DNA of 64,000 nt. It comes from Microbulbifer sp. VAAF005. GTDB lineage: Bacteria > Pseudomonadota > Gammaproteobacteria > Pseudomonadales > Cellvibrionaceae. Within the stretch, counting starts at the first letter, position 1. Every line of letters begins with the position of its first letter. The translations under genes were made by a program, and so were the position numbers. Below are positions 1-64,000 of this stretch, in pieces. The stretch spans positions 4,707,001-4,771,000 of the forward strand of contig NZ_CP120233.1 in the NCBI RefSeq assembly GCF_030012985.1, given 5' to 3'. The notes beneath the pieces are model-generated. The model was not told the origin of the DNA. It was given only the letters and a program-made list of their open reading frames with translations, and did not search any database.

Positions 1-579
1 TGGTTTTCCATCTCTGCGCCATATTTTTCCTTCAAATGTTTGATCTATACCATCTAGATAAGTCATGTTGCCGTGTTGAAAGTAGAACGGAGGAACTTCT
101 TCCCTCATGAACGGAAGGCAAGGGTGAGGCACCGTAAAAATAAAGGTACCCCCTTTGTTTAGTAGATTCTTGACCTTGCTTATCACTTTTGTCATTTCTT
201 CTATGGTTAGATAGTTGAAAAGAAATACAGCGATAGCATGGTCAAATTTATCTCTAGGGAATTCTGTAAATGTAACGGCATTTCCAACTGCATATTCTGC
301 TTTCGTCAAATTTCCAGCAGAAGCTGTTTCCTTTGCCTGGGAAATCATCTCTGAGGAAGAGTCAACACCAAAGATTGAACCTGCTCCCTTATCGAGCAGC
401 ATCCTGGATACATAGCCTTCACCGCAGCCCATATCCAATATGTTTTTCCCGGAGATATCTCCGATTGCTTCCAAAACTTTGGGGCGAGCGGTGAAATCAC
501 TGAGTAGGATTTTCTCAGAGCGGTTCCAGCTGTGAGCTTGTTTGTTATAGATGGTTTCAGTTGATAGTGGTAAGTTCAT
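1..579 (-). CDS. Class I SAM-dependent methyltransferase, 3' end cut off by the window
   Basis: The minus frame is open from an ATG at 579 to the first base of the window, giving 193 residues without a stop. An AAGGAG ribosome binding site lies about 7 bases upstream of the ATG. Residues 45-62 hold the SAM-binding motif I (ILDMGCGEGY), followed by an acidic motif II (FGVDSS) and a later HAIAVFLFNYL strand, the usual order of a class I methyltransferase (Methyltransf_11/25 type). Substrate cannot be told; the family includes small-molecule and biosynthetic methyltransferases. It reads away from the lyase gene across a 670-base spacer. Confidence 0.85.
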   Translation of the reverse strand, partial: MNLPLSTETIYNKQAHSWNRSEKILLSDFTARPKVLEAIGDISGKNILDMGCGEGYVSRMLLDKGAGSIFGVDSSSEMISQAKETASAGNLTKAEYAVGNAVTFTEFPRDKFDHAIAVFLFNYLTIEEMTKVISKVKNLLNKGGTFIFTVPHPCLPFMREEVPPFYFQHGNMTYLDGIDQTFEGKIWRRDGKP

Positions 580-1249
580 CCCGAACTGCTCCTTCAATTT
601 TAGGGATAAAGTATGCTATGCAGTGGTGTGTGTATTGGTGTTTACTACATGGCTGGTGAAATTTTAGGTATTTGCGGCTTTAATTATTTAAGTTTAATTG
701 CTGTTTTGATAAGGCTAGCATTTTAAATATATAAAATTAGTCGTTTCCAGGAAGTCCATTTGGTAGTTTTTTGTATTCTGCAGCTTATTTTGGGTGGGCA
801 TGCTGGCAGTTTTTTATTGTTTGGTTTTGTTGCTTAGTTGAGTATGCAAAGCTGGAGGAGGAGCGTCAAGGTCTTTTCTTTGAGATGGAATATTCATAAT
901 TTACATTTTATTTATATTTTTCATGCCGGCTCAGGTTAGCAGTACTTTTGTTTTTAGAGTTGACATATGTCAAATAAAACTTATTTTTTGGGGTTGAATT
1001 TAATGGATTAAATTCGCTTTAAGATGCTGTTTGGGTAGGGGGAATGTAATCAGAAGTATGTTTTAGCTTGTAGTATTCAATTCTCTTAGGTTGGCTTGCT
1101 GTGCTTGATTAACGGCGCCTCTAGTTCCCCATATTCTTGGCGTCTCGATACTTAGAATAATTTTTTAGGATATCTTTTCCTTGGCTAGTCTGATGTTATT
1201 GTACTTTTGATTTTCTGGCGTCTAGGCATCTCGTTAAGCGTGATTTGAT
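580..1249. other. AT-rich intergenic region
   Basis: About 670 bases between two divergent genes. It is visibly T/A-rich, with many short poly-T and poly-A runs, and carries no frame with coding character, no recognisable repeat and no RNA gene that I can see. It must hold the promoters for the methyltransferase gene and for the lyase gene, but no clear -35/-10 pair stands out. Confidence 0.5.
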
Positions 1250-2599
1250 ATGAGAGCAACCGCGATTGATTCGGTCGTTTTTTGCGATATTTTTAGTACA
1301 TCAGCAATGCGTAAAGTTTTCTCGGATGAACAACGCGTGCAGTACTATCTCGATGTTGAAGCGGCGCTGGCCAAAGTACAGGCGGGGCTAAATATAATCC
1401 CTGCAGAGGCTGCAGAGGACATTACTCAACACTGTGATGCCAAGCAGGTAGATTTTGTAAAGCTTAAGGAGCAAACGGAGCTGATTGGTTACCCGGTGCT
1501 GGGTGTTGTAGAGCAGCTAGTGGCACTGTGTAGTCGAGATTTAGGGCAGTGGTGTCATTGGGGGGCTACTACTCAAGATATTACGGATACGGCAACCGTC
1601 TTACAGATTAGGGCGGCGCTTGAAATTGTTGAGACGGAGGTCAATGCAATCGCAGATGCTTTAGCAAGCCTGGCCAAGCGTTTCAGGGATACGCCTATGG
1701 TTGGGCGCAGCAATCTTCAACAAGCGGTACCTATAACGTTCGGCTACAAGGCGGCAGTTTGGTTGGCTGGTATTCATCGCCATCAAACGCGCTTAAGAGA
1801 GATAAAGTCTAGGGCGTTTGTAGGGGAATTTGGTGGTGCGGCGGGTAATCTTTCTTCCCTGGGGCATCAGGGGCTAGAAGTTCAAAGAGGAATTATGCAG
1901 GAACTCGATCTCGGAGTCCCTTGTATCGCCTGGCATACGATGAGAGATCGCGTTACCGAAGTGGCTTGTCTATTGGGGCTGATTACTGGCACCTTGGGAA
2001 AAATAGCCCTCGATATAAAACTAATGGCACAGACAGAAGTCGGGGAGGTGGCGGAGCCTCTTATATCTGGCCGGGGTGCGTCTAGTACAATGCCCCAAAA
2101 ACACAATCCTCTATCAGCAGTTCTTATCAGCGGTACTGTCCCAGTGGTTAGACAGCAGGTTGCCTCTTTGCTGGAAGCGATGGTTGAAGACCATGAGCGG
2201 GCTACGGGCCCGTGGGAGATAGAGTGGATTGTTCTGCCGGAAATATTCTGTCTTACCGCATCGGTATTATCCCAGGCACGTTTTGCGCTAGAAGGACTTC
2301 AGGTATTTCCAGAAAAAATGATGCGAAACTTGGAAATGACTGGAGGTTTAGTGCTCTCTGAGGCTGTAATGATGGGACTGGGACCGAAACTGGGGCGTGA
2401 GAATGCCCACGATTTGGTTTACCAGATTTGCTGCCAGGCAATGGAGACGGGTCGTCCTTTTTCTGACTTGTTAAAGGAAGATAGACTGGTGTCGGGGGCT
2501 CTCTCTGATGCGGAGTTAGATCAACTTCTTGACCCTCATAACTATCTTGGATCATGCGGGGAGATGGTTGATGCAACGCTTGCTGGAAAAGAGCGCTGA
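1250..2599 (+). CDS. Fumarase/aspartase-superfamily lyase, PcaB/adenylosuccinate lyase-like
   Basis: 449 residues. The superfamily signature with the flexible catalytic loop is present at about 276-287 (GASSTMPQKHNP; S278/S279 are candidates for the catalytic serine), and the conserved HWGATTQD block lies near residue 103. The N-terminal phrase SAMRKVFSDEQRVQYYLDVEAAL and the C-terminal LLDPHNYLG are the pattern I know from 3-carboxy-cis,cis-muconate cycloisomerase (PcaB), which is also about 450 residues. Other pca genes are absent here, so a different substrate (for example an adenylosuccinate- or argininosuccinate-like compound) is possible. The ribosome binding site is weak; the start fits the family N-terminus. 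A nitrilase-family gene follows on the same strand, perhaps functionally linked. Confidence 0.8.
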   Translation: MRATAIDSVVFCDIFSTSAMRKVFSDEQRVQYYLDVEAALAKVQAGLNIIPAEAAEDITQHCDAKQVDFVKLKEQTELIGYPVLGVVEQLVALCSRDLGQWCHWGATTQDITDTATVLQIRAALEIVETEVNAIADALASLAKRFRDTPMVGRSNLQQAVPITFGYKAAVWLAGIHRHQTRLREIKSRAFVGEFGGAAGNLSSLGHQGLEVQRGIMQELDLGVPCIAWHTMRDRVTEVACLLGLITGTLGKIALDIKLMAQTEVGEVAEPLISGRGASSTMPQKHNPLSAVLISGTVPVVRQQVASLLEAMVEDHERATGPWEIEWIVLPEIFCLTASVLSQARFALEGLQVFPEKMMRNLEMTGGLVLSEAVMMGLGPKLGRENAHDLVYQICCQAMETGRPFSDLLKEDRLVSGALSDAELDQLLDPHNYLGSCGEMVDATLAGKER

Positions 2600-2921
2600 C
2601 TCAGTAACCTGCCGTTTCCCAATTGTCAGTGCTAGCTGCTGTGGATTGATTCTTGTGTCCGCTGCTCTTAATGCAAACTCTCTAAGATTAGAGTCTAAAT
2701 ATTTATCTTGGCTGGTTGTTATTTTTTCAGTCAACTATTTTATTTTTAAATAGATACCTGAAGAAAATGTAGGTTATTTATTTAAAGATAGGGATTCTAT
2801 AGCTGGAAGAAACTTAAAAATTAACACAATCAAGAATCGATGCTTATTACTTGTGGTGTAACATATACAGTAATTTATTCGGTTCATGTTGTATTTAACT
2901 GGTGATCTGAAGGGTGGGGTG
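2600..2921. other. Intergenic spacer between lyase and nitrilase genes
   Basis: A 322-base AT-rich stretch. The short frames in it have no ribosome binding site or family resemblance. No clear terminator or repeat is visible, so co-transcription of the two flanking genes is neither shown nor excluded. Confidence 0.4.
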
Positions 2922-3662
2922 ATGGGCAAGTTTAAATTGGCATTGGCACAGTTGCCGTCAGTGAAAGGAAATATTGAACGCAATATTGAGTCACATGTCC
3001 GTGCTGTAAAAGTCGCAGTAAGGAAAAAGGCCTCTATTGTGGTGTTTCCCGAGCTTTCATTAACTGGTTATGAGCCGGATCTGGCTGAACAATTAGCGCT
3101 TAAGATCGACGATCCACAGTTAAGCCCTCTAGCGGAGGTGGCAGCTGACAGTGGTGTTTGGCTAGTTGTGGGTGCGCCTATTCGTCAGAAGAATGGTATT
3201 GCGATCGGTTCGCTCGTATTTTCTCCTCAGGGTGAGATTTCTGTTTATTTGAAAATACATTTGCACCCTGGAGAAGAAAAGTGGTTTGTTCCCGGAGTTG
3301 AATATCTATCACTGAACATCGAAGGTGAGACCGTAGCTCTGGCTATTTGTGCAGATGTGTGTAACCCAGGTCATGTTGCCGCCTATGAAAAGCAGGGGGC
3401 TTCAGTTTATGTGGCGGGGGTATTGATTACTCCGACGGGATACCCGGAGGATAGTCAACAGTTGGCAAATTATGCTTTAGAGCACAATTTATTGGTGGCT
3501 ATTGCGAACTTTAATCAGCCGACGGGTGGTTATTCCACAGCCGGCTGTAGTGCAGCTTGGGGCCCCGAAGGTGAGATTGTCAGTGCGAGTGATACAGCCA
3601 GCCAACTAGTTTGCGTTGAGCGTGATGATGAAGGGTGGTGTTCGGAGATTGTGTCTCTTTAA
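2922..3662 (+). CDS. Carbon-nitrogen hydrolase (nitrilase superfamily)
   Basis: 246 residues from the ATG at 2922; an upstream in-frame ATG at 2886 lacks a ribosome binding site, while 2922 follows a purine-rich AGGGTGGGG and begins with the family-typical KFKLALAQLPS strand. The Glu-Lys-Cys triad is complete: E44 in FPELSLTGYEP, K111 in YLKIHLHPGEEKWF and C143 in AICADVCNPGH. These enzymes hydrolyse C-N bonds of amides, carbamoyl compounds or nitriles in the cytoplasm; the substrate is not readable from sequence. It lies downstream of the lyase gene on the same strand and converges with the nitronate monooxygenase gene. Confidence 0.85.
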   Translation: MGKFKLALAQLPSVKGNIERNIESHVRAVKVAVRKKASIVVFPELSLTGYEPDLAEQLALKIDDPQLSPLAEVAADSGVWLVVGAPIRQKNGIAIGSLVFSPQGEISVYLKIHLHPGEEKWFVPGVEYLSLNIEGETVALAICADVCNPGHVAAYEKQGASVYVAGVLITPTGYPEDSQQLANYALEHNLLVAIANFNQPTGGYSTAGCSAAWGPEGEIVSASDTASQLVCVERDDEGWCSEIVSL

Positions 3663-3701
3663 TTGTGCAACTCTATAAATGGTAGTTGCCAATAGCTCCC
3701 T

Positions 3702-4754
3702 TCATTGACTCGCTTCCAGCTCTGCTACTAAAGCTGTCACCAATCCGGCTGCGGGCAGGGCTCGTGCGAGAGGGGCTCCTTGTCCGGCCCATTGAACGGC
3801 ATATTCGTCATTGCCCGCTTTTGCAGCTGCTTGAGCCAGGGCTTTGCCCGCGGAGTAAGCGATCGGGTAATCCGGCAGAGGGGGAGCGCCCTTACTTAGT
3901 GCTTTATAGAATTGGTTGCTGATACCGCGAGCGGGGCGCCCGGAAATATTGGCGGTGATCTCTGTGTGCTGTGCGCGCTCACTTTGCAAGGCGCTGCGGT
4001 AGCTGTCGGAGGCCGCAGATTCCGGACAGAGGACAAATGCGGTTCCCATTTGCACGGCGCTAGCCCCGAGAGATAGTGCAGCGCGAATGCCAGCGCCATC
4101 CATAATGCCACCCGCAGCAACGATTGGTAGGCTACTGTGGCAACACAGCAATCGCACCAGCGCCAGAGTTCCAATTTCCTGGTCGCCCTCTGGGTGGAAG
4201 ACCCCCCTATGCCCACCAGCCTCAATACCTTGGGCAATTAAAACATCGATATCAGCATCCTCAGCCAGTTTGGCTTCTTGAGGAGAGGTTGCCGTGGCCA
4301 TCAAGATAATCCCTGCACCTTTTAGTGCGGCGATAAACTCTTCTGACGGTAGGCCAAAGTGGAAGCTGACAACCGGTGGCTTTTGCTCGAGCAAAACTTC
4401 CAGCATGGCCTTATTGCCGATAAATGTTGAGTAGGGTTCATTGATCAGCTTGGGAACCGGTGCATCGAGGGCGGCAAAATGTGGGGCGAGATGGGAAAGC
4501 CAGGCTTGCTCCCGTTGGGGATCTTTTGTCGGGGGCTGGTGGCAAAAGAGGTTTACATTAAAGGGGTGCTCGGTCTGGTCGTGAGTACAACGAATTTCAT
4601 CTACGGCTTTTTCCACTGAGCAGGCGCCGAGTCCAAGTGAGCCGAGTCCTCCTGCATTGGATACAGCGGCGGCGAGAGCGGGTGTGGATACCCCGGCCAT
4701 GGGTGCTGCAAAGATGGGATGGGAAATTCCGAGTTTTTCGAGTAATGGATTCAT
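3702..4754 (-). CDS. Nitronate monooxygenase (2-nitropropane dioxygenase family)
   Basis: 350 residues, the usual family length. The N-terminal LGISHPIFAAPMAGVSTPALAAAVSNAGGLGSLG is diagnostic of FMN-dependent TIM-barrel nitronate monooxygenases, and QGIEAGGHRG (flavin/substrate-binding turn carrying the conserved His) and AAGGIMDGAGIRAALSLGA (phosphate-binding loop) follow in order. It would oxidise alkyl nitronates to carbonyl compounds and nitrite, using flavin and oxygen. It is a single-gene unit between a convergent nitrilase gene and an outer-membrane protein gene on the same strand, 130 bases upstream. Confidence 0.88.
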   Translation of the reverse strand: MNPLLEKLGISHPIFAAPMAGVSTPALAAAVSNAGGLGSLGLGACSVEKAVDEIRCTHDQTEHPFNVNLFCHQPPTKDPQREQAWLSHLAPHFAALDAPVPKLINEPYSTFIGNKAMLEVLLEQKPPVVSFHFGLPSEEFIAALKGAGIILMATATSPQEAKLAEDADIDVLIAQGIEAGGHRGVFHPEGDQEIGTLALVRLLCCHSSLPIVAAGGIMDGAGIRAALSLGASAVQMGTAFVLCPESAASDSYRSALQSERAQHTEITANISGRPARGISNQFYKALSKGAPPLPDYPIAYSAGKALAQAAAKAGNDEYAVQWAGQGAPLARALPAAGLVTALVAELEASQ

Positions 4755-4884
4755 GGCCCTGCCTGTGAGTTGCGCTCCCCTTCTGGGCCACCTTAGTGCA
4801 GATTGTGCGAGGTAGCTATACCTCGCAGGCGTTACTGCTGCAAAAGTTTTTGGGGAGCGCGAACAGCAATCCTAGGTGGATTGC

Positions 4885-5622
4885 TTACAGGTGCAGGTTG
4901 AAACCGATGTATGGGCCTTTGATTTCAATATCGCTCTGCAAGTCGTCGAGCTCTTCCAGGTCGAGAGTCATTACGCGATAACCTGCTTCGATGGCAAAGT
5001 CGACAGCTGGTACAAAATCCCAGCGCACTTTAGCTGTCAGGTCGGTATGGGTATCGCCACGGTAGGCTGTTGCATTGCCTTGGGCAATTACAGACCAGCC
5101 GGTAAATGGAAGATCAAAGCGCGCCATGCCGTAGGCCATTGGCAGGTAGCCAGTGAGGTCGACAGTCTCTGCCTGGGTATCGCTCACTGCGGTAAATTCA
5201 CCGTCATACATACGCGCGGTCAAACCGACATCCAGGTTTACCCAGTTGTCCAAAATTTCGTAGTAAAGGGTAGCGTCGGTATGGGTGAGGTTCAGATCTG
5301 TGCGGATTTCTGAATTGGCAGTGAAGGTTTCATCATCAAAAGTAACGGAGGTGGCCAGGGTATCGTCACCGTCGGTATCGATATTGCTGTGGGCCAGAAG
5401 CACATTGGGCACCAGGGGAATGGGGTGTTCCAGGGCAACCTGCAAGAAGGTAATGTTATCTTCCGAGAGGGACAGGTTATCCAGCTTGTATTCGTCGGTA
5501 CCGATATTACCGCTGTAGCCTGGCAGCCATGCGCCGGCAGTAGCATCAAGGCCGAGGATAGTATCTGCGCTTGCGGTGCCGCAGGCGAGGAGGGTACTCA
5601 AGGCAAGTGCGGATTTCTTCAT
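4885..5622 (-). CDS. TIGR04219-type outer membrane beta-barrel protein
   Basis: 245 residues from the ATG at 5622. A GTG three codons upstream (5631) is also in frame, but the GGAG lies 8 bases before the ATG, so ATG is preferred. A signal peptide (MKKSALALSTLLACGTASA) is followed by alternating amphipathic strands typical of a small barrel: LDATAGAWLPGYSG near the mature N-terminus and GPYIGFNLHL at the C-terminus, ending in the hydrophobic pattern recognised by the Bam machinery. The role of the family is unknown. There are about 160 bases between it and the lysR-type gene upstream, room for its own promoter. Confidence 0.8.
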   Translation of the reverse strand: MKKSALALSTLLACGTASADTILGLDATAGAWLPGYSGNIGTDEYKLDNLSLSEDNITFLQVALEHPIPLVPNVLLAHSNIDTDGDDTLATSVTFDDETFTANSEIRTDLNLTHTDATLYYEILDNWVNLDVGLTARMYDGEFTAVSDTQAETVDLTGYLPMAYGMARFDLPFTGWSVIAQGNATAYRGDTHTDLTAKVRWDFVPAVDFAIEAGYRVMTLDLEELDDLQSDIEIKGPYIGFNLHL

Positions 5623-5784
5623 TGACTTCACTCCGTGATGAATTTGTCGCGGAGTTTACAGATAAATTTTTCCCGTGCCGTGGCTAAGTTGCACATTTTT
5701 ACAAATCTTTAACGTTTTGCACTGGTAAAAATGGTGCGCTTGGGTATTGCCTGTTAGTAAATTGATCGCTTTTTTCCTGCCCCA

Positions 5785-6657
5785 CTAAATAGCTGCTTCG
5801 AACAACATCTGTTGTAGCGCGCTGGCGGGATTGCTCAATGTTCGGCCCCGGTGACTGATTACGCCAAGGTTTCGTAGTACTTGCAGCTTTTTGACTGGCA
5901 GCACTGCCAGGCTGCTGTCCACCAATGTGTGGGGCAGAACACTCCAGCCGAGACCGACACAGGCCATCATCTTAATGGTTTCCAGATAGTTGGTTGCCAG
6001 TTTCGCGGTGAGTTTTAACCCTTGGGCATCAAACTCTCTTTTGATCAGGCGCCCGGTATAGGTATTCATATCCGGCAGTATGGCGGGATAGTTGGCGAGG
6101 TCGGTGAGTTCCAGTTCCGGCAGCTTTGCCAGGGGGTGATCCGGGGCGGCCACCACAACACAGGGGTCGGGCCAGATCACTTCGGCATTCAGGTGCGGAT
6201 ACTCCTTAAGTGCCAGGGTGACCACGGCCAATTCATATTTGGCGGCCATCAGGGCTTCGTAAGCTTGTTCCGAGTCGACAAAATCGATGTCCAAGGCAAC
6301 CTGTGGGTAGCGGAAACTGAACTCTTTCAGCACTGGAGGTAGATGATGTAGACCCACGTGATGGCTGGTGGCGATACGCAAGCTGCCGCTGACCGAGTTG
6401 CTCAAAGCGCGCAATTCCCGCTCGGTGTCGCTGATTTCATTAAGTATATGGCGGGCGCGGGGCAGCAGGGCGCGACCGGCATCGGTGAGCTGCAATCGCC
6501 GTCCGATGCGGTCAAACAGCGGGGAGCCCAGTTGCTGTTCCAGGGCAGCCAGACGCTTACTCATGGCGGGCTGGGTCAGGTGCAGCAGCTCGGCGCCTTC
6601 AGATACCGAACCCTGTTCGGCGATTGCCAGAAATGCCCGCAGCCACTGTAGTTCCAA
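5785..6657 (-). CDS. LysR-family transcriptional regulator divergent from leuC
   Basis: 290 residues. The N-terminal winged helix-turn-helix (residues 1-60, with LLHLTQPAMSKRLAALEQQLG) and the C-terminal periplasmic-binding-like effector domain (from about 90) are complete. The start appears to be TTG at 6657, preceded by AGGGGA at a 6-base spacing; no nearby ATG fits. It is transcribed away from leuC, the same position as PA3122 in P. aeruginosa, and a symmetrical LysR-type site lies in the shared 191-base promoter region. It probably controls leuCDB and itself; the inducer is unknown. Confidence 0.9.
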   Translation of the reverse strand: MELQWLRAFLAIAEQGSVSEGAELLHLTQPAMSKRLAALEQQLGSPLFDRIGRRLQLTDAGRALLPRARHILNEISDTERELRALSNSVSGSLRIATSHHVGLHHLPPVLKEFSFRYPQVALDIDFVDSEQAYEALMAAKYELAVVTLALKEYPHLNAEVIWPDPCVVVAAPDHPLAKLPELELTDLANYPAILPDMNTYTGRLIKREFDAQGLKLTAKLATNYLETIKMMACVGLGWSVLPHTLVDSSLAVLPVKKLQVLRNLGVISHRGRTLSNPASALQQMLFEAAI

Positions 6658-6688
6658 GTTGTTTCCCCTGAAGCGGTTTGTCGATAAA

Positions 6689-6703
6689 GGCTCAAATTGA
6701 GCC
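6689..6703. promoter_or_regulatory. Candidate LysR-type operator between lysR gene and leuC
   Basis: A perfect palindrome with 7-base arms and one central base (GGCTCAA A TTGAGCC) lies 32 bases upstream of the lysR-type start and 145 bases upstream of leuC. The core CTCAAATTGAG fits the interrupted dyads bound by LysR proteins. Binding is inferred, not shown. Confidence 0.55.
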
Positions 6704-6848
6704 GCTGGATAAATGGCAGTGACGCCAGAAGATGGATATTACCCCAGTTTGGCTTTCGAATTCCATTTAGGAATACTTTGGATAATAAATATAAATTGGT
6801 GTTATTTGGTGGGTCTGGGTAGACTCAGGCTCTTAACTACTGAGAGGA

Positions 6849-8303
6849 ATGGCTGTGGCAGGGCAAACACTCTACGACAAACTCTGGCAGGACCACCTGA
6901 TCAAGAACTGTGATGATGGCTCCTCACTTATCTATATCGACCGCCACCTGATTCACGAGGTGACCTCCCCCCAGGCGTTTGAAGGCCTGCGTCTGGCTGG
7001 TCGCAAACCTTGGCGCAAGGATTCGCTAGTCGCCACTCCCGACCACAATGTGCCTTCCGAGGCGGCCGAGCGCGCCGCTGGCGTCAGTGGTATTCGCGAT
7101 GATATCTCCCGAATCCAGGTACAGACCCTGGATGAAAACTGCCGTGACTTTGATGTAGTCCAGTTCGGTATCAATGAGCCGGGACAGGGTATTGTGCATG
7201 TGATCGGCCCGGAAACAGGTGCGACACTGCCGGGTATGACGGTGGTTTGTGGCGACTCACATACCTCCACCCACGGGGCGCTCGGCGCCTTGGCCCACGG
7301 TATTGGCACTTCTGAGGTGGAGCATGTGATGGCTACCCAGTGCCTTACCCAGAAGAAAATGAAGAATATGCTGGTTCGCGTCGACGGCCAGCTGCGCCCA
7401 GGTGTCACGGCTAAAGATGTGGTGTTGGCGATCATTGGCAAAATTGGCACTGCTGGCGGTACCGGTTACGCGATCGAGTTTGGCGGCGAAGTGATGCGTA
7501 ATATGTCCATGGAAGGCCGTATGACCGTGTGCAATATGGCCATTGAAGGCGGTGCTCGCGCGGGGATGGTGGCGGTAGACCAGATCACTCTCGATTACGT
7601 GAAAGGCAAGCCCTACGCACCGAAAGACGAAATGTGGGATCGGGCAGTTGAGGCCTGGAGCCACTTGCACTCCGATGACGATGCGGTATTCGACGAAGTC
7701 GTGGTATTGGTCGGTGAGGATATTGAGCCGCAAGTCAGCTGGGGCACTTCCCCGGAGATGGTGGCGCCGATCAGCGCCCAGGTGCCTACCCCCAGTGACG
7801 AGAGCGATGCCACCAAGCGTACGGGCATGGAGCGAGCGCTGGAATATATGGGGTTGAACGCTGGGCAGAATATCAGCGATATCAAACTGGATCGCGTATT
7901 TATCGGCTCCTGCACCAACTCCCGGATTGAAGATCTTCGCGCAGCAGCAGAAGTTGCCAAGGGTCGTTACAAGGCGGATAGCGTCAAGCAGGTGCTGATT
8001 GTTCCGGGCTCCCAGGCGGTAAAAGCCCAGGCTGAGCGCGAGGGGTTGCACGAGATTTTTGTTGAAGCCGGTTTTGAGTGGCGCGAACCGTCCTGTTCCA
8101 TGTGTCTGGCGATGAATGCGGACAAGCTGGGGGCGGGAGAGCACTGTGCTTCCACCTCCAACCGCAACTTTGAAGGGCGCCAGGGTTACGGTGGCCGCAC
8201 GCATCTGGTGAGTCCCAGTATGGCGGCAGCGGCTGCAATTGCCGGCCACTTTGTCGATGTGCGAGAGATGGCACCGGTACAGCTGGAAGAGGAGATGGCC
8301 TGA
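6849..8303 (+). CDS. leuC: 3-isopropylmalate dehydratase large subunit
   Basis: 484 residues; full-length aconitase-superfamily large subunit. It isomerises 2-isopropylmalate to 3-isopropylmalate in leucine synthesis, as a heterodimer with LeuD. The three 4Fe-4S cysteines are visible: C355 in [12 protein letters not shown], and C416 and C419 in SCSMCLAMN. Other family blocks are [41 protein letters not shown] and the C-terminal [23 protein letters not shown] ribosome binding site precedes the ATG. The gene overlaps leuD by one base (TGATG), indicating translational coupling, and is divergent from the lysR-type gene. Confidence 0.98.
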
Positions 8304-8950
8304 TGAAAGCGTTTACCCAGCACGAGGGTCTCGTGGTACCAATGGATCGGGCCAATGTGGATACCGACCTGATCATCCCCAAGCAGTTCTTGAAATCCAT
8401 TAAGCGCTCTGGCTTTGGCCCGAACCTGTTTGATGAGTTGCGCTACCTGGATGAGGGGGTTCCCGGGCAGGACTGTTCCGGCCGTCCGCTCAATCCGGAC
8501 TTTCCCCTTAATTTCCCCCGTTACCAGGGTGGTTCAGTGCTGATTGCACGGGAGAATTTTGGCTGCGGTTCCAGCCGTGAGCATGCGCCCTGGGCATTGG
8601 AAGATCACGGCTTCCGCGCAATTATCGCGCCCAGCTTTGCCGATATCTTTTTCAATAACTGTTTTAAAAATGGTCTTTTGCCGATTGTCCTGGCGGAAGA
8701 TGTCGTGCATCAGTTGTTTGAGGAAACACACGGGCAGGAGGGCTACGCGCTCACCATCGACCTGGAACAGCAGCATGTGCGCAAGCCCTGTGGCGAGCTG
8801 ATTCCATTTGAAGTGGATGCCTTCTACAAGCACTGTTTGCTAAATGGTCTCGATCATATCGGTCTGACCCTGGAGCACGCCGACGATATTCGCGCTTATG
8901 AGCAGGCGCGCCGAGAGAAAGCCCCTTGGCTTTTTGATGCGGTTCAGTAA
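8303..8950 (+). CDS. leuD: 3-isopropylmalate dehydratase small subunit
   Basis: 215 residues, the normal length for the bacterial small subunit. It supplies the substrate-specificity swivel domain for LeuC. Diagnostic blocks are the N-terminal [13 protein letters not shown], the [13 protein letters not shown] loop (about residues 90-102) and [17 protein letters not shown]. Its start codon overlaps the leuC stop by one base and leuB follows after 15 bases, so leuC-leuD-leuB form one transcription unit. Confidence 0.98.
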
Positions 8951-8965
8951 TTAAAGGAAATTCCT

Positions 8966-10039
8966 GTGACGAAAAAAGTAATGATTCTGCCGGGTGACGG
9001 CATTGGTCCGGAAATTGTTGAACAAGCCATGGCGGTGCTGGAAGTTGCATCGGGAAAATTCAATCTGGGGCTCAGCTTTGAGCAGGGCCTGATTGGTGGC
9101 TCATCTATCGATGCCCACGGTGAGCCTCTGACCGACGAAACTCTGAAGGCGGCGGGTGACTGCGATGCGGTGCTGCTCGGCGCTGTAGGCGGCCCCCAGT
9201 GGGATACCCTGGAGCGGGAAATTCGCCCGGAAAAAGGCCTGTTAAAAATTCGCAGCGGACTGGGCCTCTACGCAAATCTGCGCCCGGCGATTCTCTACCC
9301 GCAACTGGCCGATGCCTCTTCGCTAAAGCCTGAAGTGGTCGCCGGCTTGGATATTCTGATTGTGCGCGAATTGACCGGCGGCATTTACTTTGGTGAGCCG
9401 CGCGGTATCAAGACATTGGAAAATGGTGAGCGTCAGGGCTTTAACACCTACGTGTACAGCGAATCAGAAATTGAACGCATTGCCCGCTCTGCCTTTGAGG
9501 CGGCACAAAAGCGCAATGGCAAACTCTGTTCTGTAGACAAAGCCAATGTACTGGAAGTGACAGTACTCTGGCGCGAGGTGTTGGATCGCCTGGCTTCGGA
9601 ATATCCCGATGTAGAGCTGTCCCATATGTACGTGGACAACGCGGCGATGCAATTGGTGCGGGCGCCCAAGCAGTTTGATGTGATGGTAACTGGCAATATG
9701 TTTGGCGATATCCTCTCCGATGCTGCCGCCATGCTTACCGGTTCCATTGGTATGCTGCCCTCCGCCTCCTTGAACGAAAGCGGTTTTGGTCTTTACGAGC
9801 CCTGCCATGGCTCCGCTCCGGATATTGCTGGCCAGGGTATCGCCAACCCACTGGCGACTATTTTGTCTGCTGCCATGATGTTGCGCTATTCCCTCGATAT
9901 GAATGAGGCCGCAGATGCGATTGAAGCAGCAGTGAGCAAGGTGTTGGAGCAGGGTTTGCGCACTGCCGATATTTATACCGGCGGCTGCCAGAAAGTCTCT
10001 ACCGCAGAGATGGGCGCTGCCGTTGTAGCCGCACTTTAA
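8966..10039 (+). CDS. leuB: 3-isopropylmalate dehydrogenase
   Basis: 357 residues beginning at GTG with an AAAGGA site 10 bases upstream. It oxidatively decarboxylates 3-isopropylmalate to 2-oxoisocaproate with NAD. The nucleotide/substrate motifs are [13 protein letters not shown] near the N-terminus, [23 protein letters not shown] (substrate arginines), the K189-type region [15 protein letters not shown], and [26 protein letters not shown]. The C-terminal [20 protein letters not shown] adenine loop is intact. Third gene of the leuCDB unit; 99 bases separate it from asd. Confidence 0.98.
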
Positions 10040-10086
10040 GTTTCGATTCCACAAGTTTCGAAACCGCAATTTTCGATTCCACTATC

Positions 10087-10107
10087 GCGCCGCTTTCCCG
10101 GCGGCGC
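10087..10107. other. GC-rich hairpin in the leuB-asd spacer
   Basis: GCGCCGC, a 7-base loop, then GCGGCGC: a perfect 7-bp stem. No T-run follows, so it is more likely a pause or RNA-stability element than an intrinsic terminator. Just upstream the words TTTCGATTCCAC occur twice (from 10040 and 10070), a short local duplication. Confidence 0.4.
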
Positions 10108-10138
10108 ACTTTGACCACCTCACATACAGGACACCGCA

Positions 10139-11254
10139 ATGCAAAGAATAGGTTTTATCGGCTGGCGCGGCATGGTCGGCTCGGTATTACTGGAGCGCAT
10201 GCGAGCAGAGGATGACTTTGCCCATATCGCCGAACCGGTTTTTTTCTCAACTTCCAATGCCGGAGGCACGGCGCCGGACATCGGCAGGCCGCTGCCGCCA
10301 CTGGGCGATGCTTACGATATTGATGCACTGAGCCAGCTGGATGCGATTGTCAGCTGTCAGGGTGGCGATTACACCAAGGAAGTTTTTACCCGCTTGCGCG
10401 AGGCCGGTTGGCAGGGTTACTGGATTGATGCGGCTTCCAGCCTGCGAATGCAGGATGATGCTGTGATCGCGCTGGACCCGGTTAATCGCGATGTGATTGA
10501 CCGCGCAATTGATGCCGGACAGAAAAACTTTATCGGTGGCAACTGCACCGTGAGCCTGATGTTGATGGCTCTGGGTGGGCTGTTTAAGGCGGGCATGGTC
10601 GAGTGGGTTACCGCCATGACTTACCAGGCGGCCAGCGGTGCCGGTGCGCGCAATATGCGCGAATTGATTGCGCAGATGGGTGCGCTGCGCGATGGTGTGG
10701 CAACAGAGCTGGCCGACCCGGCCAGTGCCATTCTGGAGATTGATCGCAAAGTAGCAGCAGATATGCGCTCAGCGGAATTCCCCACCGCAGAATTTGGCGC
10801 GCCACTGGCAGGCAGTTTGTTGCCCTGGATCGATACTCAATTGGAGAATGGCCAGAGCCGCGAAGAGTGGAAGGCGCAAGTTGAAGCAAACAAGATTTTA
10901 CAGACCGAAACCCCGATTCCTGTAGACGGCACTTGCGTACGTATCGGTGCCATGCGCTGTCACAGCCAGGCTTTCACCATAAAATTGAAAAAAGATTTGC
11001 CACTTGCCGACATTGAACAATTGTTAAATGGTGCCAACGACTGGGTAAATGTAGTGCCCAATGAGCGTGAGGCTACGGTGCAGAACCTGACGCCAACAGC
11101 AGTTACCGGAAAGTTGGATATTCCTGTCGGTCGACTGCGTAAATTGAGCGTTGGTCCAGAGTACTTAAACGCCTTTACTGTAGGGGATCAGCTGCTATGG
11201 GGCGCCGCAGAACCCCTGCGCAGAATCCTGCTGATTTTACTCGGCAAACTGTAA
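10139..11254 (+). CDS. asd: Aspartate-semialdehyde dehydrogenase
   Basis: 371 residues, the gammaproteobacterial type. It reduces aspartyl phosphate to aspartate semialdehyde with NADPH, the branch point to lysine, diaminopimelate, threonine and methionine. The N-terminal [18 protein letters not shown] is the Rossmann loop, C136 in [10 protein letters not shown] is the catalytic nucleophile, and the [15 protein letters not shown] and [19 protein letters not shown] segments match the enzyme. It stands downstream of leuB and upstream of a catalytically dead-looking paralogue; a strong terminator follows at 11272. Confidence 0.97.
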
Positions 11255-11271
11255 CTGGTACGGACCTGAGT

Positions 11272-11320
11272 AAGTCCTCTACTAAGTGTGGAAATAGGCC
11301 ACTTTAGTGGAGGACTTTTT
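11272..11320 (+). terminator. Rho-independent terminator after asd
   Basis: Long inverted repeat: AAGTCCTC and ACTAA-GTG on the left pair with CACTTTAGT and GAGGACTT on the right, about 18 pairs with one or two mismatches, ending in a run of five T. It closes the leu-asd transcription unit 18 bases after the asd stop. Confidence 0.8.
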
Positions 11321-11443
11321 GCCAAGCTGTGAACTTCTTCGCGTAAAAAACGGCTACTGTTTGTCATAGCGCCTTTTTCGAATTTTCCCCACGGGTATAA
11401 TCGCCCCTCATTTTCCCTTTCCAATTCAATGAAGTGATTTGCC

Positions 11444-12439
11444 ATGTCCGAAGCCACCCGCGAACTGGTCATTGTCGGTGTTGATAACGCCGCCTTTGGT
11501 CCCCTGCTGGAAGTACTCGAAGAGCGTGAAGTAATTTCCGCCGAGCAGCTGAGTTTGCTGGAGACTGACGAACGGGAAGTAGACCCCCAGGTATTTGCCA
11601 ATCGCAATATTCCGGTAGAGTCCCTGGAGAAATTTACATTTAACGATAAGCAGGTCGTGATTCTGCTGAGCGCCGGCGATGCCGTTGAAGCCGCCATGGC
11701 TGCCGCAGAGCAAAATGGCGCCTGGATTGTCGACGTGGCCAACAATACCCGTGGCGATGAAAGTGTTGCCCTGGTACACCCAATGTTTAACAGCGGGGAA
11801 CTCGCTTCTGCCGAGCGCCGTGTTGTTGCGCTGCCAAGTGCCGGCGCCTCCATGGTGGCGGAAGCCCTGGCGCCCCTGAAAGATAAACTGCAAGCGGTAG
11901 AGGTACAGCTCAACCAGCCGGTGTCTGCCCTGGGCAAGGCCGCAATTGATGCGATGGCGGCACAAACCGCGCGGATGTTTAGTGGCCAGGACGCAGAAAT
12001 TGATCCAGAGATTGGCCACCGATTGGCGTTTAACCAGCTCAGTGCCTGCGAGGCCCTACTCGCGAGTGGCCACACCCTCAGTGAGCTGACTTTGGTTCAC
12101 GACCTGCGCCGCTTATTTGGAGACGCGGTAGCCGTCGATGCCAGCATCAATACGGTCTCTGTTTTCCACGGTCAGCTAGCTAATTTGGGCGTCGCTTTAA
12201 CGGAAGATGTCGACCTGGAAAAAGTGCGTGCGCTGCTGGCAAATGGCGCTGGCCTCAACATGGCGGAGCAGCCCTCGGCAGAAAGTGCGGTGGGCAGCGA
12301 CGTGACAATCATCGGCCGCTTGCGCCAAAGCCTACTTAACAAGCGACAGTTAAATCTTTGTGCGGTGTCTGACAACCTGCGCAAAGATGTAGCAATAAAC
12401 TGTGCACAAATTGCTCACTTGTTGCTAAAAAACTACTGA
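11444..12439 (+). CDS. Aspartate-semialdehyde dehydrogenase paralogue lacking the catalytic cysteine
   Basis: 331 residues. The fold markers of the Asd family are recognisable (IVGVDNAAFGPLLEVLEER at the N-terminus; VHPMFNSGE; VVALPSAGASMVAEALAPL at about 128-146), but the position where active enzymes carry N-C-(S/T) reads S-A-G-A, so the nucleophile is missing. C-terminal blocks equivalent to dimerisation helices remain (VSVFHGQLANLGVAL). The same asd - asd-like - fimV order occurs in P. aeruginosa (PA3117-PA3116-PA3115), so this is an old conserved paralogue rather than recent decay. It probably has a non-catalytic or different role. It has its own promoter region after the asd terminator. 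Confidence 0.85.
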   Translation: MSEATRELVIVGVDNAAFGPLLEVLEEREVISAEQLSLLETDEREVDPQVFANRNIPVESLEKFTFNDKQVVILLSAGDAVEAAMAAAEQNGAWIVDVANNTRGDESVALVHPMFNSGELASAERRVVALPSAGASMVAEALAPLKDKLQAVEVQLNQPVSALGKAAIDAMAAQTARMFSGQDAEIDPEIGHRLAFNQLSACEALLASGHTLSELTLVHDLRRLFGDAVAVDASINTVSVFHGQLANLGVALTEDVDLEKVRALLANGAGLNMAEQPSAESAVGSDVTIIGRLRQSLLNKRQLNLCAVSDNLRKDVAINCAQIAHLLLKNY

Positions 12440-12636
12440 TAATTAATACTTAGCGGCCATAGTGAAGGTGTAATCTTAACTTTTGCCTGGCTGAAATTGG
12501 CGAGATATTCGCCATATTTGGCGGCTGCCTAAACGGCGGCCAAATCGTCGAACGATTACCGTTCAGTAATGGGGATGTTCTGAAGGCGCGCTTTTCGGAA
12601 GCCCTGGGAAGGTTCTAACAATAAAGGGAATCGGAT

Positions 12637-15600
12637 ATGCGTGTGCGTAAGTTGGCACTTGCAGTTGGTCTAGTCGGTGCACTGGGAAGCAACGCGGCTC
12701 TGGCGCTTGGACTAGGTGAGATCAAGCTCAACTCGACCCTTAACCAGCCTCTCGATGCGGAAATCGGATTGCTGCAAACTCGCGGTTTGGAAGATACCGA
12801 AATTAGGGTTCGCCTCGCAGGCCCTGAAGAATTTGAGCGAGCTGGTGTCGAGCGTTCTTACCTTCTCACTTCTTTAGATTTTGAAGTAGATTATTCAGGT
12901 GGCAAGCCGGTTATCCGTATTTCCAGCCGTGAAGCAATTCGCGAGCCCTTCTTGAATTTCCTTGTTGAGACTCGTTGGCCCAGTGGCCGTTTATTGCGCG
13001 AATATACGCTGTTGATGGACCTGCCGGCGTTTTCTCCTACCGCAGCACAACAGCCCGTGCGTGCGGCTGAGCGCGAACGCCAACAAGTGCGTCGCAATAC
13101 CCCGGTACAGCAGCCTCAGCGACGGACAACACCTGCGCCGAGCAGTAATCAAGCTCCGGCACAGCCGACTCCCACTGAAAGCGTTACTCCTGAAAGTCGG
13201 GAGGCGGCGCGTCCACAACCTCGCTATGTGTCCACAGAAAGTGGTGACAGTAGCCAAGTTTACGGCCCGGTAAGTTCTTCAGATACCCTCTGGGAAATTG
13301 CACTGCAAAATCGTGCCAGCCGCGAGTTTTCTGTGCAGCAGACTATGCTGGCGATCCAAAGGCTGAATCCGGAAGCCTTTATTAATGACAATATTAATCT
13401 GTTGAAGAAAGGCGCCGTTCTGCGTCTGCCTAATACAGAAGATCTGCGCACACTGACTATGACTGAGGCCATCTCTGAAGTGGCCCAGCAAAATGATTCT
13501 TGGCGTCAGCGCTCCGAAGTGGAAGTGACCACAGGTGCACCACTGGATGCCCGCGCAGTTGAGGAAGAGTCTTTCACCAGTGAAACGGTTGAAGGGCGTG
13601 TGAGTCTTGTTACACCTGGGGATAATGAGTCTGTATCTTCGGGCTCTGGAGCTGGCTCTGAAGACAGTGCAGCGCTTGAAGGCAATCTCACTATGGCTGA
13701 GGAAGAGCTGGATAAGTCCAAGCTTGAAAACTCAGAATTGCGTGAGCGGATTTCCGAGCTCGATGAGCAGATTGACACCATGGAGGCGCTGGTCGAGGTT
13801 TCCAGTGAAGAGCTGGTAGCTGCGGTCGAGGCTGCTGAGCAGTCCGATGCGCTGCTCAATCCCACTGTGGTGGATGATGCTGAAGCGGAGCTCGCAGATG
13901 ACAGCCTTGCTGTCGACGATAGTGAAGAGCCAGAGGGTGCAATCGACGCAGAAGAGGAAGCTGCTGAAACTGAGCCGGCTCCATCGGAAGAGCGCAACCG
14001 GGTAGTGGCTGTGCAAACCAAACCCAAGCCCACCTTTATGGAGCAGCTCGCCGATAATGGATTGCTGATTGGCTTGGGCGGTGGGGGCTTGTTGGCCGCT
14101 ATATTTGGTCTGTTTACCTGGCGTCGCCGCAAGGCCGAGCAAGAGGCGCAGCAAGAACTTGAACAGCAGATGGCTATGGAACATGAGCCGCTGGATATTC
14201 CTGAGCAAATTGCCGAACCCGATGAAACTCTCGCTGCAGTAGAAAGTATGGAGGCCGACGACACTTTCGATCTGGGCGATCTCGGCGATGTAGGCACTGA
14301 TGACCCTATTTCTGAAGCGGAGATTCACCTGTCCCTGGGGCAGTACGAGGAAGCTGAAAGCAAGCTTTTGCTGGGGCTGGAAAAAGACCCGCAGGTGGTC
14401 GATGCACGCCTGATGTTGATGGAGGTCTACGCCCACAACCAGGATGTTGAGAGGTTTGACGACCACTATCGCCAGCTGCTCAGTATCAGCGACGGCCCAG
14501 CTGCCGATCGCGCCGCGCGCCTGCGTGAATCCATTGTTGGTGCACCGGATTTTGAAGCCCCGGCTATGGGTCTATCCAATGAATCCTTCGAGGCAGCGCA
14601 GCTCGACGATATTGGCGCGGCCCTGGACGATGACTTCACAAGTGCGGAACCGGATCTCGACAGCAGCGATAGCCTGGAGCCTGACACGTCACTCCTCGAC
14701 GATCTGACCATGGATCTGTCATTGGATGAAGACAAGTCTGATTCTGACCAGGAATTGTCCTTGGATCTGGATTTGGATAGTAGTTTTGAAGAGCCGTTAC
14801 AGGTGGCTGCGGAGCAGGGCGAATCCTTCGATACGGAGTTCAGCCTGGATGATTTGGATCTGGACGGTGCTCTCGATGGTGATAGTCAGGAAACCAACCT
14901 CGCGGCATCTGAGCCAGAAACTGAAAACGACTTAAATCTTGACGAGCTTGATTTGGGTGAACTGGATCTGGGTGATTTGGGCTCAAGCAATCAAGGGTCC
15001 GCTTTGGTCGAAGACGATTTGGGGCTAGAACCTTCTGATAACACAGATGAAAGTGTCGAAGCTCCAATAGAATTCGACACCTCCGACTTGGATCTCGATT
15101 CTCTCGACCTGGAGCCGGAGGCACCAGAAAACAGTGCGGCCTCAGTTGAGGCTCAGCTGGAAGAAAAGGCAACTACCAGCGGTGGTTCCGTTCCGGGCCT
15201 GGATTTTGAGCTGGATCTTTCCATGATGGAGGAAGAGACCCAGCCGAAGGCGGAAGAAGAGGCTTCGTTTGAGCTGGATACGGCCTTTGAGTCGGATGAT
15301 GCTCTGGAGTTGGATTCAGCTGACAGTGGTTTGAGCGAAGAGATCTCCCTGACAGAAGGGGTCTCCTCTGCCCAGGAGCCTGCAGAAGAGTTATCTATGG
15401 ATGACTTCTCTGAGGGCGATCTGGAGATGATCGGCGGGGACTTGGATTCCGAGCTGGATCTCGACGGTATCGACCTGGATGATATTGCTGCGGATCTCAA
15501 CGCAACTGAACAGCCCTCGGCAGAGGTAGCTGCGGCCAGCAGTGAGCCGGTAGCAGATTTATCCCTCGATGCCGACCTGGATTCTCTCGATGCCGCAGGT

Positions 15601-16014
15601 ATGGAGCTGGCCGGGGCTAGCGACCTGGACTTCAATGCGGATGCTATTGAAGAGGAGTTCTCCCTGGAGGAGGAGCTGGCTCTCATCGATGAATCCACTG
15701 AGGGTGATTTGACTCTTGAGCCAGAACCCCTGGTTGAAGCTAAGCCTGAAGCGATAGAGCAGGTTGAGGCGATTGTCGAAAAGCCGTCAGATTCTGACTT
15801 TGGTGACCTCGACTTCAACCTGGAAAGCGACCTCAATTCAGAGTTGAGTTTGCTGGAAGGCGGCGATGAGATGGCGACCAAGTTGGAGCTGGCTCAAGCT
15901 TATATGGATATGGGTGACGAAGAGGGCGCTAAGGATATCCTCAAAGAGGTCGCCCAGGATGGTGGCGGTGAACACAAAGACCGCGCCGAGGAAATGCTGG
16001 AGCGGATGGTGTAA
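12637..16014 (+). CDS. fimV: FimV/HubP-type polar landmark protein
   Basis: 1125 residues. In order: a signal peptide (about 1-23), the FimV N-terminal domain (LGLGEIKLNSTLNQPLDAEI...), a Gln/Pro-rich linker, a peptidoglycan-binding LysM-like domain at about 209-270 (VSSSDTLWEIA), a coiled-coil segment (about 350-390), one membrane helix at about 473-495 (LLIGLGGGGLLAAIFGLFTW) followed by RRRK, then some 570 cytoplasmic residues extremely rich in Asp, Glu, Leu and Ser, and the conserved C-terminal TPR-like FimV domain (ATKLELAQAYMDMGDEEGAKDIL). In relatives it recruits proteins to the cell pole and supports type IV pilus assembly. Adjacent truA is the Pseudomonas arrangement. Confidence 0.95.
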   Translation: MRVRKLALAVGLVGALGSNAALALGLGEIKLNSTLNQPLDAEIGLLQTRGLEDTEIRVRLAGPEEFERAGVERSYLLTSLDFEVDYSGGKPVIRISSREAIREPFLNFLVETRWPSGRLLREYTLLMDLPAFSPTAAQQPVRAAERERQQVRRNTPVQQPQRRTTPAPSSNQAPAQPTPTESVTPESREAARPQPRYVSTESGDSSQVYGPVSSSDTLWEIALQNRASREFSVQQTMLAIQRLNPEAFINDNINLLKKGAVLRLPNTEDLRTLTMTEAISEVAQQNDSWRQRSEVEVTTGAPLDARAVEEESFTSETVEGRVSLVTPGDNESVSSGSGAGSEDSAALEGNLTMAEEELDKSKLENSELRERISELDEQIDTMEALVEVSSEELVAAVEAAEQSDALLNPTVVDDAEAELADDSLAVDDSEEPEGAIDAEEEAAETEPAPSEERNRVVAVQTKPKPTFMEQLADNGLLIGLGGGGLLAAIFGLFTWRRRKAEQEAQQELEQQMAMEHEPLDIPEQIAEPDETLAAVESMEADDTFDLGDLGDVGTDDPISEAEIHLSLGQYEEAESKLLLGLEKDPQVVDARLMLMEVYAHNQDVERFDDHYRQLLSISDGPAADRAARLRESIVGAPDFEAPAMGLSNESFEAAQLDDIGAALDDDFTSAEPDLDSSDSLEPDTSLLDDLTMDLSLDEDKSDSDQELSLDLDLDSSFEEPLQVAAEQGESFDTEFSLDDLDLDGALDGDSQETNLAASEPETENDLNLDELDLGELDLGDLGSSNQGSALVEDDLGLEPSDNTDESVEAPIEFDTSDLDLDSLDLEPEAPENSAASVEAQLEEKATTSGGSVPGLDFELDLSMMEEETQPKAEEEASFELDTAFESDDALELDSADSGLSEEISLTEGVSSAQEPAEELSMDDFSEGDLEMIGGDLDSELDLDGIDLDDIAADLNATEQPSAEVAAASSEPVADLSLDADLDSLDAAGMELAGASDLDFNADAIEEEFSLEEELALIDESTEGDLTLEPEPLVEAKPEAIEQVEAIVEKPSDSDFGDLDFNLESDLNSELSLLEGGDEMATKLELAQAYMDMGDEEGAKDILKEVAQDGGGEHKDRAEEMLERMV

Positions 16015-16037
16015 GCTAGCAGCGTATTCCGTTTTTG

Positions 16038-16069
16038 AAAAAACCTCGCACTGGTTGCGAGGTTTTTTT
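16038..16069 (+). terminator. Rho-independent terminator after fimV
   Basis: Perfect stem AAAAAACCTCGCA / TGCGAGGTTTTTT with a short CTGGT loop, running into a T-tract. It begins 24 bases after the fimV stop and can work from either strand. It also shows that the truA frame, which is open from 16035, cannot start there. Confidence 0.92.
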
Positions 16070-16145
16070 ATTTTTACCGGGAAGTTCCCGGCAGCGATTT
16101 TTACCCGGCGCAGTGGCAGCGGGGAGAGCAAGTGGTTTTGGTGAT

Positions 16146-17039
16146 ATGAGTCAGGTGACGCAAAGGGAATATATTTACAAGCCCAATGGGGAGGTTCCTG
16201 AAGGTGAGGGGCTGCCCGAAGGGCTGCGCCGTATAGCCCTGGGCGTTGAGTACTGCGGAGCCAAGCTGCACGGTTTCCAGAAACAGAAGTCTGCATCGGA
16301 GACTGTCCAGGCTCATCTGGAGCGGGCTTTATCCACTATTGCAGCGGAGGATGTGACCCTGGTTTGTGCCGGGCGTACCGATGCGGGCGTTCATGCTACC
16401 AATCAGGTCATCCACTTTGATACCCGAGCGCAGCGCCCGGACCGCGCCTGGGTGCAGGGAGTTAATACCAAGTTGCCGGATTCAGTGCGGGTGCGCTGGG
16501 CGCGGGAAATGCCGGCGCAGTTCCATGCACGTTTTTCCGCTCACGCCCGCAGTTATCGCTACCTGATCCACAGCGCACCGACCCGCTCGGCCCACAGCGC
16601 CGCTGAGGTAACCTGGACCCAGCATTCGCTGGACCTGGAGGCGATGCGTGAGGGAGCCAGCTACTTGATCGGCCGCCACGACTTCACCAGCTACCGCGCC
16701 TCTCAGTGCCAGGCCAAGAGCCCGGTGCGCGAAATTACCCGCCTGGATATTGCCTCGGTGGGTCAGCTGGTTGCCTTGGAAATTAGTGCTAACGCATTCC
16801 TCCACCATATGGTGCGCAATATCACTGGGGTTTTGATGGCAGTGGGGAGAGGGGAGCGTCCACCAATTTGGGTAAAAGAGGTGCTGGATCAGCGGGACCG
16901 CTCCGCCGGAGGTGTTACTGCGCCGCCGTTTGGCCTGTATCTCGTTGATGTGCGCTACCCGGATCATTTCCAGCTTCCCCAGTGTGAGCCGGGGCCACTG
17001 CTGGTGCCACAGCCTTTGGGTGCTTTGCTATCCAGTTAG
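16146..17039 (+). CDS. truA: tRNA pseudouridine(38-40) synthase
   Basis: 297 residues from the ATG at 16146. The frame is open back to 16035 but that stretch is the fimV terminator, so the later ATG is chosen; the ribosome binding site is weak. It modifies U38-U40 in the tRNA anticodon arm. The catalytic aspartate is in AGRTDAGVHATNQV; further family blocks are GVEYCGAKLHGFQ, FHARFSAHARSYRYLI, HHMVRNITGVL and the C-terminal PPFGLYLVDV. About 25 residues precede the usual start of the fold, a modest N-terminal extension. trpF follows after 125 bases. Confidence 0.96.
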   Translation: MSQVTQREYIYKPNGEVPEGEGLPEGLRRIALGVEYCGAKLHGFQKQKSASETVQAHLERALSTIAAEDVTLVCAGRTDAGVHATNQVIHFDTRAQRPDRAWVQGVNTKLPDSVRVRWAREMPAQFHARFSAHARSYRYLIHSAPTRSAHSAAEVTWTQHSLDLEAMREGASYLIGRHDFTSYRASQCQAKSPVREITRLDIASVGQLVALEISANAFLHHMVRNITGVLMAVGRGERPPIWVKEVLDQRDRSAGGVTAPPFGLYLVDVRYPDHFQLPQCEPGPLLVPQPLGALLSS

Positions 17040-17164
17040 ACTGCTGAATTTTTCGAGGCTAAAGCAAATCTGGGAGAGGGCGTGCATTTCGCGCCTTCTG
17101 ACTATCTGCTAGTATCCGTCGTTCCCTCTTTTGATCGGCCAGCCGGCTGAGTCCAGGTTACACG

Positions 17165-17773
17165 ATGCAAGTAAAAATATGCGGCATCACTTGTATAGAA
17201 GATGCCCTGATGGCTGTAGATGCAGGTGCCGACGCGTTGGGCCTGGTATTTTATAAGCCGAGCCCGCGCAATATCGATCTTGATATGGCAGCTAAAGTTG
17301 CAGCGGCAGTTCCCCCATTTGTCACCCTGACGGGGTTATTTGTCGATGCGGCACAGAGTGAGGTGGACGCTGTACTGGAATCGGTGCCGCTTAACCTGTT
17401 GCAATTCCACGGCGATGAAAGTGCCCGTTTCTGCGAACAATTCCGGCGCCCCTATATCAAAGCGTTGCGGATGAAAGATGACCTCGATGTCAAAGCCGCA
17501 ATGACTGAGCACCCCAAAGCCCGGGGCTTTCTATTGGATGCCTACAGGCCCGGTATCCCCGGTGGTACCGGAGAGACCTTTGATTGGGACAGGGTTCCCC
17601 AAGATAGCAGTCGCCCGATCGTTCTTGCCGGTGGCTTGAATCCCGCGAATGTAACTGCAGCAGTAGAAGCTGCGCGCCCACAGGGGGTGGATGTGAGCGG
17701 AGGTGTAGAGCGTCAGCCGGGACGCAAGGATCGAGAAAAAGTTTTTGCGTTTGTCAGCGCTGCGAAGAGATAG
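17165..17773 (+). CDS. trpF: Phosphoribosylanthranilate isomerase
   Basis: 202 residues, a complete TIM barrel. It converts N-(5-phosphoribosyl)anthranilate to the deoxyribulose phosphate intermediate of tryptophan synthesis. KICGIT at residues 4-9 carries the catalytic cysteine (C6), FLLDAYRPGIPGGTGETFDW carries the acidic partner and phosphate loop, and LAGGLNPANV and VDVSGGVE close the barrel. In Pseudomonas trpF sits next to accD; here trpB and trpA are between them, and a 133-bp repeat array separates trpF from trpB. Confidence 0.97.
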   Translation: MQVKICGITCIEDALMAVDAGADALGLVFYKPSPRNIDLDMAAKVAAAVPPFVTLTGLFVDAAQSEVDAVLESVPLNLLQFHGDESARFCEQFRRPYIKALRMKDDLDVKAAMTEHPKARGFLLDAYRPGIPGGTGETFDWDRVPQDSSRPIVLAGGLNPANVTAAVEAARPQGVDVSGGVERQPGRKDREKVFAFVSAAKR

Positions 17774-17790
17774 ATTTAGAGGCGGTACCG

Positions 17791-18302
17791 GAAGTGCCGC
17801 CCGCCGGCTTGGCCGGCGCGAGCCAGCAAATACCAGCAGATCGACGCATCTGCGCCAGTATTTTCTGGCGACGTTTGAATAGTTCAGGGAGAACTACGGC
17901 TAATAGTATTGAAGCGGCACAGGGAAGTGCCGCCCGCCGGCTTGGCCGGCGCGAGCCAGTAAATACCAGCAGATCGACGCATCTGCGCCAGTATTTTCTG
18001 GCGACGTTTGAATAGTTCAGGGAGAACTACGGCTAATAGTATTGAAGCGGCACAGGGAAGTGCCGCCCGCCGGCTTGGCCGGCGCGAGCCAGTAAATACC
18101 AGCAGATCGACGCATCTGCGCCAGTATTTTCTGGCGACGTTTGAATAGTTCAGGAAGAACTACGGCTAATAGTATTGAAGCGGCACAGGGAAGTGCCGCT
18201 CGCCGGCTTGGCCGGCGCGAGCCAGCAAATACCAGCAGATCGATGCATCTGCGCCAGTATTTTCTGGCGACGTTTGAATAGTTCAGGAAGAACTATTCAA
18301 AC
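17791..18302. repeat. Tandem array of 133-bp hairpin-rich units (3 full, 1 partial)
   Basis: Units begin at 17791, 17924, 18057 and 18190, each exactly 133 bases apart and nearly identical; the fourth stops after about 110 bases. Differences are single substitutions (for example GGGAGAACT against GGAAGAACT). Every unit contains several short inverted repeats: GCCGGC-TT-GGCCGGC, CAGAT-CGACGC-ATCTG nested inside AAATAC/GTATTT, GCCAG-TATTTT-CTGGC, AGTTC-AGGGA-GAACT, and GCGGCAC-AGGGAA-GTGCCGC at the unit junction. The length is not a multiple of three and stops occur, so it is non-coding. It fills the 580-base trpF-trpB spacer. Confidence 0.95.
18272..18302. other. Perfect 13-bp palindrome ending the repeat array
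   Basis: GTTTGAATAGTTC, loop AGGAA, GAACTATTCAAAC. In the internal copies only the inner AGTTC/GAACT pairs remain because the right arm reads CTACGGC. The terminal copy therefore either preserves the original full element end or acquired it. No T-run follows directly, so it is not a standard terminator. It lies 51 bases before trpB. Confidence 0.85.
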
Positions 18303-18353
18303 AGTAGGTAAACAGAAAGAAAGTTTTAACCCACGTGACCACGGAGTATGAGT

Positions 18354-19571
18354 GTGAGTAAGCCAGGTGCTATCGATTTTTCCACCTTCCCGGATGCGAG
18401 CGGACATTTTGGTCCCTACGGCGGTCGCTTTGTATCGGAGACGCTGATCAGCGCATTGGATGAGCTTCAGGCAATGTATAGCCGCCTGAAAGATGATCCG
18501 GATTTTGTCGCTGCCTTTGATCACGATCTGGCGCACTACGTAGGCAGGCCATCGCCGCTGTATCTTGCTGAGCGACTGACTGAGCAGGCGGGCGGTGCGC
18601 GAATCTGGCTTAAGAGGGAAGATCTGAACCATACCGGTGCGCACAAGGTAAATAACACGGTGGGCCAGGCACTGCTGGCCAAACACAGCGGTAAAACCCG
18701 TGTTATTGCCGAAACCGGCGCTGGTCAACACGGTGTGGCTACGGCAACCGTGGCAGCGCGTCTCGGTTTGCAGTGTACGGTTTATATGGGTGCGGAAGAC
18801 GTTAAGCGCCAGTCCCCCAACGTATACCGTATGAAACTGCTCGGGGCAGAAGTGGTGCCGGTGGAATCCGGCTCCAAGACCCTAAAGGACGCCATGAATG
18901 AAGCCATGCGCGATTGGGTAACCAATGTCGATAATACTTTCTACATTATCGGCACTGTGGCTGGTCCTCACCCTTATCCGCAATTGGTGCGCGACTTCAA
19001 CTCTATTATCGGCCGTGAAGCCCGTCGCCAGAGTCTGGAGCGCTTTGGCCAGTTGCCCGATGCGCTGGTGGCCTGCGTCGGTGGTGGTTCCAATGCGATT
19101 GGCCTGTTCCACCCGTTCCTGAATGACGCTGAAGTGAAAATGTTTGGTGTCGAAGCCGGCGGTGAAGGCCTGGCTTCTGGTAAGCATGCTGCACCACTGA
19201 ATGATGGTATTCCCGGTGTTCTGCACGGTAACCGCACCTACCTGATGGAAGATGATGACGGCCAGATTATCGAGACTCACTCGGTTTCTGCGGGGCTCGA
19301 CTACCCGGGTGTTGGCCCTGAGCACTCTTGGCTGAAAGATATCGGCCGGGTGGAATATGTCACCGCCGATGATGATGAAGCCCTGGATGCCTTCCGTCGA
19401 CTCACTCGCACTGAGGGTATTTTGCCGGCATTGGAATCCAGCCATGCAGTCGCGTACGCGCTCAAGTTGGCGGCTTCCATGAGCCCTGAGCAGAATGTCC
19501 TGGTGAATCTCTCCGGCCGAGGCGATAAGGATATTTTCACCGTTGCCGCTATTGACGGTATCGAGGTGTAG
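18354..19571 (+). CDS. trpB: Tryptophan synthase beta chain
   Basis: 405 residues from GTG at 18354. An in-frame ATG lies six bases earlier (18348), but GGAG at 18343-18346 is 7 bases from the GTG and only 1 from the ATG, so GTG is preferred. It condenses indole with serine using pyridoxal phosphate. The PLP lysine is in HTGAHKVNN, the ammonium/substrate loop in [13 protein letters not shown], and the phosphate cradle in [19 protein letters not shown] and LSGRGDKD close both ends. It follows the 133-bp repeat array and precedes trpA by 92 bases. Confidence 0.98.
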
Positions 19572-19581
19572 CAATATCACC

Positions 19582-19600
19582 GCCCGCCTCTGAGGCGGGC
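19582..19600. other. Strong hairpin between trpB and trpA
   Basis: GCCCGCCTC, one base, GAGGCGGGC: a perfect 9-bp inverted repeat 10 bases after the trpB stop. It is followed by AAAATGGG rather than T residues on the plus strand, so it is probably an mRNA-stabilising or attenuating structure rather than a full terminator. Confidence 0.6.
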
Positions 19601-19663
19601 AAAATGGGTGAGGATCAAATAATTGAGCTGGCTTTTTGCCAGGAGTAGCTCAGGGAATAAACT

Positions 19664-20473
19664 GTGACAGAACAAAATAGAATTGATCGCCGCTTTGCCA
19701 AGTTGCGCGATGAGGGCCGCAAGGCACTGGTAACTTATATTGTCGCTGGCGATGGCGGCTTGGACAATACTGTGCCGCTGATGCATCAGTTGGTGGCCAG
19801 CGGGGCCGATGTTATTGAACTGGGGGTGCCATTTTCCGACCCCATGGCAGAGGGCCCGGTAATTCAGAAAGGGCATGAGCGAGCACTGGCCAATGGGGCT
19901 TCGCTGCGCAAATGTTTGGCATTGGTGAAAGAATTTCGTCAGTCGGATAGTGACACCCCGGTAATCCTGATGGGCTATGCCAACCCTATTCAGCGTATGG
20001 GTGAACTGGAGTTTGCTGAAGCGGCGTCTACTGCGGGTGTCGATGGTGCCCTGACCGTAGATCTGCCGGCTGAAGAGTCCGGTTCCCTGAATGCCTTTTT
20101 GGCGGAGCGCAACCTGCGCAATATCTTCCTACTAACGCCTACCACCACTGAAGAGCGTATTCGTGAAATTACCGATGTTGCCAGCGGCTTTGTTTACTAT
20201 GTATCCCTGAAAGGGGTTACCGGAGCAGGCCACCTGGATTTGGATTCGGTGCGTGACAATCTGGACCATATTCGCCAGTTTACCGATCTGCCCCTGTGTG
20301 TTGGCTTCGGTATCAAAGATGGTACCTCGGCCCGCCAGGTCAGTGCCCATGGCGACGGTGCTGTAGTCGGTAGCGTGCTGGTGTCGGCGGTAGATGCGGC
20401 GGCAGACCTGGAAGCCGCTAAAACGGCGGTTGGGGCTATTGTCAGCGAGATGCGCGAAGCCCTGGATCGCTAA
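19664..20473 (+). CDS. trpA: Tryptophan synthase alpha chain
   Basis: 269 residues starting at GTG, with AGGGA 7 bases upstream. It cleaves indole-3-glycerol phosphate and channels indole to TrpB. The first catalytic residue is present (E52 in VIELGVPFSDPM). The second, the aspartate known as D60 in the Salmonella enzyme (in ...LADGP...), is glutamate here (E63 in MAEGPVIQ), an acidic but longer side chain. The loop-6 and phosphate sites (KGVTGAG, CVGFGIKD, VVGSVLV) are normal, so the gene is probably functional. accD follows 160 bases downstream. Confidence 0.96.
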   Translation: MTEQNRIDRRFAKLRDEGRKALVTYIVAGDGGLDNTVPLMHQLVASGADVIELGVPFSDPMAEGPVIQKGHERALANGASLRKCLALVKEFRQSDSDTPVILMGYANPIQRMGELEFAEAASTAGVDGALTVDLPAEESGSLNAFLAERNLRNIFLLTPTTTEERIREITDVASGFVYYVSLKGVTGAGHLDLDSVRDNLDHIRQFTDLPLCVGFGIKDGTSARQVSAHGDGAVVGSVLVSAVDAAADLEAAKTAVGAIVSEMREALDR

Positions 20474-20633
20474 AAGCAGCTATAGGTCTAAGCACAAAGC
20501 TGGCCAGAAAGCCAAAAATAGCGGCTGATCTGGCCGGGTTTGTTGTTCAGCTTAGTGTTTTAATTCCTAGCCTGAAACCCACTGGTCGGTAAAATGTGCC
20601 GGCCCAAAGAAAGCCTCCGGATTTGGAAACGAG

Positions 20634-21488
20634 ATGAGCTGGTTAGAAAAAATTGTCCCTGCGGTAATTCGCACAGAGCGTCGCACCGGCAGCAGCAAGG
20701 TCCCCGAGGGGGTTTGGAAGAAGTGCGTCAAATGCGATGCGATGCTTTATCGCCCGGAGCTGGAACGCAATCTGGATGTGTGCCCCAAGTGCGATCACCA
20801 CTTTAGAATCGGCGCCCGTCGCCGCCTGGATATCTTCCTCGACGAGGAAGGTCGTGAAGAGCTGGCCACCGATGTGCAGCCGGTTGATCGTCTGAAGTTT
20901 AAAGATGTTAAAAAATATAAAGACCGCTTGGTACAGGCACAAAAGTCCACTGGTGAGAAGGATGCGCTGATTGCCATGCAGGGCAGCCTGAATGGTGCCC
21001 CCCTGGTAGCGGTAGCATTTGAGTTCGCTTTCCACGGTGGCTCCATGGGCTATGTGGTCGGTGAGCGCTTTACCCGTGCCGCTCAGCGTGCCTTGGAGCA
21101 GCGTATCCCGCTGGTTTGTTTCTCTGCTACCGGTGGTGCCCGGATGCAGGAGGCCCTGATCTCCCTGATGCAGATGGCTAAAACCTCGGCGGTGCTGGAA
21201 AAAATGAAGATGGCCGGTGTGCCTTATATCTCCATTATGACCGACCCGGTATACGGTGGTGTTTCCGCATCCCTGGCCCTGCTGGGTGATATCAACGCGG
21301 CGGAGCCCGGAGCGCGCGCTGGTTTTGCCGGCCCGAATATTATCGAGCAGACCATTCGCCAGAAATTGCCGAAAGGTTTCCAGCGCAGTGAGTTCCTGCT
21401 GGAGCACGGCGCAATTGATATGATTATTCCTCGTAAGGAAATGCGCTCTACAGTGTCCCGCATATTGGGTAAACTGACCGGCAACTGA
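20634..21488 (+). CDS. accD: Acetyl-CoA carboxylase carboxyltransferase subunit beta
   Basis: 284 residues. The N-terminal zinc finger is complete (C31, C34, C50, C53; spacing 2-15-2). The crotonase-like carboxyltransferase core follows with [30 protein letters not shown] and [16 protein letters not shown], where acetyl-CoA binds. With AccA it transfers CO2 from carboxybiotin to acetyl-CoA for fatty acid synthesis. An ATG preceded by GGAAACGAG is used. The accD-folC-SPOR protein-cvpA-purF order is the common gammaproteobacterial dedB-cvpA region. Confidence 0.98.
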
Positions 21489-21553
21489 TTTCCATTCCCT
21501 TGGGGTTATGCTGTGATCAGCTTAATTTCCGCTGATTGCAGCCCCCATCATCG

Positions 21554-22839
21554 ATGTTTTCAACTATGCCTTCACTGCAAGATTGGCTCTCCCGTCTGGA
21601 GCAGCTGCACCCTTCCGAAATTGAATTAGGTCTTGAGCGCGTCGCATCTGTGGCCGATGCACTGGGTATCCAGAAACCGGCACCGACAGTGATTACTGTG
21701 GCGGGCACCAATGGTAAGGGTTCCTGCGTGGCCACTATGGAGGCGCTGCTGTGTAAGGGGGGCGCTCCGTAGGCGCTTACAGTTCCCCACACCTTCTGCG
21801 CTTTAACGAGAGGGTACGTATCGGGGGTGAAGAGGTTGCCGATAAAGATCTCGTGCTGGCGTTTGAGGCTATCGAGGTTGCTCGCGGTGAGACCAGCCTG
21901 ACCTATTTTGAATACACCACCCTGGCGGCGCTCTGGTTATTTCAAAGGGCAGGCGTCGAGTTTGCACTTCTGGAAGTTGGCCTGGGTGGACGCCTGGATG
22001 CAGTTAACCTGGTGGATGCGGATCTCGCTATTATCACTAGTGTTGCCATTGATCACGAGGACTGGCTTGGCAGTGACCGGGAAATAATCGGCCGTGAGAA
22101 AGCCGGTATCCTGCGTGCCGGGGCGCCTTTTGTCTGTGCTGATAACAATCCCACCCAATCTGTGCTGTCTGCGGCAGAAAAATTGTCCAGTTCCAGTTAC
22201 TTTATAGGTCAGGATTTCTCTCTGAATTTGGGAGAGGGTAAAAAAGAACTTTACCGCTTTGGTAAGTTGGAACTTGTGATCCCCCCGATCAGCTTGCCGC
22301 GCCCAAGTATCGCTGCTGGGATTACCGCGCTGGCTCTGCTCAATGTATTGCCCCAGAGTGGGATCGAATCTGCACTGGCTGAAATTGCCCTGCCTGGGCG
22401 CTGTCAGCAGGTTCAATGGCAGGGGCGCAACTTGCTGTTGGATGTGGGGCACAATCCGGCAGCGGCCGAACACTTGGCTAAATGGCTTGCAGATCACCCT
22501 GTAGATGGTGAGACCCATGCGCTGGTAGCGGCTATGGCCGATAAGGATTTGGTGGGACTCTTCGCGCCTTTACGGGGTGTGGTGGATGCCTGGCACCCCG
22601 CAGAGTTGCAGGGCAATAGCCGCGCTGCGAGCGGAGAGACCTTGCTGGAAGGTCTGGCCGCAGCAGGTGTTGAGGCAACGAACGCCGATAGCCGCTGTCC
22701 AACGGTCGCCGATGGTTTACAACAGCTGCTGCCGACCATTGGTCCACAAGACAGGTTGCTTGTATTTGGTTCCTTCTTTACTGTGGCTGAGGTTCTGCAG
22801 CAGATGCGAGACGAAGGTAATGGAGAATTGCGAGGGTAA
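21554..22839 (+). pseudogene. folC: Bifunctional folylpolyglutamate/dihydrofolate synthase, interrupted by a -1 frameshift
   Basis: The first frame gives the FolC N-terminus with the P-loop AGTNGKGS and then stops at 21772. Shifting frame at the run of six G at 21757-21762 restores VGAYSSPHLLRFNERVRI and everything to the stop at 22839; one added G yields an uninterrupted 428-residue protein, the normal length. Later blocks (ALLEVGLGGRLDAVN, DHEDWLG, LLDVGHNP) are intact. FolC adds glutamate to dihydropteroate and folates and is needed for folate synthesis, so true loss is unlikely; a base-calling error in the homopolymer is the best explanation. The ATG at 21554 is a tentative start with no clear ribosome binding site. 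Confidence 0.9.
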
Positions 22840-23464
22840 ACCCTCCCGCCGAGGGCGATTGAACGACGGATTTAAGCAGCGCATTGTCGGTGCGCTGGTT
22901 TTGGCTGCGCTTGCCGTTATTTTCTTGCCCAGCCTGTTGGACCGGGAGGCCGCAGGCAATATCAGTGAAACCAGCCAGATTCCGGCGGAGCCGGATATAC
23001 GCCCTATTGAAATTGCCGAGCCACAGCCGGTAGCGGATGCTGTGCCAGCACCGGCGCCCGGTGAGGCTTTCCAGCCGGATCTGCCGGAGAACTTCTCCAA
23101 CCCGAAGGCTCCAGTAGCTGATGAGGGAGAGGAACGGTCAGAGATCGCCAAGAGTGATGAGCCGGAGGAAAAACTGCCCGCGCCGAAGAAGGGAGCCTCG
23201 CCCCTTGTGGATGCCTATGGCCTGCCTGTGGCCTGGGTGGTTCAAGTGGCTTCCTACCGGGATGAGTCCAATGCGGACAAGCTGCGTTTGCGCCTGATGA
23301 ACGAGGGCTACAGTGCCTATACTCGGGCGGTGGATACAGATAAGGGTCGCCTGGTGCGGGTCTTTGTTGGGCCAAAGGTCAACAAGGCCGATGCCCATCA
23401 GCTGAAAAAAGAATTGGATACCCTTCTGAAAGCCCAGACCCTCGTGCTTCAGTTCAAGGCCTGA
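22820..23464 (+). CDS. SPOR-domain membrane protein (DedD-like)
   Basis: 214 residues from the ATG at 22820, which overlaps the folC end by 20 bases. Basic N-terminus, one membrane helix at about 21-40 (IVGALVLAALAVIFLPSLL), a Pro/Glu/Ala-rich linker, and a C-terminal SPOR domain (WVVQVASYRDESNADKLRLRL... RVFVGPKVNKADA) that binds denuded septal peptidoglycan. DedD-type proteins help cell division. A TTG at 22859 is an alternative start. The position between folC and cvpA is conserved in Pseudomonas (PA3110) and enterobacteria. Confidence 0.93.
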   Translation: MENCEGKPSRRGRLNDGFKQRIVGALVLAALAVIFLPSLLDREAAGNISETSQIPAEPDIRPIEIAEPQPVADAVPAPAPGEAFQPDLPENFSNPKAPVADEGEERSEIAKSDEPEEKLPAPKKGASPLVDAYGLPVAWVVQVASYRDESNADKLRLRLMNEGYSAYTRAVDTDKGRLVRVFVGPKVNKADAHQLKKELDTLLKAQTLVLQFKA

Positions 23465-23705
23465 TCGGGCCTTTGACTTCAGGTTGCCACCATTTCAGCC
23501 CGAGGCGGATGGTGGCAACTTGCTGGCAGACTTCCACTTTGCACTTTTATTCGCAATTAACCGATTGCCACTGCGCCAAACGTCCAGGGAAAGCGGTACT
23601 ACAAGTAATAAATTCCAATCGGTTGGCCTACGGCTTCACGCGCTTAGTCCCTTCAGTTAGAATGCGCGCTCTTCGCGGCAGCAGCCGCCACGCAGGTAGG
23701 ATTGA

Positions 23706-24200
23706 ATGAATTGGGCTGACTGGATCATTCTGGCTATTGTGGGTATCTCCACGCTTATCGGCCTTAGTCGAGGTTTCATCAAGGAAACCTTGTCTCTGCT
23801 TACCTGGATTGCCGCCTTTATCGTCGCCATGATGTTTCGCGACCAGCTGGCGCCAATGCTATCCAACCTCGTCGACACCCCCTCCCTCCAAATGATTGCA
23901 GCTTTTGGCATCCTGTTTATCGGCACCTTACTCGCTGGCGCCGGTCTCAACATGGTGCTTTCTGCCTTTGTTGAGGCAACTGGGCTATCCGGTACAGATA
24001 GAGTGCTGGGAATGGCGTTTGGCTTGGTGCGGGGGGCCATTGTCGTGATGGCGCTGTTGATCCTGGCCCCGGCATTGGTGCCGGTGGAGCAGGACAGCTG
24101 GTGGAGTCAGTCTGTTTTGATTCCCCATTTCCTCGAATTTGAGGATAGTGCGCGGGAGCTGGCGGGCTCCGTTAAGGAATTCTTCGTAAAGTTGTTTTAA
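23706..24200 (+). CDS. cvpA: CvpA family inner membrane protein
   Basis: 164 residues with four predicted membrane helices, starting MNWADWIILAIVGISTLIGLSRGFI and containing the family-typical GLSRGFIKETLSLLTWIAAF and DRVLGMAFGLVRGAIVVMALLIL. In E. coli CvpA is needed for colicin V production and lies upstream of purF as here. A GGTAGGA purine stretch precedes the ATG. A short hairpin separates it from purF. Confidence 0.95.
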   Translation: MNWADWIILAIVGISTLIGLSRGFIKETLSLLTWIAAFIVAMMFRDQLAPMLSNLVDTPSLQMIAAFGILFIGTLLAGAGLNMVLSAFVEATGLSGTDRVLGMAFGLVRGAIVVMALLILAPALVPVEQDSWWSQSVLIPHFLEFEDSARELAGSVKEFFVKLF

Positions 24201-24202
24201 AT

Positions 24203-24221
24203 AGAGCGCCAAAAGCGCTCT
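24203..24221. other. Hairpin between cvpA and purF
   Basis: AGAGCGC, loop CAAAA, GCGCTCT, directly after the cvpA stop and followed by TCTCG. A weak terminator or attenuator at most; purF starts 25 bases later. Confidence 0.4.
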
Positions 24222-24245
24222 TCTCGAGTCAATAGGGTCAAATAT

Positions 24246-25733
24246 ATGTGTGGTATCGTCGGTATCGTCGGTAAGAGTGACGTCAATCTGCAGCTCTATG
24301 ATGGGCTCACTCTGCTACAGCACAGGGGACAGGATGCCGCCGGTATCGTTACCTGTGACGATGATCGCCTGAACCAGCAGAAAGCCAATGGTCTGGTTCG
24401 CGACGTATTCCGCGCGCGCCACATGGAGCGTCTGAAAGGCAATTTTGGTATTGGTCACGTCCGCTACCCCACTGCCGGCAGCTCCGGCCCGGCGCTGGCT
24501 CAGCCGTTCTACGTGAACTCTCCCTACGGCATCGCCATGGCTCACAACGGCAACCTCACCAATGTGCACGAGGTGGTCGATGAGATCTTCCAGCAGGACC
24601 TGCGTCATATCAATACAGATTCTGACTCGGAAGTGTTGCTGAACGTGTTCGCCCACGAGCTGCACAAGTTGCACAAGCTGCAGCCGAAAGCCGAAGATAT
24701 CTTCAGTGCGATGCGCTCTGTACACAAGCGCGTGCGCGGCGCCTACGCTTGCGTTGCCCTGATTGTCGGTTACGGTATTGTCGCTTTCCGCGATCCCAAC
24801 GGAATTCGTCCACTGGTTTACGGCAAGCGTGAAACCGAGAAGGGCACCGAATATATGGTGGCTTCCGAGTCCGTGGCTCTGGACGTACTGGGTTACACCC
24901 TGGTGCGCGATGTCGCTCCTGGCGAAGCGCTCTATATCGAGCTGGATGGCACTGTGCACTCCGAGCAGTGTTCAGATAACCCGTCTTTGACTCCCTGTAT
25001 TTTTGAGCATGTGTACTTTGCCCGTCCTGACTCCATTATGGATGGCGTATCGGTACACAAGGCGCGTTTGCGTCAGGGTGAGCATCTGGCGGACAAAATT
25101 CTCAGCATGCGCCCGGATCACGATATCGACGTGGTTATCCCGATCCCGGATTCTGCCCGCACGGCAGGTCAGACGGTAGCCCACCGCTTGGGGGTGAAAT
25201 TCCGTGAAGGTATGGTGAAGAACCGCTATATCGGACGGACCTTTATCATGCCCGGTCAAAAGCAGCGCAAGAAGTCGGTTCGCCAGAAGCTCAACGCCAT
25301 CGAGCTGGAATTCCGTGGCAAGAATGTGTTGCTGGTAGATGACTCCATTGTGCGCGGTACTACCTGTAAGCAGATTATCCAGATGGCCCGCGATGCCGGT
25401 GCTGCCAAAGTGTACTTCGCCAGTGCTGCACCAGCGGTAAAATACCCGAATGTTTACGGTATCGACATGCCCTCCGCCACTGAGCTGGTGGCTCACGGTC
25501 GCACCACCGAGGAAATCTGTGAGGAGATTGGCGCAGACTGGTTGATCTACCAGGAGCTGGAAGATTTGGTGGTCAGCTCCAGTGGCGGCAAGCAAAAAAT
25601 TGATCGCTTTGATTGCTCTGTATTCGACGGCAATTACATCACCGGTGATGTGGACGAGGAATACCTGAACGATCTGCACGCTCAGCGCAATGATACGGCG
25701 AAGCGTAAAAAGGCCGACGCCAACGCTTTGTAA
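24246..25733 (+). CDS. purF: Amidophosphoribosyltransferase
   Basis: 495 residues. It makes 5-phosphoribosylamine from PRPP and glutamine, the first step of purine synthesis. The class II glutamine amidotransferase domain begins at the processed Cys2 (MCGIVGIVG), with [20 protein letters not shown] and AHNGNLTN following; the C-terminal phosphoribosyltransferase domain carries the PRPP loop [13 protein letters not shown] at about 360-372 and the flexible loop [10 protein letters not shown]. The order cvpA-purF-metZ matches Pseudomonas. Confidence 0.98.
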
Positions 25734-25772
25734 TTCGCCCTTTGGGGGAATATCTAAATATCCTTCACCTGA

Positions 25773-25811
25773 TTGGCGGGCGGCAAAAAAACCGTTTTTG
25801 TAGCCTGCCAA
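25773..25811. other. Inverted repeat in the purF-metZ spacer
   Basis: TTGGCGGGC and GCCTGCCAA pair with one mismatch around a loop containing A7 and T5 tracts. It is the only clear secondary structure in the 184-base spacer and may act as a weak bidirectional terminator after purF. Confidence 0.4.
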
Positions 25812-25917
25812 TAGTAAAAAAGCGTAAGCGTCCTTTTCTCGCGGCAGAAGAGGGCGCCAGTTAAGATCGTTTCGGTTAAGATGACTGCTTCCAAAAATAC
25901 TGACCAGGAAGCGGTAT

Positions 25918-27099
25918 ATGTTTGAAGACGACGGTTACGCTCTGGAAACCCTGGCGGTGCGCGCCGGCCAGGTTCGCTCACCGGAAGGAGAGCACTCCGA
26001 GGCACTTTACCTCACCTCCAGTTATGTTTTCCCCTCCGCTGCAGAGGCTGCTGCGCGCTTTTCTGGCGAAAGCTCCGGCAACGTCTACTCCCGCTATACC
26101 AACCCCACAGTACGCACTTTTGAAGAGCGCATCGCTGCTCTCGAAGGCGGTGAAGCTGCGGTAGCCACTGCTAGCGGCATGGCTGCCATTCTCAGTATTT
26201 GTATGGCGCTACTGAAAAGTGGCGACCACGTTATCTGTTCCCGCAGTGTTTTCGGCACCACCACGGCTTTATTTGGCCGTTATATGGAAAAGTTCGGCGT
26301 GCGGGTGAGCTATGTCGATTTGACCGATATGGATGCCTGGAAGCAGGCCGTAGATGGTTCCACCAAGCTGCTGTTTATGGAGACGCCTTCCAACCCTCTG
26401 TGTGAAGTAGCCGATATCCGCGCGTTGGCACAGGTCGCCCACAGCGCTGGTGCCATGCTGGTGGTCGACAACTGTTTTTGTACCCCGGCACTGCAGCGAC
26501 CTCTATCCATGGGCGCCGATATTGTGGTGCACTCCGCAACCAAATTCCTCGACGGCCAGGGGCGGGCCCTGGGCGGTGTTGCCGTTGGTCGCAAGGAAGT
26601 AATGGATGAGTTGGTGGTTTTCCTGCGCACTGCTGGACCGAGCATGAGCCCGTTTAATGCTTGGGTATTCCTCAAAGGGCTGGAAACTTTAAAGTTGCGT
26701 ATGCAGGCGCATTGCACCAATGCACTCGACTTGGCTTGGTGGCTCGATGAGCAGGAGATGGTGGAGAAGGTAAATTACACCGGCTTGCCTAAACACCCCC
26801 AACACCGCCTAGCGCGGGAACAGCAGGACGCTTTTGGCGCAGTGCTGAGTTTTACTGTGCGCGGTGGTCGCGAAGCTGCCTGGAAAGTGATCGACAATTG
26901 TAAAATCCTCTCCTGCACTGCCAACTTGGGGGATGCAAAAACCACTATTGTGCACCCTGCCACGACAACCCACGGCCGCCTTAGTGATGAAGATAAGGCT
27001 CGCGCCGGAATTACCGAAAATTTGATTCGTGTTTCGGTAGGGCTGGAAAATGTTGAGGACCTCAAGCGCGACCTGATGCGTGGATTATCCCAGTTATAA
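25918..27099 (+). CDS. metZ: O-succinylhomoserine sulfhydrylase
   Basis: 393 residues, a Cys/Met-metabolism PLP enzyme. The N-terminal LETLAVRAGQVRSPEGEHSEALYLTSSYVF and SGNVYSRYTNPTVRTFEERIAALEGGE closely follow Pseudomonas MetZ. K209 in HSATKFLDGQGRALGG binds PLP; VDNCFCTPALQRPL is also typical of MetZ. It forms homocysteine directly from O-succinylhomoserine and sulfide, a direct sulfhydrylation route to methionine. It lies downstream of purF as in Pseudomonas; a MITE-like element follows. Confidence 0.95.
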   Translation: MFEDDGYALETLAVRAGQVRSPEGEHSEALYLTSSYVFPSAAEAAARFSGESSGNVYSRYTNPTVRTFEERIAALEGGEAAVATASGMAAILSICMALLKSGDHVICSRSVFGTTTALFGRYMEKFGVRVSYVDLTDMDAWKQAVDGSTKLLFMETPSNPLCEVADIRALAQVAHSAGAMLVVDNCFCTPALQRPLSMGADIVVHSATKFLDGQGRALGGVAVGRKEVMDELVVFLRTAGPSMSPFNAWVFLKGLETLKLRMQAHCTNALDLAWWLDEQEMVEKVNYTGLPKHPQHRLAREQQDAFGAVLSFTVRGGREAAWKVIDNCKILSCTANLGDAKTTIVHPATTTHGRLSDEDKARAGITENLIRVSVGLENVEDLKRDLMRGLSQL

Positions 27100-27125
27100 G
27101 CGCGCCCAGCTACCTATGATTATTA

Positions 27126-27379
27126 GGGAGCCTCTGAATAATTCCGCAATACCTCTGCGGGCCTTGAAGGCTACAGATGTTAGGCGTAGTGGCCACAGCC
27201 CTTTGCAAGAGCTGCAACACAGCAGATGCGGCCTTCAAGACCCGCCCTTCGGGGCTTGCAGAGCGATTCACACTCTGCGTTGCAGCTTCTTGAAAGGTCT
27301 AGACATTCCTGCGAAGCCGCGCCTGGATTGTGAACCGCGCTGCATGCCAGAGGTATCACGGAGTTATCCAGAGGCTCCC
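27126..27379. mobile_element. MITE-like element, copy 1
   Basis: 254 bases bounded by inverted repeats: the left end GGGAGCCTCTGAATAATTCC and the reverse complement of the right end, GGGAGCCTCTGGATAACTCC, differ at two positions in 20. No transposase frame lies inside. A second copy at 40451-40714 shares the ends and internal blocks such as GGGCCTTGAAG, CCCTTTGCAAGA, AAAGGTCTAGACATTCCT and GTATCACGGA. No target duplication is obvious. It sits between metZ and moxR. Confidence 0.85.
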
Positions 27380-27472
27380 TGGCGGACAGTGGAATACTGC
27401 CCGCCGCTTCCGGTAGCGTTTGCGTTGTTTAATGCCCCTGCCGGTGTGCAGAAATAGCCCCCTTTAGAAAAA

Positions 27473-28405
27473 TTGAGCAGTAATGGATTTGCCGTGCAAA
27501 AAATAGTTTCCGCCATAGTGTCTGATATCGGCAGCGTTTTATTGGGTAAAGAGCGCCAGGTGAAGTTGGCGTTGGCCTGTTTGTTATCAAAAGGCCACCT
27601 GTTGATCGAAGACCTACCGGGTATGGGTAAGACCACCTTGGCCCATGCACTCGCACAGGTGCTGGGGCTAACTTATAAGCGGGTGCAGTTCACCAGTGAT
27701 ATGTTGCCGGCGGATATTCTTGGTGTTTCGATATTTGATCGGGAGTCCAGCCAATTTCACTTTCACGAGGGACCTGTGTTTAGCCAGGTGTTATTGGCGG
27801 ATGAGATTAATCGCTCATCGCCAAAAACCCAGAGTGCGCTGTTAGAAGCTATGGAAGAGCGCCAGGTGAGTGTCGATGGCGAGACCCGCACACTGCCCCA
27901 GCCATTTTTTGTGATTGCCACGCAAAACCCGATGCAACAATCGGGCACCTTTGCATTGCCGGAATCCCAGCTGGATCGCTTCCTTATGCGTATCAGTCTT
28001 GGCTACCCCACCCGGGAGGCGGAGCGGGCTTTGTTTATGGGGGCCGATCCGAGACAGCAGCTGGCGAAAATAAAACCCAGAATTGATATTGCCACACTCG
28101 GAAAAATGCAAAGCCTGGTTGGACAGGTGAAAACTTCTGACAGTCTGCTGGATTACCTGGAGCGACTGGTTTTGCAAACCCGCCAGAGCCCGGATTGCGC
28201 AGTGGGTTTATCACCCCGAGGCGCTTTGGCCCTTTTGCGCGCAGCCAAAGCCTGGGCGTTGATTCACAATCGCGGCCATGTATTGCCTGAGGATATCCAG
28301 GCCGTGTTGCCGGCGGTGGCAGGTCATCGGCTACAGAGCGATGGCAGTAATGGTGAACAGTTGGTGGAGCGATTGTTGCGCCAAGTGGATGTGATCGCAG
28401 CTTGA
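27473..28405 (+). CDS. MoxR family AAA+ ATPase
   Basis: 310 residues. Walker A is LIEDLPGMGKTTLAHALA, Walker B is LLADEINRSSPKTQSALLEAMEE, and the sensor-1 region IATQNPMQQSGTFALPESQLDRF is the MoxR signature. The start is uncertain: TTG at 27473 is the first possible codon after an in-frame stop and no good ribosome binding site is visible; GTG at 27494 is an alternative. Together with the following DUF58 and transglutaminase genes it forms the common MoxR-DUF58-TgpA operon, thought to act in maturation or quality control at the envelope. The upstream MITE-like element may have displaced its original promoter. Confidence 0.93.
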   Translation: MSSNGFAVQKIVSAIVSDIGSVLLGKERQVKLALACLLSKGHLLIEDLPGMGKTTLAHALAQVLGLTYKRVQFTSDMLPADILGVSIFDRESSQFHFHEGPVFSQVLLADEINRSSPKTQSALLEAMEERQVSVDGETRTLPQPFFVIATQNPMQQSGTFALPESQLDRFLMRISLGYPTREAERALFMGADPRQQLAKIKPRIDIATLGKMQSLVGQVKTSDSLLDYLERLVLQTRQSPDCAVGLSPRGALALLRAAKAWALIHNRGHVLPEDIQAVLPAVAGHRLQSDGSNGEQLVERLLRQVDVIAA

Positions 28406-28409
28406 GTCG

Positions 28410-29417
28410 ATGAGTGTGAGTTCCTCCAGTCGAAGCACTTCCCGCAACCCCCTGCATATGCTGGTGCAGTCTTGGCGTGGCCTGACGCAGCGCTGGCTTA
28501 GTCGCCGGGCACCGAGGGCCCGTGCTATCACTTTGAATCACAGTCGTTTATTTATTCTGCCCACTCGCGCAGGCCTGGGTTTCTTGTTGGTGATTGCACT
28601 TTTATGGCTACTGGGCACCAATTATGAAAACAACCTGGTTTTCGCTCTGACATTTTTGTTGGTTAGCATTTTGGCGGTGCTGCCACTACACACCTTTGCC
28701 AATTTAAGTGGCGTGCACTTGCGCCTTCTGGATACCCGGGCAGCTTTTGCTGGTGATTTTGCCGAGGCGGAAATTAATGTCAGTTGTGAGGGCAAGCGGG
28801 AGCGGGAATGGCTCGAGCTGAGTTGGCCACCGGAGCAGGGCAGTCGCGTGGATTTGTGCGAGCAGAAAAGTGCGGATATTTGTATCTCTATGCCGGTAGT
28901 AAAACGTGGGCGAGTGCAGGCACCTCGGTTGAGGGTTGAAAGTCGTTTCCCTCTCGGGTTATTTCGCTGCTGGAGCCGCATTGACCTGGATGTCGAATTT
29001 TTGGTCTACCCCCGCCCTATCTCTGCAGGCCCATTACCTGTAGGCGAAGCTATCGCCGAGGGAAAGTTTGGCGAAGTGCAGCGGGGTGGAGAGGACTATG
29101 CTGCGCTGAAACCCTATCAAGCGGGTGATTCCCTTCGTCATGTAGCCTGGAAGCAATATGCGGCCGGGCGCGATCTCTACAGTAAGGATTACGAGCGCAA
29201 AACTGACACGCGGTTGTGGCTCGATTGGGATTTGCTCGAAGGCAAGGGTGTGGAAATGCGTTTGAGCAATCTCTGTGACTGGGTCCTGCAAGCGGAAAAA
29301 CAAAGCGTTGCTTATGGTTTGCGCCTGCCTGGCGTTTCGCTAGAACCCTCGCTGGGGGCTGAACATCGGCAGCAGGTTTTACAGGCATTGGCTCTGTACC
29401 CGGGGCGAGGCCAGTGA
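28410..29417 (+). CDS. DUF58 domain membrane-anchored protein
   Basis: 335 residues. Basic N-terminus, two close membrane helices at about 55-95 (LGFLLVIALLWLLGTNY and LVFALTFLLVSILAVL), then a soluble part containing the DUF58 core at about 230-260 (GEVQRGGEDYAALKPYQAGDSLRHVAWKQYA; the E-D-Y and W-K residues are conserved). It starts 5 bases after the moxR stop and overlaps the next gene, so translation is coupled. Function is unknown beyond association with MoxR ATPases. Confidence 0.92.
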   Translation: MSVSSSSRSTSRNPLHMLVQSWRGLTQRWLSRRAPRARAITLNHSRLFILPTRAGLGFLLVIALLWLLGTNYENNLVFALTFLLVSILAVLPLHTFANLSGVHLRLLDTRAAFAGDFAEAEINVSCEGKREREWLELSWPPEQGSRVDLCEQKSADICISMPVVKRGRVQAPRLRVESRFPLGLFRCWSRIDLDVEFLVYPRPISAGPLPVGEAIAEGKFGEVQRGGEDYAALKPYQAGDSLRHVAWKQYAAGRDLYSKDYERKTDTRLWLDWDLLEGKGVEMRLSNLCDWVLQAEKQSVAYGLRLPGVSLEPSLGAEHRQQVLQALALYPGRGQ

Positions 29418-31447
29418 TGATTGCGAATAAGGATTTATTGCCCAGGGAGAGTTTGCTGTGGATTTTTGCCGCCCAGTTTGTCGCCCTGTTGCCGCAATTC
29501 ACAATGCTTCCTCTGTGGGTGGCTTTTGCTTGGGCCTTTGCGGTTTTTTGGCGTCTGGAAGTCTTTCGCGGGCGCAAGGACTTACCGGGGCGAACGCTAA
29601 AAATAACAGTGATTGCACTGACGTTGGCAGGACTGGCTCTTTCCTACCGGCGCTGGTTTGCTCTAGAGCCAATGATCGCATTGTTGGCAATTTCCTTTAC
29701 CCTGAAAAATCTTGAGTTGGTCAGTCGCAGGGATGCCTTTGTCAGCTTGCTGCTGGCCTATTTCGTTGCTGCAACCCTGTTTGTCCAGGAGCAGACCATC
29801 CCCTACGCGCTTTACGGCCTGTTTAGTGTGTTAGTGATTACTGCAGCCCTGGCGGCACAGTTGGGGCAGTTCAGCGCGAGTCCGCGCCGGGCTCTCGGAT
29901 TGTCTATGCGTTTGATGGCGCAGGCCACACCGCTGATGGTGCTGTTGTTTTTGGTTATGCCGAGGCTGGGGCCGCTCTGGTCAGTACCGCAAAATACTTC
30001 CGCTGGGCGCACTGGAGTCAGTGATTCGATGGCCCCGGGAGACTTTACTGAGCTTTCCAAATCCAGCAAGCCAACCCTGCGCATCTCCTTTGATGGGCCG
30101 GTTCCCCCTCCTGAACAACGCTATTGGAGAGGGTTGGTGTACTCGGAATTTAATGGTCGAACCTGGCGTCAAGGTTATGGAGTAGATCCTCGCAATGGCG
30201 GGCGGGTGTATTGGAAGAGTGGTGAACAGGTACTGCCACAAGTGGGGCCCCGTTATCGCTATCAGGTAATTCAGGAGGCGAGTCGGAGCCCCTGGTTGTT
30301 CGCTATGGCGCAGCCGGCTTCGGAGAGCCCGGGCGTTGGAGAGACTGCGGATGATCGCCTGGTAAAGCGGACCCCGGTTTTTAACCGCTTTTCCTATCAG
30401 GTTAGTTCCTGGCCGAGGGAAACCCTGCCGACTCCAACTTCTCTCAGTAATGTGGAGCGGCGCAGGAATCTGCAGCTTCCCAGTTATGGTAATAACCGTA
30501 CCCGCCAGTGGATGGCTTCCCTGCGGGGTCAGGGGCTCAGTGCTGAGGCGGTTTCCTCCCAGCTGCTGACGCACTTCAACAACGCTTTCACTTATACCTT
30601 GAATCCCCCGGCACTGGGAGGCGATACCATCGATGAATTCCTTTTCGATAGCCAACAGGGGTTCTGTGAGCACTTTGCCGGTAGTTACGTGTTTGCCATG
30701 CGCGCAGCGGGAGTGCCGGCGCGGGTGGTGGCAGGGTATCAAGGTGGCGAGTGGGTGAGTGGCGAAGAGTACCTGCTGGTACGGGAATACGATGCCCACG
30801 CCTGGGCTGAAATCTGGCTTGATGATCGCGGCTGGCAGCGTGTAGACCCCACTGCGGCAGTGGCACCAGAGCGTGTACGCGACGGTCTGGAGAGTGCAGC
30901 CGGTGAGGAGTTTATGCAGGACTCCCTATTTCCCTTGCACCGTTTCGGTATTCTCAGCCAGTTGCGTTTGCAGTGGGATATGATCAACTACCGTTGGTAT
31001 CAAACCGTAGTGAGCTTCAATGCCGACCGGCAACAGAATTTGTTGCAGCGAATATTTGGTGACCTCTCCCCGATGCGTATGGCCTTGTTGCTGGGGGTTC
31101 CGATTTTTGTGCTCCTATTGGGTATCAGTTTTTGGGCCGCTCGCACCGCAGGCAGGCCCAAGTTGACGCCTGCGGAAAAACTGTACCAGCGCTTTTGCCA
31201 GCGTATGGCCCGCAACGGGATCAGGCGGCGTTCTGGTGAGACGGCAGGTAATTACGCTCGCCGAATTGCCGAGGAGAGAGTGGAGTTGGCGAATTATGCA
31301 GGGGCCGTGACAGAGGCGTTTGAAGCGGTGAGCTACGGTGGCGATGCTCGCGCATTGAAAAAACTGCGGCAGCTATCAAGCTGGTATTTCTGGTTGCGGC
31401 ACTCGGCAAATATGACGCCGCACAAGCGTGAGTTGGCAGGTTATTAA
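29417..31447 (+). CDS. tgpA: TgpA-type transmembrane transglutaminase (DUF3488)
   Basis: 676 residues from ATG at 29417 (GAGG 7 bases upstream; GTG at 29414 is an alternative), overlapping the DUF58 gene by one base. An N-terminal block of several membrane helices (to about 190) is followed by a large periplasmic region with a complete transglutaminase triad: C417 in QGFCEHFAGSY, H461 in DAHAWAEIW and D477 in RVDPTAAV. A last membrane helix (about 555-580) precedes a cytoplasmic DUF4129-like tail. P. aeruginosa TgpA (PA2873) is essential; its substrate is unsettled. Confidence 0.92.
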   Translation: MIANKDLLPRESLLWIFAAQFVALLPQFTMLPLWVAFAWAFAVFWRLEVFRGRKDLPGRTLKITVIALTLAGLALSYRRWFALEPMIALLAISFTLKNLELVSRRDAFVSLLLAYFVAATLFVQEQTIPYALYGLFSVLVITAALAAQLGQFSASPRRALGLSMRLMAQATPLMVLLFLVMPRLGPLWSVPQNTSAGRTGVSDSMAPGDFTELSKSSKPTLRISFDGPVPPPEQRYWRGLVYSEFNGRTWRQGYGVDPRNGGRVYWKSGEQVLPQVGPRYRYQVIQEASRSPWLFAMAQPASESPGVGETADDRLVKRTPVFNRFSYQVSSWPRETLPTPTSLSNVERRRNLQLPSYGNNRTRQWMASLRGQGLSAEAVSSQLLTHFNNAFTYTLNPPALGGDTIDEFLFDSQQGFCEHFAGSYVFAMRAAGVPARVVAGYQGGEWVSGEEYLLVREYDAHAWAEIWLDDRGWQRVDPTAAVAPERVRDGLESAAGEEFMQDSLFPLHRFGILSQLRLQWDMINYRWYQTVVSFNADRQQNLLQRIFGDLSPMRMALLLGVPIFVLLLGISFWAARTAGRPKLTPAEKLYQRFCQRMARNGIRRRSGETAGNYARRIAEERVELANYAGAVTEAFEAVSYGGDARALKKLRQLSSWYFWLRHSANMTPHKRELAGY

Positions 31448-31450
31448 TCA

Positions 31451-32692
31451 TTGAGTTATTTCGTATCTAGAATGCCAACCCAATTGCAAAGGTTTCTGTT
31501 GGGCTATAGCGGCACCTCCCTGGCAACCGGGTTGCAGGTGATATTGCTGCCCTGGATTGCGCTGACGATCGTGGATCTTCCGGCCCTGCAATTGGGGTGG
31601 ATTCAGGCATCAGTATTGCTGCCAAACCTGGTATTCCTGTTGTTTGGCGGTGCTTTGGCGGATAGGCGAGACCCGGCTCTGGTGTCGGCTCTGGCCTGCT
31701 TGGGCCTGGCGCTTTGCCATACCGCATTGTTGTTGTATTTCACCTTCCATGTCCTGAATTTATCCACCTTGATGGTTTACGGAATTTGCCTGGGGGTGTG
31801 CAGCGCTTTTTTACAGCCGGCACGGGACAACCTGGTGCAGCGCAGTGCCCGCAACCGCAAGGGGCAGGCCACTGAGCGAGGCGTGCAAAAAACCGTAACC
31901 TGGATGATGTTGGCGCAGTACGGCGGCCAGGCGGTGGGCATGCTGCTAGCGAGTCGATTTGACCAGTGGGGCTTGCAGCTCTTGCTGGGTGTACAGATTG
32001 CCGTTGTGCTAGTGGCTTCATTATTACTTTTTTCCTTGCGCCAGCCTCAAGAGCGTCAAAAGGCACCACAGAAGCGACCCCATACCCTGATTCTGGATGG
32101 TCTCAGTCAGGCATGGAAACATCCGGTATTGCGGGAGCTGACCGCATTGATGGCATTCAATGGCTTTGTGCATATCGGGGTTTTCCTGGTGGTCTTACCG
32201 CTGCTGGCTGAGGACTACGGTCGCGGTGCCGGTTACTACGCGACCCTGCAGCTGGCATTTATAGCGGGCACGGTGATCGCGACGGTGACTATGTTGAGAC
32301 GGGGGCAGGGACAAGAGCCAGGGCGAGGAATTTTGATGTGCTTGCTTTACAGCGCAGCACTCTTGATTGCTATCAGCCTGGGGCCAACAAAGTTTGGCTT
32401 GATCCTGTTGTGTCTGTGTTGGGGGGCGGTTGCGGCAGCCTCTGCAGGGCTGGGGCGAGGCATTGTGCAATTGCTGGCGCCGGCGGATTATCGCAGTCGC
32501 ATTATCTCCATTTATCAATTTGCCCTATTTGGCTCTGCGGCGCTGGGGGCCCTGGCTGCGGGTGTTTTGAGCGAGGTTGCAGCGCCTCTGACGACACTAT
32601 TGTGGGCGGGAATCCTGAGTTTATTGGCATTCGCACTGGTTGCCCTGAGTGGGGCTCTAAGGCAGGTTAAAATTTCCGATAGCGAGGTATAG
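31451..32692 (+). CDS. Major facilitator superfamily transporter
   Basis: 413 residues with about twelve hydrophobic helices and the MFS loop motif between helices 2 and 3 (FGGALADRRDPALVS). The frame starts at TTG 31451, 3 bases after tgpA; ATG at 31472 (MPTQLQR) is an alternative, neither with a strong ribosome binding site. The family (MFS_3/enterobactin exporter-like) mostly exports small molecules; no substrate can be inferred. A six-G run at 32421-32426 within it is in frame, a useful control for the homopolymer breaks elsewhere. Confidence 0.85.
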   Translation: MSYFVSRMPTQLQRFLLGYSGTSLATGLQVILLPWIALTIVDLPALQLGWIQASVLLPNLVFLLFGGALADRRDPALVSALACLGLALCHTALLLYFTFHVLNLSTLMVYGICLGVCSAFLQPARDNLVQRSARNRKGQATERGVQKTVTWMMLAQYGGQAVGMLLASRFDQWGLQLLLGVQIAVVLVASLLLFSLRQPQERQKAPQKRPHTLILDGLSQAWKHPVLRELTALMAFNGFVHIGVFLVVLPLLAEDYGRGAGYYATLQLAFIAGTVIATVTMLRRGQGQEPGRGILMCLLYSAALLIAISLGPTKFGLILLCLCWGAVAAASAGLGRGIVQLLAPADYRSRIISIYQFALFGSAALGALAAGVLSEVAAPLTTLLWAGILSLLAFALVALSGALRQVKISDSEV

Positions 32693-32764
32693 GAATCCCG
32701 CAACGACCAAATCTGGTTGAGCCACCATATATTTAACAGGGAACTGCGGTTATGGAGGTGGGGT

Positions 32765-33058
32765 TTGGTATCAGTAAAAAGTGCCAAATGGTCACAGAGA
32801 GTCACGACAAACAGCCATGCGCTGGACCTTGAAGCCGGTGTATTTAGCCTGGATGATCCAAAAGCGATAGCCAAATCCCTGAAGAGTGCAGCTGAGGCCA
32901 GTCAGCAGCGCAAATCAGAGCCTTTCCGCTCAGCCATGTCTATGCTCACTTTTTATATCAATCGTGCGGGTCCCCATTTGCCTGTGCGCAGGCGCAGAAT
33001 CCTGGAGGCCGCGAAAAATGAATTGCGTGAGCTTTATGGGCGTCCGCGCCGGCATTGA
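32765..33058 (+). CDS. DUF3175 domain protein
   Basis: 97 residues from TTG 32765, chosen because GGAGG lies 6 bases upstream; the frame is open from a TTG at 32717. The sequence KWSQRVTTNSHALDLEAGVF, DPKAIAKSLKSAAEASQQRK and SMLTFYINRAGPHLPVRRRRILEAAKNEL is the DUF3175 pattern, a small basic family of unknown function found singly in proteobacteria. It is convergent with sppA, 30 bases away. Confidence 0.8.
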   Translation: MVSVKSAKWSQRVTTNSHALDLEAGVFSLDDPKAIAKSLKSAAEASQQRKSEPFRSAMSMLTFYINRAGPHLPVRRRRILEAAKNELRELYGRPRRH

Positions 33059-33088
33059 GCCGGCGCAGGGTAGAGGCGATGAAGTCTT

Positions 33089-34954
33089 TTAGGGGGCTAG
33101 GCAGGGCAAGCAGCGCACGTAGAGTCCGCGCGGGTCGCGGAAGCTCTGCAGTTCGCCGATTGGTGCCAAAACCGGTTGTAAGCTGTTTAACCAGGCGCCG
33201 AGTGGCAGGTTTGCCTCAAGGCTGGCGGCGATACGTGCATCCACATTATCGCTCAGGGCGCGCAGGAATCTTTCGCCGGGAGTCAGCTCGCGCTGGATCT
33301 CTATTACATCGTATTCTTCGATCTCAGCAAGCTGTGCGGCGTCGGCAATGGCGTCGTTGAGATTGCCCAGATCGTCTACCAGCCCCAGGTTTTTGGCCGC
33401 GCGCCCGGTCCAGACCTGGCCCTGGGCAATTTTGTGCACTTCCTTGGGAGTGCTGCCACGGGACTCGGCCACAATTCTCAGGAACCTGGCGTAGGTATTA
33501 TCCACTCCCTGTTGCAGGATACTGGCGGCTGCCTCGGGTAGGGCACGATCCAACCGCATGCTGCCGGCCAGGTCTGAAGTGCCCACACCATCGGTATAAA
33601 TACCCAGTGCCTCAAGGGAATCCTCAAAGGTCGGGAAGGCACCAAATACGCCAATGGAGCCTGTCAGGGTTGCGGGAGAGGCCCAGATTCGATCGCCGCC
33701 GGTAGCAATCCAGTAGCCTCCAGATGCGGCCAGACTGCCCATGGAGATAACGACAGGGATATCGGCTTCGCGGGTGGCGAGTAACTCTTGTCGAATTGCT
33801 TCTGACGCGAAGGCGGAGCCGCCGCCACTGTCAATGCGCAGAACCAGTGCATCAACTTCTTTTTTGCGCGCCTGTGCGATTAGTTCTCCCAGGCTTTCGC
33901 TGCCGATTCTGCCGGCGGGGGCTCGGCCATCGACAATAGAACCGCTTGCCGTGATTAAGGCAATCTTATTGGGTTCTTTTTTGGCGGCGACTTCGCTGAG
34001 CTTTTGGCTGCGTAAATAGGTGAGGGCATCGATGGCCTTATAACTGCGTTCATCGTTCTCATCTTCACCGATGGTTTTGCGTAGCTCTCGAACTGCCAAG
34101 TTGCGGTTGGCGAGTTGGTCGACCAGTTTATTGGCCAGAGCAGTACGTGCCCAGTCGCCCTCATGCTGCTGCAGTTTCTGGGGTAACTCGTCGATAAATA
34201 GATCGATGCTTTCAGTTGGCAGGTTGCGAAGGCCGGTCACCTGTTCGGTGTACTCACTCCAGAGTTCATGCAGCCAGCGCTGGTTATTCTCACGGGAAGC
34301 CGGAGACATGTCGTCGCGAGTATAGGGTTCGATAAAATCCTTGTAGTCGCCAACGCGGAACACGTGGAAATTAACTTTGAGCTTTTCAAGGGCGCTTTTA
34401 TAGTAATTTCGATAGACGCCAAAGCCGGTGAGCATCACGGAACCCATTGGATTCAGGTACACCTTGTCGGCGTGGCTGGCGAGGAAATATTGCGCCTGGG
34501 TGTAGTTATCACCCACCGCATAAATGGGCTTGTCGGCAGCCTTGAAGCGCTGCAGGGCTGCGCCAATCTCGTCGAGCTTACTGAGACTGCCGCCGACCAT
34601 ATTGTCGAGTTCCAGCACCAGTGCGGAAATGCGTTTGTCTTGTGCGGCTTTGTCGATAGAGTCGACAAGATCCTTAACCCTGATTTCCGCTGGCCCCTGG
34701 GAGCCACCGAAGAAAATCGGTAATCCGCTGGGCTGGCTGAGCTCATCTACCAGAAATCCACTCGGAGCCACTCGAAGGGCCGCGCCCTGTGGGACTACCA
34801 GCTGTTCGTCCTTGCCAAAAATTGCGATACCCAGGAATACCAGTATTAACAGGAACACCAGGTTGGTAAACACTCGCCTCAGCCAGGTAATTGAGCCGCC
34901 AATGGCACCAAAAAAGCTGCGGAACAGTCCTTTCTCATTGGATGAATCAGTCAA
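33089..34954 (-). CDS. sppA: Signal peptide peptidase SppA, 67-kDa type
   Basis: 621 residues with a tandem S49 protease fold. A single membrane anchor lies at about 27-46 (VFTNLVFLLILVFLGIAIF). The catalytic lysine is in FRVGDYKDFIEPYTR of the first repeat and the nucleophile serine in SMGSLAASGGYWIATG of the second, the split arrangement of E. coli SppA. It degrades released signal peptides in the inner membrane. The start is TTG at 34954 with GGAG about 10 bases upstream; no in-frame ATG exists nearby. DUF2069 and wrbA-like genes follow upstream on the same strand. Confidence 0.95.
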   Translation of the reverse strand: MTDSSNEKGLFRSFFGAIGGSITWLRRVFTNLVFLLILVFLGIAIFGKDEQLVVPQGAALRVAPSGFLVDELSQPSGLPIFFGGSQGPAEIRVKDLVDSIDKAAQDKRISALVLELDNMVGGSLSKLDEIGAALQRFKAADKPIYAVGDNYTQAQYFLASHADKVYLNPMGSVMLTGFGVYRNYYKSALEKLKVNFHVFRVGDYKDFIEPYTRDDMSPASRENNQRWLHELWSEYTEQVTGLRNLPTESIDLFIDELPQKLQQHEGDWARTALANKLVDQLANRNLAVRELRKTIGEDENDERSYKAIDALTYLRSQKLSEVAAKKEPNKIALITASGSIVDGRAPAGRIGSESLGELIAQARKKEVDALVLRIDSGGGSAFASEAIRQELLATREADIPVVISMGSLAASGGYWIATGGDRIWASPATLTGSIGVFGAFPTFEDSLEALGIYTDGVGTSDLAGSMRLDRALPEAAASILQQGVDNTYARFLRIVAESRGSTPKEVHKIAQGQVWTGRAAKNLGLVDDLGNLNDAIADAAQLAEIEEYDVIEIQRELTPGERFLRALSDNVDARIAASLEANLPLGAWLNSLQPVLAPIGELQSFRDPRGLYVRCLPCLAP

Positions 34955-35040
34955 ACCTCAAAACTCCTTAGTGCGCTGAGGGGCAAGCGTTGTCTATTTA
35001 TCAGTTACAAAATCACAAGCAATGTGAATCTCGCCAAGGC

Positions 35041-35388
35041 TTATTGCATGCGATGCCAGCGGCTGCTCATCATTGATGAAAAGAATAGGATAAGGCTAAG
35101 GACTACCAGTACGCCATCCTGCCAGCCGCGTGTAGGCATCATTACGTCGACAATACTGGCAGTGATATACAGCAAAAGAATAAAACAGAGCCACAGATAG
35201 CTACGATAGTGCTGCTTTAGTAACCCGGGTAGTACCAACAGCAGTGGTATGGTCTGCAAGCACCACAGGAATAATGAGCCGCCTTCGAGGAATAGATTCC
35301 AGGCGACAAACAGTACGAGCATGCCGATATAACAAATCCAGTTAATTCGCAGCGCTATCTTGAGCTTGCGCTGTACAGAATCGTTCAC
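35041..35388 (-). CDS. DUF2069 membrane protein
   Basis: 115 residues with four predicted membrane helices, starting at GTG preceded by GAGG. WICYIGMLVLFVAWNLFLEGG and LLLLYITASIVDVMM are the recognisable family parts. It lies 10 bases downstream of the wrbA-like gene on the same strand, forming an arsC - wrbA-like - DUF2069 unit that is also found in Pseudomonas (PA0950-PA0948 area). Function unknown. Confidence 0.85.
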   Translation of the reverse strand: MNDSVQRKLKIALRINWICYIGMLVLFVAWNLFLEGGSLFLWCLQTIPLLLVLPGLLKQHYRSYLWLCFILLLYITASIVDVMMPTRGWQDGVLVVLSLILFFSSMMSSRWHRMQ

Positions 35389-35398
35389 ACTTTATCCT

Positions 35399-36363
<965 letters not shown>

Positions 36364-36423
36364 TGTGGCGGCATCCTGTTACTGTTTGGCGTATTCTAAC
36401 CGAAGAATGTTGCGGAGTTCTAA

Positions 36424-36473
36424 GGCGCTTCTGAATAATCCCCCCAACGTCCTGCGGGGTTTTCGGGAGCTCC
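36424..36473. repeat. Possible remnant of the MITE-like element
   Basis: GGCGCTTCTGAATAATCC here resembles the left end of the complete copies (GGGAGCCTCTGAATAATTCC), and the following CCTGCGGGGTTTTCGGG loosely matches CTCTGCGGGCCTTGAAGG. The right terminal repeat is not found. It lies in the arsC-yihY divergent promoter region. Confidence 0.4.
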
Positions 36474-36535
36474 TTGGCTATTTGGGGCAGTAATACTGCG
36501 GCCTGGGCGAGATGTCCAGGCATAGAGAGATCACG

Positions 36536-37938
36536 ATGAGAAGCACCGTTAAGGATTGGGGAAACCACTGGCTGCGCTTTGCGACGTCACTGTGGAAACT
36601 GTTTGATGAAAAGGATTGTCGGCAACGCGCGGCTGCTCTTACTTACCTGACACTGTTTGGCATAGTTCCCCTAGTGACGGTCAGCTACGCCATGTTGTCA
36701 CTGTTTCCCGACTTTGCCGGCTTGCAGAGTAGGTTACAGGATCAACTGTTCACCCACTTTTTGCCTCAGAGTGGGCGCGAGATCCAAAAATATATCAGCA
36801 GTTTTTCCGAACAGGCACAGCGTTTGACTGGCGTTGGTATCGCGATGCTGATTATTACTGCCGGTTTGACCCTTCGCGGTATCGAGGGGACCTTTAACTC
36901 TATCTGGGACGTCCAAAAAGGCCGCAGCGGCGTTTCGAGTTTTCTTTTGTATTGGGCGATATTAAGTCTGGGTCCAATCCTATTGGGGGCGGGCCTGGCG
37001 ACAAGTACTTTTGTCTTTTCACAAAAATTTTTCGTGGGTGGGGCCGATTCCTTTGAGGTAACTTCGTTGTTATTCAGGGTTCTGCCGTTTATTTTCAGCT
37101 CCATAGTTTTTACCCTACTGTTCATAGCTGTGCCCAATTGCAATGTCCCGTTGCGCCACGGAATAGAGGGGGGATCATAATCTCGATTGCTTTCGAGGTT
37201 ATGAAGTACTTATTCGGCTTGTTGGTAGCGCGGAGTTCAGTCCAGGCAATTTATGGGGCATTCGCTGTTGTTCCCCTGTTCCTGCTTTGGATTTATCTGA
37301 TGTGGATACTGGTACTGGCCGGCTGTGTGTTGGTGCGCACACTATCGGTTTATCAAGCTGCGACCCAGGAGCGGGAGCATTCTGACCTGGTTGCCCTCCT
37401 TATTGTTCTCTGGCAGATGTATAAGAAATGCGCGCAGGGGAGGCCTCTGAAGGAGCGCGATATTTCCCGTATGGGAATCAAGTTTGTTCAGTGGCGAAGG
37501 TTGCGGAATATCCTTCAGGCTAATCGTATGGTAACCCAGACCGATCGCAATGATTATGTTTTGCTGAGGGATCTGAATACGGTGTCTCTGGTTGAATTGG
37601 CTGGCTGGTTGAGCGTGGATTGGATGCCCAGTGGAATTCCTGCGAGTCTGGATGGATTGCCCTGGTATGGAGAGGTAGAGCAACGCTTTGCCAATGCCAG
37701 AGAGTCAACCCGGGAGCAATTAGGTATTACTGTTGGAGAGTTGTTCCTGGAGGCCGAGCAAAAGGAAGCTGAAGATAAGCCCCTTGAGCTGGGCCACGAC
37801 GGCGGGACTGATGATAAGCAAACAAACTCTGAAACCGGGGGAGAAAGTGGGCCTGATGAAAATAGTCAAAGTGAAGATGACAAGAGCAGCAGCGGTCACC
37901 TTTCTTTTGTTGGTATGCGGAATAAGCGCCTGCGCTAA
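36536..37938 (+). pseudogene. yihY: YihY/virulence factor BrkB family membrane protein, interrupted by a -1 frameshift
   Basis: The first frame (from ATG 36536, GAGAG 6 bases upstream) carries RAAALTYLTLFGIVPLV and further membrane helices, then stops at 37180 after VPNCNVPLRHGIEGG. Adding one G to the six-G run at 37168-37173 continues into GIIISIAFEVMKYLFGL and the family-typical QAIYGAFAVVPLFLLWIYLMW, giving one 467-residue protein. A YihY core is followed by a winged-helix-like cytoplasmic part and an acidic tail of about 60 residues. Annotated in relatives, wrongly, as ribonuclease BN; function unknown. The end overlaps the thioredoxin-like gene. Confidence 0.9.
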
Positions 37939-38317
37939 AGACGATAAATCGCTTCTAGCCATTGATGGGGGAGGGTTGGATGTATCGGGCAAAGTTTTGC
38001 TGGTTAACTACTGGGCAGAGTGGTGTAAGCCCTGTCGAGAGGAGATCCCGGTCCTAAATCAACTGGCCAAGGGTAACGACAATGTCGTTGTTGTCGGGGT
38101 GAACTTCGACAATTTACCGGTTGCGGAAATACAAAAACAGGTGGAAAAGTTGGGCATTACTTTTCCCGTCCTAGTGGCCGAACCGCAAGGGCGCTGGGGG
38201 CAGGAGAAGCCGGAGGTGCTGCCTTCTACGTTCATTATTGGTACCGATGGACGCTGGCAAAAAACATTGGTTGGGCCGCAGGATAGAGACGACTTTATTA
38301 CGGCTCTCAATTTATAG
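37856..38317 (+). CDS. TlpA/ResA-like thioredoxin-fold lipoprotein
   Basis: 153 residues from ATG 37856 (ATG 37877 is an alternative); its first 83 bases overlap the yihY end in another frame. The N-terminus is a lipoprotein signal with lipobox ISAC, then a thioredoxin fold with the redox motif C-K-P-C in NYWAEWCKPCREEIP and the cis-proline region VLPSTFIIG. It likely reduces or exchanges disulfides in the periplasm. The YihY-thioredoxin pairing matches PA0951-PA0953 of P. aeruginosa. Confidence 0.88.
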   Translation: MKIVKVKMTRAAAVTFLLLVCGISACAKDDKSLLAIDGGGLDVSGKVLLVNYWAEWCKPCREEIPVLNQLAKGNDNVVVVGVNFDNLPVAEIQKQVEKLGITFPVLVAEPQGRWGQEKPEVLPSTFIIGTDGRWQKTLVGPQDRDDFITALNL

Positions 38318-38474
38318 TAAGTACTAATGCTGGTAAAAGTCGGCGGGGTATCAGTGGGTTCTTAGAAGCTCCCAAACTTTATAAAACTATAACTAACACA
38401 TCTATAGGCTTGTGACGGATCGCTGATAGCATGCCGCCACTTTCCCCTTTCGTTCCGGGTGGGACCCAGACCTT

Positions 38475-39839
38475 ATGCATATCAGTTCATTTGCTTTTCT
38501 GCTTCTATTTATTGTTTTTCTATACGGACTTTTTCGCTGGCAGCGAGGCCGTGACTCCCTCGCACCAGCAGTGCTGGCAGGCCTTATTCTTGGGGTTATC
38601 TTTGGAGGCACCCTGCAACTGTCTCGCGGATGGGGGGCTGCGCCCGCAGAGGTAATACCTTGGGTAGAGATGATAGGGGACAGTTACGTAAATCTATTGT
38701 ATTTACTCGTGATGCCCCTGGTGCTGACTTCCATATTAGTGGCGGTAGTTAAAGTCAGCCATACCCAGGCGCTGGGCAAAATCAGTATTTCAGTCCTGGG
38801 GGTGCTATTAGGAACAACGGCGGTGGCCGCTCTAATTGGCGTGGCTATGGCCGAGTTATTTGGTTTGTCGGCTGCGGGATTGGTTGAGGGTTCCAGGGAA
38901 GCTGCGCGAGTGGAAGTGCTGAATGCGCGCATTGGCAAGGTCACAGACCTTTCCATTCCTGAGATTATTACCTCTTTTGTGCCGCGCAATATTTTTCTGG
39001 ACCTGACCGGAGCTCGCTCTACTTCTGTTATAGCGGTGGTTATATTCGCGGTGCTTTTAGGGCTGGCAGCCTTGGCGGTGCGCCGTGAATTTCCCGAAGA
39101 GGGCGCAGCGATTGAACGCTTCGTTCATGTGGCTCAAGTCTGGGTTATGAAGCTGGTGCGACTAGTGATGGCTTTTACCCCTTACGGCGTGATGGCTTTG
39201 GTTACAGGCCTGATCGCTAAATCCAGTATGGGGGATATTCTTAACTTATTGAGTTTTGTGCTGGCTTCCTTTACCGCTATTGGTTTGATGTTCCTGGTGC
39301 ACGGTCTGCTGCTACTGTTTAATGGTATCAATCCGCTGCACTATTTCACCAAGGTATGGCCGGTGCTGGTTTTTGCCTTTAGCTCCCGCTCCAGTGCTGC
39401 AACTATTCCCCTGAATGTCGAGACTCAGGTGGACCAGCTGCGTACGTCTCCAGCAATTGCCAATTTCTCTGCATCTTTCGGTGCGACTATTGGGCAAAAC
39501 GGCTGCGCCGGTATTTATCCGGCTATGCTGGCAGTGATGGTGGCAGTGCCGATGGGGATCAATGTATGGGACCCGGTATGGATTGCTACTTTAGTGGCGG
39601 TTGTAATGATCAGTTCTTTCGGTATAGCGGGCGTTGGTGGAGGGGCGACCTTTGCAGCCTTGGTGGTACTGCCGGCAATGGGGTTGCCAGTTACTATCGC
39701 GGCACTGCTAATTTCTGTTGAACCTCTGATTGATATGGCGCGAACCGCGCTGAATGTTAACGGCGCTATGACCGCTGGCACCCTGACACAACGCTGGCTT
39801 GGCGATGAAGTGCCCGGCCCGGAAGTTGTAGAGGGGTAA
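38475..39839 (+). CDS. tcyP: Dicarboxylate/amino acid:cation symporter, TcyP-like cystine transporter
   Basis: 454 residues of the sodium/dicarboxylate symporter fold, with eight membrane helices and two re-entrant loops. The first loop motif is AFSSRSSAATIPLNV and the second substrate-binding helix is DMARTALNVNGAMTAG; both match the YdjN/TcyP (L-cystine) branch rather than DctA or GltP. ATG 38475 follows a weak ribosome binding site. It is an inner-membrane importer driven by cation gradients. Confidence 0.88.
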   Translation: MHISSFAFLLLFIVFLYGLFRWQRGRDSLAPAVLAGLILGVIFGGTLQLSRGWGAAPAEVIPWVEMIGDSYVNLLYLLVMPLVLTSILVAVVKVSHTQALGKISISVLGVLLGTTAVAALIGVAMAELFGLSAAGLVEGSREAARVEVLNARIGKVTDLSIPEIITSFVPRNIFLDLTGARSTSVIAVVIFAVLLGLAALAVRREFPEEGAAIERFVHVAQVWVMKLVRLVMAFTPYGVMALVTGLIAKSSMGDILNLLSFVLASFTAIGLMFLVHGLLLLFNGINPLHYFTKVWPVLVFAFSSRSSAATIPLNVETQVDQLRTSPAIANFSASFGATIGQNGCAGIYPAMLAVMVAVPMGINVWDPVWIATLVAVVMISSFGIAGVGGGATFAALVVLPAMGLPVTIAALLISVEPLIDMARTALNVNGAMTAGTLTQRWLGDEVPGPEVVEG

Positions 39840-39988
39840 GTTAAAGGGAGAGTATCCGGCTTTCAGTTATGTGTGCTTTTTGAATTTGCTGACGTTTACC
39901 AGTTCCCTGTCAACCGGTTTCAGTGATCGACGTTATAGTCAGTGCTGTTAACTTGTTGAGTTTTTTGTTCACGGAACTGGAGCAACTT

Positions 39989-40420
39989 ATGAATAAACTG
40001 ATAGGGCTGTCAGTACTGGCGTTAAGTCTTGGTTTTCCACTCGCACTGCAGGCGGAAAGCAGCAGTGGGGGCGATGGACACGATCACGGTGACCATATTG
40101 AAAATCGACTTGACCGCAAGGGGGATCGTATTGAAGATCGCCTGGATGAGAAGGGTGACCGTATTAACGAGCGCTTGGATCAGCGGTCTGAGCGGGCGGC
40201 AGCTAATGGGAGAGATAAATTAGCTGCACATTTGGATAAAAAAGGTGATCTTATCGATAGTCGTCTGGACAATAAAGGTGAGAAAATTAACGAGCGCCTC
40301 GATGAAAAGGGTGAGCGAATAGATAATAGATATGATCGTAAGAATGAGCGCGGCGAGCGGAAAAAAAGCACCACCGCAGATCCCGTGACAACGATAACGA
40401 TTAATCATTACCGGTTTTAG
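39989..40420 (+). CDS. Exported protein of 11-residue coiled-coil repeats
   Basis: 143 residues from ATG 39989, chosen because GGAG lies 6 bases upstream and a signal peptide follows directly (MNKLIGLSVLALSLGFPLALQA). The mature part begins with a metal-binding-like GGDGHDHGDH, then about seven degenerate units of the form (N/E/D)-x-R-L-D-x-K-G-(D/E)-(R/K)-I, an eleven-residue periodicity expected to give a highly charged coiled coil. The C-terminus (TTITINHYRF) is distinct. I do not recognise a family. It lies upstream of a MITE-like element and an ECF sigma operon. Confidence 0.75.
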   Translation: MNKLIGLSVLALSLGFPLALQAESSSGGDGHDHGDHIENRLDRKGDRIEDRLDEKGDRINERLDQRSERAAANGRDKLAAHLDKKGDLIDSRLDNKGEKINERLDEKGERIDNRYDRKNERGERKKSTTADPVTTITINHYRF

Positions 40421-40450
40421 CTGGCATTATCTATTGGGTTGTGGCGAACT

Positions 40451-40714
40451 GAGGAGCTTCTGACTAATTCCGTAATATTTCTGTGGGCCTTGAAGACTGC
40501 AGATGTTAGACGCGGCTTACTGTGCATGGCCTTTGCCCTTTGCAAGAATAACGCAGTAGCTGCGGTTTTTGAGGCCCGCCCCATGGGGTTTTCAGAGCAA
40601 CTCATACTCTATGCTGCGACTGCTTAAAAGGTCTAGACATTCCTATAAAGCCGCGCCTTGGCTGTTAGTTGCCCTGAGATTCTGATGTATCACGGAATTA
40701 TTTAGCAGCTCCTC
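40451..40714. mobile_element. MITE-like element, copy 2
   Basis: 264 bases. Left end GAGGAGCTTCTGACTAATTC and the reverse complement of the right end GAGGAGCTGCTAAATAATTC match at 17 of 20 positions. Internal blocks shared with copy 1 (27126-27379) include an exact 18-base AAAGGTCTAGACATTCCT. No transposase gene is inside. It ends 50 bases before the ECF sigma gene, so that gene's promoter must lie within or just after it. Confidence 0.85.
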
Positions 40715-40764
40715 AATCGCTGTAGAAGGGTTTCATCCTCGTCAAGGGACCTCAATCGGCTTTT

Positions 40765-41289
40765 ATGGATCAGTTTCTCGCTTCAGTAGAAAAGCGGGCA
40801 TTCACTATGGCGAAATATGCTGTAGGGGACCGTGATGATGCGCTGGATATAGTTCAGGACTCTATGCTTGCACTCGTCAAAAGCTATAGCTGCCGAGACC
40901 GTGCTGAGTGGCGCCCATTATTTTTTACCATTCTTAATAACCGCATAACCGATTGGCATCGTCGCAAGAAAAACCTGTCCCGTTGGCAGCTGTTGAAAGA
41001 TAAACTTCCTATTAATAGCGAAGGCGATGAATGGGATTTGAGTGAATTTCCCGACCCCAACGGCCGCAGCCCAGATAGTGCCTTGATCGGTGAACGTACG
41101 ATTGATGCCATTGACCGCGCCATTGAAAAGTTACCTCTGCGTCAACAGCAGGCTTTTTTATTGCGCTGCGTTGAAGGCTTTAATGTCAGTGAGACAGCAG
41201 GGGCTATGACTTGTAGCGAGGGAAGTGTGAAAACTCACCTATCTCGAGCATTGCGCAGCCTGCGGGTTTATTTGGAGGCGATGGAATGA
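40765..41289 (+). CDS. ECF-type sigma-70 factor
   Basis: 174 residues with only regions 2 and 4. Region 2 is visible in DDALDIVQDSMLALVKSY and WRPLFFTILNNRITDWHRRKK; region 4 in AIEKLPLRQQQAFLLRCVEGFNVSETAGAMTCSEGSVKTHLSRALRSLR. It directs RNA polymerase to envelope or stress promoters in the family. Its stop overlaps the start of the next gene (ATGA), a putative membrane-bound antisigma. The gene order sigma - small TM protein - DUF3106 protein is a recurring proteobacterial arrangement. Confidence 0.92.
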   Translation: MDQFLASVEKRAFTMAKYAVGDRDDALDIVQDSMLALVKSYSCRDRAEWRPLFFTILNNRITDWHRRKKNLSRWQLLKDKLPINSEGDEWDLSEFPDPNGRSPDSALIGERTIDAIDRAIEKLPLRQQQAFLLRCVEGFNVSETAGAMTCSEGSVKTHLSRALRSLRVYLEAME

Positions 41290-41672
41290 GTAATTTGGGT
41301 AATAATTCATCGACTAACCAGAAGCGTATACTCGGAGCCGCCAGTGCCGCTGTTATACGTAGAGAGAAGTCACTCGATACGGAAACCCTGGCCGAGTTAC
41401 GAAGAATCCGCTCCGCAGCGCAAGATCAAAATAATAAAAAACGGTACTTTTTACCCAGCACTTTGTATCCCTACCTTCCAGTTACCGCGGCTTCTGCCGC
41501 AGTGCTATTTCTTGCTCTATGGTGGCCCAGTTCTGTGACTAACAATGAGAATCGTACAGAGCTATTAGTGAGCGGTGATTGGCTCCTGGACGAAGATATG
41601 GATATCGAGATGATTGAGGATATGGAGTTTTATCAGTGGTTGGCGGAGGAGTTGGATGGACACTCTTCGTAG
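41286..41672 (+). CDS. Putative anti-sigma factor, single-pass membrane protein
   Basis: 128 residues, coupled to the sigma gene by a 4-base overlap with GGAGG upstream. About 60 cytoplasmic residues, one membrane helix at about 60-78 (LPVTAASAAVLFLALWW), then a short acidic periplasmic tail. The layout (DUF3619-like) and position suggest an antisigma or sigma-modulating protein; no ZAS zinc motif is seen. The assignment rests on context and topology. Confidence 0.75.
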   Translation: MSNLGNNSSTNQKRILGAASAAVIRREKSLDTETLAELRRIRSAAQDQNNKKRYFLPSTLYPYLPVTAASAAVLFLALWWPSSVTNNENRTELLVSGDWLLDEDMDIEMIEDMEFYQWLAEELDGHSS

Positions 41673-41895
41673 TGTTTTATTCATCATATCTATGTGTGCG
41701 CTCATATTTCCAGGTATTACCGAGGCGGAGGACGCTGAGCCTCTGCCGGAGGAATTCCTGCTATTCCTGGAAGAGTGGGTCGATCAACAAGGTGATGTTG
41801 TTATCCCAGAAGAGCCCGAGTTGGTTCAGGGCCGCAGGCAAACCCAGGAAGATACCAAAAGCAGAGATATATGGCTGGGGGACAGTCATGACTAA
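41656..41895 (+). CDS. Small exported acidic protein in the ECF sigma operon
   Basis: 79 residues from ATG 41656, with GGAG 4 bases upstream, overlapping the preceding gene by 17 bases. A signal peptide (MDTLRSVLFIISMCALIFPGITEAE) leads a short acidic segment (LPEEFLLFLEEWVDQQGD). Not recognised as a named family; the WVD and LPEEFLLFL words resemble small proteins found beside DUF3106 genes. Its end overlaps the DUF3106 start, so the four genes are coupled. Confidence 0.7.
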   Translation: MDTLRSVLFIISMCALIFPGITEAEDAEPLPEEFLLFLEEWVDQQGDVVIPEEPELVQGRRQTQEDTKSRDIWLGDSHD

Positions 41896-42589
41896 AACCC
41901 TGGTCGCAACTTGTTTGATGGCAGCCTCGCTACTTTGGGCTGGTATGGCATGGTCGGTGGAGTGGAGCAGCCTAAGTGAAAGTGATCGGAAGCTGTTACA
42001 GGGCATGGAAAAACGCTGGCCCAATATGTCTGAGAGCCAGCAGGAGAGGTTGTTGCGGGGTGCCCGCCGATGGAACTCAATGAGCCCTGAGCAGCGTGAC
42101 AATGCTCGGCAGCGCTATGAAAAATGGCAGTCTCTGCCCCAGGAACGTCGTAATCAGCTGCGGGAATCTTATCGACAGTACCGCGACCTGCCGGAAGGTA
42201 GGCGTGAGAGTATCCGTGAGGCCCGTGAGAGATATCGACAGATGTCCCCCGAACAGAGAGAGCAAATGCGTGAGCGCTGGCGTGAAGCTAGGGGCGATAG
42301 GGGTGAATTGCCGAGGCCCAGAGGTGATAGGGCTCGGGGAGAGCGAGCGCAAGGGGATAGACTCAGGGAAGATGGGCCGAGGAGGGATAGGTCCGATGAG
42401 AATAGACCTAGAGGAAACCGGCACAGAGAAGACCGACCAAGGGGCGACCGGGCGAGAGGAGATAGGCCCAGAAGGGAGCACGAAAGGGGGAGAAGGCACC
42501 AGGATTCTCGGCCAAGGCGTGATCGAGAGGCCAGTGACCGACGAGAGGGTGATGAGGAGACTGATAGTTCATCTGGGGCTCCTGAATAG
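41888..42589 (+). CDS. DUF3106 protein with an Arg/Asp/Gly-rich tail
   Basis: 233 residues from ATG 41888; the frame is open further upstream but the earlier part lies inside the two preceding genes. Signal peptide (LMAASLLWAGMAWS), then DUF3106 repeats (SESQQERLLRGARRW, SPEQRDNARQRYEKW, LPQERRNQLRESY, SPEQREQMRERW), a helical periodic domain. The last 95 or so residues are low complexity, mainly R-P-R-G-D-R and R-G-E-R units, with strong positive charge. Likely periplasmic, effector or regulator of the ECF system. Last gene of the sigma operon. Confidence 0.85.
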   Translation: MTKTLVATCLMAASLLWAGMAWSVEWSSLSESDRKLLQGMEKRWPNMSESQQERLLRGARRWNSMSPEQRDNARQRYEKWQSLPQERRNQLRESYRQYRDLPEGRRESIREARERYRQMSPEQREQMRERWREARGDRGELPRPRGDRARGERAQGDRLREDGPRRDRSDENRPRGNRHREDRPRGDRARGDRPRREHERGRRHQDSRPRRDREASDRREGDEETDSSSGAPE

Positions 42590-42724
42590 TGCCCTGCCAT
42601 TCAAATTCCAATCCTGAGAGGCTGGCTTATCGTTTTACCTCGCTGCTACGACAGTGTAATTCAGCGTCTATTCAGATCATCTTAAGTAATCTGGCTCCCG
42701 TTGATGACTAGCGGGAGAGATATC

Positions 42725-43288
42725 GTGCAACTATACAAACAGCTAATCGCGGGTGCGGCAGTTGCGGCACTGGTGGGTCTAAGTTCTACTGCCAGCGCGG
42801 GCCCCCGAGGCTATGCTGCGGGTGGCTATGATTATGCGCGAGTTACCGAGGTTACTCCCGTCTACACCGATGTTCAGGTTGTTACACCGACGACTCAGTG
42901 TCGCGATGAACAGGTTGCCTATCGCGAGCCGACTTCCCCGGCAGGTACTGTAGTGGGGGGACTTATAGGTGCTGCAATCGGCAATAACTTAGGCGATCAC
43001 GGCCACCGTGGACGCTACGGTTATCATCGCAGTCACAATCGTGGCGGCGCCACAATCGCAGGGGCTTTGGTGGGCGCCCTGGTAGGTAACCAGATCAGCC
43101 GTGCCAATGCTCCAATCCACTATGCAACAGAGTCCCGTTGCCATGTTGTAGATGAATACTCTGCAAGAAGGGAATTAGTCGGATACGATGTCCGCTATCG
43201 GTATAATGGGCAAGTTTACTTGACCCGCACTGACCATCATCCGGGCGATAGAATCCGGGTCCATGTCGACGTCTCACCGGCTCTTTGA
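42725..43288 (+). CDS. Glycine-zipper 2TM domain envelope protein
   Basis: 187 residues from GTG 42725, preceded by GGGAG at 7 bases and giving a clean signal peptide (MQLYKQLIAGAAVAALVGLSSTASA); ATG 42701 is less likely. Two glycine-zipper segments (VVGGLIGAAIGNNLG and TIAGALVGALVGNQIS) flank a His/Arg/Tyr-rich linker, and the C-terminus (GYDVRYRYNGQVYLTRTDHHPGDRIRV) is typical of the RcnB/SlyB-like 17-kDa antigen group. Probably an outer-membrane-associated protein. It lies between the ECF operon and the PepSY-two-component unit. Confidence 0.85.
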   Translation: MQLYKQLIAGAAVAALVGLSSTASAGPRGYAAGGYDYARVTEVTPVYTDVQVVTPTTQCRDEQVAYREPTSPAGTVVGGLIGAAIGNNLGDHGHRGRYGYHRSHNRGGATIAGALVGALVGNQISRANAPIHYATESRCHVVDEYSARRELVGYDVRYRYNGQVYLTRTDHHPGDRIRVHVDVSPAL

Positions 43289-43353
43289 GCCAGGTTGAGG
43301 GCGGCAGGGAGTTTATAAAGGGTGGAAAATTGGATATCCACAGGAGCCGCACC

Positions 43354-43671
43354 GTGAAACTGAATCGTACCTTACTTGGCTTTATTGCTTTTACCGCTGT
43401 GTTTTTGCCGGCGCTCTGCAGTGCCACGGTACACAGCTACCCCGCTTATGAGCGGGAGAGTTTCCAGCCCCACTTTCTTCGTGTGCAAGGGGGAGAAATC
43501 TCAAGGGATCGGGCTGCTTCAATCGTAAAACAACGCTTCGGTGGAAAAATTCTCGCCATTTCTGAGACCAAGAAACAGGGGCGAGCCGTGTATCGGGTGA
43601 AAGGACTGTCGGCCAAAAGCCAGGTTTATGTGGTGTTTGTCGATAAACAGAGCGGCCGTATATCCCGCTAG
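43354..43671 (+). CDS. PepSY domain protein
   Basis: 105 residues from GTG 43354 (GGAG 7 bases upstream), which gives a proper signal peptide (LLGFIAFTAVFLPALCSA). A single PepSY domain follows: ISRDRAASIVKQRFGGKILAISETKKQGRAVYRVKGL with a terminal FVDKQSGRIS strand. Periplasmic PepSY proteins commonly precede response regulator/histidine kinase genes and may modulate the sensor; the response regulator starts 34 bases later. Confidence 0.85.
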   Translation: MKLNRTLLGFIAFTAVFLPALCSATVHSYPAYERESFQPHFLRVQGGEISRDRAASIVKQRFGGKILAISETKKQGRAVYRVKGLSAKSQVYVVFVDKQSGRISR

Positions 43672-43705
43672 CAGAATAATTGCGAGCCGCAATAAGGTAA
43701 TTACT

Positions 43706-44380
43706 ATGCGCGCACTATTAGTTGAAGATGAAGCATTACTGCGGCAGCAGCTGGCAGAATCCCTGCGCACGGCCGGGTACACCGTTGACGAAGCCCCCGA
43801 TGGAGAAGAGGCACTTTATCTGGGAAGGGAATATCCCTACGACGTTGCAGTAATGGACCTGGGTTTACCCAAAATTGATGGTATCCAGGTTATTGAAACA
43901 CTGCGCCGTGAAGAGAAGCATTTTCCTATCCTGATTTTAACGGCTCGGGGACACTGGCAGGAAAGGGTCTCCGGCCTGGAAGCTGGCGGGGACGATTACC
44001 TGGTCAAACCCTTCCATACTGAAGAACTGCTCGCACGGTTGAATGCCCTGGTGCGCCGTTCCGCAGGTTTCTCATCGCCGACGATTAAAGCCGGACCTAT
44101 CGTTCTGGATACCAGTGCTCAACGGGTTAGTGTGGATGAAGTTGAATTGGACCTGACTTCGTTTGAGTACAAGGTACTTGAATACCTGATGCTACATCCG
44201 GATGAGGTGGTGTCAAAAACCACCCTGACAGAACATATCTATGAACAGGACTGTGACCGGGACAGTAATGTGATAGAGGTTTTTATTGGACGCCTGCGGA
44301 AAAAAATTGATGCGGCAGCCAAGCTTAAGCCTATCGAGACTCTGCGCGGGCGCGGCTATCGCTTTGTGATTCCGCAGTGA
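43706..44380 (+). CDS. OmpR/PhoP-type response regulator
   Basis: 224 residues from ATG 43706 (AAGG 8 bases upstream). Receiver domain with acidic pocket E7/D8, phospho-acceptor D51 in VAVMDLGLPK, and the lysine in DDYLVKPF; C-terminal winged helix with VVSKTTLTEHIYEQDCDRDSNVIEVFIGRLRKKI and RGRGYRFVI. It is closest in pattern to PhoP. Its stop overlaps the kinase start (GTGA). Confidence 0.94.
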   Translation: MRALLVEDEALLRQQLAESLRTAGYTVDEAPDGEEALYLGREYPYDVAVMDLGLPKIDGIQVIETLRREEKHFPILILTARGHWQERVSGLEAGGDDYLVKPFHTEELLARLNALVRRSAGFSSPTIKAGPIVLDTSAQRVSVDEVELDLTSFEYKVLEYLMLHPDEVVSKTTLTEHIYEQDCDRDSNVIEVFIGRLRKKIDAAAKLKPIETLRGRGYRFVIPQ

Positions 44381-45744
44381 GATCCATCAATTTCCCCCTG
44401 CTCTCCTATATTCTGGGTTCCTTAAAGGGGCGTCTGGCCCTGGTTACCAGTCTTGTGCTGGTCGGCTTTATTCTTCTTATCTCTGGAGTCCTCGAGCACG
44501 CCTATCGCACGTCCCTGAATGAAGCCAAGCAGCGGGAGCTGCAGGTTTACATTTACACCCTGCTGGCGGTTGCTGAGCCGGAAGGTAAAACCCTGATTCT
44601 GCCCCCGAGTTTGCCCGAACAACGCTTCAACCAGCCTGATTCCGGCTTGGTGGGCGCTGTTATTGATCGGGAGGGTGAGATTATCTGGCGTTCGGAGTCA
44701 GCCCTGGCAATGCCGCAGCTGGAGTTCTATCCGCTTTCCCAGGGGCAGGAGTCCTATTCGCAGGTATCGGTTCCGGGAGAAGAGGGAAGTTATAGCAGTT
44801 TCCGCCAAGGGGTTGCCTGGGGGCTGGAAGATGAAAATTTGTTTACCTTTGCAGTGCTCGAGGATGCGGCCCCGCTACAGGCTCAAGTGGGGCAGTTTCG
44901 CTCAACCATGTGGCACTGGTTGGGGTTGGGAGCATTGTTATTAATCCTTGCACAGTGGTTGGTTCTGCGCTGGGGGTTTGCCCCGCTGACAGCCCTGGCT
45001 AATGCGCTTCAGGAAATACAGCGTGGGGGTGCTGATCGATTGGAGGGTAATTTTCCTCGGGAGCTGCGCCCACTGACAGATAACTTAAATCTGTTGATTG
45101 AAAATGAGCGCCGCCAGAGAGAGAAAACCCGGCATACATTAGCTGACCTGGCCCACAGCCTGAAGACGCCATTAGCGGTATTGAAAGGTCTCAAATTTTC
45201 TGGAGATTCAACAACTGCCGGCAAGACGCTAACGGATCAGGTGCAGCGGATGGACAGTATTATCAGCTATCAACTGCAGCGGGCAGTAACCAGTTCGCCG
45301 AAATCCATTATAAGGGGGACACCGGTCGCGCCACTGCTTCATAAAATACTGGATGCGCTTGAAAAGGTGTATCGCAGTAAGCCGTGTGATGTCGAAAGTT
45401 CCTGTGCTGAAAACGCCTTGTTTTATGGTGACGAAGGTGACCTGATGGAAGTCCTGGGTAACTTGCTGGATAACGCTTATAAATATGGTGACGGGAAATT
45501 ATCGATTGCTGTTGAGAATATGGAGGATACTCGCAAACTGTCTATTCGGGTTAAAGACAATGGCCCAGGGCTGGACAGTGAGAAATGGCAAGCGGTTACC
45601 CAGCGGGGCGTTCGCGCTGATGAACAGCAACCTGGGCAGGGTATTGGACTTGCCGTGGTAGTGGATATTGTTGAGAGCTATGAAGGGCAAATAAATGCAG
45701 CCCCCCTTCCTCAGGGAGGTACGGAAATTACGGTACAACTGTAA
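44377..45744 (+). CDS. PhoQ-like sensor histidine kinase
   Basis: 455 residues from GTG 44377. Two membrane helices (about 22-40 and 183-203) bracket a periplasmic sensor of about 140 residues; then a HAMP-like linker, the HisKA H-box with H260 (LADLAHSLKTPLAVL) and the ATPase boxes N (NLLDNAYKYG), G1 (VKDNGPGLD) and G2 (GQGIGLAVV). It pairs with the upstream response regulator; an Mg2+/envelope-stress cue is a guess from the PhoQ resemblance. Convergent with the acyl-CoA dehydrogenase gene. Confidence 0.93.
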   Translation: MRSINFPLLSYILGSLKGRLALVTSLVLVGFILLISGVLEHAYRTSLNEAKQRELQVYIYTLLAVAEPEGKTLILPPSLPEQRFNQPDSGLVGAVIDREGEIIWRSESALAMPQLEFYPLSQGQESYSQVSVPGEEGSYSSFRQGVAWGLEDENLFTFAVLEDAAPLQAQVGQFRSTMWHWLGLGALLLILAQWLVLRWGFAPLTALANALQEIQRGGADRLEGNFPRELRPLTDNLNLLIENERRQREKTRHTLADLAHSLKTPLAVLKGLKFSGDSTTAGKTLTDQVQRMDSIISYQLQRAVTSSPKSIIRGTPVAPLLHKILDALEKVYRSKPCDVESSCAENALFYGDEGDLMEVLGNLLDNAYKYGDGKLSIAVENMEDTRKLSIRVKDNGPGLDSEKWQAVTQRGVRADEQQPGQGIGLAVVVDIVESYEGQINAAPLPQGGTEITVQL

Positions 45745-45772
45745 TTTCCGTTTTGCTCGACAAGTCGTTTAA

Positions 45773-47575
45773 CTAGAACCAATTTTCCTGCATGTCGAAA
45801 GGAACGCTATTGCCTGATTTCAGCAGTGCGATAGCTGTCTCTGTTTTTGGCAGCTCCCATTCAAAATAGTATTTTGCAGTGTGTAATTTGCCCAGGTAAA
45901 AATCCTGAGCTTCACTGTTAGGATTCTTTTCCAGTGCTTTTTCTGCGATAACTGCCTGCTGTAGCCACAACCAGGCGACTACGGTACAGCCAAATAAATC
46001 CAGGTATAGGGTGGCATTACCCAGGCCGCGATCCACATCTTCCTGAAGCTGGGAGAATAATGCAAAACTTGTCTCATCCAACTTTTCCAGGGCTTCTTCC
46101 ATCATTTTGGCCATAGATTCGAGCTTAGGTTTATCCCTGGCCTGCATAATCGTATTGCGGATCTCTGCCTGTAACAGTTGGTAGCCAGCAAGATTTTTTG
46201 ACGGTACTTTCCGGGCCAGTAAATCCAGGGCATGGATGCCTTCTGTACCTTCGTGAATTGCGTTAAGGCGATTGTCTCGATACAACTGCTCTACCGGGTA
46301 TTCACGAATATAACCCGCTCCCCCCAAAACCTGAATCGCCAATTCATTAGCTTTTAGGCAGTACTTGGAGGGCCAGGATTTTACTACGGGAGTTAGTAGA
46401 TCGAGCAGTGTTGCAGCATTGTTGCGCTGCTCTTCTGTAGGGGCTGTATGCTCATCCTCGTAAAGTGAAGTGGCATAAACACTCAAGCTTAAGCCACCTT
46501 CAGCATAGGCCTTTTGCATTAGTAGCATACGGCGAACATCGGTATGCTGGACGATAGGGACCTGTTTGGATTCAGGATCTCGATTGGAGGGCATGCGCCC
46601 TTGTGGGCGGCCCTTGGCGTACTCAAGGGAGTAAGTGTAACCCTGGTATCCAAGTACAGAAGCGCCAGCTCCCACACTGATACGAGCCTCATTCATCATC
46701 TGGAACATATACTTCAGGCCCTGATGGGGTTCACCGATCAGGTAGCCTACAGCGCCACCATCCTCACCAAAGCTCAAAACCGTTGATGTGGTATTACGGT
46801 AGCCCATTTTATGTAGCAGGCCTGCGAGTTTTACATCATTGCGTTTTACCGGTTTCTCCTGCTCGTCCAGAAGGAATTTGGGAACCAAAAAAAGTGATAT
46901 TCCCTTCACACCTGCGGGTGCGCCTTTAATTTTTGCCAGAACCAGGTGAACGATATTCTCAGTGAGGTTTTGATCGCCACCAGAAATATACATTTTCTGC
47001 CCGTGAATGCGGTAGCTGCCGTCTTCTTCTGGTAGGGCGCTAGTGCGAATGTCTGACAGCGCGGAGCCCTGATCCGGTTCAGTTAGTGCCATAGTCCCGG
47101 CAAAACGCCCGTCCAACATTTGTGGAAGGAATTGTTTTTTAAGCGACTCGCTGGCGAAAGTGCGCACCAAATTGGCCGCGCCAATGGTCAAGAATGGGTA
47201 GCTAGCACTGGCAACGTTTGCTGCAGCCATATAAGCGAGTGCTGTGCGCAGAATAACTTCTGGCAATTGCAGCCCGCCTTCCTCAGCATCACAGTGAGCG
47301 GCAAGAAATCCTGCAGAGGCAAAAGCATCCCAGGACTGTTTGGTTTCTTCGATAACGCTGACGTTTTCACCATCAAAGCTCGGTTCAATCTCATCGCCTT
47401 TGGCGTTGTGATTAGCGAAAAACTTTTCTGCAATGGTATGTGCAGTATTCAGTGTTGCATCAAAAATTTCACGGGAATGCTCACTGTACCGAGGGCGATT
47501 GATTAGGGCCTCGGTATCTAAAAATTCGTAAAGCAAAAAATCGATTTCACGCTCGTTGAGCAGCTGATGGGCCAT
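45773..47575 (-). CDS. Acyl-CoA dehydrogenase with C-terminal extension
   Basis: 600 residues, the long AcdA/DUF-extended type. FAD/substrate blocks are MALTEPDQGSALSDI and KMYISGGDQNLTEN; the mid-chain RISVGAGASVLGYQGY and the catalytic glutamate loop IHEGTEGIHALDLLARK follow, then about 150 residues of the acyl-CoA dehydrogenase C-terminal (Z domain-like) region. It introduces the first double bond in beta-oxidation of acyl-CoAs. A single-gene unit; convergent with the histidine kinase gene, 28 bases apart. Confidence 0.93.
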   Translation of the reverse strand: MAHQLLNEREIDFLLYEFLDTEALINRPRYSEHSREIFDATLNTAHTIAEKFFANHNAKGDEIEPSFDGENVSVIEETKQSWDAFASAGFLAAHCDAEEGGLQLPEVILRTALAYMAAANVASASYPFLTIGAANLVRTFASESLKKQFLPQMLDGRFAGTMALTEPDQGSALSDIRTSALPEEDGSYRIHGQKMYISGGDQNLTENIVHLVLAKIKGAPAGVKGISLFLVPKFLLDEQEKPVKRNDVKLAGLLHKMGYRNTTSTVLSFGEDGGAVGYLIGEPHQGLKYMFQMMNEARISVGAGASVLGYQGYTYSLEYAKGRPQGRMPSNRDPESKQVPIVQHTDVRRMLLMQKAYAEGGLSLSVYATSLYEDEHTAPTEEQRNNAATLLDLLTPVVKSWPSKYCLKANELAIQVLGGAGYIREYPVEQLYRDNRLNAIHEGTEGIHALDLLARKVPSKNLAGYQLLQAEIRNTIMQARDKPKLESMAKMMEEALEKLDETSFALFSQLQEDVDRGLGNATLYLDLFGCTVVAWLWLQQAVIAEKALEKNPNSEAQDFYLGKLHTAKYYFEWELPKTETAIALLKSGNSVPFDMQENWF

Positions 47576-47745
47576 GTTTACCTCTTACATTATTCTTTTT
47601 GGGTAATCCGTTTAATTTCCAGGTAGTTTTCCATTGAATATTTTTATGCTGGAACACTACGATTCAAGTGTATATGTAAACGTGGAGAGGGTGCACTGGG
47701 CAATGACTGATTCTATGAATAGACTTGGCGATTATTAGAGTGCTT

Positions 47746-48819
47746 TTACTCGGATATTCTTTGAAATACTGGTGCTGCTTCTGCAACGGGCTTTGGAACC
47801 ACCTTGCGCCACAGTTGGGAGGATAGTTCAGTTGAGCTTTGTCGGCACCCGGAAGCAATCCAGTTGCCCAGTGCTTGAGCTACATCAGGCCATACTATCC
47901 GAAGTGGAGGGGGGCAGTTGGTTAGCCACTTGTCGATCGTATAGGCATTTATCTGTTTTACGATTGTGGCCAGTTTGAGCTGATCGAGCGCTTTGGCATT
48001 GGCTTCCTGCTCAAATTGATTGGCGAGAGGCCTACTGAGAATGGGTTTTCCCAGAGCCAGGGTTTCAGCCAATAATTCAAATCCGCTATTGCAGATTACT
48101 GCTTTAGAGGTTGCCAGATCCTTTTGAAAACCATTAATTGAGGGGGCCTTAACTTGAATATTACTAGAGGTAGGTAAATTGTGGGGTATACCGTAGACGA
48201 TAAACCGATAGGGCAGCCTGGAAAGTTCGTCCAGCATCGGAATAGGCTGTTCGAAAGGCAAGTAAACTAGAATATGTTCACCCAATTCTTGGGAGAGTTC
48301 AGGTTTCTGAGGGACGATTGGCGGTAGTATTGGGTTGCCGAAGTGGTGCCAATGCAAACCGATACTCTCTTGTGTTGGGGCAAATGATTTTAGTACTGTG
48401 CGGGATGCCCACTTATTGCGAGGTGCAGGGATCGGGAATTCAAAGGCGTATTGATGGCCGATACCGATGCTGCGTTTTTTCTTAAATTTTGCTGCCCAGG
48501 CCGTAACAGGTTCATAGTCACTGATAATTAAATCAAAATTATTAACCGGCAGTGTTCTTGTATCCTTGATGAATCTTACTGCATTGATGTTTCGTAGTGT
48601 TGCGAAACTATTCAAGCGGCCGTGACTGTGGATAAAAGTCATTCCCTCCCGCCACCAATAGTCTCCAAAAGAAGACATCTCAAATAAGCTTTCTCTTGGA
48701 CGGCCTGAAAATAACCACTGGACCTCGAGATTTGGATACTTTTCGAATTGCTTGGCCAGCGCGCGGGAGCGACTTATATGTCCGTTACCCGTGGATTGAA
48801 CGCCATAAAGTATCTTCAT
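47746..48819 (-). CDS. MJ1255/VC2487 family glycosyltransferase
   Basis: 357 residues. A GT-B fold nucleotide-sugar transferase: N-terminal ILYGVQSTGNGHISRSRALAKQFEKY (glycine-rich acceptor loop) and C-terminal AVICNSGFELLAETLALGKPILSRPLANQFEQEANA (donor-binding region, like MurG/UGT). The family, first defined from MJ1255 and VC2487, has no settled substrate. Its start overlaps the end of the PAP2 phosphatase gene by 4 bases, suggesting both act on a lipid-linked saccharide. Confidence 0.88.
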   Translation of the reverse strand: MKILYGVQSTGNGHISRSRALAKQFEKYPNLEVQWLFSGRPRESLFEMSSFGDYWWREGMTFIHSHGRLNSFATLRNINAVRFIKDTRTLPVNNFDLIISDYEPVTAWAAKFKKKRSIGIGHQYAFEFPIPAPRNKWASRTVLKSFAPTQESIGLHWHHFGNPILPPIVPQKPELSQELGEHILVYLPFEQPIPMLDELSRLPYRFIVYGIPHNLPTSSNIQVKAPSINGFQKDLATSKAVICNSGFELLAETLALGKPILSRPLANQFEQEANAKALDQLKLATIVKQINAYTIDKWLTNCPPPLRIVWPDVAQALGNWIASGCRQSSTELSSQLWRKVVPKPVAEAAPVFQRISE

Positions 48820-49322
48820 AAAAAGGCGGCACTCACAATTAAGCTAACGCTGGTCCCCAAAATGGCACCAGCACAAATATCGGAGGGAAAATGAACCCCT
48901 AAGCCAACCCTGGCAGCTCCCACCCCTGTGGCCCAGATATAACCAAAACTCCACATGGGACTTACCTGTATAGACATTGCGGTTATGAATAAAAAGGCGC
49001 ATGAGGTATGGCCTGATGGCAAACTGAATCGATCATGCGCCACAATTACCGGACGCATACCGGGAATTGCCTGAGGCGGCCTAAGGCGACGAGTTGTATT
49101 TTTTATTCCCCAGTACAGGCTGCGTTCTAGAGCGACGGCTGTACATGCCAGGTACAGTAGTTGAATGGCTGAATTAAGCCATACATAAGTGAAAAAAAGT
49201 GCCCCGGCCGCCCATCCATCCCCAGATTTGGATAGCCATAAATAGCGCCGGCGTGAGCTGGGGCGGGATGCCCGCTCAACCATATACAGTACGGCGGACA
49301 CATCAAAACTCTTCAAATTCAT
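48816..49322 (-). CDS. PAP2 family membrane phosphatase
   Basis: 168 residues from ATG 49322 (GAGG 7 bases upstream; the frame begins at ATG 49337). All three phosphatase motifs are present: K-N-T-T-R-R-L-R-P, PSGHT and RVGLGVHFPSDICAG, with several membrane helices. It would dephosphorylate a polyprenyl or phosphatidyl phosphate on the periplasmic face. Translationally coupled to the glycosyltransferase gene downstream. Confidence 0.9.
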   Translation of the reverse strand: MNLKSFDVSAVLYMVERASRPSSRRRYLWLSKSGDGWAAGALFFTYVWLNSAIQLLYLACTAVALERSLYWGIKNTTRRLRPPQAIPGMRPVIVAHDRFSLPSGHTSCAFLFITAMSIQVSPMWSFGYIWATGVGAARVGLGVHFPSDICAGAILGTSVSLIVSAAFL

Positions 49323-49702
49323 CGGTAAGCCTCGCATGCCGACAAGTTACAAATCGATTATTGCACGGACTTGACCGATTTATGTCGCAATAATGAAATC
49401 TAGATTAGGCTGGAGGGAATGTGCGAAAGGGCATATTTTGAAGTGGGAAAGCAAAGAAATATCTGACGTGCAATTCCTTTAAATCTGAAATGGAAAGTAA
49501 TTTGGTTAATTAATGTCAGTAATCTACAGGTCTATTTTGTAGCATTTAATACACTTACTTATTTGAAAAATATTGAAAAATTAATATTGGATAAAGGTTG
49601 TGATAATTGCGCGTTTTAACTTAGTTTAAGTAAGAGTCAAGAAGAGGAGGGGGTTGGAGGGGCGATAGCACCTCCAAAAAATAGTTGATATGTCAGTCCC
49701 AC
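49323..49702. other. AT-rich intergenic region
   Basis: About 380 bases without coding character. It holds the promoter of the PAP2/glycosyltransferase unit and, toward 49630-49680, a purine-rich stretch (AAGAGGAGGGGGTTGGAGGGG) next to the DUF1653 stop. I see no repeat or RNA gene. Confidence 0.4.
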
Positions 49703-49924
49703 CTAGGCGGCAATATCAAATGCCTGAATCAATTCAAAGCGTGGCACGCAAGTACCATTTTTAGAAACCGATTCTTTAAACATACTTTGTGGCCGCACCC
49801 AGACACCATAGCTCCCATAAAGGGCGCGATAGACAACCATTACCTCTTCAGTTTCACTGTGTTTTGCTGTATGTAAAACCTCGTAAAGATTTCCTTTGTA
49901 GTGGCGATATAGGCCGCGTTGCAT
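49703..49924 (-). CDS. DUF1653 domain protein
   Basis: 73 residues with GAGG 7 bases before the ATG. RGLYRHYKGNLYEVLHTAKHSETEEVMVVYRALYG...VWVRPQSMF is the complete DUF1653 pattern, a small SH3-like cytosolic family of unknown function. It lies 8 bases downstream of the DUF3301 gene and is probably co-transcribed with it. Confidence 0.9.
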   Translation of the reverse strand: MQRGLYRHYKGNLYEVLHTAKHSETEEVMVVYRALYGSYGVWVRPQSMFKESVSKNGTCVPRFELIQAFDIAA

Positions 49925-49932
49925 AGATACCT

Positions 49933-50253
49933 CTAACTCACGTGATGGGGGGCAAGCTGTAATTGTTCGATGCGATTTGCATGTAGCACTGCAGTGCCTG
50001 AGTAACGATGTTCGCCTGTAGAAGTAAACTCAAACTTATAGCTGCGGTGAAGACTGAAAAACCCTCTCTTATCTTTTCTGATTCGAGTACGCACCAAAAG
50101 CACGGTGTCATCTAGCAGTTGAACACCGAGCTGTCGGCAATGTTCAGAGGCTGCTCGCCGGACATGTTCCTTAGCTGCCATACTGGCCCAGATATACCAG
50201 AGAACCAAAAAGAACAGGGAGAGCCACAGTATGTCGCTAAGAGTGTAATACAT
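49933..50253 (-). CDS. DUF3301 domain membrane-anchored protein
   Basis: 106 residues from ATG 50253, where the family begins (MYYTLSDILWLSLFFLVLWYIW); the frame is open to a GTG at 50295 that overlaps the divergent promoter. One N-terminal membrane helix, then HCRQLGVQLLDDTVLLVRTRIRKDKRG and RSYKFEFTSTGEHRYSGTAVL, the conserved core. Function unknown. Divergent from the SDR gene. Confidence 0.88.
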   Translation of the reverse strand: MYYTLSDILWLSLFFLVLWYIWASMAAKEHVRRAASEHCRQLGVQLLDDTVLLVRTRIRKDKRGFFSLHRSYKFEFTSTGEHRYSGTAVLHANRIEQLQLAPHHVS

Positions 50254-50308
50254 TGCTATACAGTTGCTATGATCGCTTTCTTGCAAGAATAACACCTAAG
50301 GAGCGCCA

Positions 50309-51007
50309 ATGTCCGGCACGATTTTAATAACCGGTTGTAACCGTGGAATTGGGCTCGAAATGTGTGCTCAGTTTGCCGAGATCGGCTGGAAGGTTCTGGC
50401 TTGTTGCCGGGAGCCTGAAAAGGCAGTGGAACTTGAGGTACTTCAGCAGCGCTACCCCTCCTCAATACAGTTGATACGCTTAGATGTAACCGACTATGAG
50501 CAGATGATCTCGCTGGGCAAGGCATTCCAGGGGGAGCCAATTGACATATTGCTTAACAATGCGGGCTACTACGGACCCAAAGGAGTAGGGTTTGGGTCTG
50601 TTGATCGTGGAGAGTGGCGGCGAGTCTTAGAGTCCAACACTATTGCCCCCTATATGATGGCTGAAACATTCTGCGAAAACGTTGCGGCTAGTGAGCACAA
50701 ATTGATCGCGGTCATGAGTAGTAAGGTGGGTAGTATCGCCGATAATCGCTCTGGTGGCGGGTATATTTATCGAACATCTAAAGCTGCCGTTAATCAGGTA
50801 GTTAAGAGTCTATCTATTGATTTAGAGCCTAGAGGAATCACAGTTCTCACTTTACACCCGGGATGGGTGAAAACGGCTATGGGAGGCCCGGGAGCCCTTA
50901 TTTCTGCTGAGGAAAGTGTTGCTGGAATAAAAAGGCTGCTTTTAGCTGCAAATTTGGCAAAAACAGGTCGATTTTTTAACTATGACGGAGCAGAAATTCC
51001 TTGGTAA
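50309..51007 (+). CDS. Short-chain dehydrogenase/reductase (C-factor/sniffer-like)
   Basis: 232 residues with AAGGAG 6 bases before the ATG. Nucleotide loop TGCNRGIG (residues 8-15), the NNAG motif in LLNNAGYYGP, catalytic Y-R-T-S-K (Y...K) after SSKVGSIADN, and the PGWVKTAMGG loop. NAD(P)-dependent oxidoreductase of unknown substrate; the sequence resembles Myxococcus C-factor and carbonyl-reductase-like members. Divergent from the DUF3301 gene. Confidence 0.92.
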   Translation: MSGTILITGCNRGIGLEMCAQFAEIGWKVLACCREPEKAVELEVLQQRYPSSIQLIRLDVTDYEQMISLGKAFQGEPIDILLNNAGYYGPKGVGFGSVDRGEWRRVLESNTIAPYMMAETFCENVAASEHKLIAVMSSKVGSIADNRSGGGYIYRTSKAAVNQVVKSLSIDLEPRGITVLTLHPGWVKTAMGGPGALISAEESVAGIKRLLLAANLAKTGRFFNYDGAEIPW

Positions 51008-51340
51008 TGCTTGTAATGGCGTGTGACAAAACTTCGCCAAGAATCCTCTAGAATGCGGCTCCCGCACACAGTATACAGGTCTGATACAAGGTCTTGAGAA
51101 TCTGCTCGATTTAAGTGCCGAACTCATTGTATTTACTTCTGAGCGCACACCTGCTTGTCCTGCAACGAGGTTTTCTATTGATTGCAAGATTAGGCAAGAA
51201 TGTGGAAGAAGCCTTCTATCGCCTCGGGTGAAAACTCCTTGAAAATGACTCCCATACCACGGAGTGACACAAGAAAACCCTTTTACTGAATTGGCGGGTT
51301 TTACGTTTTAGGCAAGGATGCCTACGAAGGAGTGAAAATC
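51008..51340. other. Intergenic region, possible short transcript
   Basis: 333 bases without a credible coding frame. A TAGAATG word near 51051 could be a -10 element, and a terminator-like inverted repeat lies at 51274-51302, so a small RNA or a long DUF1097 leader is possible. The evidence is only this pairing of weak signals. Confidence 0.3.
51274..51302 (+). terminator. Terminator-like hairpin upstream of the DUF1097 gene
   Basis: AAAACCC, a 15-base loop, GGGTTTT, ending in T residues. The stem is short and the loop long, so it is a weak candidate. Confidence 0.35.
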
Positions 51341-51850
51341 ATGAAATGGCTCGGTAGTTTAACCCGCAGTGAGAACTTTTCCCCCAGGTTACTGAAGTCG
51401 CCAATTCTAGCGGTTCTTATAGTCGCGGCATTGGTGGGTTACCTGGGAGGGATGCCAATTTGGGTAGCGGTACTGGGAGTTGTTGCTTATTACTCCAGAG
51501 GTCGTGATTTGCGGGCCGGTGCCTATAACCTCGCTTGTGTAGTGACCGGACTTGGATTGGGTCTAGGGGCACAAGCGGCAGCTTACAAATGGCAGATTGA
51601 TCCAAGTATATTGATTGGACCAATTGCATTGATTTTTTCCATTATCAGCGTTTGGGCTATGGGGTTGGTGACAGGTGTTCGGAATATTCCCAGCTATACC
51701 ATTGGCATCCTTATTGCGTTTCTCGCTCAGTTGGATGTCACACTGGATACCTACTTTCAATTAATCGCTACCGTATCTATTGGGGCAGTATTTGCCGGGC
51801 TGATCGATATTTTTTGGCCTCGTCAGGAAAGTACAGTGGGGACTTGTTGA
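51341..51850 (+). CDS. DUF1097 family membrane protein
   Basis: 169 residues from ATG 51341, with AAGGAG 8 bases upstream; a GTG at 51332 abuts the ribosome binding site and is rejected. Five or six hydrophobic helices, containing GYLGGMPIWVAVLGVVAYYSRG and AMGLVTGVRNIPSYTIG. DUF1097 (YcdZ-like) proteins are inner-membrane proteins of unknown function. Confidence 0.75.
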   Translation: MKWLGSLTRSENFSPRLLKSPILAVLIVAALVGYLGGMPIWVAVLGVVAYYSRGRDLRAGAYNLACVVTGLGLGLGAQAAAYKWQIDPSILIGPIALIFSIISVWAMGLVTGVRNIPSYTIGILIAFLAQLDVTLDTYFQLIATVSIGAVFAGLIDIFWPRQESTVGTC

Positions 51851-51928
51851 TTACTAAATTTTCTGCAGTGAGTATTGCGCGAAAAAGATGATCAGGTGCT
51901 AAATAAGTTTGTGTAGAGATATTATCCG

Positions 51929-52048
51929 GTGTTAAAGCGTATAGTGGTGTCAACGGCAATGGTGTTCGTTATAGCTTTGGCCTTTACTGAGCCCTATGAG
52001 CCCGAATTTAGTATTGAACAGAAATACTACAGAATAATTCTTCTTTGA
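51929..52048 (+). CDS. Possible 39-residue small protein with a signal-like N-terminus
   Basis: GTG-initiated frame reading LKRIVVSTAMVFVIALAFTEPYEP and a 15-residue tail. The basic-hydrophobic start looks like a signal or membrane segment, but there is no convincing ribosome binding site and no family match. Could be a decayed gene end. Confidence 0.25.
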   Translation: MLKRIVVSTAMVFVIALAFTEPYEPEFSIEQKYYRIILL

Positions 52049-52097
52049 TGTAACTCGTTTTTTCGATTTTTTCAGCTTGAATTATGGGGAGGTAGGT

Positions 52098-52736
52098 GTG
52101 AAAGAAGATTTTTGGCATGATAAGTGGGAAAGAAATGATATTGGTTTTCATGAGACTTCCGGAAATTCATTGCTGATAGAGTTCTTTCCCAGGCTCGATT
52201 TGTCTTCAAGTGGTCGTATTTTCTTGCCGCTATGCGGAAAGACCAAAGATATCGCTTGGTTACTGCAGCAGAATATCTCAGTTGTAGGCTGTGAACTTAG
52301 TGAAGACGCAGTCAGGCAACTATTTATTGAAATGTCAGTGGCACCCAAAATAAGAGAAGTTGGCAGCCTGAAGTGTTACTCCAGTTTAAATATTGATATT
52401 TTCGTTGGTAATATTTTTGAACTGAGTAGGGAAGAGTTGGGGCCGGTTGCAGCCATTTATGACCGAGCTGCTCTGGTAGCCTTACCTACAGATATTCGCG
52501 AGCGATATGTCAGGCATTTACTGGATATTACCCAGGTCGCACCGCAACTTTTAATATCCTTTCAATATGAACAAGCCCGGATGCCAGGCCCTCCATTTTC
52601 TGTCGGCAGTCATTTGATTTATGAATATTATGATGCAGATTATGACTTGCAGGTTTTGACGGTAAGAGACGTTGTCGGGGGGCTAAAAGGAAAGGTTCCT
52701 GCTAGAGAAGAGGCGTGGCTGTTAATACCAAAGTGA
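52098..52736 (+). CDS. tpm: Thiopurine S-methyltransferase family protein
   Basis: 212 residues from GTG 52098, preceded by GGGGAGG at 5 bases; this start matches the family N-terminus FWHDKWERNDIGFHE. SAM-binding region GRIFLPLCGKTKDIAWLLQQNISVVGCELSEDAV and the following AIYDRAALVALP are typical of bacterial TPMT, which methylates selenium, tellurium and thiol compounds. The upstream frame to 52077 is rejected. Convergent with the GIY-YIG gene. Confidence 0.92.
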   Translation: MKEDFWHDKWERNDIGFHETSGNSLLIEFFPRLDLSSSGRIFLPLCGKTKDIAWLLQQNISVVGCELSEDAVRQLFIEMSVAPKIREVGSLKCYSSLNIDIFVGNIFELSREELGPVAAIYDRAALVALPTDIRERYVRHLLDITQVAPQLLISFQYEQARMPGPPFSVGSHLIYEYYDADYDLQVLTVRDVVGGLKGKVPAREEAWLLIPK

Positions 52737-52754
52737 TAAAGGTTTCTCTGCAAG

Positions 52755-53057
52755 CTAAGTTTCTGGTAGAGAATGAGAGCCAAGTATTAGTTTTTCCTTT
52801 TTTGATTTTGGCCACTTCTTAATGGCTATCTCCATTTTCAAGGCGGTTGATTTATCGGGTAGCTCTACAGAGAACACGAGCGTAAGGGGCCCCTTGCCTC
52901 GTAGTGCTTTTGCCGCTTTTGGGCCATCACTACAGTGCTCAGCAAAGCGCCTCTCCAAATCATTGGTTATACCGGTATAGAGTGTTCCTCTGGCCGTTCG
53001 AACAAGATAGAGAAACCAATTCACGCCCAGCTCTTCCTTCTTTTTTACATAGCCCAT
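52755..53057 (-). CDS. GIY-YIG nuclease superfamily protein (YhbQ-like)
   Basis: 100 residues from ATG 53057. The frame is open to ATG 53087, but that would overlap the upstream gene by 26 bases, and the family fold begins just before WFLYLVRTARG; GTG 53024 is a further option. The motif reads LYLV ... LYTGITNDLERRFAEH, followed by GPKAAKALRGKGPLTLVFS, with the C-terminal KKWPKSKKEKLI. Homologues are small, of unknown function, possibly DNA nucleases. Probably co-transcribed with the radical SAM gene. Confidence 0.85.
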   Translation of the reverse strand: MGYVKKKEELGVNWFLYLVRTARGTLYTGITNDLERRFAEHCSDGPKAAKALRGKGPLTLVFSVELPDKSTALKMEIAIKKWPKSKKEKLILGSHSLPET

Positions 53058-53061
53058 AGAT

Positions 53062-54153
53062 TCAAGAGAATAAATCCTGCTGCTCATTAGTGCGAGGTGG
53101 CGGCTTGAACTGGGAGCAATCCAAGGTTAGGCGCCGATGATCCAAGCCCAGCTTCTTAACTGCTACCTGAAAGCGTCTTTGGAGTAGTTGAGCAAATATT
53201 CCTGTGCCAATGCGCCTTTGGGAAAACTCACTTTGATAGTCCTTACCTGCACGGCTTTGCTGTACCAAGCTCATGACATGCTTTGCCCTTTCTGGGTAGT
53301 GTACCTCCAACCATTCCCGAAATAGAGGGGCAACTTCATGGGGGAGACGCAATAGGATATATGCGGCTCTTACAGCCCCTGATTTCCGCGCAGCTGAAAG
53401 AATCGATTCCAGTTCGCAGTCATTGAGAGCGGGGATCATAGGTGCAGCGAGCACCGCAGTAGGAATACCCGCTGAACTCAGCTGTTCAATTGTTCGCAGA
53501 CGAGCTGCAGGGCCAGCGGTCCTTGGTTCAAGCTTGCGCTTAAGGCCGTTATCTAGTGTGGTTACGCTGATAGCGACTTGTACTAGGTTGTCTTGTGCCA
53601 TTTCAGCCAGAATAGGGAGGTCCCGCAAGATTAGTTGGCTTTTGGTGATAATGGTGACCGGATGGCGAAATTCCAGCATGATTTTTAGGAGGCCTTGAGT
53701 TATCTGCTTTTCCCGCTCCAAGGGTTGATAGGGGTCGGTATTGGCTCCCAGTGCGATGGGGCTGCACTGGTAGTGTTTCTTTCGTAAAGCCCGCTCTAGC
53801 AGTTCAGCTGCGTTCGGCTTATAGAAAATCTTGGTTTCAAAGTCTAGGCCGGGTGACAAATCCATATAAGCGTGGGCAGGACGGGCGTAGCAATAGATAC
53901 AGCCATGTTCACAGCCTCTGTAGGGATTTATCGATTGAGAGAACGGAATATCAGGTGATTGATTGGTTGAAATGATAGTTTTCGATTTTTCTTCAATGGA
54001 GGAGGTTTTTAACCTCACCGGCTCATCTGGTTCCGTTTGCCAGCCGTCATTTTCACTGGAGCTGTACTGCTTAGCAAAGCGCCCTGGGAGGTTGTTGGCA
54101 GTTCCTCGGCCTCTATACAATGGCGCTGATTTGTTGTGAGAGTGATCTGACAT
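53062..54153 (-). CDS. PA0069 family radical SAM protein
   Basis: 363 residues. The 4Fe-4S cluster cysteines are in NPYRGCEHGCIYCYARP (C-x3-C-x2-C); SPDIPFSQSINPYRG and later LGANTDPYQPLEREKQITQGLL, FRHPVTIITKSQLILRD and AAPMIPALND are signature blocks shared with spore photoproduct lyase-like radical SAM proteins. A radical reaction on an unknown substrate. ATG 54153; the gene converges on nothing nearby and overlaps the GIY-YIG frame slightly at its end. Confidence 0.92.
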   Translation of the reverse strand: MSDHSHNKSAPLYRGRGTANNLPGRFAKQYSSSENDGWQTEPDEPVRLKTSSIEEKSKTIISTNQSPDIPFSQSINPYRGCEHGCIYCYARPAHAYMDLSPGLDFETKIFYKPNAAELLERALRKKHYQCSPIALGANTDPYQPLEREKQITQGLLKIMLEFRHPVTIITKSQLILRDLPILAEMAQDNLVQVAISVTTLDNGLKRKLEPRTAGPAARLRTIEQLSSAGIPTAVLAAPMIPALNDCELESILSAARKSGAVRAAYILLRLPHEVAPLFREWLEVHYPERAKHVMSLVQQSRAGKDYQSEFSQRRIGTGIFAQLLQRRFQVAVKKLGLDHRRLTLDCSQFKPPPRTNEQQDLFS

Positions 54154-54248
54154 TGCGATAACAATAACTGTATTAATGTACAGTTTACGCTGTACTTTTG
54201 ACGAATTGCAAGGCCTTGTGGATTTAACTGGATAGTGTGAATACGGTT

Positions 54249-54273
54249 CCCTGAGAGGCTGAGCCCCTCAGGG
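54249..54273. other. Hairpin downstream of the SnoaL-like gene
   Basis: CCCTGAGAGGC, loop TGA, GCCCCTCAGGG, with one mismatch in eleven pairs. It lies 12 bases past the stop of the minus-strand SnoaL-like gene. No T-run follows on that strand, so it may be a non-canonical terminator. Confidence 0.5.
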
Positions 54274-54284
54274 TTTACCTGTTT

Positions 54285-54752
54285 TTATAAGCTGGACTCA
54301 GGCAGTGCTGCAGGATTGTATTTTGAATCCATTGTTAGACCTGATCTTTCGTCATCCCAAATCATGTGTACTACTTTCCATGACTCGCCATCATTAAGGA
54401 GCTGAATACTATTTACTCCTCTTTTAATGAACTGAGTTCTTTCTTTATCGGACCAGGCTTCATAGATGCTGAAGGCATGGGCAATATTCCCAAATCGCTC
54501 AATGATGTTGTGGATCTCTATCTCGTAAAACGGACGGCCGGCAATCAGATTTTCAAAATTTTCGGGATATTCCTGTACGGTTAGGATTGTTGATTGAGGC
54601 ATACCATTGCTATCAACAAATGTACGAATCATTTTTGCGTCAGAAGTAAATAATGATTCCTGCCTCTTCCAGTCCCGTTTAAATCCCGCAGGACCAGAAA
54701 TTCCGCTGTAAAGTTCATCTATAACCTTTTGTATTTTTAGCTTGTCCTTCAT
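54285..54752 (-). CDS. SnoaL/NTF2-like fold protein
   Basis: 155 residues from ATG 54752, selected because AAGGAG lies 7 bases upstream; the frame is open to 54788. A helix-rich N-terminus (KIQKVIDELYSGISGPAGFKRDWKRQESLF) leads into alternating strands with EIEIHNIIERFGNIAHAFSIYEAW and WKVVHMIWDDER, the curved sheet of SnoaL/DUF4440-like proteins. Enzymatic or ligand-binding role unknown. Confidence 0.72.
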   Translation of the reverse strand: MKDKLKIQKVIDELYSGISGPAGFKRDWKRQESLFTSDAKMIRTFVDSNGMPQSTILTVQEYPENFENLIAGRPFYEIEIHNIIERFGNIAHAFSIYEAWSDKERTQFIKRGVNSIQLLNDGESWKVVHMIWDDERSGLTMDSKYNPAALPESSL

Positions 54753-55183
54753 GGTCTTCTCCTTGTTATGCTTCAGTATGAAATCCAACTGTCGGAATGT
54801 AGCTATATCAGTACCAATTGGCGTTAAAAGTAGATTGTTGATGGGGTGAATTTTCGGAGTGCCAATAGTATTTTATTAGTTTAAGTTGAGCTTAGTGTTT
54901 TTTGTTGTTTGTGTCATCAGCTCTATGCGGGTTCGATATTGTTTGCCTTTAGGATCTGTGAGGCATTTGTACCTATTGGTAATCGGCTGAATAACTGGTT
55001 GATATATAGCAACATTGCTTTTTCTATTTCTAATCTCCTTTTTCTGGCGGGCTAGCAATAGCCACTAATTTGATATGTGAACCCTTTTCGGCGAGTTTTT
55101 ATAGGAGCATCACTTAGATAATGTTTTTTGGTCCCTGTTTTTGTCTAAGATGAGTAAATAGGCCATTTGCTTTTATGTGAAGT
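54753..55183. other. AT-rich intergenic region
   Basis: About 430 bases between two divergent genes. A 60-codon minus-strand frame (54876-55058) starts at TTG without a ribosome binding site and resembles nothing. No repeat or RNA gene is evident; base composition is distinctly AT-rich, as in the following 3 kb. Confidence 0.4.
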
Positions 55184-56475
55184 ATGAGTCGAGAGCATTA
55201 CTCCAGAGAGTTGGGGCCGCAAGAAGCGCTATATATTGAGTTGACCAGGCAGTCACGAGGTGGATTGCAGCTTATTTCATTTATTAGGGTTTGTGAGCCA
55301 TTAAGTGTAGAGGATGTACGCCAAGGCTTTAGCTACTTGCATTCGCGCCACCCGTTTTTGCGTGCCCGAGTAGCTAGGGGGCAGCGACTACGATGGGTGT
55401 GCGATGTTGATTTTTGTGACATTCCGAATCAAATCATTCCGCTAGAAGAGGCGATAAAGTTTGAAGAAGCATTTATGTTTCATGGGATGAGTTGTTTAGA
55501 TAGTGAAAAATGCGTTTACAGTCTTACCTTGTACACCAATCAAATGGGAGATGTAGAATGGATTGTTATTGCTAGTATCCATGCCGCACTTGATGGAAGA
55601 GCCATAGTGACGCTTTTTTTGGACCTTGATAATTATCTATGCTCCCATAAAAAACCTATTGGAGTTCCATCACTCCCATTATTGGAGAGTATTGCTGATA
55701 GGCTTGGAAGTGCAGGGTTTTCTAGTGAGGAAGAATTTCAACACAAGAATAAAGCCGGATTTTTTGGGCAACAGAAAAGAGTGCAAGCGTTCATGAGCGG
55801 AGAGCATGTGCTACCTCCTACTCTGTACCAATGGAAAGTGTCGGCCGGATTATAAAGGTTGCAAAGAATAACCTTATAAAGCCAACAGCACTATATAGTG
55901 CCGTAGCAGTACTGGCAGCGCGAGTTTTAGAAACTGAAAAAAACTTGTCAGAAATAATTATTGCCTTGGATGCGAGGCAGCTTTGTACTCCGCCGATTCC
56001 ATTTGAGTCTGTTGGCTCATTCTCCCAAACGGTTAGTTTAAATGTACCGCTAGAGAGTACCTCGATGGGAGTTATCAAGATCGCTAAATATTTACAATCT
56101 CAAATTGACTCAGTGATGATTGGAAAGTTGCCTCTGACCAAAAATCTGAGTGCTGGGTATAATATAGAAGAAATTATTCAGGTGGCTCATGAAATTACAG
56201 CAAAGCATGATACTTTTTTGTCAGGAATTTGCCTGTCAAACTTGGGGAGTATGAGGTTTGTGGCTGAAAATATGCGTTACTTTGAGCTGGAGAGGGGAAT
56301 GGTTACCCAGCATAATGGTATAAGTCCATTAATGATTGTTACTTATACAACATATCGCCATGGAGTTTTTGTGTTGGGGTATTGTGAGCCCTTAATGAGT
56401 AAGAAAAATGTGAGCCTTTATGTCGATGAATATAAAAAAATAATAAATAGTACCGTTTCTGAAGTGCAAGATTGA
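55184..56475 (+). pseudogene. Condensation-type (PapA5/WES-like) acyltransferase, split by a -1 frameshift
   Basis: Two overlapping frames (55184-55855 and 55831-56475) join into 430 residues if one base is added near 55825-55840. The first carries the catalytic H-A-A-L-D-G (H-x-x-x-D-G) motif of condensation/acyltransferase enzymes in IVIASIHAALDGRAIVTLF; the second has LEIIIALDARQ-like SEIIIALDARQLCTPP and FVLGYCEPLM, equivalent to the latch and tunnel strands. It is isolated: no NRPS, carrier protein or polyketide genes adjoin. No long homopolymer marks the break, unlike the other frameshifts here, so genuine decay is possible. AT-rich neighbourhood suggests acquisition. Confidence 0.7.
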
Positions 56476-56799
56476 GCAAGATGGAAAAGTTGATTTTTCT
56501 AGCCCTCTAATTTGTCAGGGGATGGCGGCTATTGTCTTGTTGTGGTTTTTGTGTCTGTAATTTTAAATTTAATTCTTTTGTTGTTTTGTGTGCGAATAAC
56601 TTTTATATAAAAAGCTAAATCTTGAGCTTAAAGAGGTGATATAAATTGCAAAACTCAGATGGGCGTAAAGTTGCAAAGGGTTTCAAGTTGAAATTTTATC
56701 AATGAGGTTTCTTTCGGGGCGGGTTTAGTTGTGAGGGTATGGGATGTTAATATGCTAATTCATAATATTGTCTATACTGAATGACTGTCCTCGCTGTGA

Positions 56800-56898
56800 A
56801 AGGATGTAAGCCTAGCTAATTTTCTAGACCATGCAGAAGATCTGCAGTACCAGGTGCTTTCTGCCCTGGCTAAAAAGATCCCATTAGCTAAAAGGTAG
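56800..56898 (+). pseudogene. Short protein-like remnant
   Basis: A stop-bounded frame reads VSLANFLDHAEDLQYQVLSA followed by LAKKIPLAKR, well-formed helical protein sequence with no start codon. It suggests the tail of a lost gene, family unknown. Confidence 0.3.
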
Positions 56899-56993
56899 AG
56901 TCTGTTTACACAATCTTCGATATAGAAAAATGGCTGCAGGAACTGCTTTAAAAAACAATGTTGCGTTCATAGGTCGATATATGGAGGTGTTAC

Positions 56994-57197
56994 ATGATCT
57001 CTTTTCTAAGGGCTAGAGTATTTGTTTTTGATAAGCAGATTTTATTTTTTAGCTTAGTGGCTGATTATGCGAGGTCTCTAGTTGGTGGTTTGGTAATAAT
57101 TGTGACCAGCTTGGCGATGAACATTGATTCAGTAGACAGGTCTCAATATTTTCTGCGAGAAGGGGAGAGGTCGGATAATTACACTTGGATGCCATAA
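56994..57197 (+). CDS. Hypothetical 67-residue protein with a hydrophobic segment
   Basis: ATG preceded by GGAGG at 6 bases, one of the best ribosome binding sites in this AT-rich stretch. It has a basic/hydrophobic N-terminus (FLRARVFVF), a hydrophobic segment (LVGGLVIIVTSLAM) and a charged tail. No family recognised; a membrane-associated small protein is possible. Confidence 0.4.
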   Translation: MISFLRARVFVFDKQILFFSLVADYARSLVGGLVIIVTSLAMNIDSVDRSQYFLREGERSDNYTWMP

Positions 57198-57851
57198 TAA
57201 ATGGCTTAGGAGGTTTTTGGGTGTAATAAAGGATAGAATTACGAAGTAGAGATTTAATCGCAAATGGTTATATCAGGACATTTTTCCAGTCATCGGCTTA
57301 TGAGTAGACGATGGCTGCTTAGAAAGAATAGGTGACAATGGTAGCTACTTATGCGACTTTAATGATTGATAGACAGAAAAAACGCTAGGAATGATTTTAT
57401 TAAAGAGCGAATGAGAAACTTATGAGTCATAGCGTAGGAGAATGATCTTGGATGCCTATACTGAAGCAGTCGGCTTGTTGCTAGGCCCCAAAGTGCAACG
57501 ACTGAACCTTACTGGATAGGCTTGGAGTTTGTATGAATAGTGGATCCCTACTAGTACAAAACAAGTTCTGTATAAAATATATTTTGAAATTTAGCATGGT
57601 GTGTTTATATGTTGGCACGGTGATCATTGTATGTTGGCAGTGACATGTATGACTTATCGAATAGTAAATGTGTCTTTGAATGCTGTGTCTCATTAACCAG
57701 TCAATAGATTGTTTAGTGCTTCTTAGAGAGCTACAGGAACACTTTAAATGATTTAATTGTAGATGGTAGTTCCAGATGAGCTTGTTGTCGGATTTTAGCG
57801 TGAGCGTTGCTGTATTTGAGTCTTGGATATATTGGCAAAGGGAGTGGCTCG

Positions 57852-59094
57852 GTGAGTGATGTAGTCACTGTTGTAGGGCAAGGATTATACCTTGCTGTCG
57901 CTGCAGTTATAGGTTTGGGTATCGCGAGAATATTGCGGATTGATAATACGCTTGGTTGTCTTGTTGCCGGAGTGCTGGCAGCTTTATTGCTACCCATAAT
58001 TGACTATGATACAGGTTTGCGCGCAACCAGTATCAGGGAGTTGGTTTTTTTGTTATCTTGCCGGTGTTAATTTTTGAGTCTGCATGGCAATTGGAGCCAA
58101 AAATTTTAAAGCGCTGGATTGGTCCTGTACTGTTATTTTCTACGGTAGGTTTGGTGATTTGTGCCGTTCTTATCGCAACAATTACTTATTACGGTATCGG
58201 CCATCCAGAGGGTTTTCCCTGGGTGGCGGCTATGTTAACGGGAGCTATTTTAGCGGCTACAGATCCAGTTTCTGTAGTTAATAAGTTGCGCCAGGAAAAA
58301 GCGGGAGAGGATCTCTTAACTTTGGTGGATGGAGAGAGCCTCTTCAATGACGCCGCAGCGGTAGTTCTCTATTCCTTAGTGTTGGGCTTGGCGACTTATG
58401 GTCTCGTTGAAAATTCTTCGATGGCGGCCGAAGCTCCATCGTTGGGTGTAACTTCCGTAACGCTATATTTTTGTATGGTATTTTTTGGGGGGGTTGCTAT
58501 TGGGCTTATATGTGGCCTGATAACCACTCTAATCATATTATTTTTACGCTCCTCTAGTGCGGCACTTATGACTTTAGTGATCGCTGCGTTTGGGAGTTTT
58601 TATCTGGCAGAGAGTATTTTTCATGTATCAGGTATTATTTCGGTAATGGTATGTGCAATTGTTGCTCGAGGGTGTTTAAGTAAGCAAAATGATACCTATT
58701 TGGTTCATGCAGGCCCAACTTGGGAGTGGATGGGATTATTTTTTACCGGCATTATTTTTGTAATCATGGGGTTGGTAATTACCTTTGAAATGTTTAGCCA
58801 TCAGTGGCTGGCAATGATTATTGCTACAGCGGCCGCTCTAGGAGCCAGAGCATTATCCGTATTCTTAGTGTCACCTTTAACTCGCTTTGTTGGCCCTTCA
58901 ATACCTAAATCCTGGCGGTTGTTGATGAGTTGGGGGGGCTGCGAGGAGTTATTGCGGTCGCCTTGGTGCTTTCTCTTCCGGTTGAATTGCCCTATTGGTG
59001 GACAATTCAATCTATGGTATTTGGTGTAGTTCTTTTCTCCTTGTTGGTACAGGGTACCACCAGTGGTCGCCTAATTCACAAATTAAACCTTTGA
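57852..59094 (+). pseudogene. Cation/proton antiporter (NhaP/CPA1 family), broken by two -1 frameshifts
   Basis: The start is GTG 57852 (GGGAG 8 bases upstream). Frame 1 breaks at seven T (58045-58051) after IRELVF; adding a T continues with FVILPVLIFESAWQLE. Frame 2 breaks at seven G (58931-58937); adding a G restores WGGLRGVIAVALVLSLP and the natural end LIHKLNL at 59094. The corrected protein has 414 residues and CPA1 motifs LTGAILAATDPVSV and LVDGESLFNDAAAVVLYSL with the essential aspartates. It would exchange Na+ or K+ for H+ across the inner membrane. Convergent with the LysE gene. Confidence 0.85.
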
Positions 59095-59108
59095 GTTAGT
59101 CGCCCTAA

Positions 59109-59738
59109 TTATCCTGCAGTTAGGCTAATAGCGGCGGGATTATCAGCTGCCAACCACACGGCAACAAGAAGCAGGCTGAGCGCGAAAAACTTATTTTGTA
59201 AACTTCTATTTTTATCACTCGCAAGTGCTTTTGATAAAGTCCGGCCAAAAGTGATCCATGAAAAGTGTGTTATAAGGTTAAGTATAGTAATCATAATAAT
59301 TAAGGTGATAACACTACTCTCGGCACCTTCCCCCTGTTTTGGTGCAAATACGGAAAACATGGTAATTACTATCATCCAAGCTTTAATGTTCATGCTTTGA
59401 ATAAACATTCCCTGCCAAATACTGACTGATTTTATTGTGGTATCACCAGGCGCTTTACTGGGTTGTATGAAAACGTAAGCAAGGTAAATTAAATAGATGG
59501 AGCCAGTCCATTGTAGGATGGTCATTACCAAAGGGTAGTGAATGAGCCAGCCCATAAATCCGAAGCCGACTAATAAGGCCTTAACTAGAAACACAATGTC
59601 GATGCCCGCCAGCAAAGGTAAGGAGCCGCGAATGCCCAAGCTAGCCCCAGCTGCAGCAAAAGTGATATTGGCTGGGCCTGGGCTAAAAATTAGGGGGAAC
59701 ATTACTGCTAACCAGGCCAACACAAACTCTAAGCTCAT
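59109..59738 (-). CDS. LysE/RhtB family amino-acid exporter
   Basis: 209 residues from ATG 59738 (frame open to 59786). Six hydrophobic helices; the family N-terminal motif reads FPLIFSPGPANITFAAAGASLGIRGSLPLLAGI. It exports amino acids or derivatives. The adjacent AraC-type gene upstream on the same strand is the likely regulator. Confidence 0.88.
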   Translation of the reverse strand: MSLEFVLAWLAVMFPLIFSPGPANITFAAAGASLGIRGSLPLLAGIDIVFLVKALLVGFGFMGWLIHYPLVMTILQWTGSIYLIYLAYVFIQPSKAPGDTTIKSVSIWQGMFIQSMNIKAWMIVITMFSVFAPKQGEGAESSVITLIIMITILNLITHFSWITFGRTLSKALASDKNRSLQNKFFALSLLLVAVWLAADNPAAISLTAG

Positions 59739-59867
59739 ATGTATTACTCGTATTGATTCAGTGAGGTAACCAAGAGATATAGGCACACTCCCTGAAGGTG
59801 AACTTTATTTTCTTGGTGGTAGATGAGGTTAAGGGGAGTGGGGGCGAGTTTCTTGTACAAAATTGCG

Positions 59868-60685
59868 CTACACAGATTTTAGGTAGCGAGCGGGTGTAAT
59901 GCCGAATGCACGTTTGAAGTTACGGCTCAAATGGCTCTGGTCAAAGAACCCACAATCGATAGCTACATCTGCAATCTGAGCCCCTGTGCGAAATAATGTG
60001 CGGGCCTTTTGGGCTTTCAGGAGTATTAGGAATTGGTGGGGGGAACACCAAATTGGGTATTGAAACTACGGATAAGCTGATATCGATTCATGCCAGTTAC
60101 TTGACATAGCTCATCCAGAGTCACATTTCTCTGCCAGTTTTCTTGTAAGTAAGCGCGGGCTCTCAAGGCGCCCTGCTTATTTGGCGATGACTTTGGGTAG
60201 ATTTTTTGGTCGCCATGTCGAGCAAAAAGTTGACTGATTGCTAAGGTAAGTAAAGTGTCTGTTGATAGGGATAGAGTGTTCACTTCAAGGCTACTATGCA
60301 GCTTGTAAAGTAGCTGAAACAGCTCAGGGTCATCCAGTAGCGGCCCTTTTAGAAATGGTACGGGTGTTTGGTTGACTTGACTGTGCTCCCTAAGGGTCTC
60401 CTCAATAAGAGCTGTGTCAAAGTAAAACATACGGTAGTGCCAACCGGAGTCACTGCCGGAAAAGCCGGTGTGAATTTCCCCTGGGTTGAGTGCAGCGAGG
60501 GTTCCTTGGGGGAGGGTTACAGTCTCCCCGCGATAATCGAGCTTCTCTACACCGGAGAGGAAGATCCCGATAGCAAGCTCATCGTGCCAATGCTTGGCAA
60601 AGGAAAATTTGTGAAAGTAGGCGTGAAAAAGCTCTACGCCACTATGGCTTGGGCTCCGCCAGGCTTTAGAGAATTCCTTTTTCAT
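59868..60685 (-). pseudogene. AraC family transcriptional regulator, truncated by a -1 frameshift
   Basis: The apparent frame ends at 60026 with FGVPPTNS, inside the first helix-turn-helix. Adding one C to the run of six C (plus-strand G, 60038-60043) restores GVPPHQFLILLKAQKAR, IADVAIDCGFFDQSHLSRNFKRAFGITPARYLKSV and a stop at 59868, giving 272 residues with a cupin-like AraC ligand domain and both HTH motifs. Likely regulator of the downstream LysE exporter. Confidence 0.9.
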
Positions 60686-60783
60686 TGATATTTCCCATAT
60701 GAGAAGTGACTATTACCATACAGAAAGGAAGGGTGGTAACGCAAAGTTACAGGTGGGAGTGGAGAAATGAAAGAGCGGGAGGA

Positions 60784-60813
60784 AAATAGCTGCGGTTATA
60801 TCCGCAGCTATTT
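60784..60813. terminator. Bidirectional hairpin terminator downstream of the ferric-reductase-like gene
   Basis: Perfect 12-bp stem AAATAGCTGCGG / CCGCAGCTATTT with a six-base loop. On the minus strand, where the nearest gene ends 27 bases before it, the stem is followed by a short T-tract. Confidence 0.75.
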
Positions 60814-60840
60814 GTGCTTATTATTAGCTAGGGATTATCT

Positions 60841-61530
60841 TTAGCTGGGTTTGGTGCCCCTCATATACTTGAGGTAGTTAGCTAGAGCTAAAGTTATGAC
60901 ACTGGAGATCATCAAGCAATAAGTGGCGATGATCATGACTGATCCAGCTTCAGTGCCAATTAGAATACTGTGTAACAGACCCAAAATTAGGCCCGGTAAG
61001 CTGAGGCGGTGTAGCCAGATTGCAATGAGCTTTCGGTTCGCGCGCATTGTTCCAGCCAAGGCTGACCCAATTAACGCCCAAAATGCAATAGCTCCTATTG
61101 AAACGCTGGTTTTATAGAATCCATGAAAAAAAGTAGGTATTAGGTTGCCGAGTGTAGAGTGTCCAGTTCTAATAGATGTGGCAGCAATAAATAAGCCTGC
61201 ATGCAGAAGAAAGGTAACACAAACCATACTTCCAAGAATGATATGCACCTTTCTGGTAACTATTTTTCGGGAGGCTAGTGGATTGGCTAGTGCCAAGCAT
61301 ACTTGTAGCCACAGTAAGAAAATACTGTAAAGCCCGAATAGTTTTGAGAGTATGTAGGCTAATTGTCCCTTAGGTATTTCATAAGTAAAGTAGTCGGCAA
61401 TACTGCCAGTCGTATCACTCCAGAGTACAACTGGTGTTATTAGGGTAAAGCATAGTGCTAGAGCTTTAAAAGCTGTAAGAGTGATCGGTGCAATAAAAGT
61501 TGCTTCCGTGGATGTATTGGCTTGCTGCAT
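60841..61530 (-). CDS. Ferric-reductase-like transmembrane protein
   Basis: 229 residues with about six membrane helices. Paired histidines that can hold haem occur in RKVHIILGSMVCVTFLLHAGLFI and WLHRLSLPGLILGLLHSIL, the arrangement of the ferric reductase-like (MsrQ/NOX-type) domain; no flavin or NAD domain is attached. It lies 29 bases downstream of the ChrB/rhodanese gene on the same strand, so electrons or cytochrome b-type redox in the membrane may serve that protein. Substrate unknown. Confidence 0.75.
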   Translation of the reverse strand: MQQANTSTEATFIAPITLTAFKALALCFTLITPVVLWSDTTGSIADYFTYEIPKGQLAYILSKLFGLYSIFLLWLQVCLALANPLASRKIVTRKVHIILGSMVCVTFLLHAGLFIAATSIRTGHSTLGNLIPTFFHGFYKTSVSIGAIAFWALIGSALAGTMRANRKLIAIWLHRLSLPGLILGLLHSILIGTEAGSVMIIATYCLMISSVITLALANYLKYMRGTKPS

Positions 61531-61559
61531 GATGTCGCTTTTATAAGTGAGTGCAAATA

Positions 61560-62576
61560 TTAAATATTCTTAATGCATTCTTTGTCGTTAATGCATTGCT
61601 CTAAGTTGGCCTTAGCTTGCTGTTCGGTCAGCGCTTTAGTGCCAGCAACGGGAAGCTCAGCTTCAATCCAACCTCTTATGCCGTAGGGATTGAGTATGGC
61701 AGTTTGCTGCAATCCCCGCCGGCGAAGTATTTTAGCCATCTCAAAGCCCCTAAAGTCTTTAACGCAATAACTTATAATGATGTCGGCGCTCTCCAGTGAT
61801 TTGGGGAGCTGATTGCCTAAGCTGCGTATGGGAATGTTTACAGCTCCTGGAATATGGGCCTCGGCAAATTCATTGCTTTCTCTAGTGTCAACAAAGACAA
61901 CGTTCTTGCCGCTTCTTATGTGATCGAATAGCTCCGAGGCTTTAATCTCAGGTACAAGCCTTGTAGAACTGTTAAAAGCTACTTTAGTATTTTTTGTGCA
62001 TTGCTGATCTGGTATTAGATTGGTTTGGCTGGCTATAACCTGTTCTTGGCTATCACTGTCTATCCACTCGTAAATGTTGCTAAAAAGCTGGCTGTAGCAG
62101 TCAAGTGTAATATTTTCCTCACCATAATCTCTTTGCAGCTTCCTAAATGCAGTTTCTACGACGATGGATTCCGGATTTCTATTGGGGCGCCATAGATTTA
62201 CTTCAATATCATTGATAACGCTTGCTAGCTTTACCAGCTTTGGATCTGAAACTTCGAAGGACTCTACTAGTACTTCAAATGTTGATTGGTGCTGGGTGCG
62301 ATGAAAGGTTGCACCTTCGGAGTCAAAACTTGCTGATTTTTTTGGCTCAAAAGTATCGCCATGTAGGGGGTGGATAATTATTCGGCTGCCGGGATCCAAA
62401 TGCTGTGAAAGTAACCATGCTGATGCCCACTTGTCTGGCCCAAGTCCATGCGTGGTGTGGTAGGTGGGTTCAGGCTCCCTGGGGGATGGGGAAATTTCAG
62501 CACGGGATGAAAGAGATATTGCAGTTGTTAGCAGGAAGAAGGGTAAAAATCTTAACTTGAACACAGAGCATTCCAC
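61560..62576 (-). CDS. Exported ChrB-like domain fused to a rhodanese domain
   Basis: 338 residues, GTG start, with a signal peptide-like N-terminus (LRFLPFFLLTTAISLSSRA). Residues about 45-180 resemble the chromate-resistance exported protein (ChrB C-terminal) domain: GPDKWASAWLLSQHLDPGSRIIIHPL, ATFHRTQHQSTFEVLVESF and LASVINDIEVNLWRPN. Residues about 210-315 form a rhodanese: VVFVDTRESNEFAEAHIPGAVNIP and the active-site loop SYCVKDFRG with its cysteine. Sulfur transfer or metal/oxyanion handling in the periplasm is inferred. Operon with the haem-type membrane gene downstream. Confidence 0.72.
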   Translation of the reverse strand: MECSVFKLRFLPFFLLTTAISLSSRAEISPSPREPEPTYHTTHGLGPDKWASAWLLSQHLDPGSRIIIHPLHGDTFEPKKSASFDSEGATFHRTQHQSTFEVLVESFEVSDPKLVKLASVINDIEVNLWRPNRNPESIVVETAFRKLQRDYGEENITLDCYSQLFSNIYEWIDSDSQEQVIASQTNLIPDQQCTKNTKVAFNSSTRLVPEIKASELFDHIRSGKNVVFVDTRESNEFAEAHIPGAVNIPIRSLGNQLPKSLESADIIISYCVKDFRGFEMAKILRRRGLQQTAILNPYGIRGWIEAELPVAGTKALTEQQAKANLEQCINDKECIKNI

Positions 62577-63088
62577 TACTAAGGCACAAAAATTGCTAAT
62601 TTGTATGCGGTAAAGTTTATTTGTCTTGAAAGCTTAGCAAGAATTTATTTTGTGGTGGAAGTGGTTTTTTACTGGTGCTCAGTAATAGTGAGAAGTAGTT
62701 TCACTGAAATTATATTTATCCCGTCTTGCTATTTTTGTCACTATTGACAGGTGAGTAGAATTTCCTAACTTCCTTATTTCTTGCACATTGCTTGGCGTTT
62801 CTTTTTGTATACTGCAGAAAATTGCGTCATCCAGCGCATTCAGTAATGTGTTGGTTGTGGTTTTACGGAAAAAGACACACAAACCTTGGTTTAGTGTGTG
62901 ATGCATATAGGGTGTATGGATTACTGTTGGAAGTGCAGTTTTGAGCAAGTGGTATCAGTACCTATTTAGTTCTTTTAATTTCTGCAGAGCTTTCTTTCAG
63001 TTGACTGTGTGGATGGCCGAGTTGCTTGGCTTTCTAGCTGCCCGTTGTGCGTCGATTAGTTCAAGGTGCAAATTGGGAAGGCATGTTC
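62577..63088. other. Intergenic region between divergent genes
   Basis: About 510 AT-rich bases. A minus-strand frame at 62679-62948 starts at TTG without a ribosome binding site and is not credible. Presumed to contain promoters for the rhodanese unit and for the exported protein; nothing else is recognised. Confidence 0.4.
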
Positions 63089-64000
63089 ATGCGCAGCTCA
63101 GCTTATAATCATTCACGGCTTTTGGTGTTTCAAAATAATGCCAGGCAGCTGTTGCAATACTTGTTTGTCTCATTGGTATGTGTTTCGGCATTTACGTACG
63201 CTGAAGTGGCAGTGGATGAGGATGTTTCTCCCTGGCAGCTTTCTATCGTTGGTGCCAGCACCGGTGATGTGATTCTAAGTGGTGATGATGCGGCATTAAG
63301 CCTAGGAATTTCAGAAATTTGTGTAGCTGAAAACCAGGTTTCCGAAGAGTTTTCCTCCAGTTCTAGTGAAGATCTCTCCTCGCTTGGGTTTCATAGCTTT
63401 GGTAGTGAAGCTCTATCGTTACGCAATGAGCGCGCCACTGTAACTGCCCAAACTGATCAAGTCCTGCTGGCCCCAACGGTGCTCAGCGATTCAGATGAAA
63501 TTACTCTCAGCGCCCTCATTAATTCATCAACGGACGCTGGAGCCGGTACTGATTCACTCACTATCTATCTGACTGATTCTGAATATGTTGGTTATGGAGT
63601 CCAGTATCAAGGCGATGGTTCAACCGGCGTATGGGCTCTGGTTCAATTTACAGATGCCGAGAGTCAATCCAATTTAGCTCAGGTGGCTGCAACTGATAAT
63701 CATCCAACAACTGGACAAACGGTTACTTTAAATCGTTCTGGCGATACGTTGACGGTTACTGTAGGAGGAAGTGATATTGGTCTTACCTATACTGTAGGTG
63801 AGGGCATTGGTGATCTTTCTCGCTACGGCATACGTTCTACCTCACTTGGCGTTAGCGACAATAATTACCTAGATGACCTAACGCTGACTTTCTCTTCTAC
63901 TGCTACTTGTCCAGCCTTGGCTGATACAGGTGAGTGGGATGATGCCTACTCTCTGCACTTTGTATATCAAGAGCTGTTGCAGCAGGGAGAATTGATTGCA
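63089..64000 (+). CDS. Large exported protein, 3' end cut off by the window
   Basis: 304 codons without a stop to the end of the window. ATG 63089 is chosen because GGGAAG lies 8 bases upstream (ATG 63083 is only 2 away). An N-terminal hydrophobic segment (LLQYLFVSLVCVSAFTYAEVA) suggests export. The following Ser/Asp/Thr-rich sequence has beta-strand repeats such as STDAGAGTDSLTIYLTDSEYVGYGVQY and SGDTLTVTVGGSDIGLTYTVG, reminiscent of lectin-like or adhesin beta-sandwich domains. No firm family; likely a cell-surface or secreted protein. Confidence 0.6.
   Translation, partial: MRSSAYNHSRLLVFQNNARQLLQYLFVSLVCVSAFTYAEVAVDEDVSPWQLSIVGASTGDVILSGDDAALSLGISEICVAENQVSEEFSSSSSEDLSSLGFHSFGSEALSLRNERATVTAQTDQVLLAPTVLSDSDEITLSALINSSTDAGAGTDSLTIYLTDSEYVGYGVQYQGDGSTGVWALVQFTDAESQSNLAQVAATDNHPTTGQTVTLNRSGDTLTVTVGGSDIGLTYTVGEGIGDLSRYGIRSTSLGVSDNNYLDDLTLTFSSTATCPALADTGEWDDAYSLHFVYQELLQQGELIA

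Follow-up and report, generated by a model that had tools for sequence, protein, structure and literature searches.

A tandemly expanded, structured intergenic repeat with CsrA-type hairpin loops between trpF and trpB of Microbulbifer

Introduction

Bacterial interspersed repeats are mostly regarded as passive sequences or as terminators. Among the families described, the ERIC/IRU repeats of enterobacteria are given a length of 127 bp in PMC2759123, which is close to that of the unit studied here. For RNA hairpins recognised by CsrA/RsmA proteins, the binding-site account in PMC7652899 reports an ANGGAN hexaloop bound by RsmE, the SELEX site RUACARGGAUGU with its AC and GU paired, a CsrB repeat of the form CAGGA(U/A/C)G and a CsrA bridging range of 10-63 nt, and allows that CsrA may bind poorly to sites in very stable stems. 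Most genomes carry a single CsrA, and Legionella has the highest average number in the survey reported in PMC7366521.

Here we describe a tandem array in the trp operon of Microbulbifer sp. VAAF005, found in a 64,000-nt stretch of contig NZ_CP120233.1 (the window). In our reading, to which we assign a probability of roughly 0.6, a mobile intergenic repeat of Gammaproteobacteria, similar to a MITE or BIME and carrying CsrA-docking hairpins, has had its core expanded locally in tandem to give the array.

Results

Four near-identical units lie between trpF and trpB

The array occupies the gap between trpF (17165-17773, + strand; PF00697, PRAI) and trpB (18348-19571, + strand; PF00291, open reading frame from the ATG at 18348), with trpA following trpB. 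TRF reported one array there, at 17790-18295, with a period of 133, 3.8 copies, 98% matches and no indels. An ungapped repeat search gave three successive 240-nt windows that were 98-100% identical at an exact spacing of 133 nt; between windows one or two units apart the identity was 98-99%. Both methods bear out the first-pass annotation, which had placed four near-identical units at this spacing between the two genes. TRF also listed short tandem repeats elsewhere in the window, at 10038-10082 (period 15), 40118-40180 (period 33) and 57608-57651 (period 22).

All four units are on the + strand: unit 1 at 17781-17913 (model R1 match at 17781-17909, 103 bits), unit 2 at 17914-18046 (model match of 112 bits), unit 3 at 18047-18179 (114 bits) and unit 4 at 18180-18302 (147 bits). 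Alignment and flanks show a conserved tail, AGTAGGTAAACAGAAA, directly after unit 4 (18303-18318, + strand); it is the 3' terminal repeat of this lineage, and other lineages have AGGTTAATAG. The GGAG of the trpB ribosome-binding site (18343-18346, + strand) falls within an ANGGA motif (ACGGAG), and its GGA lies 54 nt from the last GGA of the array. After the GGAG box (18348-18356), relatives have GTGAGTAAGCC in common and not the ATG, so trpB probably starts at the GTG at 18354.

Each unit folds into four covarying hairpins

Folded as a whole, the array reaches -251.5 kcal/mol, compared with -186.3 ± 6.1 kcal/mol for shuffled sequences (z = -10.7). Folding of units 2 and 4 gave four stable hairpins per unit, and not the five or more that had been proposed from the sequence. 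In unit 2, folded alone, these are hairpin 1 (17914-17933, loop AGGGAA), hairpins 2 and 3 (17935-17951 and 17955-18002) and hairpin 4 (18013-18029, loop AGGGA), all on the + strand. The corresponding + strand positions in unit 4 are 18180-18199, 18201-18217 and 18221-18268 for hairpins 1, 2 and 3, and 18272-18302 for hairpin 4 (loop AGGAA). Unit 4 is the more stable (z = -7.7) because its hairpin 4 is a perfect 13-bp stem; this stem is cut to 6 bp at the beginning of the next unit in unit 2, as seen in the fold, and in units 1 and 3, as seen in the sequence. Unit 3 has the loops AGGGAA (hairpin 1) and AGGAA (hairpin 4), and unit 1 has AGGGA in hairpin 4. A(N)GGA is kept in seven of the eight hairpin 1 and 4 loops of the array, the exception being hairpin 1 of unit 1, where loss of the leading A leaves CGGAA.

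An unfitted alignment of 36 copies supports this structure. In it, 87.1% of cells pair (72.4% when shuffled), both sides have changed in 35 of 44 pairs, and the covariation score is 0.400 versus 0.154. Sliding the partners by 1-3 columns lowered pairing to 37-41%, a comparison that favours the proposed over the slid pairing because the structure was derived from one of the 36 aligned sequences. All 13 pairs of hairpin 4 show changes on both sides in these copies. On the + strand, G-U pairs outnumber A-C mismatches by 59:34 in the unfitted alignment and by 154:84 in the model-fitted alignment A3. Most of the excess stems from hairpin 3 (26:8 unfitted, 73:23 in A3), and in A3 hairpin 1 shows the opposite balance (16:21). 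It points to single-strand folding of the + strand, as RNA or as single-stranded DNA.

The local fold at the trpB start region is ordinary (z = -1.3). Between 17600 and 18500 we found no sigma-70-like promoter site at the array and four terminator-like sites, all on the - strand; with none on the + strand, a classical attenuator is unlikely.

The unit belongs to a dispersed family

A DNA search with the unit found matches in 33 of 48 genomes of the genus and 41 of 144 of the family, so that the unit is present elsewhere and is not, as the first-pass annotation had allowed, peculiar to this site. Among named records, the core pattern occurred in 11 stretches, from Microbulbifer donghaiensis, okhotskensis, variabilis and sediminum, Halomonas (three) and Parahaliea (one). 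We then used a structure model built from 36 copies, out of the 51 remaining once near-duplicates had been removed from 60 matches. It detected the element in at least 41 of 48 genomes of the genus (E 0.01), at least 26 of 390 sampled genomes of the order (E 0.001; 8 of the 26 belong to the genus) and at least 28 of 369 sampled genomes of the class (E 0.001; own genome included), all lower bounds because scoring was limited to 66 or 8 candidates in each genome. Model matches below about 35 bits are doubtful; five weak ones (L115, L116, L117, L147 and L148, 29-34 bits) were left out of the orientation, flank and loop counts and of the sense/antisense comparison, and kept in the overall G-U count.

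The element is low-copy in its own genome. At the DNA level the unit occurs at the trp array only (E 0.001), and four of the six structure-model matches are the array itself. Of the remaining two, L150 (48 bits) has a MarR gene on one side and cytochrome bd oxidase genes on the other, and L151 (44 bits) lies between an rmlD-like and a nucleoside hydrolase gene. These unrelated neighbours speak against a trp attenuator or a T-box/TRAP-like leader, to which location is the one feature that points. No Rfam riboswitch or leader reached its gathering score either, and we consider such a leader extremely improbable; as a general explanation the attenuator is refuted, the + strand having no terminator-like site.

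No Rfam family reached its gathering score in the window, nor, apart from three tRNAs, in 13 further loci. RsmV (RF04320) gave a weak match of 27.9 bits (E 5.7e-6), below its gathering score of 100. Phage and plasmid origins were each considered and rejected: the core pattern had no matches in viral contigs, blastn of a Halomonas copy against phages returned none, and neither did blastn searches of plasmids with a single unit, the Halomonas copy and a copy of the other type. A literature search, with most subscription papers and supplements outside its scope, retrieved no account of the element or of its loop-1 or end sequences; repeats published solely in supplementary material, like those of Pseudomonas fluorescens to which PMC2718517 refers, could be related. 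The observations describe a widespread, covarying and apparently mobile repeat family, tandem-expanded at trp, that we met in none of the sources searched.

Complete copies carry terminal inverted repeats

The core consists of the four covarying hairpins. Many copies have an extra hairpin upstream of hairpin 1 (the first hairpin), and complete copies add to the core both this hairpin and terminal inverted repeats, which read CTATTAACCCGGCA / TGCCGGGTTAATAG in one lineage set and TTAAGGAAGCTCTGA / TCAGAGCTTCCTTAA in another. Complete copies thus have the inverted ends of a MITE; the trp units have the 3' end only. Compared with a reversed-pattern control, ends were found 27 to 0 times in G135, 29 to 1 in G450 and 1-4 to 0 in four other genomes. 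Outside ends of the GGAAGCTCTGA type, identical 4-mers flank 6 of 11 copies (shuffled mean 1.5), the 11 being those with a readable 5' end among 17 tails of that type; the end positions were fixed after a first count had shown nothing (25 of 44 letters equal, 23.4 when shuffled). For the CTATTAACCCGGCA type, the Microbulbifer-type ends, we saw no target duplication. Inspection by eye revealed no end pairs at transposon distance among the matches listed, and no mobilising transposase was found. At a second locus, in G036, the element is missing from seven aligned relatives, whose intergenic sequence has diverged so that the junction is unreadable.

First hairpins also occur alone, as dispersed, REP-like sequences of about 34 nt that start with TATTAACYYGGCAA and have no core (L242, L245, L248, L254, L258 and L259). 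With matches of 32-35 nt, they fall within the 20-40 nt of the many dispersed palindromes that define REP/BIME sequences. REP sequences also carry a 5' GTAG/GGAG tag, and a GTAG lies 3' of hairpin 4 here, not 5'. One copy, L244, has an internal deletion. A 525-bp version in G450 (L240, 1199-1723) has the same ends and, after a degraded core, about 340 bp more than a complete copy. The suggestion that the array might be REP/BIME-like is supported in kind: this is a dispersed, structured and partly tandem intergenic repeat with terminal inverted repeats in many copies. It is very probably a mobile interspersed repeat, and its apparent mobility is argued by the terminal inverted repeats, the matching 4-mers and the absence of the trp element from 19 of 30 relatives.

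In arrays elsewhere (L053, L015, L017 and L021), cores are parted by one tail-like repeat. The trp junctions look alike, for example ACGGCTAATAGTATTGAA at 18162-18179 (+ strand), a tail-like copy in the sequence. Because one such repeat separates the cores, the arrangement suggests tandem growth by recombination between direct repeats. A downstream gene that faces the element ends at the same tail position in 15 of 69 cases, as if the tail supplied that gene's stop codon.

Hairpins 1 and 4 keep ANGGAN-type loops

Loop bases were tallied in 162 distinct copies, of which 134 form a hexaloop in hairpin 1 and 145 form a penta- or hexaloop in hairpin 4. In the 134 hairpin 1 hexaloops, the first position is A in 125, the second is variable (G76/A23/T23/C12), G, G and A follow in 128, 125 and 125, and the last is again variable (T90/A26/C12/G6); a further 15 copies have 5-nt loops, with lower conservation. 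The 104 hairpin 4 pentaloops read A (94), G (100), G (97), A (92) and a variable last base (C49/T26/G16/A13), and the 41 hexaloops have A in 38, a variable second base and GGA in 41, 38 and 40. A and GGA are thus conserved to about 88-100% in these loops, with variable N positions. The hairpin 2 loops of the 162 copies have no ANGGAN-type pattern. When CA(N)GGA(N)G was required, a stricter pattern scored in 158 copies, no more than 112 keep hairpin 1, 107 keep hairpin 4 and 79 keep both.

By sequence, hairpins 1 and 4 present the ANGGAN loop in a hairpin that characterises CsrA/RsmA elements, and they match the ANGGAN, SELEX and CsrB-repeat consensus as set out in PMC7652899. Because the loop of both is conserved as ANGGAN or AGGAN, in most cases with a C-G closing pair, we read the + strand RNA as a putative CsrA/RsmA dock, and CsrA-family binding is the probable reason for which the loops are kept.

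The element has no preferred orientation

Among 144 arrays or single copies, 48 lie on the same strand as their neighbours (sense) and 51 on the opposite strand (antisense), with no bias; 19 more are between divergent genes, 15 are between convergent genes and 11 have a side missing. Neighbours were called with our own codon-usage gene caller, unchecked against annotation; a cruder earlier caller gave a noisier tally of 32 same/same, 32 opposite/opposite and 38 'inside' out of 149. The count of 48 versus 51 rules out a strict mRNA-sense element as a general rule. Both loops are intact, by the stricter pattern, equally often in sense (27 of 56) and antisense (26 of 55) copies. With orientation unbiased and loops equally intact, a function in host mRNA does not explain the loops of most copies.

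The G-U to A-C ratio is 83:34 in sense copies, 66:52 in antisense copies (not significant) and 55:32 in other contexts. Sense and antisense differ by Fisher's test with p = 0.02, uncorrected for relatedness, the aligned copies being relatives and so not independent. Since loop integrity is equal in both orientations and the G-U excess is strong in sense, selection acting on the element itself probably preserves the loops, and transcription in place probably contributes to preserving the structure.

These counts bear on two other accounts. One is a CsrA-free element for mRNA processing or stability, whose hairpins would protect the trpBA transcript or bring about differential expression, a role that REP elements can play. 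It would fit the strong, covarying hairpins found inside a single operon and the fact that, where both neighbours were called, 99 of 133 copies or arrays lie between co-directional genes, but it leaves unexplained both the conserved loop bases and the presence of the same loops in antisense copies; we judge it improbable. The other is a mobile small-RNA gene akin to RsmX/Y/Z/V, in which every unit makes its own CsrA-antagonist RNA. It would be expected to be free in orientation, its hairpin 4 resembles the CsrB repeat CAGGA(U/A/C)G, and there is the weak RsmV match of 27.9 bits. That score is far under 100, however, the trp array has neither a sigma-70-like promoter nor a + strand terminator-like site (17600-18500), and copies often abut stop codons, which together make a small-RNA gene quite improbable.

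The trp element marks one clade with many CsrA matches

We read the trpF-trpB region in 30 of the 48 genomes of the genus, with one genome per species. One unit is present in G029, G043 and G040, two in G045, G031, G044, G021 and G009, and four in the own genome (G000) and G030; G038 has at least two, the contig edge being reached. The other 19 regions have no unit and gaps of -10 to 120 nt. In a trpB tree of the 30, the 11 element-bearing genomes form one group (support 100/100), which corresponds to one change. Copy number, expected at first pass to vary between strains, is variable at the level of species, with 1, 2 or 4 units at this site. In G029, whose TrpF is 99% identical, the one unit combines hairpin 1 of the first unit with hairpin 4 of the last. 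Unit number therefore changes fast, possibly by contraction in this pair. The ANGGA at the trpB ribosome-binding site was not created by the element, because element-less relatives such as G008 and G020 have the same motif.

The 11 trp-element genomes are exactly those with 5-27 CsrA (PF02599) matches: 27 in the own genome, 5-19 in the other ten and 0-2 in the remaining 37 genomes of the genus. The trp element and the high CsrA number coincide as a single phylogenetic event. Among 25 listed of the own 27, one is 94% identical to canonical CsrA and 24 are divergent at 55-69%. The CsrA-family matches of this genome (L282-L300) are outside the window; eight of them lie in two clusters with transposase genes, one of which also has a gene with a pre-toxin domain.

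At least one CsrA match was found in 42 of the 48 genomes. The other six (G036, G017, G023, G032, G033 and G047), five of which are single-contig assemblies, had none, and a second search gave nothing below E 0.35. G036 nevertheless has 17 element matches. Among copies from four of the genomes that lack a CsrA match, 7 of 14 keep both loops; the figures are 6 of 15 at the trp clade loci and 37 of 85 elsewhere. Loop decay, expected under the CsrA reading, was not seen in this small sample of 14 copies. That reading is also weakened by the loops lost under the stricter pattern, by the hairpin 3 source of most of the G-U excess, by the single event behind the clade link and by the possibility that very stable stems suit CsrA poorly. 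The lack of orientation bias and the retention of the element in genomes without a CsrA match stand against it as well.

Both would suit a plain selfish MITE/BIME, whose hairpins and loops serve transposition or are passengers, with CsrA irrelevant and the trp array a neutral tandem duplication. The terminal inverted repeats with IS-like 4-mer duplications agree with it, as do loops of the same integrity both ways and an element tied to no single gene function. Nothing in a DNA-level MITE interior, however, would require that ANGGAN loops, with the bases contacted by CsrA conserved, persist on a single strand in both of two hairpins and with two types of terminal repeat, and the G-U excess over A-C on the loop strand also runs against it. 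We regard the purely selfish account as rather unlikely.

Discussion

We favour a mobile repeat with CsrA-docking hairpins. Under this model, the + strand RNA of the element would be a docking site for CsrA/RsmA. The element lies in the trp mRNA in the sense direction, and a CsrA dimer could there connect hairpin 4 of a unit with hairpin 1 of the unit that follows, at a distance of 32-33 nt, or the last hairpin 4 of the array with the ribosome-binding site of trpB, at 54 nt. Both spacings are inside the 10-63 nt reported in PMC7652899, and the predicted layout is similar to that of glgC, described there as a hairpin site plus the ribosome-binding site. The result would be that trpBA translation or stability is tied to free CsrA, or that CsrA is titrated. 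CsrA binding and its effect are both read from sequence features, and a real effect of the array on trpBA seems doubtful.

A broader proposition, which we advance tentatively and put at somewhat less than even odds, is that the payload of the family is a pair of CsrA/RsmA-docking hairpins, tying genes into the Csr network or draining it wherever the element has landed. The same core would ride on two or more transposon chassis whose ends are unrelated, and would have been amplified in the trp operon of one Microbulbifer clade in parallel with a CsrA expansion that reached as many as 27 paralogues. If true, the family would preserve, throughout a class and with differing terminal repeats, the code by which a global RNA-binding protein recognises its targets, and transposons in bacteria would be disseminating regulatory sites at the RNA level. 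The trp array is a testable case, with 1, 2 or 4 units occurring naturally in close species and an unusual CsrA expansion in the clade.

Several known systems share parts of this design. The YTAR-GGAAGCTCTGAATAAG ends of one lineage type are, we presume, close to the IS5 end, and with matching 4-mers at 6 of 11 copies they recall IS5-family MITEs; in the present element, by contrast, a structured interior is conserved and common to copies with different ends. Hairpins with A(N)GGA loops are shared with the CsrA-sequestering RNAs of the CsrB/RsmZ type, whereas the present element is dispersed and mobile, and we saw no stand-alone gene with promoter and terminator.

We know of no CsrA-type loops in BOX elements. 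Those of Streptococcus pneumoniae, as presented in PMC3049150, are likewise modular and RNA-structured with a variable number of internal units, but belong to another phylum; this comparison is by description. REP/BIME sequences and REPINs with RAYT, as portrayed in PMC2817692, PMC3116915 and PMC3733652, are short dispersed palindromes like the solo first hairpins, which are scattered through genomes that also have the element; the present element is a larger composite. The TAACTGA repeats of Beggiatoaceae are also intergenic, and Csr binding was weighed by their authors, but they are unstructured heptamers without GGA for which, in the discussion given in PMC4679880, canonical CsrA binding was judged unlikely. 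The ERIC/IRU repeats, again compared by description, are similar in length, intergenic, palindromic and non-autonomous; the present element differs from them in having four separate hairpins, two of them with ANGGAN loops, and in forming tandem arrays.
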